Below, piece by piece: positions 1 to 33,896 of a DNA stretch of 33,896 bases (the stretch's first letter is position 1; the number at the start of each line of letters is the position of its first letter). Under the pieces are notes generated by a model, which was not told where the DNA came from, made no database searches, and saw only the letters and a list, made by a program, of their open reading frames with translations. The position numbers and the translations under genes were made by a program. The stretch comes from Candidatus Kuenenia stuttgartensis (lineage in GTDB: Bacteria > Pseudomonadota > Alphaproteobacteria > SMXS01). The stretch is taken from contig CALQFM020000046.1 in NCBI GenBank assembly GCA_943329845.2, positions 1 through 33,896 on the forward strand. The letters run 5' to 3'.

Positions 1-119
1 AAGCGCCGAACGGCGGCATACACTTCCACAGCAAACATCCCCGGCCAACCCCCAAAAGGATCAACCTAACCACTGGCCTGCTTTTACGCCGCCACGCTCA
101 GCACAACGCCGGCGCTCCA

Positions 120-305
120 GTGGCTGGTTTTGTCACCGCCCTGCACATGCCGCTGTCCGAGGTCATGAACTACGCCAGCCAGCTCAAGTCGATGACGGCC
201 GGTGTCGGCACCTATGTCATGGAATACAGCCATGACGAACCGACCCCACCCGATATTCAGGCCAAGGTGATTGCCGCCTTCAGGCCTAAGGACGATGACG
301 ACTAG
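120..305 (+). pseudogene. EF-G family domain V remnant (3' fragment)
   Basis: The 61 codons encode only the C-terminal part of an elongation factor G-type GTPase. The stretch VTALHMPLSEVMNYASQLKS, followed by TAGVGTYVMEYSH and an acidic tail, is the usual end of EF-G domain V. A full EF-G is about 690 residues, so the GTPase domain and domains II to IV are missing. The reading frame stays open to the first base of the window, but the residues it encodes upstream of about position 117 do not resemble EF-G domain IV or V. The GTG at 120 has no clear ribosome binding site. I read this as a truncated remnant after a rearrangement; an artefact of a sequence join at the window edge is also possible. 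Its TAG stop shares a CTAG with the stop of the opposing receiver gene. Confidence 0.65.
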
Positions 306-691
306 TTTTCGTTGTGCTCGAGGACGCGGTCCAGCATCTGGGCCAGTTCGGCCTTGCCGTAAGGCTTCTTGAGCAGCTCGGCCCGCAGGTCGTCGGCGTG
401 CTCGCGGATCAGCTCCGGCTCCACATAGCCCGAGGTGAACAGGATCGGCATCGCGGGATGCCGACGACGCACCTCCAGGGCCAGGTCGACGCCGTTCATC
501 GATCCCGGCATGACGATGTCGGTGAACAGCAGGTCGAAATGATCATCCTGCTCGAGTATCTCCAGCGCCGCCGAGGCCTGGTCGGCTTCCACGGTGACGT
601 GTCCCAAGGCTTTCAGCAGCCTTACGGCCGCCTGCCGCACCTCCGGCTGGTCGTCCACGACCAGGATTCGGTCATGACCGTTGCGGGCCAT
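302..691 (-). CDS. Single-domain response regulator (receiver only)
   Basis: A stand-alone CheY-like receiver of 129 residues with no output domain. It shows the acidic pocket and strand 1 (ILVVDDQ), the phosphoacceptor aspartate in LLFTDIVMPG, the conserved switch Thr and aromatic in ILFTSGY, and the Lys-Pro loop in LLKKPYGKAEL. The FTSGY stretch resembles the motif of the FAT GUY class of alphaproteobacterial single-domain regulators, which often act as phosphate shuttles or sinks in stress and hybrid-kinase pathways. I chose the ATG at 691 because GAGG lies 8 bases upstream; in-frame starts at 712 and 757 would add 7 or 22 residues that precede the fold. No kinase gene is nearby, so its partner is unknown. 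Confidence 0.85.
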   Translation of the reverse strand: MARNGHDRILVVDDQPEVRQAAVRLLKALGHVTVEADQASAALEILEQDDHFDLLFTDIVMPGSMNGVDLALEVRRRHPAMPILFTSGYVEPELIREHADDLRAELLKKPYGKAELAQMLDRVLEHNEN

Positions 692-816
692 CGCGTATTC
701 CTCGATTTGCATTGCCTGAGCATCCCCGCAGCTACCCGGGCGGATGAAGCCAGACAATCATGCCGCCTGTAAAGTCCCCTGTGCAGTGTAATCCGATTGC
801 CGAGTTGACGCACGCG

Positions 817-2061
817 TCATGGAAGTGAGGCGCGCATGAGGATCACCGCCGCGGCCTGCCGGTCCAGTTGTTCAGCCAGGTCCGGGATCGACGCTGTCCG
901 GCCATGCGCGACGAGTGCGCCGGCCAGATGTTCGGCCAGCCGCAACCTGTATGAGGGGAATAGGCTTTCCTCGTCGAGAATCCTGATGACGGCGGCGTCG
1001 GCGCCCGTACTTGGCTCGTCGACGGCCGCATAGGCCAACAGCGTATCGCTGATCGCTGCATAGAAGAATGGAGAGGTTTCGCGCAGCGTCGCCACGACGC
1101 CAAGGGCCGCCTTCAGGTCGGCGTGCGCCAGGTTGGGATTGTCCTTGGCCTCCCTTATCGCAAGCTTGGCGCGCGAGGACGCGACTGCGGCCGCTGTCGT
1201 GAATTCCTCGATCAGTTGCCGTGCCGCGACGGTACCCGATGCCGCCGCTAGATCGTCCAGCAAGGCGGAAATCGCCAGTTCGCGCGCAGTGGCGGAGCGG
1301 ATCGACGCGAGAAATTCCTTCGCCTCCTCGGCGCGTCCAACGGCGAGAAGCCCCCGCGCCAGCCGCTGCTTTACGCCGGCTGACAGGTCGTGATGGCCTT
1401 CATCGATGAGCGCTTGCATGATCGCCTCGGCTACATCGACATCGTCGAACGACATCAGCGCGATACCCGCCAGGAACTGGCGCTTGGCGGTCTTGCCCTC
1501 GGCGCGGTCCATGCGGGCCGCGTCGGCGATGGCCCCGGCGACCAGGGCGTCCGCATCCAAGCCTGGCACCGGTTGCCGTTTCAGCATCAGGCCGGTGCGC
1601 AGCCGCGCGCGGTGTCCGGCTTCGGTGTTTGAGACGCCGTCGAGCAGCGCTCGCGCATGACCATGCTCGCTGCGCCGGTAAAGTTCCTCGGCGGCGTCGC
1701 CGATCGTGCGCGAGCCGAGGCTCGACAGCTTGCCGCTCCGGATCGCCTCGGTGAGATGGGAAAGAGGTCGCGCCAGGATCTGGTCGGCGAGATCGACACC
1801 CTCGCGCCGAGGGTCCGGTTTTTCCCGCGAGGCGGAATTGATCCAGTGTTCGAGCGATTCCAGTTCGGTCGCCACCTCGGGATAGGAAAGGCCGCGGTCG
1901 CTCGCCTCGTCCAGCCCGTCGTCGATTTGGCGCGCCGTCTTCCGCGCGGCCTCGATATCGCCGGCCGTCATCTGCATGAAGCCGAAGCGCGCCAGCACGG
2001 TCAGCCGCGCCTGCAGCGGCAGTTCGTCGGCGATCTCCCTGGCGCGCTGCGCGAAGTTCAT
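817..2061 (-). CDS. Alpha-helical repeat (solenoid-like) hypothetical protein
   Basis: A 414-residue soluble protein made almost entirely of Ala/Leu/Glu/Arg-rich amphipathic helices in pairs, with repeated segments such as AEEAKEFLASI and ARQLIEEF. This looks like a TPR/HEAT-type superhelix, but no canonical TPR signature repeats cleanly, so I leave the family open. There is no signal peptide, membrane segment or catalytic motif. The start codon overlaps the stop of the upstream epmB-like gene in an ATGA (2058-2061), which implies translational coupling. An epmA-epmB-solenoid order would make it a candidate scaffold or partner in EF-P modification, but this is context only. The 125 bases between it and the receiver gene hold no further gene and probably carry the receiver promoter. 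Confidence 0.7.
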   Translation of the reverse strand: MNFAQRAREIADELPLQARLTVLARFGFMQMTAGDIEAARKTARQIDDGLDEASDRGLSYPEVATELESLEHWINSASREKPDPRREGVDLADQILARPLSHLTEAIRSGKLSSLGSRTIGDAAEELYRRSEHGHARALLDGVSNTEAGHRARLRTGLMLKRQPVPGLDADALVAGAIADAARMDRAEGKTAKRQFLAGIALMSFDDVDVAEAIMQALIDEGHHDLSAGVKQRLARGLLAVGRAEEAKEFLASIRSATARELAISALLDDLAAASGTVAARQLIEEFTTAAAVASSRAKLAIREAKDNPNLAHADLKAALGVVATLRETSPFFYAAISDTLLAYAAVDEPSTGADAAVIRILDEESLFPSYRLRLAEHLAGALVAHGRTASIPDLAEQLDRQAAAVILMRASLP

Positions 2062-3113
2062 GGCTTCTCCGGCGGATATATGTGAGTGCCGCCTCGGAAG
2101 TCGGACACGGAATAGCAGCCATTGCCCTTGTCGTGGACCGCGCCACCGTCGATCACCGCCTTGCCGTGCCCGCCCGGGATGTCGAGCACATAGGTCGGCT
2201 GGGCGAGACCCGACACTCGTCCGCGCAAGCCCGCGACCAGGGCACGGCCTTCATCCAGCGACACGCGGAAATGGCTGGTGCCCGGCGCCAGGTCCGGATG
2301 GTGCAGGTAATAGGGTTTGATCCGCGCCTCGACGAACGCCCGCATCAGCGCGGCAAGCGTCTCCGGATCGTCGTTCACGCCCCGCAGCAGCACCGACTGG
2401 CTGACCATCGGAATGCCGGCATCGACCAGCCGGCCGCAGGCGGCGCGCGCCGTGTCGGTCAGTTCGCGCGGATGATTGGCGTGCAGCGCCACATAGACGG
2501 TCTTGCCGCTGGACTTCAGCGCGGCGACCAGCGGCACATCGATCCTGTCCGGTTCCACGACGGGCACGCGGGTGTGGACGCGGACGATCTTCACATGGGC
2601 GATCGCGGCGAGGCGCATCATGATCTCGCCCAGCCGGCGCGGCGACAGCACCAGCGGATCGCCGCCGGTGAGGATAACCTCCCAGATTTCGGGATGATCC
2701 GCGATGTAGCCGAGCGCGCCGTCGAGTGCCTCGGGTGACAGCGTGCCCAGCCCGTTCGGCCCCACCATCTCGCGGCGAAAGCAGAACCGGCAATAGACCG
2801 GGCACACATGCACCGCCTTGAGCAGCACGCGGTCCGGATAGCGGTGCACGATGCCCTCGACCGGGCTGTGCGCGTGGTCGCCGATGGGATCGGCCCGTTC
2901 TTCGGCGGTCACGGCAAGCTCCGCCGCGTCCGGCACGAACTGCCGCGCGATGGGATCGTCCGGGTCGTCCGGCTCGATCAGCGCCGCCATCGCCGGGCTG
3001 ATCGACAGGGCATAGCGCGCGGCGACCTCGCGCAGGCCCGCGAGCCGTTCCGCCGGCACCAGCGCGGCGGCTTCCAGATCGTCCGCCGTGATGATCGGAC
3101 GGTCGAAGGTCAC
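2058..3113 (-). CDS. epmB: EF-P (R)-beta-lysylation pathway lysine 2,3-aminomutase (EpmB/KamA family)
   Basis: A radical SAM, PLP-dependent lysine aminomutase that converts L-alpha-lysine to beta-lysine for loading onto EF-P. The radical SAM cluster motif CPVYCRFC (Cys at about 104, 108 and 111) is followed by FRREMVGPNG. Downstream are VILTGGDPLVLSPRR and the C-terminal YVLDIPGGHGK segment, with the PLP-binding lysine typical of this family. About 351 residues agrees with EpmB (about 340) rather than with longer clostridial KamA. I chose the GTG at 3113 because GGAGA precedes it by about 7 bases and it overlaps the epmA stop as GTGA; the ATG at 3140 is the alternative. Neighbours epmA and efp support the EF-P role strongly. 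Confidence 0.92.
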   Translation of the reverse strand: MTFDRPIITADDLEAAALVPAERLAGLREVAARYALSISPAMAALIEPDDPDDPIARQFVPDAAELAVTAEERADPIGDHAHSPVEGIVHRYPDRVLLKAVHVCPVYCRFCFRREMVGPNGLGTLSPEALDGALGYIADHPEIWEVILTGGDPLVLSPRRLGEIMMRLAAIAHVKIVRVHTRVPVVEPDRIDVPLVAALKSSGKTVYVALHANHPRELTDTARAACGRLVDAGIPMVSQSVLLRGVNDDPETLAALMRAFVEARIKPYYLHHPDLAPGTSHFRVSLDEGRALVAGLRGRVSGLAQPTYVLDIPGGHGKAVIDGGAVHDKGNGCYSVSDFRGGTHIYPPEKP

Positions 3114-4225
3114 TGTGGAATCTCCGCAACCGGCGCCCACAGCACCTGCTCGATGCGCGACGCGCCCGTCGCCAGCATCACCAGCCGGTCGAAGCCCAGC
3201 GCGCTGCCGCTCGCCTCCGGCATCAGCGCCAGCGCCGCCAGGAAATCCTCGTCCACCGGATAGCGTTCGCCATAGATCCGCATCTTCTCGGTCATCTCCA
3301 GCTCGAACCGGCGGCGCTGTTCCGCCGGGTCGCGCAGCTCGCCGAACGCGTTCGCCAGCTCGACGCCGCAGGCATAGAGTTCGAACCGCTCCGCCACCCG
3401 TCCATCGCGCGCCGTCGCCCGCGCCAGCGCCGCCTCCGACACCGGATACTGGTCCAGGATCGTCGCGCGGCCCATGCCCAGCTTCGGCTCGATCTTCTCG
3501 ACCAGCACCCGGCTGTACAGATCGGCCCAGACATCGCCATCGGCAACCCTGATTCCGGCGTCTCGCGCCTGCGCGGCCAGATGGCCGAAATCGGTCTCGC
3601 CCGTCGTATCGACCGAGCCCAGCAGATCGATCCCGGCGAAGCGGACGAAGGCCTCGGCCACCGTCAGCCGCTCCGGTTCGACGAACGGGTCGGCGTCCTT
3701 GCCCCGGAAGGTCAGCTGTTCGGCGCCCGCTGCCTCCGCCGCCAGCACCAGGATTTCGGCGCAGTCATCCATCAGTGTCTCGTAGTTCTCATCCGCCCGG
3801 TACCATTCCAGCATGGTGAACTCGGGATGGTGCAGCGGCCCCCGCTCCCGGTTGCGGTAGACATGGGCAAAGCACGAAATCCGCCGCTCGCCCGCCGCCA
3901 GCAGCTTCTTGCAGGCGAATTCGGGCGACGTATGCAAGTAGAGCGGCAACGCTGCGCCGTCCGATCCGATGGCCTGTGTGGCGAACCCGTGGAGATGCGC
4001 CTCATTGCCCGGCGACACCTGCAGCGCCGACGGATCGACCTCTACGAAGTCCCGTTCCGCGAAGTACCCGCGCAGCGCCGCCTGGATGCGCCCCCGCGCC
4101 ATCAGGAAGCCGCGCCGGTCCGCGTGGACGTCCGGCGTCCACCAGGGCGAGGCGGCGGGATGGGCGGCTTTCGGCGTCAAGAGAGGTCGGTTCCCTAAGG
4201 TCAGGCTGGCGATTTGCGCCAACAT
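3110..4225 (-). CDS. epmA: EF-P--(R)-beta-lysine ligase (EpmA/PoxA/GenX)
   Basis: A class II lysyl-tRNA synthetase paralogue lacking the anticodon-binding domain, which ligates beta-lysine to the conserved lysine of EF-P. Motif 2 appears as AHVYRNRERGPLHHPEF and motif 3 as GSALGFDRLVML near the C-terminus; FELYACGVELANAFGEL is the substrate-pocket segment. The entry segment WWTPDVHADRRGFLMARGRI is typical of the alphaproteobacterial form. The full ORF is 371 residues, some 20 longer than usual, and the first 25 or so residues look non-conserved with no obvious ribosome binding site for the ATG at 4225. A TTG at 4180 is a possible true start. It overlaps epmB by four bases and is divergent from efp across about 84 bases. 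Confidence 0.93.
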   Translation of the reverse strand: MLAQIASLTLGNRPLLTPKAAHPAASPWWTPDVHADRRGFLMARGRIQAALRGYFAERDFVEVDPSALQVSPGNEAHLHGFATQAIGSDGAALPLYLHTSPEFACKKLLAAGERRISCFAHVYRNRERGPLHHPEFTMLEWYRADENYETLMDDCAEILVLAAEAAGAEQLTFRGKDADPFVEPERLTVAEAFVRFAGIDLLGSVDTTGETDFGHLAAQARDAGIRVADGDVWADLYSRVLVEKIEPKLGMGRATILDQYPVSEAALARATARDGRVAERFELYACGVELANAFGELRDPAEQRRRFELEMTEKMRIYGERYPVDEDFLAALALMPEASGSALGFDRLVMLATGASRIEQVLWAPVAEIPQ

Positions 4226-4309
4226 AGGCTAAATGCGGCGCTGAAAAACCAACTTCTCGGCCAGAGCGTCCGAACTGACGGCCGGGCCGCCACCTGACAA
4301 GGATCAGAC

Positions 4310-4879
4310 ATGGTCAAGGTTATCGCCTCCCAGATTCGCAAGGGCAACGTGCTCGAGGTCGACGGCAAGCTCTATGTCGTGCTGACCGCCGACAACATCC
4401 ATCCGGGCAAGGGCGCCTCGGTCACCCAGATCGACATGCGCCGCATCTCCGACGGCACCAAGGTGTCCGAGCGCTACCGCACCACGGAGCAGGTCGAGCG
4501 CGCCTTCGTCGAAGACAGCGACTTCACCTACCTGTACGAGGACGGCGAAGGCTTCCACTTCATGAACCCGGAAAACTATGATCAGGTCGTGGTGGCAAAG
4601 GAACTGATTGGCGACCAGGCTGCCTATCTGCAGGAAGGCATGGTCTGCATCCTGAAGACCCACGAGGGTAACGCCATCGCCGCCGAACTGCCGGCCCGCG
4701 TGACCCTGGAGATCGCCGAGACCGAGCCGGCCGTGAAGGGCCAGACCGCGTCGTCGTCCTACAAGCCCGCCATCCTGTCCAACGGCGTGCGCACCAACGT
4801 GCCGCCGCACATCGCGCCGGGCACCCGGGTCGTGATCCAGACCGAAGACGGTTCCTACGTCGAACGCGCGAAGGACTAA
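4310..4879 (+). CDS. efp: Translation elongation factor P
   Basis: Full-length EF-P (189 residues) that relieves ribosome stalling at proline runs. Domain I carries the modification loop HPGKGA with the acceptor lysine at position 34, matching the E. coli lysine that EpmA modifies. The rest follows the family through [17 protein letters not shown] and the C-terminal [20 protein letters not shown] signature. AAGGA lies about 6 bases before the ATG. The adjacent divergent epmA-epmB genes provide the modification enzymes, so this is a complete beta-lysylation set apart from the accessory hydroxylase EpmC, which is not seen here and is not essential in known systems. Confidence 0.98.
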
Positions 4880-4882
4880 GCC

Positions 4883-5872
4883 TTGGCCGCGCCCGTCCGT
4901 CTCGGGGTTCTCGGCGCCGGCGCCATCGCCAAATATGGCCTGTTCGCGCCGGTCTCCCGTGTCGGCGGCATCGACATCGTCGCCGTCGGCGCCCGCGACG
5001 CCGCCCGCGCGGCTGAATACGCGAGGGAAAACGGTATTCCGCGCGGCGCGACCTACCAGGCGCTGCTCGACGATCCCGACATCGAGGCGGTCTATGTGGC
5101 GCTGCCCAATTCGCTGCATTGCGAATGGACGGTGAAGGCGCTCGAAGCCGGCAAGGCCGTGCTGTGCGAGAAGCCCATCGCGTCGAACGAAGCCGAGGCG
5201 CGGATCATGGCCGAGGCCGCCAGGCGGACCGGCGGCCTCCTGGTCGAGGCGGTGCACTGGCTTTACCACCCGCAGACTCCGCGGATGAAGCAGATCATCG
5301 AGGACGGCACGCTGGGCGCGCTGCGCGAGATCAAATTCAACTTCCTGGTGCCCGGCAAGTATTTCACGCCCGATGACATCCGGTTCAGCACCGCCCTGGC
5401 CGGCGGCGCGACCATGGACCTGGGCTACTACGCCGTCAGCTTCCTGCGCTATGTGGGCGGCGAGCCCGATATCACCAGCGCCACGGCCACCGAGTTCCGG
5501 CTTGGCATCGACGGCGCCCTGGTCGCCGAGATGCGCTTTCCCGGCGGCTGTGTCGGCCGCATGGACCTGTCGCTCAACTATGACGCCGACGATTTCATCA
5601 TCAGCGCCGAGATCATCGGCGAGCGCGGCCGGATGATCCTGGAGAACCCGGTGCATCCGTCGCGCGGTGGCGGCATCGAGCTGGAGATCGACGGCGTCCG
5701 GACCGTCGAGGCGCCGCACGAGCGCGCCACCTATGACTGGCAGGCGCTGGGCTTCGCGGCCAATGTCCGGGACGGCGCGCCGATCCTCACGCCGGCCGAG
5801 GAAGGCATCGCCAACATGCGTGTAATCGACGATGTTTACCGTGCGGCAGGGATGAAGCCTCGCGGCACTTGA
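4883..5872 (+). CDS. Gfo/Idh/MocA family NAD(P)-dependent oxidoreductase
   Basis: A 329-residue dehydrogenase of the glucose-fructose oxidoreductase family. The N-terminal Rossmann motif GVLGAGAIAKYG is followed by the family's EKP triad (CEKPIA, about residues 95-100), which holds the catalytic-type lysine. The C-terminal half carries the alpha/beta substrate domain with GGATMDLGYYAVSFLRY. The substrate cannot be read from sequence; relatives act on sugars, inositols and trans-dihydrodiols. Translation starts at TTG three bases after the efp stop, using GAAGGA from the efp terminus, so the gene is probably co-transcribed with efp. No functional link between efp and this enzyme is known to me. 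Confidence 0.88.
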   Translation: MAAPVRLGVLGAGAIAKYGLFAPVSRVGGIDIVAVGARDAARAAEYARENGIPRGATYQALLDDPDIEAVYVALPNSLHCEWTVKALEAGKAVLCEKPIASNEAEARIMAEAARRTGGLLVEAVHWLYHPQTPRMKQIIEDGTLGALREIKFNFLVPGKYFTPDDIRFSTALAGGATMDLGYYAVSFLRYVGGEPDITSATATEFRLGIDGALVAEMRFPGGCVGRMDLSLNYDADDFIISAEIIGERGRMILENPVHPSRGGGIELEIDGVRTVEAPHERATYDWQALGFAANVRDGAPILTPAEEGIANMRVIDDVYRAAGMKPRGT

Positions 5873-5903
5873 GATCTGAGCGCAACTGACTGGGGAGGAC
5901 GGC

Positions 5904-6317
5904 ATGGCGTTTGAAGGACCTTTCGAGGACAGGCTGGCGATCCACGAACTGGTGGCGGCCTATGCCGACGCGGTCACGCTCAACGATGCGCAGGCCTGGG
6001 GCGCACTGTGGGACGAGGACAGCGTCTGGGAACTGGCCGCCATTCCCGGCATGGAACATGTGGTCGGCCGGGACGCCATCGTGAAGGCCTGGAGTGCGGC
6101 CATGGACAGCCTGCCGCCCATGGTCGCCACGTCCACGCTCGGTGCCGTCGCCGTGACCGGCGACACGGCCACCGGTCGCGCCTATCCCCGCGAATTCATC
6201 ATCTGGCCCGACGGCAGGACGCGCACCGACACCGGCCGCTATGACGACACCTATGTGAAGTGGGACGGGCGCTGGCTGTTCAAGTCCCGCACCTATACCA
6301 GCCTGCACTCGGCCTGA
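5904..6317 (+). CDS. SnoaL-like / NTF2-fold protein
   Basis: A 137-residue cone-shaped alpha+beta barrel protein of the SnoaL/NTF2 superfamily. The family pattern is an N-terminal helix (RLAIHELVAAYADAV), then WGALWDEDSVWEL, a GRDAI turn, and the closing strands GRYDDTYVKWDGRWLFKSRTY. Members of this subgroup are enzymes such as hydratases or isomerases of small hydrophobic substrates, or have no catalysis at all; no decisive catalytic residue can be named here. GGGGAGG precedes the ATG. It lies 31 bases after the Gfo/Idh gene and 14 bases before the hydroxyacid dehydrogenase, so these three probably form one transcript. A second SnoaL-like gene at 25901 has the same layout but clearly different sequence. 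Confidence 0.82.
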   Translation: MAFEGPFEDRLAIHELVAAYADAVTLNDAQAWGALWDEDSVWELAAIPGMEHVVGRDAIVKAWSAAMDSLPPMVATSTLGAVAVTGDTATGRAYPREFIIWPDGRTRTDTGRYDDTYVKWDGRWLFKSRTYTSLHSA

Positions 6318-6331
6318 CGGAAGGAGCCTCC

Positions 6332-7318
6332 ATGCTCAAGGTCGCGATCCTCGACGATTACGCGCGCGTGGCGCTCGACGTGGCCGACTGGTCGCCGCTC
6401 GACGGCATCGCCGAGCTGACCGTGTTCGACCGGCACCTGTCCGAGGACGAGGCGGCGACCCTGCTGCAGCCGTTCGAGGTGCTGTGCACCGTCCGCGAGC
6501 GCATGGCGCTTCCCCGCACCCTGATCGAACGCCTGCCGAACCTGAAGCTCATCACCATCATCGGCATGGGCCTCGCCAACCTGGACATGCAGGCTGCCAC
6601 GGACCATGGCGTGCTGGTGGTCCATACGGACTTCACCCGCCCGGCCTTCGCCAACATCGCCAGCGCCACGCCCGAGCTGACCTGGGGCCTGATGATCGCC
6701 ACCGTTCGCCATATGTCGTTCGAAGGCCACCGCATGCGCGAGGGCGGCTGGCAGGCCACGACGGGCATCATCCTCGCCGGCCGCACGCTGGGCCTGCTCG
6801 GCCTCGGCCGCATCGGCAAGCGCATGGCGCAGTACGCCCACGCCTTCGACATGCCGGTCATCGCCTGGAGCCAGAACCTGACCGAGGAAGCCGCCGCCGC
6901 CTCCGGCGCGACCCGCGTCGAGAAGGACGAGCTGTTCCGCCGCTCGGACGTGCTGTCGATTCACGTCCAGCTCAGCGAGCGCACCCGTGGCCTGGTCACC
7001 GCCCGCGAGCTGGCGCTGATGAAGCCGGAATCCTACCTGATCAACACCTCGCGCGGTCCCATCGTCGACGAGGCGGCGCTGATCGATGTCCTGCGCCACC
7101 GCCGCATCGCCGGCGCCGGCCTCGACGTGTTCGACCGCGAGCCGCCAGTCCCTGATCATCCGTACCGCAATATGGACAACGTCACGGTCACGCCGCATCT
7201 CGGCTACACCACCATCGAGACGCTGGCCGCCTTCTACGGCGACATGCCCGAAGCCATCGCCGCCTTTGCGACAGGCAATCCGGTAAGGGTGATCAATAAG
7301 GAAGCGCTGGCGCGCTAG
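6332..7318 (+). CDS. D-2-hydroxyacid dehydrogenase family protein
   Basis: A 328-residue NAD-dependent 2-hydroxyacid dehydrogenase (phosphoglycerate/formate dehydrogenase superfamily). The nucleotide-binding loop is LGLLGLGRIGKRMA (about 153-166). The catalytic set is intact: Arg241 in NTSRGPIVDE, Glu270 in FDREPP and His289 in TPHLGY. The start is the ATG after GGAAGGAG; the frame is open further upstream but that part overlaps the SnoaL-like gene. The substrate is uncertain; similar proteins with short C-termini and no ACT domain act on glyoxylate, hydroxypyruvate or branched 2-oxoacids. Its TAG stop lies in a CTAG that also supplies the stop of the opposing flavoprotein gene. Confidence 0.9.
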   Translation: MLKVAILDDYARVALDVADWSPLDGIAELTVFDRHLSEDEAATLLQPFEVLCTVRERMALPRTLIERLPNLKLITIIGMGLANLDMQAATDHGVLVVHTDFTRPAFANIASATPELTWGLMIATVRHMSFEGHRMREGGWQATTGIILAGRTLGLLGLGRIGKRMAQYAHAFDMPVIAWSQNLTEEAAAASGATRVEKDELFRRSDVLSIHVQLSERTRGLVTARELALMKPESYLINTSRGPIVDEAALIDVLRHRRIAGAGLDVFDREPPVPDHPYRNMDNVTVTPHLGYTTIETLAAFYGDMPEAIAAFATGNPVRVINKEALAR

Positions 7319-8550
7319 CCGATGCCATCAGCCTTCGTTCGCTCGCCTAGCCAGGCCAGCACCCCTTTGGCCGCTACGACGCCGGTGGCGACGCTTGCCT
7401 GCAGCAGGTAACCGCCGGTCGGCGCCTCCCAGTCCAGCATCTCGCCCGCCGTGAACACGCTGGGCACGGCGCGCAGCATCAGATTATCGTCCAGCGCGTC
7501 GAGGCTTACGCCGCCGGCCGTGGAGATCGCCCGGTCGATGGGCTGGGTCGCGGTCAGCGTGACCGGGACGCCTTTGATCAGTGCCGCGAGCGCACCGCCG
7601 CTCGGCAGATCGCCCGATTCGCGCAGCAGGTTGACGGCAACCGGCGGCAGATGCGCGGCCTTGCGCAGGAACGTCGCCAGCGACTGGCCTTGCGCCGGCC
7701 GGCTCAGCTTGTCCGTGAGTTTGGAGCGCGTCATGTCCGGCCGCAGGTCGATTTCCAGCACCGCCTTGCCGTCACGGGCGATAGCATCCCTCAGCGCCGC
7801 GCTCATCGCATACACCGCGCCGCCCTCGATGCCGTAATGCGTCACCATGGTATCGCCCCGTGCCGACTGGCCCTCGAACCGCAGGGCGATCCCCTTGAGC
7901 GGGGTGCCACCGAAGCGGGCGCGGAACAGCGCGCTCCAATCGGTGACGAAGCCGCAGTTGGAAGGCTGGAACGGCTCGATGCCGACGCCGCGCGCCCCGA
8001 GTGGCACGGACCAGCTTCCGTCCGATCCCAGCTTGGCCCAGCTCGCGCCGCCCAGCGCCAGAACGGTCGCGTCCGGCTTGACCGTCACGGGACCGTCTGG
8101 ACCGCGAAAGGCGAGGGCGCCCTCATCATCCCAGCCGAGCCAGTCATGCCGCGTCCGCAGTTCGACACCTTGGCTGCCCAGCCGCCGCAGCCACGCGCGC
8201 AGCAGCGGCGACGCCTTCATCGTTCTCGGGAATATCCGGCCGCTCGAGCCTATGAAGGTGTGCTCGCCCAGCCCTTCGGCCCAGGCGATCAGCGCCGCTG
8301 GCGGAAACGCCTCCAGGATCGGCCGTAGCCGTTGCGATGCCGCGCCATACCGGGCGGCAAATGCCTCGAACGGTTCCGAATGGGTCAGGTTCAGGCCGCC
8401 TCGCCCCGCCATCAGCAGCTTGCGGCCAGGCGATGGCATCCGGTCGTAGACCGTGACCGCCATGCCTGCCGCGCTCAGGATCTCGGCCGCCATCAGCCCC
8501 GCCGGGCCGGCGCCGATCACCGCGATCTGATGTTGCCGTTGGTCATCCAT
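7315..8550 (-). CDS. HI0933-like (TIGR03862-type) NAD(P)/FAD-dependent oxidoreductase
   Basis: A 411-residue flavoprotein of the BaiN/HI0933 family. It shows the dinucleotide-binding motif AVIGAGPAGLMAAEILSAAG at the N-terminus, then the family hallmark GRKLLMAGRGGLNLTHSE, the inner ALGGASWAKLGSDGSW segment, and the C-terminal FAD loop VFTAGEMLDWEAPTGGYLLQ. The family is poorly understood biochemically. The ATG at 8550 is preferred because GGGAG precedes it by about 8 bases and the longer ORF start (GTG at 8631) adds low-complexity sequence. It is divergent from the patatin gene across 167 bases that must hold both promoters; I see no distinct operator there. Confidence 0.9.
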   Translation of the reverse strand: MDDQRQHQIAVIGAGPAGLMAAEILSAAGMAVTVYDRMPSPGRKLLMAGRGGLNLTHSEPFEAFAARYGAASQRLRPILEAFPPAALIAWAEGLGEHTFIGSSGRIFPRTMKASPLLRAWLRRLGSQGVELRTRHDWLGWDDEGALAFRGPDGPVTVKPDATVLALGGASWAKLGSDGSWSVPLGARGVGIEPFQPSNCGFVTDWSALFRARFGGTPLKGIALRFEGQSARGDTMVTHYGIEGGAVYAMSAALRDAIARDGKAVLEIDLRPDMTRSKLTDKLSRPAQGQSLATFLRKAAHLPPVAVNLLRESGDLPSGGALAALIKGVPVTLTATQPIDRAISTAGGVSLDALDDNLMLRAVPSVFTAGEMLDWEAPTGGYLLQASVATGVVAAKGVLAWLGERTKADGIG

Positions 8551-8717
8551 TGGACGTGCTCCCGTCGCGCCATGCGGTATCACCGCTGGAGCCGCTGCGC
8601 CATCACTAGAACCCGATAAGGGCAATTCCACGAGTCAGCCGTTCCATTTTTGCAGGGTTGCCAGAATGCTGCAGCGCACACAATCGGCTGGCACACGGGA
8701 CAGGGCGAACAGACTTC

Positions 8718-9851
8718 ATGGCCATGAACCAAGCCATCGATTCCGGCGTCGCCGAGGCGAAGACGGTCCTCGTTCTCCAGGGCGGCGGCGCGCTCGGTGC
8801 CTACCAGGCCGGCGTATACGAGAAGCTGGCCGAAAGCGGGTGCGCGCCGACCTGGCTCTCCGGCATCTCCATCGGCGCCGTGAACGCCGCGCTGATCGCC
8901 GGTAACCCGCCAGAGCGGCGCGTCGAGCGGATGCGCAGGTTCTGGGAGATGGCCTCGAGCCTGCTCCGCGCCGAGCCGGTAGTTCCCGGCGTCCACGCCC
9001 GCACCTTCTTCAACGATGCCAGCGCCGCCTGGGCGGCGCTGTTCGGATTGCCCGGGTTCTTCAAGCCGCGCTTGCCGCCTTTCGCATTCTATCCACCCGG
9101 CGCGCCGCAAGCGCTCAGCGTCTACGACACCGCGCCGCTGCGCGAAACGCTGCTCGAGCTGGTCGACTTCGACCTCCTCAACTCCGGGCAAACCCGGCTC
9201 AGTGTCGGCGCCGTCAATATCCGCACCGCCAACTTTGCCTATTTCGACACCGACACCCAGAAGATCGGCCCCGAGCACATCATGGCGAGCGGCGCGCTGC
9301 CGCCCGGCTTCCCGCCGGTCGAGATCGATGGCGAGCTCTATTGGGACGGCGGCCTGGTTTCCAACACCCCGCTCGAATACGTGCTGGAGCACGAGCCGCG
9401 CGAGGACATGCTGATCTTCCAGGTCGACCTGTTCAGCGCCGTCGGCCCGATCCCGGAGACCCTGGTCGATGCCGCCGAGCGCGAGAAGGATATCCGCTAT
9501 TCCAGCCGCACGCGCCTCAACACCGATGTGGCGAGGAAGCGGCAGGAGCTTCGCCGCGCGGCGCACCGGCTGCTGGCCAAGCTGCCGCCCGAACTGCGCG
9601 ACGATCCCGATGTCAGGCTGCTCGACGAGCTGGGCTGCGATGCGGCGGTCACCATCGTCCACCTGATCAACCGGCGGAAGAACTACTTCACCCAGTCGAA
9701 GGACGTGGATTTCTCGCGGTTTACCGTCGAGGAAAACTGGACTGCCGGTATCGACGATGTGCGCCGAACCTTCGCCAACCCGGCCTGGCAGCATCGCGCC
9801 AAGCCGAAAAGGGGCGTCACGGTCCTCGACCTGACTCGCGCCGGCACGTGA
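8718..9851 (+). CDS. Patatin-like phospholipase with DUF3734
   Basis: A 377-residue patatin-fold serine acyl hydrolase. The oxyanion glycine run GGGALGAYQ, the nucleophile elbow GISIG (Ser51) and the dyad Asp210 in [10 protein letters not shown] are all present, so it should be active. The C-terminal third ([20 protein letters not shown] to [13 protein letters not shown]) is the DUF3734 region. This architecture is repeatedly found beside 3-hydroxybutyrate dehydrogenase in bacteria that use polyhydroxybutyrate, and the next gene here is exactly that. The likely role is lipid or PHB-granule-associated hydrolysis. The start is the ATG at 8718; a TTG at 8658 in the same frame adds 20 residues and has no better ribosome site. 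Confidence 0.9.
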
Positions 9852-9889
9852 TCGATGGGCATTACCTCAATGCATCCAAGGAGAGCCCC

Positions 9890-10672
9890 GTGAAGCTGAA
9901 GGACAAGGTCTGTGTCGTCACCGGCGCCGCGCGCGGCATCGGTGAATCCATCGCCCGGCGCTACGTGGCGGAAGGCGCCCGCGTCGCCATCGCCGACCTC
10001 GACCTCGCGTCGGCCAGCGAGACCGCGGCGAACCTCACGGCGATGGGACCGGGCGAGGCCATGGGCATCGCCATGGACGTGGTCAGCGAGCAAGCCGTGA
10101 ACGAGGGCATCGCCGAGGTCGCGGCGAAGTGGGGCGGTATCGATGTGCTGGTGTCCAACGCCGGCATCCAGATCGTCCACAAGATCGAGGATTTTCCGTT
10201 CGCCGACTGGAAGAAGATGCTGGCCATCCACCTGGACGGCGCCTTCCTCACCTCGAAGGCCTGCATCCCGCACATGTATGCCCGCGGCGGCGGCTCGGTG
10301 ATCTTCATGGGCTCGGTGCATTCCAAGGAGGCCTCGCCGCTGAAGGCGGCCTACGTGACCGCCAAGCACGGCCTGCTCGGTCTCGCCCGCGTCATCGCCA
10401 AGGATGGCGCGGCCCAAGGCGTGCGCGCCAACGTCATCTGCCCCGGGTTCGTCCGCACGCCGCTGGTCGACAAGCAGATCCCCGAGCAGGCGAAGGAACT
10501 GGGCATCTCCGAGGAGGAGGTCGTCAGCCGGATCATGCTGGGCAATACCGTCGACAAGCAATTCACGACCGTCGAGGATGTGGCCGAGGTGGCTTTGTTC
10601 TTCGCGGCTTTCCCGTCCAACGCGCTGACCGGCCAGTCGCTCATCGTCAGCCATGGCTGGTTCATGGAATAG
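9890..10672 (+). CDS. bdhA: 3-hydroxybutyrate dehydrogenase
   Basis: A 260-residue classical SDR that oxidises D-3-hydroxybutyrate to acetoacetate with NAD. It has the cofactor loop [10 protein letters not shown] (11-20), Asn90 in SNAGI, Ser142 in MGSVHS and the YVTAK pair Tyr155/Lys159. The C-terminal end SHGWFME is characteristic of bacterial 3-hydroxybutyrate dehydrogenases and helps to set it apart from generic SDRs. The GTG start follows AAGGAGAG. The gene lies between the patatin and acetoacetyl-CoA synthetase genes, giving the order expected for PHB monomer use: hydrolysis, oxidation, activation. Confidence 0.93.
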
Positions 10673-10680
10673 GAGACACC

Positions 10681-12642
<1,962 letters not shown>

Positions 12643-12700
12643 GTACTTTCAGATCATTTCAGGCGTGCGCCGAAAAGGCTGCCGATGGTAGCTTGCATTC

Positions 12701-14143
12701 ATGGAAAGCAGCTTGTTGGCCAACTTCCGGGAAACCTGTGCCAAGCATGGCGAACGCCCTGCCATCATTGATGCTCGAGGTAACCTGAGTTACGCGGAAT
12801 ACGGCGCGCAGGTAGGGCGGCTCGCCGCCTCGTTCCATGAGCAGGGGCTTCGGCTCGGGGAAGCCGTCGCCGTTTCTATCACGGATGAGCGCAGCCACCT
12901 GCTGGCCAGCATGGCGCTTGTTCGCCTTGGCTGCCCGCAGATCACCTTCGGCGGCCACGATCAGCCCGCCCAGCGTCAAGGACTGATCGCCAGGTGCCGG
13001 GCCGTCGCCGTCCTCGCCACGGACGCCTCGGCGGACGACGGAGCGCCGGTTGTTATTCCTGATTTCGAACGGGCAGCGTCCGCCAGTGCTTGCACGGATG
13101 CTTCGCTGCCCGTGCCGGATGATGGCACTGTAGCCGCGCTGCAAACCGGCTCCGGCACCACCGGCACCTTCAAGGTCATCCCCACGTCCCACCGCTCACT
13201 GATGCTCCAGGCGCTGACACGCCACATGGCGGTGCCGACGGGGATCGAATACGTCCCGTCGCCGGTCGAGTTCCTCTATTCCAAGAAGCACCGGCTGCGC
13301 AGCGCCGTCACCGGCTACACCGGCCTGCTCCATGCCACGGAGCATTCCCACATCCCGGATATCTGCCGCCGCTACGGGGTGGATATCCTCCGGCTCTCGC
13401 CCGCGCAGATGCAGTCGCTGGTCGACTTTGGCATCAGGCTGCCCGAAGGGGTCGCGGTCTATGTGGGAGGCTCGCGCATCTCCGGGCCGCTGCGCGCCGC
13501 CTTTCAAAGCCGACAGGTTCGTTCGCTCTACGTGGAATACGGCGCCACCGAAACCGGTAATATCGCCGTCGCTTCTCCCGAGATGCACGACCGTTACCCG
13601 GACGGTGTCGGCCCGCCGTTACAGGGTGTCCAGCTTGAGATCGTCGATGACAGCGGTCGTCCGTTGCCGCCCAACGTCGAGGGGCTCATCCGCATCCGTA
13701 CGCCGGGCATGTCGAGCGGCTACTTCGACGACGACGAACTGACCGCCAGAACGTTCCCGGATGGCTGGTATCAGGGCGGCGACCGGGGCGCGCTGACCGA
13801 CGACGGCGTGCTGGTATTCGGCGGCCGCGCCGACGACATGATGATCCTCAATTCCATCAACATCTTTCCCGCCGAGATCGAGAAGGTGGCGGAAGGCTTT
13901 CCCGGCGTGATCGACTGCGCCGCGTTCCCCATGCGCTCGCCGGTGCATGGTGATATCCCGATGCTGGCCGTGGTCGGCGCCGAGGCCTGCGACCTGAAGG
14001 CGCTAATGTCCTTTTGCCGCGAGCGGTTGGGCATCAGGGCGCCCAGGAAGGTTGTTGCCCTGGCTGAGATTCCGCGCAACCCTCAGGGCAAGGTGGTGCG
14101 GCGTGAACTGTCGGCCCGCGCCGCCGATGGAGAGTTCCAGTGA
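12701..14143 (+). CDS. ANL-superfamily adenylating enzyme (stand-alone adenylation domain)
   Basis: A 480-residue AMP-forming adenylation enzyme, shorter than most acyl-CoA synthetases and close to a stand-alone A domain. Core motifs are present: the phosphate loop QTGSGTTGTFK (148-158), YGATETG (280-286), the ribose-binding Asp361 in YQGGDRG (Gly where Thr is usual), the GRADDM hinge (375-380) and the catalytic Lys464 in NPQGKVVRREL. Its stop overlaps the start of an acyl carrier protein gene by four bases, so the likely acceptor is that carrier protein rather than free CoA. It begins 58 bases after aacS and could read through from it, but its sequence is very different. The substrate cannot be predicted by reading alone. 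Confidence 0.87.
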   Translation: MESSLLANFRETCAKHGERPAIIDARGNLSYAEYGAQVGRLAASFHEQGLRLGEAVAVSITDERSHLLASMALVRLGCPQITFGGHDQPAQRQGLIARCRAVAVLATDASADDGAPVVIPDFERAASASACTDASLPVPDDGTVAALQTGSGTTGTFKVIPTSHRSLMLQALTRHMAVPTGIEYVPSPVEFLYSKKHRLRSAVTGYTGLLHATEHSHIPDICRRYGVDILRLSPAQMQSLVDFGIRLPEGVAVYVGGSRISGPLRAAFQSRQVRSLYVEYGATETGNIAVASPEMHDRYPDGVGPPLQGVQLEIVDDSGRPLPPNVEGLIRIRTPGMSSGYFDDDELTARTFPDGWYQGGDRGALTDDGVLVFGGRADDMMILNSINIFPAEIEKVAEGFPGVIDCAAFPMRSPVHGDIPMLAVVGAEACDLKALMSFCRERLGIRAPRKVVALAEIPRNPQGKVVRRELSARAADGEFQ

Positions 14144-14421
14144 CGTCTGCCGCACTTCTTGCCATGCGCGAACGGGTTGTCGCCGCAATTCTGTCCAATC
14201 CTGTCGTTGGCCCGGACTCTGCCGCCACGCTGGCGCGCATGAACGACCCCGTCCAGGACTGCACGTTCGAGGAGTTGGGGTTCGACTCCCTGGCCCGTAT
14301 GGAATTCTGCATCTTCCTCGAGACCGAATTTGGCATCTCGATCAGCAGCGGTGAGGTCGAAGGATCGCCCAGCATCAATGCCATGGCGGCCTATCTCGCC
14401 GGGATGAATGCCGGCCGATGA
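14140..14421 (+). CDS. Acyl/peptidyl carrier protein
   Basis: A 93-residue free-standing carrier protein. The phosphopantetheine site is FEELGFDSLARMEF with Ser50 as the attachment residue, followed by the acidic recognition helix IFLETEFGISIS typical of four-helix ACPs. It is not the housekeeping AcpP, because the DSL context and flanks differ and no fab genes are near. It starts at GTG overlapping the adenylating-enzyme stop, with GGAGAG upstream, and its own stop overlaps the next start as ATGA. The overlap on both sides argues that the three proteins are made in balance and work together. Confidence 0.92.
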   Translation: MTSAALLAMRERVVAAILSNPVVGPDSAATLARMNDPVQDCTFEELGFDSLARMEFCIFLETEFGISISSGEVEGSPSINAMAAYLAGMNAGR

Positions 14422-15413
14422 ACCTGCTGGTCGAACATTTCATGGCCTGTCGCACACCTGCCGACTTCTACCGACTGCAGATCCTCACCGAATGCGATGC
14501 CATGCCGGTCGAGATGGGAGTGCTGTTCCGCTGTCGGGATATCCTGCCCAAGGAGATCGAGGGCTGGACGCAGACTCTCCAGGCCATGATGTTCGCCCAG
14601 GCGACCGCGTTCCAGCCGTTCCGCAGGCAGCAGATATCCAGGAACGTGATGCTCCTCACCACCCGGGTGGCGCCCGCAGAGCCTCGCGACCTCCTTGTGG
14701 CATGCTGCGGCCTGGCCGACCGATTGCAGATCCCGATTCCGGCGGTATTGCAGCATCTGGACGGAAAGCGCTTCGACGTGCTGCTTCTCAGGGACCCATC
14801 CAAGCGAATCTATCTGCAGGGCGTGCCGGAATATGCCGCCGATCTTGGACAGGTTGTCGAACGCATCCGGCAGGATATCGATCTGGCAGGATATCGGTCG
14901 ATCCGGTCCATCGGCACCAGCGGCGGCGGCTGGGCGGCGTTCACGGTGGGCGCCATGCTCGGGGCCGACCGGGCTATTTCCATGTCCGGCAAGCCGCCCG
15001 GCGCCACCTTCCGGCTGGCGCAGATGTGGGAGAAGCGCGGCTATTCGCTGGACGACCAGAACGCCGATTTCTCGGTTTTCGAGCGGTTCTTCGACCACAT
15101 TCCGGATCGTTCGACACGGCTGCTGGCGATCTTCGGCGCGGACTACCAGATCGACCGCGAAGGCGCCGAGGCGTTCGAGCAACTCGTCGGCGCTGTCGGA
15201 ATCGGCTTCCGCGGAGTCGACGACCACAATCTGATGTTCGAAATCCTGAAGAAGCGGCTGCTGGCGACATTCTTCGACCGCTACCTGACGGGCGACCTCG
15301 ACGAGATCGTACCGCCGCTAGGCGAACGGCTGCTCGACTTCGACATCCTCAGGCCGCCGCCGGCGCACCTCGATCCGGGTGCGGCCGGCCGGCAATCCCT
15401 CGACGCGGACTAA
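14418..15413 (+). CDS. Alpha/beta hydrolase-like protein of the carrier-protein cluster
   Basis: A 331-residue protein that I do not recognise as a named family. The segment SIRSIGTSGGGWAAF has the nucleophile-elbow pattern (Ser168), preceded by a strand and followed by a helix as in alpha/beta hydrolases. Asp242 or Asp246 in FGADYQID and His270 in VDDHNLMF are spaced plausibly to complete a triad. The N-terminal 100 residues show no motif. There is no signal peptide. It may be a thioesterase or acyltransferase that unloads the product from the adjacent carrier protein, or a hydrolase of the kind found in glycan-decoration loci. The triad is inference from spacing, not from alignment. Confidence 0.72.
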   Translation: MNLLVEHFMACRTPADFYRLQILTECDAMPVEMGVLFRCRDILPKEIEGWTQTLQAMMFAQATAFQPFRRQQISRNVMLLTTRVAPAEPRDLLVACCGLADRLQIPIPAVLQHLDGKRFDVLLLRDPSKRIYLQGVPEYAADLGQVVERIRQDIDLAGYRSIRSIGTSGGGWAAFTVGAMLGADRAISMSGKPPGATFRLAQMWEKRGYSLDDQNADFSVFERFFDHIPDRSTRLLAIFGADYQIDREGAEAFEQLVGAVGIGFRGVDDHNLMFEILKKRLLATFFDRYLTGDLDEIVPPLGERLLDFDILRPPPAHLDPGAAGRQSLDAD

Positions 15414-15416
15414 GGG

Positions 15417-16007
15417 TCAGAACTGCCTTGGCGGCAGGCCGCGCTTGGCACGTTCCGCATTCATCCGCTCGGTGTCGCCGCTCAGCGGCTTGCCCAGTTC
15501 GGACTCGTCCAGCGTGCCCTGACGATGCTTGTGCGACTTCTCGGCGTCGAAGGTGATCCACTTCTCCGGCGTGACCTCGATCACCGTCCGCAGCGGTGAA
15601 TCCAGCAGGCTGTAGAAGTCGTCCTCGCCGGCCTTGTCGGTTGGGCTCACCTTGTGCGCCAGCTTGCGGTAGAACGCCTTCTTGGTCGCCTCGTCGTCAT
15701 GGAACACGGCGCGGCCCTTGATGGTGATGGCGCCGCGCGGGCACTCCGGATCGCGGCTCGACGTGCCGCTGACCACGATGGATACCCGCGGGTCGCGCTT
15801 GATCGCCGCGGCCCGGTGCCGGTGCGACGAGAAGGTCAGCCAGACCTTGCCCTGGTCCCAGACGAAGGCATGCATCACCCCGACCGGCCAGCCGTCCTTG
15901 GTGGCCCAGTTCAGCACGCATTCCGGCGCCAGCGTCATCATCTTCTCGATCTGGTTCTGGCTGTGCGGATAGATCGACACGACCTCATGGTCTTCGGCTC
16001 TCGACAT
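15417..16007 (-). CDS. Pyridoxamine 5'-phosphate oxidase-like FMN-binding split-barrel protein
   Basis: A 196-residue split beta-barrel flavoprotein. The strands LNWATKDGWPVGVMHAFVWD, VWLTFSSHRHRAAAI and DPRVSIVVSGTS follow the PNPOx-like pattern, including the RxxxIKRDPRV segment that closes the flavin or F420 site. It then has AITIKGRAVFHDD and a C-terminal VIEVTPEKWITFD strand. True PdxH residues for pyridoxal phosphate are not evident, so it is more likely a general PNPOx-family reductase or stress protein. The ATG at 16007 follows AAAGGA by about 9 bases; the longer upstream frame is not conserved in style. It is divergent from the DMT transporter across about 154 bases. Confidence 0.82.
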   Translation of the reverse strand: MSRAEDHEVVSIYPHSQNQIEKMMTLAPECVLNWATKDGWPVGVMHAFVWDQGKVWLTFSSHRHRAAAIKRDPRVSIVVSGTSSRDPECPRGAITIKGRAVFHDDEATKKAFYRKLAHKVSPTDKAGEDDFYSLLDSPLRTVIEVTPEKWITFDAEKSHKHRQGTLDESELGKPLSGDTERMNAERAKRGLPPRQF

Positions 16008-16161
16008 CCTCGTTTCCTTTCCGTGAACGGATTTCGTCATTCCCGCCGGATACGTTAGCCATCCACGCCGAGCGGTCAACGGATGCGGGTAAAAATCCTT
16101 ACTGGCGGCGGACTTTGACGTAATCTGCGGGCGCGGCGTCAATGGGGAGAGCGGTCGCGTC

Positions 16162-17079
16162 ATGGACAGGCACAAGGCACTCGATCCGTTCGCCATCTCC
16201 ATCATGGTGGTGCTGTGCGCTCTGTGGGGGTCCAACCAGGGCATCCTCAAGCTCACCGCCCGCGAGGTGCATCCGGTGCTGCAGGTAGGCCTGCGCTGTC
16301 TGATCGCCTCGCTGATGATCGTCGCCTGGGCCGCGCTCCGCCGGGAAAAGCTCTATCTACGCGACGGCACCCTGATGCCCGGCCTGCTGGCGGGCGCGCT
16401 GTTCGCGGGCGAGTTCGTGATCGTCGCCGTCGGCATCACCTACACCACCGCATCGCACATGTCGGTGTTCCTTTACACAGCGCCCATCTTCACCGCGCTA
16501 GGCCTCCACCTGCGGGTGCCCGAGGAGCGGTTTGGCCGGGCCCAGTGGTCCGGCGTGGTACTGGCGTTCGGCGGCGTCTTTGTCATCTTCGCCGCAGAGT
16601 TCGTCTCCGACAAACCGATCGATCCTGTTCAGCTCCTCGGTGACGCCATGGCGATCGTCGGCGGCTTCATGTGGGCCGCGACCACGGTAATCATCAGGTC
16701 GACCCGGCTCGCCGAGGCGTCGGCCTCCAAGGTCACGCTCTACCAGCTCGCCATGGCCGCGGCCGTTCTGCTCGCCTGCACGCCATGGCTGCCGTCCGGC
16801 AACTCGTTGCCCATCAGCGGCCTGGCCTGGGCATCCATCCTCTGGCAGGCGGCGATCATCGCCTTTGCCAGCTACATCGTCTGGTTCTGGCTGATGAAGA
16901 CCTATTCGGCATCGAAGCTGTCGATCGCGTCGTTTCTGACGCCGGTGTTCGGCGTCGCGTTCGGGGTGCTGGTGCTGGACGAGCCGCTGACCGCCAACTT
17001 CGCCGCTGGCGCCGTGCTGATCCTGGTCGGCATCGCCATCGTCAACGGCGCCTTTACGCGAAAACTCAGCCGCGCTTAG
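16162..17079 (+). CDS. DMT superfamily (EamA) transporter
   Basis: A 305-residue inner-membrane protein with ten predicted membrane helices in two EamA repeats. The first repeat opens with ISIMVVLCALWGSNQGILKL and includes the conserved TYTTASHMSVFLYTAPIFTAL region; the second contains MAIVGGFMWAATTVIIR and ASFLTPVFGVAFGVLVLDEP. The ALWGSN and TPVF...DEP stretches are typical of drug/metabolite exporters. The substrate is unknown. Its 3' end overlaps the 3' end of the convergent MarR gene by 14 bases. Confidence 0.92.
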   Translation: MDRHKALDPFAISIMVVLCALWGSNQGILKLTAREVHPVLQVGLRCLIASLMIVAWAALRREKLYLRDGTLMPGLLAGALFAGEFVIVAVGITYTTASHMSVFLYTAPIFTALGLHLRVPEERFGRAQWSGVVLAFGGVFVIFAAEFVSDKPIDPVQLLGDAMAIVGGFMWAATTVIIRSTRLAEASASKVTLYQLAMAAAVLLACTPWLPSGNSLPISGLAWASILWQAAIIAFASYIVWFWLMKTYSASKLSIASFLTPVFGVAFGVLVLDEPLTANFAAGAVLILVGIAIVNGAFTRKLSRA

Positions 17080-17551
17080 GTTTCTCGATGGATTTGAGGT
17101 TGCCCTTGATCCGGCTCAGCAGGTCGAACAGCGCGCGCCGGTCCTCCCGTGACAGGCCGTGGAACGCCAGCTCGTTCATCTCGTGGCCGGCCTCGCGGAT
17201 GCCGTCGAGGAACCTGCGGGACTGCTGCGTCAGGTAGACCCGCCTGGCGCGCTTGTCCGCCGCGTCGGGCCGCCGCTCCACCCAGCCCGCCTGCTCCAGC
17301 CGCTCGACAAGCCCGCCGACGGTGACCTTGCCCACATCGAGGATGTCGGCCAGTTCGGTCTGCATCATGCCGTCGTGACGCGACAGGTTGGACAACACCC
17401 ACCACTGCGAGCGGGTGACGCCGTGCGGCTTCATGTACTGGTCGAAGGCGGTGCGCCGCATGCGCGACACGTCATGGATCAGGAAGCTCAGCCGCAAATC
17501 CTCCAGTTCCGCCTCGGGCGTCTCCGCGGGTTTCTTGGCGGTCTTGGGCAA
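17066..17551 (-). CDS. MarR family transcriptional regulator
   Basis: A 161-residue winged-helix regulator that would bind a palindrome as a dimer. The recognition region is MQTELADILDVGKVTVGGLV, the wing is ERRPDAADKRARRVYLT, and flanking helices form the dimer interface. The conserved DKRxRRVYLT element is intact. It is divergent from the MaoC-CitE-SDR operon with about 94 bases between starts, and a near-perfect palindrome lies there, so it is a good candidate regulator of that operon and of itself. The ligand is likely an aromatic acid, acyl-CoA or related pathway intermediate, as for many MarR proteins beside catabolic genes. Confidence 0.92.
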   Translation of the reverse strand: MPKTAKKPAETPEAELEDLRLSFLIHDVSRMRRTAFDQYMKPHGVTRSQWWVLSNLSRHDGMMQTELADILDVGKVTVGGLVERLEQAGWVERRPDAADKRARRVYLTQQSRRFLDGIREAGHEMNELAFHGLSREDRRALFDLLSRIKGNLKSIEKPKRG

Positions 17552-17581
17552 GGCTTCTCCTGTCTGGTCGACCGCTAATTA

Positions 17582-17595
17582 GTATACATGTTTAC
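17582..17595. promoter_or_regulatory. Candidate MarR operator in the divergent promoter region
   Basis: GTATACATGTTTAC reads as GTA-ACATGT-TAC on both strands with 12 of 14 positions symmetric. It sits 31 bases upstream of the MarR start and 51 upstream of the MaoC start in the only AT-rich patch of the interval. A related sequence, TTTAGTACATATGCGTATT, lies upstream of the SDR-ligase operon. The patch may also contain -10 elements, so the operator role is inference. Confidence 0.5.
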
Positions 17596-17645
17596 CGGTT
17601 GCCGACATACTGATCGGCACGGTCGCGAGGTATGGGGAGGCTGGC

Positions 17646-18101
17646 TTGGCAGGACTGTATTTCGAGGAATTAGAGATCGGCCAGCGCTTCGCGCACGACA
17701 TCAGGCGCACCGTTACGGAAACAGACAACCTGCTGTTTTCGGCGCTGACCCACAATCCCGCCGCCATCCACCTGGACCACGAATATGCCAGGGCGTCGCC
17801 CTATGGCAGGCCGCTGGTGAACAGCGTTTTCACATTGGGTTTCATGGTCGGCGTCTCGGTGCAGGAGACCACCCTCGGCACCACCATCGCCAATCTGGGT
17901 TGGGACAAGGTGCGCTTTCCCAACCCGGTGTTCGTCGGCGACACGCTCCACGCCGAGACCACCGTGCTGGAGAAGCGCGACAGCAAGTCGCGGCCCGAGG
18001 CCGGCATCGTCATCTTCGAGCACAGGGGCTTCAACCAGCGCGACGAGCTGATCGGCATCTGCGAACGCTCGGCGCTGATGTTCCGCAAGGACAAGAGCTG
18101 A
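17646..18101 (+). CDS. MaoC family dehydratase/hydratase
   Basis: A 151-residue hot-dog fold protein of the MaoC-like hydratase family. The hydratase segment reads ALTHNPAAIHLDHEYA: the Asn, His and Asp are kept, but the catalytic Asp found two residues before the Asn in (R)-specific enoyl-CoA hydratases is Thr here. That variant is common in MaoC proteins paired with CitE-like lyases, such as those proposed for itaconyl- or mesaconyl-type CoA esters. Translation starts at TTG after a strong GGGGAGG. The lyase gene follows after 2 bases and the SDR then overlaps it, so these are one operon. Confidence 0.85.
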   Translation: MAGLYFEELEIGQRFAHDIRRTVTETDNLLFSALTHNPAAIHLDHEYARASPYGRPLVNSVFTLGFMVGVSVQETTLGTTIANLGWDKVRFPNPVFVGDTLHAETTVLEKRDSKSRPEAGIVIFEHRGFNQRDELIGICERSALMFRKDKS

Positions 18102-18103
18102 CC

Positions 18104-18970
18104 ATGGCCATGCGCTCCCTGCTGTTCGTCCCCGGAGACAGCGACCGCAAGATGGAAAAGGCGAGCGCCGTCGCCGCCGACGTGCTGCTGCTCGACCTCG
18201 AGGACGCGGTGTCGCAGGAGCGGCTGCCGCTGGCGCGCGGCATGATCCGCGATTTCCTCACTTCCCGCCCGTCGAAAGCCGACATGTTCGTGCGCATCAA
18301 CCCGCTCGACACGCCGCTGGCCCTCGATGATCTGGCGGCGATCATGGCCGGCGCACCCGACGGCATTCTGCTGCCCAAGGCACGCACCGGCCAGGACGTG
18401 GTGATGCTCGGCCACTATCTCGACGCGCTGGAGGCTAGCGAGGGCATCGAGCGCGGGCGCACCCGGATATTGCTGGTGGCAGAGACCGCCGAGATGCTGC
18501 TGAACTACGCGAGCTTCGTGAACACCGGCTCGCGGCTGTGCGGCATGACGCCTGGTCCGGAGGATCTGGCCGCTGCCGTCGGCGCCAGCACCAACCGGGA
18601 CCCGGCCGGCAACTTCCTGCCGATCCACGAGATCAACCGGGCTTTGTGTCTGGCGACTGCCGCCGCGGCCGGCATCGCCCCCATCGACCGCCTCTACACC
18701 AATTTCCGCGATCTCGACGGCCTCGCCGTCGCCTGCGCCGCCGGCCGCCGGGAAGGCTTCGTCGGCATGATCGCCATTCATCCCGACCAGGTGCCGGTGA
18801 TGAACCTGGCGTTCACCCCCACCGCCGACGAGATCGCCCATGCCCGCCGCGTGGTCGCCGCGTTCGATAGCGTTGGCGGCTCGGGCGTCGTCGGCCTCGA
18901 CGGCCAGATGCTCGACATGCCGCACCTGAAGCAGGCACGGCGCGTGCTCGATATGGCTGGTGAGGGATGA
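18104..18970 (+). CDS. HpcH/HpaI aldolase / CitE-like CoA-ester lyase
   Basis: A 288-residue TIM-barrel protein of the CitE-like family (malyl-CoA, citramalyl-CoA or HMG-CoA type lyases, or thioesterases). Family motifs in order are SLLFVPGDSDRKMEKA, LLLDLEDAV with the metal-binding acid, FVRINPLDTP, LLPKA, the ETAEMLLNYASF helix, GPEDLAAAVGA, and the C-terminal GFVGMIAIHPDQVPVMN. It is a stand-alone protein with no citrate lyase alpha or gamma subunit nearby, so it is not fermentative citrate lyase. Together with the upstream MaoC hydratase it would hydrate and then cleave a C5 or branched acyl-CoA; the exact substrate is inference. Confidence 0.88.
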   Translation: MAMRSLLFVPGDSDRKMEKASAVAADVLLLDLEDAVSQERLPLARGMIRDFLTSRPSKADMFVRINPLDTPLALDDLAAIMAGAPDGILLPKARTGQDVVMLGHYLDALEASEGIERGRTRILLVAETAEMLLNYASFVNTGSRLCGMTPGPEDLAAAVGASTNRDPAGNFLPIHEINRALCLATAAAAGIAPIDRLYTNFRDLDGLAVACAAGRREGFVGMIAIHPDQVPVMNLAFTPTADEIAHARRVVAAFDSVGGSGVVGLDGQMLDMPHLKQARRVLDMAGEG

Positions 18971-19701
18971 GAGGCCTCGCCGGCAGGCGCGCCATCGTCA
19001 CCGGCGGCGCCAGCGGCATCGGCAAGGCGATCTCGAAACGCCTCGCCGAAGAAGGCTGCCATGTCGGCATCTTCGACCTGAACCTGGACGCCGCTCTTGA
19101 GGTGTCCAGTCTCGCCTGCAAGGTCGACGTGACCGACCATGACAGCGTCCGCGCGGGTGTCGCCCGGTTCGAGGCAGAAGCCGGCCCCTGCGACATCCTG
19201 GTCAACTGCGCCGGGTGGGACGCGCCGCGCCTGTTTCTCGAGACGTCGTCCGGCGACTGGGACAAGGTCATCGCCATCAACCTGCGCGGCCCGCTCAACT
19301 TACAGCATGTGGTTTGTCCCGGCATGGCCGCGCGGCGCCGGGGCAGGGTGGTCAACATCGCCTCCGACGCCGGCCGGGTCGGCGCGGGTCTCACCGCCGT
19401 CTATTCGGCGGCCAAGGGCGGATTGATCGCCTTCACCAAATCGCTGGCCCGCGAACTCGCTGCCTTCGGCGTGACGGTCAACGCGGTCGCCCCCGGCCCG
19501 ACACGCACCCCGCTGCTCGAAGCAGGCTTCGGCGATGATGGCGCGCGCTGGCTGGCCTCGGTCGAGAAGGCGATCCCCATGAAGCGCCTGGGCGAGCCCG
19601 AGGACGTCGCAGGCATGGTCGCATTCCTCGCCAGCGACGACGCCGCCTACATCACCGGCCAGGTGATCAGCGTCTCCGGCGGTTTAACGATGGCGGGGTA
19701 A
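18967..19701 (+). CDS. SDR family oxidoreductase
   Basis: A 244-residue classical short-chain dehydrogenase/reductase. It has the cofactor loop TGGASGIGKA, NCAGWDAP in place of the usual NNAG, the catalytic Ser in NIASDAG and the YSAAK pair, and ends in the standard GQVISVSGGLTMAG. The start ATG overlaps the lyase stop as ATGA, so expression is coupled. It probably oxidises or reduces a hydroxyacyl-CoA or hydroxyacid in the same pathway as the MaoC and CitE-like enzymes. The residue pattern alone does not identify the substrate. Confidence 0.9.
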   Translation: MRGLAGRRAIVTGGASGIGKAISKRLAEEGCHVGIFDLNLDAALEVSSLACKVDVTDHDSVRAGVARFEAEAGPCDILVNCAGWDAPRLFLETSSGDWDKVIAINLRGPLNLQHVVCPGMAARRRGRVVNIASDAGRVGAGLTAVYSAAKGGLIAFTKSLARELAAFGVTVNAVAPGPTRTPLLEAGFGDDGARWLASVEKAIPMKRLGEPEDVAGMVAFLASDDAAYITGQVISVSGGLTMAG

Positions 19702-19709
19702 ACTTCAGC

Positions 19710-19809
19710 CGTCATACCGCCGAAGGGCGGTATCCAGGCTTGGCGAGTGCGTGCTTGGCGCGCGTTATTCGTAGGGGAGGTCTGGGTTCCGGCCTTCGCT
19801 GGAATGACG
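19710..19809. repeat. Pair of inverted REP-like palindromes between convergent operons
   Basis: The left unit (19710-19738) contains a perfect 8-bp stem, ATACCGCC/GGCGGTAT, around a GAAG loop. The right unit (19782-19809) is an inverted, diverged copy with a TTCCGGC/GCTGGAA stem. Both begin or end with CGTCAT and CCAG, as do the common extragenic palindromes of alphaproteobacteria (CGTCATTCCGGCGAAAGCCGG type). The pair lies exactly between two convergent stop codons and may serve as a bidirectional terminator or mRNA stabiliser. Confidence 0.7.
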
Positions 19810-19823
19810 ACTGGATGGAATGC

Positions 19824-21398
19824 TTACCCCTTAACCCCCGACAACCGCTCCGCCAGCGATGTCGGCCCATTCGTTTTCGGCCAGTACCTGTCCCGGATCA
19901 GGCGCTTATAGAGCTTGCCCGTCGGATGCCGCGGCAGCTCCGGGTCGAAATCGACGGAGCGCGGGCATTTGTAGTGCGCCAGGTTCGCGCGGCAGAAATC
20001 CAGCAGCTCCTGGGCCAGTGCCGCGTCCGGCACAATCCCGGGCAATGGCTGCACCACCGCCTTCACCTCCTCGCCGAACTCGGCGTTGGGCACGCCGAAC
20101 ACCGCCGCGTCGGCCACCTTGGGGTGCGTCACCAGCAGGTTCTCGGCCTCCTGCGGATAGATGTTCACGCCGCCGGAGACGATGACGTTGTCGCGCCGGT
20201 CGCTCAGATACAGGTAGCCGCCCTCGTCCACGAACCCGATGTCGCCGATGGTGGTCCAGCCCCGGGAATTGCGCGACCGCGCCGTCTTCTCCGGGTCGTT
20301 GTGATACTCGAACACGCTGCCGCCGCCGAAGAAGATCAGCCCGGCTTCGCCCGGCGGCAATTCCACTTCCCCGGTTTCGTCCATGATGTGCAGCTCGCCG
20401 CGCGCCGGCCGCCCGACCGAGCCCGGATGCGCGAGCCACTCCTCCGGTCCGATGGCGCACAGGCCGTTGCTTTCGGTGCCGCTGTAATATTCGTGGATCA
20501 CCGGTCCCCACCAGTCGATCATCCGCCGCTTGATGTCGACGGGGCAGGGCGCGGCAGCGTGGATGGCTTTCTCCATCGACGACAGGTCGTATCCGGCACG
20601 CGTTTCGTCCGGCAGCTTCAGCAAGCGGATGAACATGGTCGGCACCCATTGCGCGTGGGTGACCCGGTAGCGCTCGATGGCCGCCAGCGCCGCCTCGGCG
20701 TCGAACTTGTCCATGATGATGGAGGTGCCGCCCAGCGCTTGGACCGCCATGTTGAACTTCAGCGGCGCGGCGTGATAGAGCGGCGCGGTCGACAAATAGA
20801 CGGTCTTCGACGAGAACCCATAGAGCCGTGTCAGCGCCGCCGCCAGCGGCGTCTCCGCATCCACCGGGCCGTCAGGTAGCCGAGGCCGCACCCCTTTCGG
20901 CCGTCCCGTCGTCCCCGACGAATAGAGCATGGGCGCGCCCTGTGTCGTGTCCAGCGGCTCTGCCGGAAAGCGCTCGATGACTGCGTCGTAGGAAAGGTGC
21001 CGGTCGAGGGCGCCGTCCAGCACCAGCCGGTGGCCGACGCCTGGTGTCAGCGGCCGCAGCGCCTCGGCCTTGTCCGCCTGCCGCACCGTGGTCACCAGCG
21101 CCGAGGAGCCGCTGTCGTTCACCACATAGGCGGCTTCCTCCGCCGTCAGCAGGGTGCTGATCGGCGTGAAGTACAACCCCGCGCTCTGCGCGCCCCACGC
21201 CACCTCGAAAAAGCGCCTGTGATTCTCGATCAGCATGGCGACGCCGTCGCCGCGCTTCAGCCCCAGCCACCGGAATAGCTGCGCACACCGGGCCGCGCCG
21301 TCCGCCAGCGCGGCATAGCTGACCGTTTCGCCGGTCGCGGCCATGACGATGGCCGGCTTGTCCGGATGCGCCGCCGCGTGATGGCGCGGATGGAACAC
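19824..21398 (-). CDS. AMP-dependent acyl-CoA synthetase
   Basis: A 524-residue ANL-family acyl-CoA ligase. It contains the ATP loop LYSSGTTGRPKGV, the adenine motif YYSGTESNG, TTIGDIGFVDEGGYLYLSDR with the ribose-binding Asp, the hinge and pantetheine region VIVSGGVNIYPQEAENLL, and the C-terminal catalytic lysine in LPRHPTGKLYKRL. All the elements for activity are present. The start is GTG two bases from the stop of the upstream SDR, so the two are co-translated. The likely substrate is a medium-chain, branched or ring-derived carboxylic acid; it might also activate the acid fed to the facing MaoC-lyase operon. Confidence 0.9.
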   Translation of the reverse strand: MFHPRHHAAAHPDKPAIVMAATGETVSYAALADGAARCAQLFRWLGLKRGDGVAMLIENHRRFFEVAWGAQSAGLYFTPISTLLTAEEAAYVVNDSGSSALVTTVRQADKAEALRPLTPGVGHRLVLDGALDRHLSYDAVIERFPAEPLDTTQGAPMLYSSGTTGRPKGVRPRLPDGPVDAETPLAAALTRLYGFSSKTVYLSTAPLYHAAPLKFNMAVQALGGTSIIMDKFDAEAALAAIERYRVTHAQWVPTMFIRLLKLPDETRAGYDLSSMEKAIHAAAPCPVDIKRRMIDWWGPVIHEYYSGTESNGLCAIGPEEWLAHPGSVGRPARGELHIMDETGEVELPPGEAGLIFFGGGSVFEYHNDPEKTARSRNSRGWTTIGDIGFVDEGGYLYLSDRRDNVIVSGGVNIYPQEAENLLVTHPKVADAAVFGVPNAEFGEEVKAVVQPLPGIVPDAALAQELLDFCRANLAHYKCPRSVDFDPELPRHPTGKLYKRLIRDRYWPKTNGPTSLAERLSGVKG

Positions 21399-21399
21399 C

Positions 21400-22311
21400 T
21401 CAGATCGGGTCCCAGTTGAACACGTCCGGCGAGCGTTCCAGCTTGTAGAGGCTGGGCCGCAGCGCGGGCAGCGCGGTTTTCAGGCAGGATTCCACCGTCC
21501 AGCCTTCGTTGGTGTGGACGCTGCGGATCGGCCGCGGCTGGCTGAACAGCACGATCTCGTTCTTGCGCACGCCGAAGATCTGGGCGGTGACGTCCTTTGC
21601 CTCGTCGGTCATCAGCGACACCACGAACGGCGCGATCTTCTCTGGCCCCATCTGCTTGACGATGCGCAGCCGTTCCTCGTTGGCGTCGGTCTGCGGGATC
21701 GTCGCCACCATGCGGGTATAGGCGAACGGCGCGATGCAATTCGAGCGCACGCCGAAGCGCTCCATGTCGATGGCGATGCATTTCGACAGGCCGGCGACCC
21801 CCAGCTTGGCCGCGCCGTAGTTCACCTGCGCGATATTGCCGATAAGGCCGCTGGTCGAGGTCATGTGCACGAAGCAGCCGCTGCCCTGGTCCTTGAAGTG
21901 CGGCGCGGCGGCGCGCGACACGTTGAAGGTGCCGGTCAGGTTGACCTGCTCCACCAGCTGCCAGTCCTTCAGCTCCATCTTGTGGAAGATGGTGTCGCGC
22001 AGGATGCCGGCGTTGTTCACCACCACGTCGATCCGGCCCCAGGCGTCCAGCGCCTGCTGGACCAGCGCGTTCGCGTCGTCCCAGCTGGCCACGCTGCCGA
22101 AATTGGCGAGCGCCGTGCCGCCCGATGCGTTGATCTCGTCGGCGACCACCTGCGCCGCCCGCGCATCGGCGCCTTCGCCCGCCGCGCTGCCGCCCAGATC
22201 GTTGACCACCACCTTCGCCCCATGGCTCGCCGCAAGCTTGGCGATGTTCGAGCCGATGGCGCCGCCCGCGCCGGTGACGATGACCACGCGTCCATCAAGC
22301 AGCTTTGCCAT
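21400..22311 (-). CDS. SDR of the multifunctional-enzyme type 2 class (3-hydroxyacyl-CoA dehydrogenase-like)
   Basis: A 303-residue SDR longer than the classical type. The cofactor loop is TGAGGAIGSN, followed by VVNDLGGSAAGEG, NNAGILRD, the catalytic Ser in MTSTSGLIGN and the YGAAK pair. VVNDLGG, NNAGILRD and the long C-terminal extension (IFGVRKNEIVLFSQPRP to LYKLERSPD) are features of the dehydrogenase unit of peroxisomal multifunctional enzyme type 2 and of bacterial steroid and fatty acid beta-oxidation SDRs. GGGGAGG precedes the ATG at 22311. It is the first gene of an operon with the acyl-CoA synthetase and lies behind a motif resembling the MarR site. Confidence 0.9.
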   Translation of the reverse strand: MAKLLDGRVVIVTGAGGAIGSNIAKLAASHGAKVVVNDLGGSAAGEGADARAAQVVADEINASGGTALANFGSVASWDDANALVQQALDAWGRIDVVVNNAGILRDTIFHKMELKDWQLVEQVNLTGTFNVSRAAAPHFKDQGSGCFVHMTSTSGLIGNIAQVNYGAAKLGVAGLSKCIAIDMERFGVRSNCIAPFAYTRMVATIPQTDANEERLRIVKQMGPEKIAPFVVSLMTDEAKDVTAQIFGVRKNEIVLFSQPRPIRSVHTNEGWTVESCLKTALPALRPSLYKLERSPDVFNWDPI

Positions 22312-22348
22312 GTGTTTCCTCCCCAAGCTGGCGCAACTAGGGCAAGAT

Positions 22349-22367
22349 AATACGCATATGTACTAAA
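22349..22367 (-). promoter_or_regulatory. Motif related to the MarR operator, upstream of the SDR-ligase operon
   Basis: On the minus strand this reads TTTAGTACATATGCGTATT. Its core agrees with the 17579-17594 site (TTAGTATACATGTTTA) at 12 of 16 positions, in the same orientation relative to the MaoC-side gene, 38-56 bases upstream of the SDR start. It is only weakly palindromic. Shared regulation by the MarR protein is plausible, but AT-rich promoter elements could produce part of the likeness. Confidence 0.4.
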
Positions 22368-22461
22368 CTGTCCACGCCGACCGGCGGCACCAGTCGGTAG
22401 CGCGCCGTTTGCCGCCGCCACGCTTTCCGGCCTATTCTTCCCAGGGCTCTTCGGGGGAAAC

Positions 22462-23589
22462 ATGTCCGGAACCGGGCGCGGTGGGCCGTTGCTGGCGCTG
22501 TACAAGGCGCCGGTCAACCGGCTGAACGGCAACGACTTGCGCCTGTGGCATCTGCTGGACGGCGGCGAGGCCGACGTGCTGTGCTTCGCCTACCCAGGGT
22601 CCGAACCGGTACGCGGGGAGATCACTGATCCGCTGCCCTGGCGTTCCATGGAGATCGAGGTGATCGCGCCGGATGGCTGGGCGGCGGCTGTCAACCGGGC
22701 GGTAGACCGCATGCGTCCATCGCATCTGGTGGTCCACGTCCATTCCCGGCTCGACCATCTGGCGTGGCTGCGTGGCATCGTCCATCCGTTCAACGCGCAC
22801 TTTCCCGATTGCCTGTCGCTGATGTACCGCCGCCGGTATGCCGCCATGCCCAAGCTGCGGCGGCCTGGCGCGGCCCTGGCCGCCGGTATTCGCCACCGCC
22901 AATGGCTCGCTGCCGAGGCCGAGGTCGCCGGCAGGGCCGCGCGCTGCATCCTGACCGGAGCGGCCGACCAGGACGCTTTCGCCGGGGGAGTCTCGGCCGC
23001 GGTCGCCGTCGGCAACGGCACCGACTGGACGCTCGCACCGCCGGTCTACCAGGTCCGCGACAATGCCCGGGTCATCGCCTTCCACGGCAACATCGCCTGG
23101 CGGCCCAACATCGCCGGAATCGAGTTGGTATGCCGCCATGTTCTGCCGCTTGTGCGCGAGAAAATGCCGGGCGCGGAGTTCCACATCGCCGGTGGCCCGC
23201 TGACGCCTGACGCGTACCGGCTGGCGCGGCTTCCTGGCGTCGTCTTCCGCGGCTATGTCGAGGACCTGCGCGGGTTCCTGGCTGGCTGCGACGTCTATGC
23301 CGCGCCGATGGCCGAGGGTTCGGGCGTGAAGAACAAGCTGCTCGAGGCCATGGCGGCCGGCATGCCGGTCGTCATCAACCAGCTCGGTGCCGAAGCGCTC
23401 GACGCGCAGTGCCGGTCGCTGATCGGAATCGGCGATGATGCGGCGTCCATGGCCCGGCTGATCCTCGACCTGCTCGCGTCGCCGGAGCGGCGGACGGCGG
23501 CCAGCGCCGCGGTGTGCAGCCATGCTCGGGCGCACTACGGCTGGCCCGCGTTCGCCCGGCAGTTCCGCGACACCTTGGCGCCGATCTAG
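22462..23589 (+). CDS. Glycosyltransferase family 1/4-like protein (GT-B fold)
   Basis: A 375-residue GT-B glycosyltransferase. The linker GNGTDW, the start of the second domain at VIAFHGNIAWRPNIAGIELV, FHIAGGPL and the donor-site region GYVEDLRGFLAGCDVYAAP followed by GSGVKNKLLEAMAAGMPVV are all typical of group 1 transferases, with Glu of the ExxxxxxxE region present in KLLEAMAAG. It resembles polysaccharide-assembly enzymes, yet no other glycan gene is adjacent, so it is an orphan here. A GGGG run shortly precedes the ATG. The TAG stop shares a CTAG with the opposing ligase. Confidence 0.87.
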   Translation: MSGTGRGGPLLALYKAPVNRLNGNDLRLWHLLDGGEADVLCFAYPGSEPVRGEITDPLPWRSMEIEVIAPDGWAAAVNRAVDRMRPSHLVVHVHSRLDHLAWLRGIVHPFNAHFPDCLSLMYRRRYAAMPKLRRPGAALAAGIRHRQWLAAEAEVAGRAARCILTGAADQDAFAGGVSAAVAVGNGTDWTLAPPVYQVRDNARVIAFHGNIAWRPNIAGIELVCRHVLPLVREKMPGAEFHIAGGPLTPDAYRLARLPGVVFRGYVEDLRGFLAGCDVYAAPMAEGSGVKNKLLEAMAAGMPVVINQLGAEALDAQCRSLIGIGDDAASMARLILDLLASPERRTAASAAVCSHARAHYGWPAFARQFRDTLAPI

Positions 23590-25178
23590 CCGCGCCTGAC
23601 CTCGTAACCGGCCTCGTCGCGGTCCCACGTGTCGGCGGTCACGCCGTCCTCGCGCAGCTTGTATTTCTCGATCCGCTCCGAGGTGTTCTTGGGCAGCGCG
23701 GCGGCGAAGCGCACATAGCGCGGCACGGCGAACCAGGGCAGCCGCTCCTGCAGTTGGTCGAGGATCGCAGCGGGCTGGAGCGACACCCCTGGCTTGGCCA
23801 CGATCACCGTCATCACCTCCTCCTCGGAGAGTTCCGACGGCACGCCGAAGACCGCCGATTCCTGTACGCCCTCGATCCGGTCGATGACCTTTTCCACCTC
23901 CCACGACGAGATGTTCTCGCCGCGCCGGCGGATCGCATCCTTCATCCGGTCGACGTAGTAGAAATAACCGTCCTCGTCGGTCCGGCCCCGGTCGCCGGTG
24001 TGGAACCACAAATTGCGGAACGCCTTCACCGTGGCCTCCGGCATCCGGTAGTACTCCTTGAACATGGCGTCCGGCTCGCGCGGCCGCGCGACGATCTCGC
24101 CGTCGACGCCGGGCGGGCATGGGCGGCCTTCCTCGTCCTGGATCTCTACCTGGTAGAGCGGCACTGGCTTGCCGCATGATCCCAGCCGGAAGCCTTCCAC
24201 CGTGTTGATCGTCACCGTGCCCAGCTCGGTCGAGCCATAGACCTCGATCAGCCGCAGCCCGAAGCGCGCCTCGAATTCCCTGCAGATGGTCGCAGGCGCC
24301 GGCGCGCCATAGCCGCGGCGCACCAGGTTGTTGGTATCGTCCGCACGGGGCGGTTGCTTTTGCAGCATCATCAGCAGCGCGCCCATGTAATTGAACGCGG
24401 TCACGCCCTCGCGACGGCAGATGTCCCAGAAGCCCGATGCCGAGAACCGCGAGTGCAACACCGCCTCCGCGTCGGCGAGCATGGCGGCCAGCACGGTCAG
24501 GTAGCGGGCATTGGCATGGAACAGCGGGAAGGCGCTGAACAGTACGTCGTCGGGGCCGTACTCCATGGCGCGGACGCAGATTTTCGCCATCTCGAAATGG
24601 GAATGGTGGCTCAACACCGCACCCTTCGACGGACCGGTCGTGCCCGAGGTGAACAGGATCACAGTCGCATCGTTTGGCCCCTGGCGTTTCGCCGGGCGCA
24701 CCTCGCGCCCGGACGCAGCCAGGTCGTCCAGAAGGTGTCCGGCAAGGCCCCGCAAGGATGGCGCGGCCCTGCCGGTCAACACCACATGTTTGAGCAGCGG
24801 CAGATCCTCGCCGGCCACCGCCTCGATCCGCTCGAGCCAGTCCGGCGCGGTGACCACGGCGCGGCATTCGGCGAGCCTCAGTTGATGCGCCAGCAGGTCG
24901 CCCTTCAGGCCGGTGTTGAGCGGCACCTCGATCAGCGCGGCCCGTGTCAGCGCCATCCAGGTCCGCAAATATTCCGGCCCGTTGGCCAGCATCACCGCCA
25001 CCTTGTCGCCCGGCGCCAGCCCCAGCGCCAGCAGCGCGTCAGCCAACCTGGTCGCGTCCAGGTCGAGCGCGCCATAAGTCAGCGACGTGTCGTCCTGGAA
25101 TCGGATCAGACGCCGGTCAGGGTCCTGAGCCGCGCGGGCGGTCAGGATGGCGTCAATGGTCGATTCGCCGGTGTACAT
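23586..25178 (-). CDS. AMP-dependent acyl-CoA ligase (CaiC/FadD-like)
   Basis: A 530-residue ANL-family ligase. It has the ATP loop LFTSGTTGPSKGAVLSH, the YGSTELGT adenine motif, WFHTGDRGRTDEDGYFYYVD with the ribose Asp, the hinge DRMKDAIRRRGENISSWEVE, and a C-terminal NTSERIEKYKLR lysine segment. The RRGENISSWEVE hinge and NTSERIEKYKLR end are like crotonobetaine/carnitine-CoA ligases and related fatty acyl-CoA ligases. I take the ATG at 25178, 4 bases after the upstream VOC gene stop, because upstream codons belong to that gene in another frame. It pairs with the VOC protein in one operon; the substrate is unknown. Confidence 0.9.
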   Translation of the reverse strand: MYTGESTIDAILTARAAQDPDRRLIRFQDDTSLTYGALDLDATRLADALLALGLAPGDKVAVMLANGPEYLRTWMALTRAALIEVPLNTGLKGDLLAHQLRLAECRAVVTAPDWLERIEAVAGEDLPLLKHVVLTGRAAPSLRGLAGHLLDDLAASGREVRPAKRQGPNDATVILFTSGTTGPSKGAVLSHHSHFEMAKICVRAMEYGPDDVLFSAFPLFHANARYLTVLAAMLADAEAVLHSRFSASGFWDICRREGVTAFNYMGALLMMLQKQPPRADDTNNLVRRGYGAPAPATICREFEARFGLRLIEVYGSTELGTVTINTVEGFRLGSCGKPVPLYQVEIQDEEGRPCPPGVDGEIVARPREPDAMFKEYYRMPEATVKAFRNLWFHTGDRGRTDEDGYFYYVDRMKDAIRRRGENISSWEVEKVIDRIEGVQESAVFGVPSELSEEEVMTVIVAKPGVSLQPAAILDQLQERLPWFAVPRYVRFAAALPKNTSERIEKYKLREDGVTADTWDRDEAGYEVRRG

Positions 25179-25182
25179 GGCG

Positions 25183-25764
25183 TTACTTCGGCAGGTCGGC
25201 CTTGTCGCGCAGGCCGGCGAACTGGCCATTCTCCAGCACGTAATACTTGCTGCCATGGGGCGCGAATTCGCCCTCGGCGGCGATTCCGGGCAGGTTGCGC
25301 AGGCGTGTCCGGGCCTGTTCCGGCATCTCCAGCAATTCGATGATGTTGCCGAACGGGTCGCGGCAGTAGTGGATCTTGGCGCCGCCCGGCCGCGCATTTG
25401 TCAGCGGCTTGATCACCGACCCGCCCGCCGCCAGGAACTTCTCCAGCACCGCCTCGAAGTCGGTGACCTGGAAGGCCAGGTGGGTATAGCCGTGATCGGA
25501 CGCCCGCCTGTCGCTGGCGAAGCCGTTCGACGCGGGCGTGCGGTACTTCCAGATTTCCAGGTAGGTGTTGGCACCGCGCAGCATGTAGCTGTCGGCTGAC
25601 GACTCGTCCATGCCCACATAGGCATTCACGTCGGCATTGCCCTCGTCCCAGTTGTCGACGCCGATGACCTCGAAGCCGAACACGTCCTCGTAGAATTTTC
25701 GTCCGGCCTCCAGGTCGGGCACGTTGACGCCGACGTGATGGATGCCGCAGATCAGTGAAGTCAT
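25183..25764 (-). CDS. VOC (glyoxalase/dioxygenase superfamily) protein
   Basis: A 193-residue vicinal-oxygen-chelate protein with two beta-alpha-beta-beta-beta modules. The first opens with GIHHVGVNVPDLEAGRKFYE; later modules show NTYLEIWKY, HGYTHLAFQVTDFEAVLEKF and DPFGNIIELLE, giving the usual His/Glu metal ligands (His in HHVG, Glu in LEIW, His in YTHL, Glu in IELLE). This suits a metal-dependent glyoxalase, epimerase or extradiol-type dioxygenase. GGGGAAAG precedes the ATG at 25764. It is the first gene of an operon with the acyl-CoA ligase and is divergent from the SnoaL-like gene. Confidence 0.88.
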   Translation of the reverse strand: MTSLICGIHHVGVNVPDLEAGRKFYEDVFGFEVIGVDNWDEGNADVNAYVGMDESSADSYMLRGANTYLEIWKYRTPASNGFASDRRASDHGYTHLAFQVTDFEAVLEKFLAAGGSVIKPLTNARPGGAKIHYCRDPFGNIIELLEMPEQARTRLRNLPGIAAEGEFAPHGSKYYVLENGQFAGLRDKADLPK

Positions 25765-25900
25765 GGTCTTTCCCCGTTCCGGCGCTTTCCGCGCCCCTTC
25801 TGAACGCTAGCACCGGCGGCTAAAGTCGGCGCGCGAAAATTTCGGTGTTTTTTGTATTGGTCCGTCCGATGATCGCCGCCAACCACGCGAGGAGGAAGGC

Positions 25901-26311
25901 ATGGCGGATACCACGATTGCCGACGAGTTGGCCGTCCGTGGCACGATCGAGCGCTATTCGGACGCGGTCTGCCGCCACGACGCCGCCGCGATCGAGGCTC
26001 TTTGGGCCGAAGACGCCCGCTGGAGCGTGCCCGACATGCCCGAGCTGGCAGAGGTGAAGGGCAGGGCGGCGATCATGGAGAAGTTCCGGGCGGCGCAGGC
26101 GTTCTTCCCGTTCACCTTCCTGATCTGCGTGCCCGGCTACATCGAGATCGCCCAGGACCGCGCCGTCGCGCGCAGCTACACCACCGAAATCATCCGCGAC
26201 CGCGACGGCAACACCCGCCGCGCGGCCGGCGTCTACGAAGACGTGCTCGCCAGGCGCAACGGCAGGTGGCTGTTCACCGAGCGGGTCTGGCGCCTGCTGG
26301 ACGCCGCGTAG
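25901..26311 (+). CDS. SnoaL-like / NTF2-fold protein
   Basis: A 136-residue NTF2-fold protein. It opens with DELAVRGTIERYSDAVCRHD, continues with ALWAEDARWSVPD and KGRAAIMEKF, and closes with AAGVYEDVLARRNGRWLFTE, the standard SnoaL-like order. GAGGAAGG precedes the ATG. The interval to the divergent VOC gene is about 136 bases and includes a T-rich stretch. Similar proteins are frequent in steroid and terpenoid catabolic regions, but no catalytic role can be read from the residues. Confidence 0.83.
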   Translation: MADTTIADELAVRGTIERYSDAVCRHDAAAIEALWAEDARWSVPDMPELAEVKGRAAIMEKFRAAQAFFPFTFLICVPGYIEIAQDRAVARSYTTEIIRDRDGNTRRAAGVYEDVLARRNGRWLFTERVWRLLDAA

Positions 26312-26340
26312 GCGACGGCCTTTGCTCTTGTACGCCGCAG

Positions 26341-26369
26341 TATAAGATGTATATTAAATATATCTTATA
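26341..26369. promoter_or_regulatory. NsrR-like operator (nitric-oxide-responsive palindrome)
   Basis: A 29-base palindrome with 24 of 28 paired positions symmetric, in an otherwise GC-rich region. Its core is AAGATGTATAT, a central T, and AAATATATCTT (26344-26366). Each 11-base half agrees at 10 of 11 positions with the known NsrR half-site AAGATGYATTT, at the known spacing. It ends 12 bases before the start codon of a haemoglobin-DUF1971 gene, and both haem proteins and DUF1971/TehB-type genes are known NsrR targets. No nsrR gene lies in this window. Confidence 0.75.
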
Positions 26370-26381
26370 GAGGCCTGTCTC

Positions 26382-27077
26382 ATGGACCTGCACGATACCC
26401 TTTCCGAAGAACGCCTTGCCGAGCTTGTCGACCGCTTCTACGCGAAGGTCCGCGCCGATGCGACGCTCGGCCCGCTGTTCAACCGCTCGGTCGACGACTG
26501 GCCGCATCATCTCGACAAACTGGCCGCGTTCTGGTCATCCGTGATGTTGACCAGCGGCCGCTACAAGGGCAATCCGGTGGCCGAGCACGTCAAGCACATC
26601 GGCGCGATCACGCCGGCCATGTTTGATCGCTGGCTCGCGCTCTGGACCGAGACAACCTCGGAGCTGTTCGATCCCGAGACCGCCCGGCAGTTTCAGGAAA
26701 AGGCCGGCCGCATCGCCGAGAGCCTGCAGCTTGCCCTGAAGTTTCATCGCGGAATCCCCACGGTCGCCAACCCGGCGCGCCCGGCGGCGCTCAGCGATAC
26801 GCCGTACCGTTCGACGGCGGTGTTCGATCAGGAGTCCCTGCCCGGGGCGTTGCGGCGCGAACACCGGACCAAGGCGGGGACGTGGGGCGTCATCCGCGTA
26901 TTGTCCGGCACGTTGCGGCTGCATATGGCCGCGAGCGGCGAGGTCGAGGAGTTGTCGGAAGATCATCCCGGCATTGTCGCGCCGGAGCAGGCCCATTGGG
27001 TCGAGCCGCTCGGCCCCTTCCGCATGCAGGTCGACTTCCACGATGCGCCACCGGCCGTGGCGCGGCCGGGAGGCTGA
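26382..27077 (+). CDS. Group III truncated haemoglobin fused to DUF1971
   Basis: A 231-residue two-domain protein. Residues 1-125 or so are a group III truncated haemoglobin: VDRFYAKVRADATLGPLF carries the B10 tyrosine (Tyr20), LAAFWSSVML is the E-helix region, and His69 or His72 in PVAEHVKHIG is the candidate proximal haem ligand before FDRWLALW. Residues about 135-225 match DUF1971 (TehB N-terminal-like cupin): LPGALRREHRTKAGTWGVIR, LSGTLRLHM and IVAPEQAHWVEPLGPFRM. The fusion suggests NO or peroxynitrite chemistry linked to a small-molecule-binding cupin. GAGG lies 8 bases before the ATG, directly after the NsrR-like palindrome. A ferredoxin follows after 1 base. Confidence 0.88.
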   Translation: MDLHDTLSEERLAELVDRFYAKVRADATLGPLFNRSVDDWPHHLDKLAAFWSSVMLTSGRYKGNPVAEHVKHIGAITPAMFDRWLALWTETTSELFDPETARQFQEKAGRIAESLQLALKFHRGIPTVANPARPAALSDTPYRSTAVFDQESLPGALRREHRTKAGTWGVIRVLSGTLRLHMAASGEVEELSEDHPGIVAPEQAHWVEPLGPFRMQVDFHDAPPAVARPGG

Positions 27078-27078
27078 C

Positions 27079-27378
27079 ATGACCTATGTCGTCACCGAGG
27101 CCTGCATCGGCGTAAAGGGCGAGGGATGCATGGAAGTCTGCCCGGAATACGCGATCTTCTCCGAGCCGGCGGACGACATGTCGTTCATCGATCCGAACAA
27201 ATGCACGGATTGTGGCGTGTGCATGGCGGCCTGCGTCGTCGGCGCCATCTATCCGGGCAACGCGCTGCCGGCGTCCTCGCGCGAATTCCTCGCACTCAAC
27301 GACTACTGGTTCAAGCACAAGACCGGCGTTCGCGCCCGCGTGCACGAGATCGGCGTCGCCCTCAGCCAGCTGGTCTAG
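27079..27378 (+). CDS. 7Fe-type ferredoxin (3Fe-4S/4Fe-4S)
   Basis: A 99-residue ferredoxin of the FdxA type. Cysteines 9, 17 and 52 fit the [3Fe-4S] ligands and cysteines 21, 42, 45 and 48 the [4Fe-4S] ligands: VTEACIG, EGCMEVCP, and KCTDCGVCMAACVVGAI. The extra cysteine usually found at about position 12 is Val. The C-terminal tail is the usual extended one (YWFKHKTGVRARVHEIG). GGGAGG precedes the ATG, which is 1 base past the haemoglobin stop, so the two share a transcript under the NsrR-like site and this may be an electron donor for the haem domain. The stop shares a CTAG with the opposing dehydrogenase. Confidence 0.92.
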   Translation: MTYVVTEACIGVKGEGCMEVCPEYAIFSEPADDMSFIDPNKCTDCGVCMAACVVGAIYPGNALPASSREFLALNDYWFKHKTGVRARVHEIGVALSQLV

Positions 27379-28334
27379 TAGCCGGCATCCCGATTGATCG
27401 GGTTGAGCAGCTCCCGGCCGCTCTGGAAGCGCCGGATGTTCTCCACGATCAGTCCGCCGATGGCGTCGAATGGATTGCCGCCCTTGCCCCATGACATGTG
27501 CGGCGTCAGGCGCACCCTGGCATGGCTGTAGAACGGGTGGCCGTTGGGCAGCGGCTCCGGATCCGTGACGTCGAGCGTCGCCATGCGCAGATGGCCGCTG
27601 TCGAGTGCTTCCAGCAGCGCGTCCTGGTCGACCATGGGGCCCCGCGCGATGTTCACGAAATGCGCGCCCTGCTTCATCCTGGCGAACGCCTCCCGGTTCA
27701 TCATCCCGCGCGTTTCCGGTGTCAGTGGCGCGGCCAGCACCAGATGATCCGACTGTGCCAGCACCTCGTCGAGCGTCGCGTAGCTGGCGGCCGAGCCTGA
27801 CGGCAACAAGCCGCTCCGGCTGGTCGCCAGCACCCTGGCGCCGAATGGCGCTGCGCGCTGCGCGACAGCCTGGCCGATGGTGCCGAAGCCGATGATGCCG
27901 ACGGTTTTGCCTTCGATGGTGCCCAGCGGATTCTGCTGCATGTGGTGCCACTCGTCGCCCTTGTCGATCCACGCCTCGGGAAAGCGCTTCTCCAGCGCCA
28001 GGATGCTGGCGACGGCGAACTCGGCGATGGCGTTCGACTGGGTGCCACGGCCGCAGGTGGCCTTCGCCACCTCCCAGACCCACTTGGGATAATCGTCCAC
28101 GCCGGTCGACACCGCCTGTACCCAGCGCAGCCCGAACGGCCAGCCCGCCGGCTTCTCCGGCGGATAATAGACGCCGCCATGCGGCGGCAGCAGGATCATC
28201 GCGGTTGCGTCCGCTGGCACCTGCCAGTGATCGGGCGCCTTCGGCGTACCGGCGAGCGCGACGCCCTCCGGCAGCTTGGGTTCCAGCTGGCGCACGATCC
28301 CGTCGGGCAGGTGATGGGCGATAACGAGGGTCAT
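27375..28334 (-). CDS. D-2-hydroxyacid dehydrogenase family protein
   Basis: A 319-residue NAD-dependent 2-hydroxyacid dehydrogenase. The Rossmann loop is VGIIGFGTIGQAVA; the catalytic residues are Arg in NIARGPMVDQ, Glu in TDPEPLPNG and His in LTPHMSWG. The N-terminal region (LLPPHGGVYYPPEKPAGWPF) differs from the first hydroxyacid dehydrogenase of this window, so they are not a recent duplication. The start is the ATG at 28334 with GGGAG about 6 bases upstream; an in-frame ATG at 28364 is less well placed. Substrate not deducible. Confidence 0.9.
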   Translation of the reverse strand: MTLVIAHHLPDGIVRQLEPKLPEGVALAGTPKAPDHWQVPADATAMILLPPHGGVYYPPEKPAGWPFGLRWVQAVSTGVDDYPKWVWEVAKATCGRGTQSNAIAEFAVASILALEKRFPEAWIDKGDEWHHMQQNPLGTIEGKTVGIIGFGTIGQAVAQRAAPFGARVLATSRSGLLPSGSAASYATLDEVLAQSDHLVLAAPLTPETRGMMNREAFARMKQGAHFVNIARGPMVDQDALLEALDSGHLRMATLDVTDPEPLPNGHPFYSHARVRLTPHMSWGKGGNPFDAIGGLIVENIRRFQSGRELLNPINRDAGY

Positions 28335-28441
28335 GAGACGCTCCCAGGATTTGAACTGGGCCACACTCTAGAAAATTCACGCGTGCTTGCGCCAGAGCGT
28401 TCTACTATCGTCCCGCGCGGTAACGTCTCGGGGAGGATGGC

Positions 28442-29641
<1,200 letters not shown>

Positions 29642-29740
29642 CTTTTTCCAGCGTACCTGAAGCCGGGGACATTCGATGCTCAGCCTATACTTCTGTCCCG
29701 CCGGTGAACCGAAACCGTCACGCATCCGGAGGAGCTGACA

Positions 29741-30913
29741 ATGGATGATGGACTAGATCTGATGGGCGCCCGGGAAATGGCCGACCCGGCCGTGCTGGCG
29801 CAACGTCTGCTCTCGGGCGATCGGTGCCGCCTCTATGAAGGTTTCGATCCGCCGTTCTATATCGTCTCGCGCTATCAGGACGTGAACGACGTGCTGTTTG
29901 ATCCCGCGCGCTTTATCAGCGGGCTCGGACAGGGGCCCAACTTCGTCCCGCCGGTCGGTGTGGTCTCCGACCCGCCGGAACACACGTTCTTCCGGCGGCT
30001 GGTGCAGGACGATCTGAAGCCCGGGTCCATTGCCAAGCTGCGCCCACGTCTGGAGGCCATCGCGCGCGAATTGCTCGACGCCGTCGAGGACAGGGATGTG
30101 TGGGATGTGCACGATGATCTGGCGTTTCCGCTTCCGGTCATCATCATCTGCGAAATCTTCGGCATTCCGACCGACGATATTCACCAGTTCAAGCTTTGGT
30201 CCGACGCCACGGTGGCGGCGCTGTCCGCCCAGGACCCTTCCGCCTACGAGGCCGAATTGCTGCGCATGCGCGGTTACATCCTCGACCTGATGCGCGCCAA
30301 GCGTGGCCGGATGGATGACCACAGCCTGCTTGCCCGCATCGCTCGGGCGCGGCGCGACGGCATCGACATCTCGGACGAAGAGGCTGTCGGGCTGACGCTG
30401 CAGCTTTTTGTCGCGGGCAACGAGACCACGACGTCGCTGATCACGAATTTCATGTGGCGCATGCTCTCCGGCGACAATCTGTGGGCCGATTTCCGCACGG
30501 GCGCGATCGATCTGCACAAGGCTATCAACGAAAGCCTTCGGTTCGATCCGCCGCTTCTGGGCCTGTTCCGCACCACGGCCTGCGACGTGGAGATCGCCGG
30601 CACCCGAATTCCGGCCAATACCAAGGTGCTGACCCATTATGGCGCGGCCAATCGTGATCCCGCGGTGTTCGAGCGACCCGAAGTTTTTGACGTACACAGG
30701 CCGATCAGAAAGATTCTTTCGTTCGGACTGGGTATCCATTTCTGCCTGGGCGCGGAACTGGCCAAACTGGAGGCGCAGGTCACCCTGTCGGCGCTGAGGG
30801 ACCGCTTCCCCGGTCTGGAGCTGGTCGATGACGGCGAACGAATCGGCCCATTCCTGTTCTGGGGCCGCCGCAAGCTGCCCATTCGTCACGCCGGACTGGG
30901 TCCGGTCGGCTAA
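29741..30913 (+). CDS. Cytochrome P450
   Basis: A 390-residue soluble bacterial P450 monooxygenase. The I-helix oxygen-activation motif AGNETTT starts at residue 225, the ExxR pair is ESLR (264-267), and the haem loop is FGLGIHFCLGAELAKLE with Cys335 as the thiolate ligand. The usual HxxxR segment PPEHTFFRRLVQDD is also intact. It lacks a membrane anchor and so would need a ferredoxin and ferredoxin reductase; the 7Fe ferredoxin at 27079 is not the usual partner type. GGAGGAG lies ahead of the ATG after a 99-base gap from the acyl-CoA dehydrogenase. Class I hydroxylation of a terpenoid, steroid or fatty substrate fits the setting. Confidence 0.93.
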   Translation: MDDGLDLMGAREMADPAVLAQRLLSGDRCRLYEGFDPPFYIVSRYQDVNDVLFDPARFISGLGQGPNFVPPVGVVSDPPEHTFFRRLVQDDLKPGSIAKLRPRLEAIARELLDAVEDRDVWDVHDDLAFPLPVIIICEIFGIPTDDIHQFKLWSDATVAALSAQDPSAYEAELLRMRGYILDLMRAKRGRMDDHSLLARIARARRDGIDISDEEAVGLTLQLFVAGNETTTSLITNFMWRMLSGDNLWADFRTGAIDLHKAINESLRFDPPLLGLFRTTACDVEIAGTRIPANTKVLTHYGAANRDPAVFERPEVFDVHRPIRKILSFGLGIHFCLGAELAKLEAQVTLSALRDRFPGLELVDDGERIGPFLFWGRRKLPIRHAGLGPVG

Positions 30914-31013
30914 TGAGGGGGTAGTCACCGAAATCCAGGTGCCTTTACCCGCCCGTGACCTTTGCCGCCGGCGCTGCTATTGAGTGCGTCCGTTTCAGCA
31001 AACTCCCACGGCA

Positions 31014-32330
31014 ATGCAATCGATCGGCCTCGATTTCGGCACCACCAATTCCGTCGCCTGCGTGCTGCGCGAGGACGGCGACATCCACACTCTGGCGTTC
31101 GACGGACCGGACGGCGCCGAGCGGATCTTCCCGACCCTGCTGACCTTCTGGCAGGAGGAGAGCGGGCGGGGCAGGGCGCGGACGCTGGTCGAGGGCGGCC
31201 AGTGGGCCATCGAGGCCTTCCGGCAGAATGAGCCTGAGTGCCGCTTCCTGAAATCCATCAAGACCTTCGCCGGCAATCCGCACTTCTCCAACACCGCGAT
31301 CTACGGCGCGTCCTATGGCTTCGAAGACCTGATGCGCGCCTTCCTGTCGTCCATGCGCGAGCGCGGCGACATAGCAGAGGCATGGCGGAGCAAGCGCATC
31401 GTCATCGGCCGGCCGATCCGCTTCGCCGGCCTGAACGCCAGCGACGACCTGGCGATCAAGCGCTACGGGGCGGCGCTCAAGGCGCTGGGATTCACCGAGA
31501 TGCGGACGGTCTACGAACCGCTGGCCGCCGCCTATTATTTCGTCCGCGACCTGTCCGAGGCGGCGAATGTGTTCGTCGCCGATCTGGGCGGCGGCACCAG
31601 CGATTTTTCGATCATCCGCCTGGCGCCGCGCGGCGGCGCAATGGTCATGGAGCCTCTGGCGTCCCGCGGCCTCGACATCGCCGGCGACCGGTTCGACTAC
31701 CGGATCATCGACAGGATCGTCTCGCCGGCGCTCGGCAAGGGCACCGAATATGACAGCCTGGGGAAAACCCTGCCTTTCCCGATCAGCTACTACACCAGGC
31801 TCGCGCGCTGGAACGAGGTCTACACGCTGCGCAGCAACAGGATCTATGCCGAGATCGTCGATCTGAAGCGCTACAGCTTCGCGCCCGATCGTATCGACAA
31901 GCTGATCCGCTTCATCGACGCGGAAGCGGCCTTCGACATGCACGCCGCCGTGGCGAGGACCAAACGCGATTTGTCGTCGCAGGACAGCGCGACCTTCCGG
32001 CTGAACTTCGACGGCACCGTCATCGAAACCGACGTCACGCGCCGCCAGTTCGAGAGCTGGATTGATCCGGACATGAAAAAGCTGGACGCTCTGGTCGATC
32101 AGGCCTTGCAGGAGGCGAAACTTGACGCAGCGGACATCGACATCGTCTTCCTCACCGGCGGCACCTCGTTCGTCCCCGCGGTGCGCACCCTGTTCGACCT
32201 CCGCTTCCCCGGCGCCGCGATCCAGAGCAGCGACCAGCTGTTCTCCATCGCCAAGGGACTGGCATTGATCGGAGACGACGAGGACGGCGCCGCGCTGATG
32301 ACGGACCAGATCGTCGATCTAAACGCTTAG
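31014..32330 (+). CDS. Hsp70 family protein, YegD-like
   Basis: A 438-residue protein with the Hsp70/actin ATPase fold. Phosphate 1 is IGLDFGTTNS at the N-terminus, phosphate 2 is VADLGGGTSDFS at about 189, and the adenosine motif is LTGGTSFVPAVR at about 379-390. It stops after the ATPase domain, lacking the substrate-binding domain of DnaK, which matches YegD proteins (about 450 residues). ATPase residues look intact. I use the ATG at 31014, which begins with the family's MQSIGLDFG; a GTG at 30984 would add 10 residues. No J-protein or nucleotide exchange factor lies nearby. Its cellular role is not established. Confidence 0.9.
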   Translation: MQSIGLDFGTTNSVACVLREDGDIHTLAFDGPDGAERIFPTLLTFWQEESGRGRARTLVEGGQWAIEAFRQNEPECRFLKSIKTFAGNPHFSNTAIYGASYGFEDLMRAFLSSMRERGDIAEAWRSKRIVIGRPIRFAGLNASDDLAIKRYGAALKALGFTEMRTVYEPLAAAYYFVRDLSEAANVFVADLGGGTSDFSIIRLAPRGGAMVMEPLASRGLDIAGDRFDYRIIDRIVSPALGKGTEYDSLGKTLPFPISYYTRLARWNEVYTLRSNRIYAEIVDLKRYSFAPDRIDKLIRFIDAEAAFDMHAAVARTKRDLSSQDSATFRLNFDGTVIETDVTRRQFESWIDPDMKKLDALVDQALQEAKLDAADIDIVFLTGGTSFVPAVRTLFDLRFPGAAIQSSDQLFSIAKGLALIGDDEDGAALMTDQIVDLNA

Positions 32331-32348
32331 CCCGATGGGTGACGTTGC

Positions 32349-32804
32349 ATGATCACATTCGAACAGGCGCAGGAGCATCACCTTCCCGACATCGTGGCCA
32401 TGCTCGCAAACGATCCGCTGGGCGGCGCGCGAGAGGTTGTGTCCGAGCCGCTGAACCCGGCCTATGTCGCGGCCTTCGACGCGATCGTCGCTGACAAGAA
32501 CCAACTCCTCGTCGTCGCGCTGCTCGACCAGACGGTCGTCGGCACGGTGCAGCTGTCCTTCATTCCCGGACTCGCCTTGACAGGCGCCTGGCGCGGCCAG
32601 ATCGAGGCGGTCCGCATCCGGCAGGACCATCGAGGCTCTGGTCTTGGTCGGGTTATGCTCGGATGGGCAATCGCTCGTTGCCGGGAAAGAGGGTGCAGCA
32701 TGGTACAGCTGACAACCGATAAGTCCCGGAAAGAGGCGCACCAGTTCTACGAACGGCTCGGCTTCCAAGCGACACACGAGGGCTACAAGCTCTCGTTGCG
32801 GTAA
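32349..32804 (+). CDS. GNAT family N-acetyltransferase
   Basis: A 151-residue acetyltransferase of the GCN5-related fold. The acetyl-CoA loop is VRIRQDHRGSGLGRVML (motif A, Q/R-x-x-G-x-G) and the C-terminal motif B region is SRKEAHQFYERLGFQATHEG. The order beta-strand, motif A, YERLGF is standard. The acceptor could be an amine metabolite, a drug or a protein N-terminus. It follows the YegD-like gene by 18 bases and may be co-transcribed. A hairpin resembling a terminator lies 40 bases after the stop. Confidence 0.88.
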   Translation: MITFEQAQEHHLPDIVAMLANDPLGGAREVVSEPLNPAYVAAFDAIVADKNQLLVVALLDQTVVGTVQLSFIPGLALTGAWRGQIEAVRIRQDHRGSGLGRVMLGWAIARCRERGCSMVQLTTDKSRKEAHQFYERLGFQATHEGYKLSLR

Positions 32805-32844
32805 CATCCACTCAATTGGACGTGTCTCACCAATGGTGTGCGCC

Positions 32845-32869
32845 CCACTATTGTTGGCGTAGTGGTTTT
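32845..32869 (+). terminator. Putative weak intrinsic terminator
   Basis: A CCACTA/TAGTGG 6-bp stem with a 9-base loop is followed directly by TTTT. It sits 40 bases downstream of the GNAT stop, in the gap before the next gene. The stem is short and the T run is only four long, so this is tentative. Confidence 0.4.
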
Positions 32870-32929
32870 GGATCGACTAACGTCAGCGTAGGGTTGTCCC
32901 TTTGAGTTAGGCGATCTCAATAGGTTCAA

Positions 32930-33304
32930 ATGCCGGGGTACAAGATCAAGACCAACATGGACCAGCAGTTCGAAGCCTTCGGGCGAGTCCAGCATTACAC
33001 GTTCGGGACGCGCGGATTCGATAGTGCGCGCGGCTATGACCACATCTCCAGCGGTATCGGCAAGGCAATGCTGTGCTATGCCACACCGAAGGAACACATC
33101 GGCCTGCCCAACCGCGAAGACGTCGAGGTCGGCGTGGTGACGTACAAGCTCGCCGCCCCCTCCGCCAATCAGAACCAGCCAAATGATGCCTTCATTGCCC
33201 CAGAAAGACTGGATGCCAAGGTCGGGATGAAAGCCATGTCCGGGATGTTCAAGGAGAAGGGCGGGGAGATCGCCTGCCTGTTGAATGACCCTCGAACAGC
33301 TTAG
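32930..33304 (+). CDS. Hypothetical protein
   Basis: A 124-residue open frame that I do not recognise. It starts at an ATG with only a weak AGG upstream; another ATG at 32957 is possible. The content is polar with a few hydrophobic stretches, no signal peptide, membrane helix or catalytic motif. The 3' end overlaps the start of the next gene by 20 bases, which supports a genuine coding unit, but codon use is less GC-biased than upstream genes. It could be a remnant or a locally acquired gene. Confidence 0.5.
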
Positions 33305-33833
33305 CCTGATCGCGCAGATCCTGAGTGTATTGTTGATCCCGGCTTCGCTGGTCTTTGTTGGCATGCAGATGCGTCAGACCCATGCCATCGAGCGTGCAAA
33401 CGCTCAGCGGCACGTGCTCTCGCAGTGGCAGGAATGGGTGAAGTCAATTACCGGTGACGCCCGCATGTTCGAGGATGTGCGCGATTGTCTGCATGATTAT
33501 CTCGGTCAGGATGAGTTCAAGCGCCATCGCTTCTTTGCCTGGGCGTTCGAGAGCCTGTGGATTGCAGAGCAGACCCTCTATCAATGGGAAGAGGGCCTGA
33601 TCAGCGAAAAGCCGTTCGTCGGCTCGATCAATGCCGTGCTGGCTATCATCATGACGCCTGGCGGGCAGCAGTGGTGGGTCGATGCCCAGAAACTTGTAGG
33701 GGGCGACATCCGCGATTTTCTGGCGAACCGCCTCGCAGGGAACGGTGCGAGCCGGTCGTGTCCCTTGACGTGGTGTAACTCGCCGGCGGTAGCAGCGCCG
33801 CTCGCGCAGCGCGCCCATCACGGGGCGCAGTAG
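33285..33833 (+). CDS. Membrane-anchored hypothetical protein with an apparently foreign C-terminus
   Basis: Of 182 predicted residues, the first 27 or so form a single transmembrane anchor ([20 protein letters not shown]), followed by a polar helical region ([20 protein letters not shown]) and a Trp-rich cytoplasmic part. This layout is shared by a group of small uncharacterised bacterial proteins. From about residue 157 the sequence changes into a Ser/Cys/His-rich tail ([17 protein letters not shown]) that does not match the rest, and the DNA there resembles an insertion-sequence end. The original reading frame may have been interrupted near 33755, which would make this a truncated gene. 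Confidence 0.6.
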
Positions 33834-33896
33834 CGAGTGAGCGGTGCTGCGGTGGTCCTCCACGGTCTTCGGTAGGGTTGGGTTTGTGGGCTCAAA
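33754..33896. mobile_element. Possible left end of an insertion sequence (IS256-like)
   Basis: From about 33754 the sequence GTGTCCCTTGACGTGGTGTA begins a stretch running to the window edge that does not belong to the preceding gene. Its reverse complement ends in a form recalling the terminal inverted repeats of IS256-family elements, where the transposase gene would be farther right. No transposase fragment can be confirmed within the window and the target duplication cannot be seen. Treat as a suggestion. Confidence 0.35.

Follow-up and report, generated by a model that had tools for sequence, protein, structure and literature searches.

A predicted NsrR-type operon encoding a fusion of a group III truncated haemoglobin with DUF1971 and a 7Fe-type ferredoxin

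Results

Organization of the locus

The DNA analysed here, to which we refer as the window, is a stretch of 33,896 nucleotides that constitutes contig C46 of a genome labelled G000 (3.68 Mb in 107 contigs, with an estimated completeness of 100%). On its plus strand lies a gene (26382-27077) for a protein of 231 amino acids, in which a group III truncated haemoglobin domain (residues 5-119; 26394-26738, plus strand) is fused to a DUF1971 domain (residues 143-217; 26808-27032, plus strand). A single base separates the stop codon of this gene (27075-27077) from the ATG at 27079 of a second gene on the same strand (27079-27378), which encodes a ferredoxin of 99 amino acids, apparently of the 7Fe type. 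A convergent dehydrogenase gene (27375-28364) shares its last bases with the ferredoxin stop codon, where the operon should therefore end. No sigma-70-type promoter match was found for the operon. Directly upstream of the fusion gene, on the same strand, is a SnoaL-like gene (25901-26311); another one (1070-1540 of locus L008) occupies the same position relative to the hcp gene of this genome, and the two are 42% identical to each other.

The fusion gene is preceded by an imperfect palindrome of 29 bases (26341-26369, no strand), in which two arms of 12 bases, complementary except for one mismatch, enclose a middle of 5 bases; 24 of its 29 positions are self-complementary. Its end is separated by 12 bases from the fusion ATG at 26382. 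The 23-base core (26344-26366, no strand), AAGATGTATAT-T-AAATATATCTT, has the 11-1-11 organization of a predicted NsrR-like operator, and each of its halves matches AAGATGYATTT at 10 of 11 positions. A preliminary description of this DNA had presented the element in these terms, and a re-reading of the sequence bore out the palindrome, the half-site matches and the spacing. The published NsrR consensus is gATGyAT-N5-ATrCATc (PMC1274295). The site directly before the fusion gene fits this consensus, agrees with the NsrR pattern at 20 of 22 scored positions, and resembles the 11-1-11 sites of E. coli. It lies in an AT-rich stretch (32% G+C at 26335-26375 versus 66% for the window). In the window the NsrR consensus was matched once, with 2 mismatches, and in 100 dinucleotide shuffles it was not matched at all. 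The view that the palindrome is remarkable by symmetry alone was rejected, as 12 of 30 first-order Markov windows hold a 29-mer scoring 24/29. As an NsrR consensus match the site is unusual against chance; as a mere palindrome it is ordinary.

Domains of the fusion protein

The N-terminal part of the fusion protein (residues 5-119) matched the Campylobacter group III truncated haemoglobin 2ig3 with an E-value of 1e-16, and the protein also matched TehB (3m70; E-value of 2.8e-5). In Pfam, the DUF1971 model (PF09313) was matched with 71.2 bits (E-value of 7.1e-20), well above its cut-off of 23.1. The assignment of the globin class rests on 2ig3, because the Bac_globin model (PF01152) yielded 20.4 bits and thus fell below its Pfam cut-off of 21. 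This assignment is consistent with the alignment of 25 globin sequences (8 fused, and 17 chosen from 51 unfused), in which the putative haem-pocket residues F19, Y20, H43, W51, H69 and W84 are invariant. From the alignment with 2ig3, we take Y20 to be TyrB10, H43 to be HisE7, H69 to be the proximal histidine and W84 to be TrpG8. In the DUF1971 domain, H161 and H205 are invariant in all 21 aligned sequences (8 fused and 13 chosen unfused).

An AlphaFold2 model computed from a 38-row alignment (mean pLDDT of 92.6, pTM of 0.62) predicts two well-defined domains connected by a weak linker, with pLDDT values below 50 at residues 130-134. Foldseek searches returned TehB (3dl3 and 3m70), the group III truncated haemoglobin 2ig3 and the E. 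coli protein P64488 (3bb6), which we take to be YeaR, followed by vitamin K carboxylases. Cupins were matched at E-values of about 1e-3, after the closer TehB/YeaR matches. The fusion of a group III truncated haemoglobin with a DUF1971 domain resembling the TehB N-terminus, as first described, was thus confirmed by the matches to 2ig3, TehB and Pfam DUF1971.

The ferredoxin

The ferredoxin reading frame matched the 7Fe ferredoxin 1bc6 with an E-value of 6.5e-16, and the cysteine pattern read from its sequence is C-x7-C-x3-C ... C-x2-C-x2-C-x3-C. The seven cysteines and the structure match agree with the initial naming of this gene as one for a 7Fe ferredoxin. The protein reached 68.6 bits with the NCBIfam model FdxA_Protbact (NF045490), for which the cut-off is 135; it is probably a divergent relative and not FdxA proper. 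Other matches in the same genome were 47% identical (over residues 1-90) and 49% identical (over residues 1-61).

The preliminary description had raised the question whether fusion and ferredoxin are also neighbours in related genomes. This holds for four of the eight fusions that we found (G000, G006, G007 and L033) and does not hold for the other four; at 51 unfused globin loci no such ferredoxin was adjacent. In L033 the pair is flanked upstream by a gene for cation efflux and downstream by one for an amidase, and these flanks differ from those in the window. The nearest relative of the operon ferredoxin outside such an operon within the order is 66% identical and is encoded in genome G001 (L122, 1450-2996). 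Its gene adjoins one for the alpha subunit of a Rieske ring-hydroxylating oxygenase, not a globin gene, which suggests a ferredoxin subfamily of private oxygenase donors.

An NsrR-like regulator is encoded in the same genome

Five Rrf2 genes are present in the genome of the window. The product of one of these (C9:10667) had S. coelicolor NsrR as its best match among solved structures (5n07; E-value of 2.4e-23). It contains three cysteines (C-x7-C-x5-C) and the equivalents of Asp8 and Arg12 of S. coelicolor NsrR, of which Asp8 is the fourth cluster ligand and Arg12 its salt-bridge partner (PMC5411485). Thus, the NsrR ligand set of three cysteines and Asp8 is complete in this protein. We nevertheless call it only NsrR-like, because it remains below the NCBIfam cut-offs for both NsrR (NF008240; 113 bits, cut-off of 182) and RirA (125 bits, cut-off of 193), with the RirA score exceeding the NsrR score. 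The absence of an NsrR-type regulator would have spoken against the original proposal; such a gene is present, judged by the match to 5n07 and the ligands, and with the NCBIfam cut-off missed.

Orthologues of this regulator with 76-91% identity were found in G002, G003, G004 and G006. In G005, a 45% identical relative is encoded beside the fusion, and its NsrR score is higher than its RirA score (141 versus 131 bits, both below cut-off). No orthologue was found in G007, but the contig is incomplete at this point. The G007 globin contig ends 88 bases past the NsrR-like site, about 26 bases after the point at which nsrR starts in G006, and a true lack of nsrR in G007 is therefore not upheld: it is probably an assembly gap.

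NsrR-like sites adjoin NO-related genes

The genome scan for further NsrR sites that had been proposed at the outset was performed with consensus patterns of up to 3 mismatches, not with a weight matrix. In the genome of the window this yielded three places, each of them beside NO genes, and the reversed pattern yielded none. Besides the fusion-ferredoxin operon, these are a site at C9:10583, which lies in the gap between the divergent genes for the NsrR-like Rrf2 regulator (C9:10667) and a truncated globin that we read as belonging to group I, and a site at C17:1033, located 45 bases before the hcp reading frame. Since the pattern had been widened to fit the site in the window, only the other two places count as independent. 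A site precedes the group I globin gene in all six genomes that have an orthologue of at least 82% identity, with scores of 16-20 of 22; this count leaves out the 40-41% identical relatives in G008 and G009.

A second pattern, allowing up to 2 mismatches and applied to 10 genomes of the order, detected 8 distinct sites in 5 genomes, and its reversed control detected none. All 8 sites adjoin a fusion gene, a group III globin gene, an nsrR/globin pair or hcp. This pattern is not exhaustive, because it misses the hcp site of G000. In the hcp frame of G000 itself (L008 343-987; contig C17, minus strand), similarity to Hcp stops at around codon 150, close to the start of the contig, through either an assembly error or a real break; the hcp frame of G007 stays open for at least 485 codons.

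Conservation of the site upstream of fusion genes

The fusion was identified in eight genomes, namely G000, G004 (locus L013), G005, G006, G007, L033 (a 'Porphyrobacter' MAG), L034 (Novosphingobium arvoryzae) and L035 (a Novosphingobium MAG). Within 260 bases upstream of the fusion gene, the best site scored 20 of 22 in G000, 13 in G004, 18 in G005, 19 in G006, 20 in G007, 20 in L033, and 10 in both L034 and L035. Accordingly, an NsrR-like site precedes five of the eight fusions, in all five close to the start codon, and is absent from G004, L034 and L035. Its conservation upstream of orthologues, on which the first reading depended, thus extends to the majority of the fusions.

When six upstream regions were aligned (from the five fusions and from G003, whose gene encodes the globin only), 22 columns were invariant, of which 14 belong to the site and three to the start codon. 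Positions 10 and 14 of the G006 site change as a complementary pair, and position 17 changes alone. When unfused genes were included, 40 of 59 globin loci had a site scoring at least 15/22, compared with 11 of the 1,403 control windows taken from these loci. L031 and L032 had been dropped before loci were counted (same contigs as L011 and L010), as had L014 and L084, which contain no globin gene.

G004 carries nsrR, yet has no site at its fusion. In L034 and L035 the site is missing and no Rrf2 match closer than 37% was found. In the L033 MAG, which may be incomplete, the site is present and no nsrR orthologue was found, the single Rrf2 gene being of the SUF type. The site-less fusion gene of G004 (L013 701-1333) is divergent from folE, the gene for GTP cyclohydrolase I.

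Fusions without an in-frame stop codon are rare: a draw of 385 genomes from the class yielded 4 genomes with such a gene, each from the genus of the window, and a draw of 398 from the phylum yielded 1, namely that of the window itself. In the globin tree the fused label requires 3 changes, of which 2 are forced by well-supported branches, at a stage when the bootstrap had not settled. The fused state occupies two separated branches and has therefore arisen more than once, or has been lost again.

Neighbourhoods of unfused genes

At the 51 unfused globin loci, an nsrR-like gene was found within 2 kb in 36 cases, in 35 of these on the opposite strand. A DUF1971 gene was found within 2 kb at 22 of the 51 loci, a number that may be inflated by locus selection because one of the two peptide patterns used to find loci was derived from DUF1971. 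As contigs end within several of the 59 loci, the neighbour counts for these are minimum values. An even draw of 385 genomes from the class was also inspected; in at least 11 of the 101 matching genomes, genes for a group III truncated haemoglobin and DUF1971 lie within about 1 kb on one contig, this being a count by eye and a lower bound with at most seven candidates scored per genome. The two genes are thus side by side in many genomes, so that the fusion joins two frequent neighbours, and globins of this kind seem to have had DUF1971 as a partner for a long time.

In Reyranella L037 (4366-6043), an nsrR-like gene is followed by a divergent group III truncated haemoglobin gene, behind which an alternative oxidase, DUF1971 and then a methyltransferase are encoded; this arrangement resembles a broader alphaproteobacterial NO-response cluster. 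In G005, the fusion gene is located between the divergent nsrR-like gene and a same-strand gene for the flavohaemoglobin Hmp. In the Reyranella MAG L073 (3947-4663), globin and DUF1971 share one frame with a single TAG between them and an ATG right after it. This is a natural near-fusion, one step before or after fusion.

In Sphingopyxis granuli TFA, the SGRAN_3394-3396 operon, which is divergent from nsrR, was 142- to 229-fold up-regulated with an NO donor, and the SGRAN_3393-3396 region, the most NO-induced operon there, is described as protein transport with an unclear function (PMC6472365). In all 10 loci titled Sphingopyxis, an nsrR-like gene is divergent from a group III truncated haemoglobin gene, and the SGRAN operon may for this reason be a misannotated operon of this kind. 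We do not count it as evidence, because L044, the one Sphingopyxis locus inspected closely, has two globin genes and not three genes.

Discussion

We consider it reasonably probable, at roughly 60%, that the fusion and ferredoxin genes form an NsrR-repressed and NO-induced two-gene detoxification operon, in which the ferredoxin re-reduces the haem after NO removal. Judged from homology and the site, the co-transcribed genes would be kept off by an NsrR-like Fe-S regulator bound to the palindrome directly before the start codon. NO would destroy the cluster of this regulator and thereby free the operon, so that fusion protein and ferredoxin are made. The predicted product is a group III truncated haemoglobin connected by a flexible linker to a DUF1971 beta-barrel of the TehB N-domain/YeaR type, and it would be accompanied by a dedicated 7Fe ferredoxin. 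The ferrous haem would bind O2 or NO and remove NO, whereupon electrons could pass from a general ferredoxin reductase via the ferredoxin to the haem. The regulatory half of this mechanism, which rests on genomic evidence and published NsrR biology (PMC1274295, PMC5320621, PMC5411485), is most likely correct. The regulator gene and the conservation of the site lend sequence-based support to the NsrR-type control and NO response proposed in the preliminary description. Several findings weigh against the reading as a whole: three of the eight fusions lack the site, one of them in a genome that carries nsrR (G004); no nsrR orthologue was found in L033, which does have the site; the regulator scores below both NCBIfam cut-offs and higher as RirA than as NsrR; four fusions have no adjacent ferredoxin gene; the G001 relative of the ferredoxin is encoded next to a Rieske oxygenase; no sigma-70-type promoter match was found; and the related globins of H. 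pullorum and C. jejuni have little NO phenotype (PMC5577044).

That the ferredoxin acts as the haem reductant is a good guess by analogy. It is helped by an operon of glbN and a ferredoxin reductase gene in Legionella and by the finding that no Hmp was detected in G000, G006 (only 78% complete) and G007. That the ferredoxin simply replaces Hmp is not upheld by G004: this genome encodes the fusion but lacks the operon ferredoxin, and there too Hmp was not found except for a match to its reductase part.

The main rival assumes the same NsrR control, but assigns the ferredoxin to another co-regulated enzyme, above all Hcp, with the fusion using a different reductant. This is conceivable, although we regard it as unlikely. 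In G000, G006 and G007, the three congeners with the operon ferredoxin, hcp is preceded by an NsrR-like site, and elsewhere among bacteria hcp shares operons with a gene for a ferredoxin-like protein (PMC1274295). However, only one base separates the fusion and ferredoxin genes, and this adjacency is kept in the distant MAG L033 between other flanking genes. Moreover, a match between the sets of genomes with hcp and with the ferredoxin was not established, the hcp coverage leaving out G004, G005 and L033.

Rather unlikely is a role of the globin as a sensor of NO or O2, or in handling peroxide or peroxynitrite, with DUF1971 as its effector domain. Group III globins indeed show weak NO phenotypes: an H. 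pullorum trHb mutant was not more sensitive, C. jejuni Ctb gave no NO protection, and H. pullorum TrHb reacts with NO much more slowly than the single-domain haemoglobin of the same species (PMC5577044). The two invariant histidines of DUF1971 and its resemblance to cupins, after the closer TehB/YeaR matches, would also suit such a role. On the other hand, the G005 fusion is encoded next to Hmp on the same strand and behind an NsrR-like site, and overexpression of H. pullorum TrHb confers protection on an E. coli hmp mutant (PMC5577044), both of which fit NO removal by the globin better.

It is more doubtful still that the site is read by a RirA- or IscR-like Rrf2 regulator, so that the operon would answer to iron or redox state and not to NO. 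The higher RirA than NsrR score of the C9:10667 regulator, with both scores under the NCBIfam cut-offs, would be in line with this idea. It is opposed by the fit of the site to the NsrR consensus and its resemblance to E. coli sites, by the Asp8 and Arg12 equivalents in the regulator, by the NO genes beside all three genomic sites, and by the regulator beside the G005 fusion, which scores higher as NsrR than as RirA, though below both cut-offs. Lastly, it is improbable that the ferredoxin belongs to a cytochrome P450 (29741-30913; PF00067, E-value of 5.2e-27) encoded 2.4 kb downstream, or to another oxygenase as the Rieske neighbour of its G001 relative might suggest, since an accidental place behind the fusion gene is hard to reconcile with the recurrence of the pair in L033 between cation efflux and amidase genes.

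Beyond the NsrR-controlled operon as such, we tentatively consider that DUF1971 and group III haemoglobins work together, and that the fusion with its private 7Fe ferredoxin could be a three-part NO-removing system without the flavin reductase of Hmp; this is possible rather than probable. We know of no function for DUF1971. A search of the open PMC literature, with subscription papers, preprints and other names outside its scope, returned no report of DUF1971 together with hemoglobin or with NsrR; DUF1971 itself is named in a single paper of this set.

Several known systems share parts of this arrangement. NsrR regulons, among them that of E. coli CFT073 (PMC5320621), have in common with it the 11-1-11 operator and an Rrf2 regulator with Fe-S ligands, and their targets include hcp, globins and tehB/yeaR-type genes, as well as aox in V. 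fischeri; the excerpted descriptions mention neither a globin-DUF1971 fusion nor a globin-ferredoxin pair (PMC1274295, PMC5320621). Hmp is an NsrR-controlled haemoglobin of other bacteria and adjoins the fusion in G005, but carries its own FAD/NAD reductase. E. coli YeaR and the N-terminal domain of TehB have the fold and family of the C-terminal domain of the fusion and are not fused to a globin. The yeaR gene is an NsrR target, and its expression in an E. coli mutant went up 160-fold during anaerobic growth with nitrate, an NO source (PMC5320621). C. jejuni Ctb and H. pullorum TrHb belong to the globin class of the fusion and are induced by nitrosative stress; however, 2ig3 (127 amino acids) has no fused domain, and C. 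jejuni Ctb is controlled by NssR and has little NO phenotype. The Legionella glbN-ferredoxin reductase operon is the predicted sole NsrR target there (PMC1274295, PMC3820574), and there, too, a truncated globin and a distinct electron-transfer protein are encoded together. Its globin is of the cyanoglobin type (GlbN) and its partner a reductase, with no mention of DUF1971 in these excerpts, whereas the window encodes a 7Fe-type ferredoxin.

The types of regulator, operator, globin, DUF1971 and ferredoxin are therefore already known, and it is the covalent globin-DUF1971 fusion and its pairing with a ferredoxin that are new. Group III truncated haemoglobins are induced by nitrosative stress, yet the two studied by mutation gave little or no protection (PMC5577044), and an absent partner may explain this apparent inactivity of the globin alone. 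As the natural fusion comes with a candidate reductant gene and an NsrR-type switch, the roles of both domains become directly testable, and the operon provides a concrete lead on the roles of DUF1971 and of a little-understood globin class.
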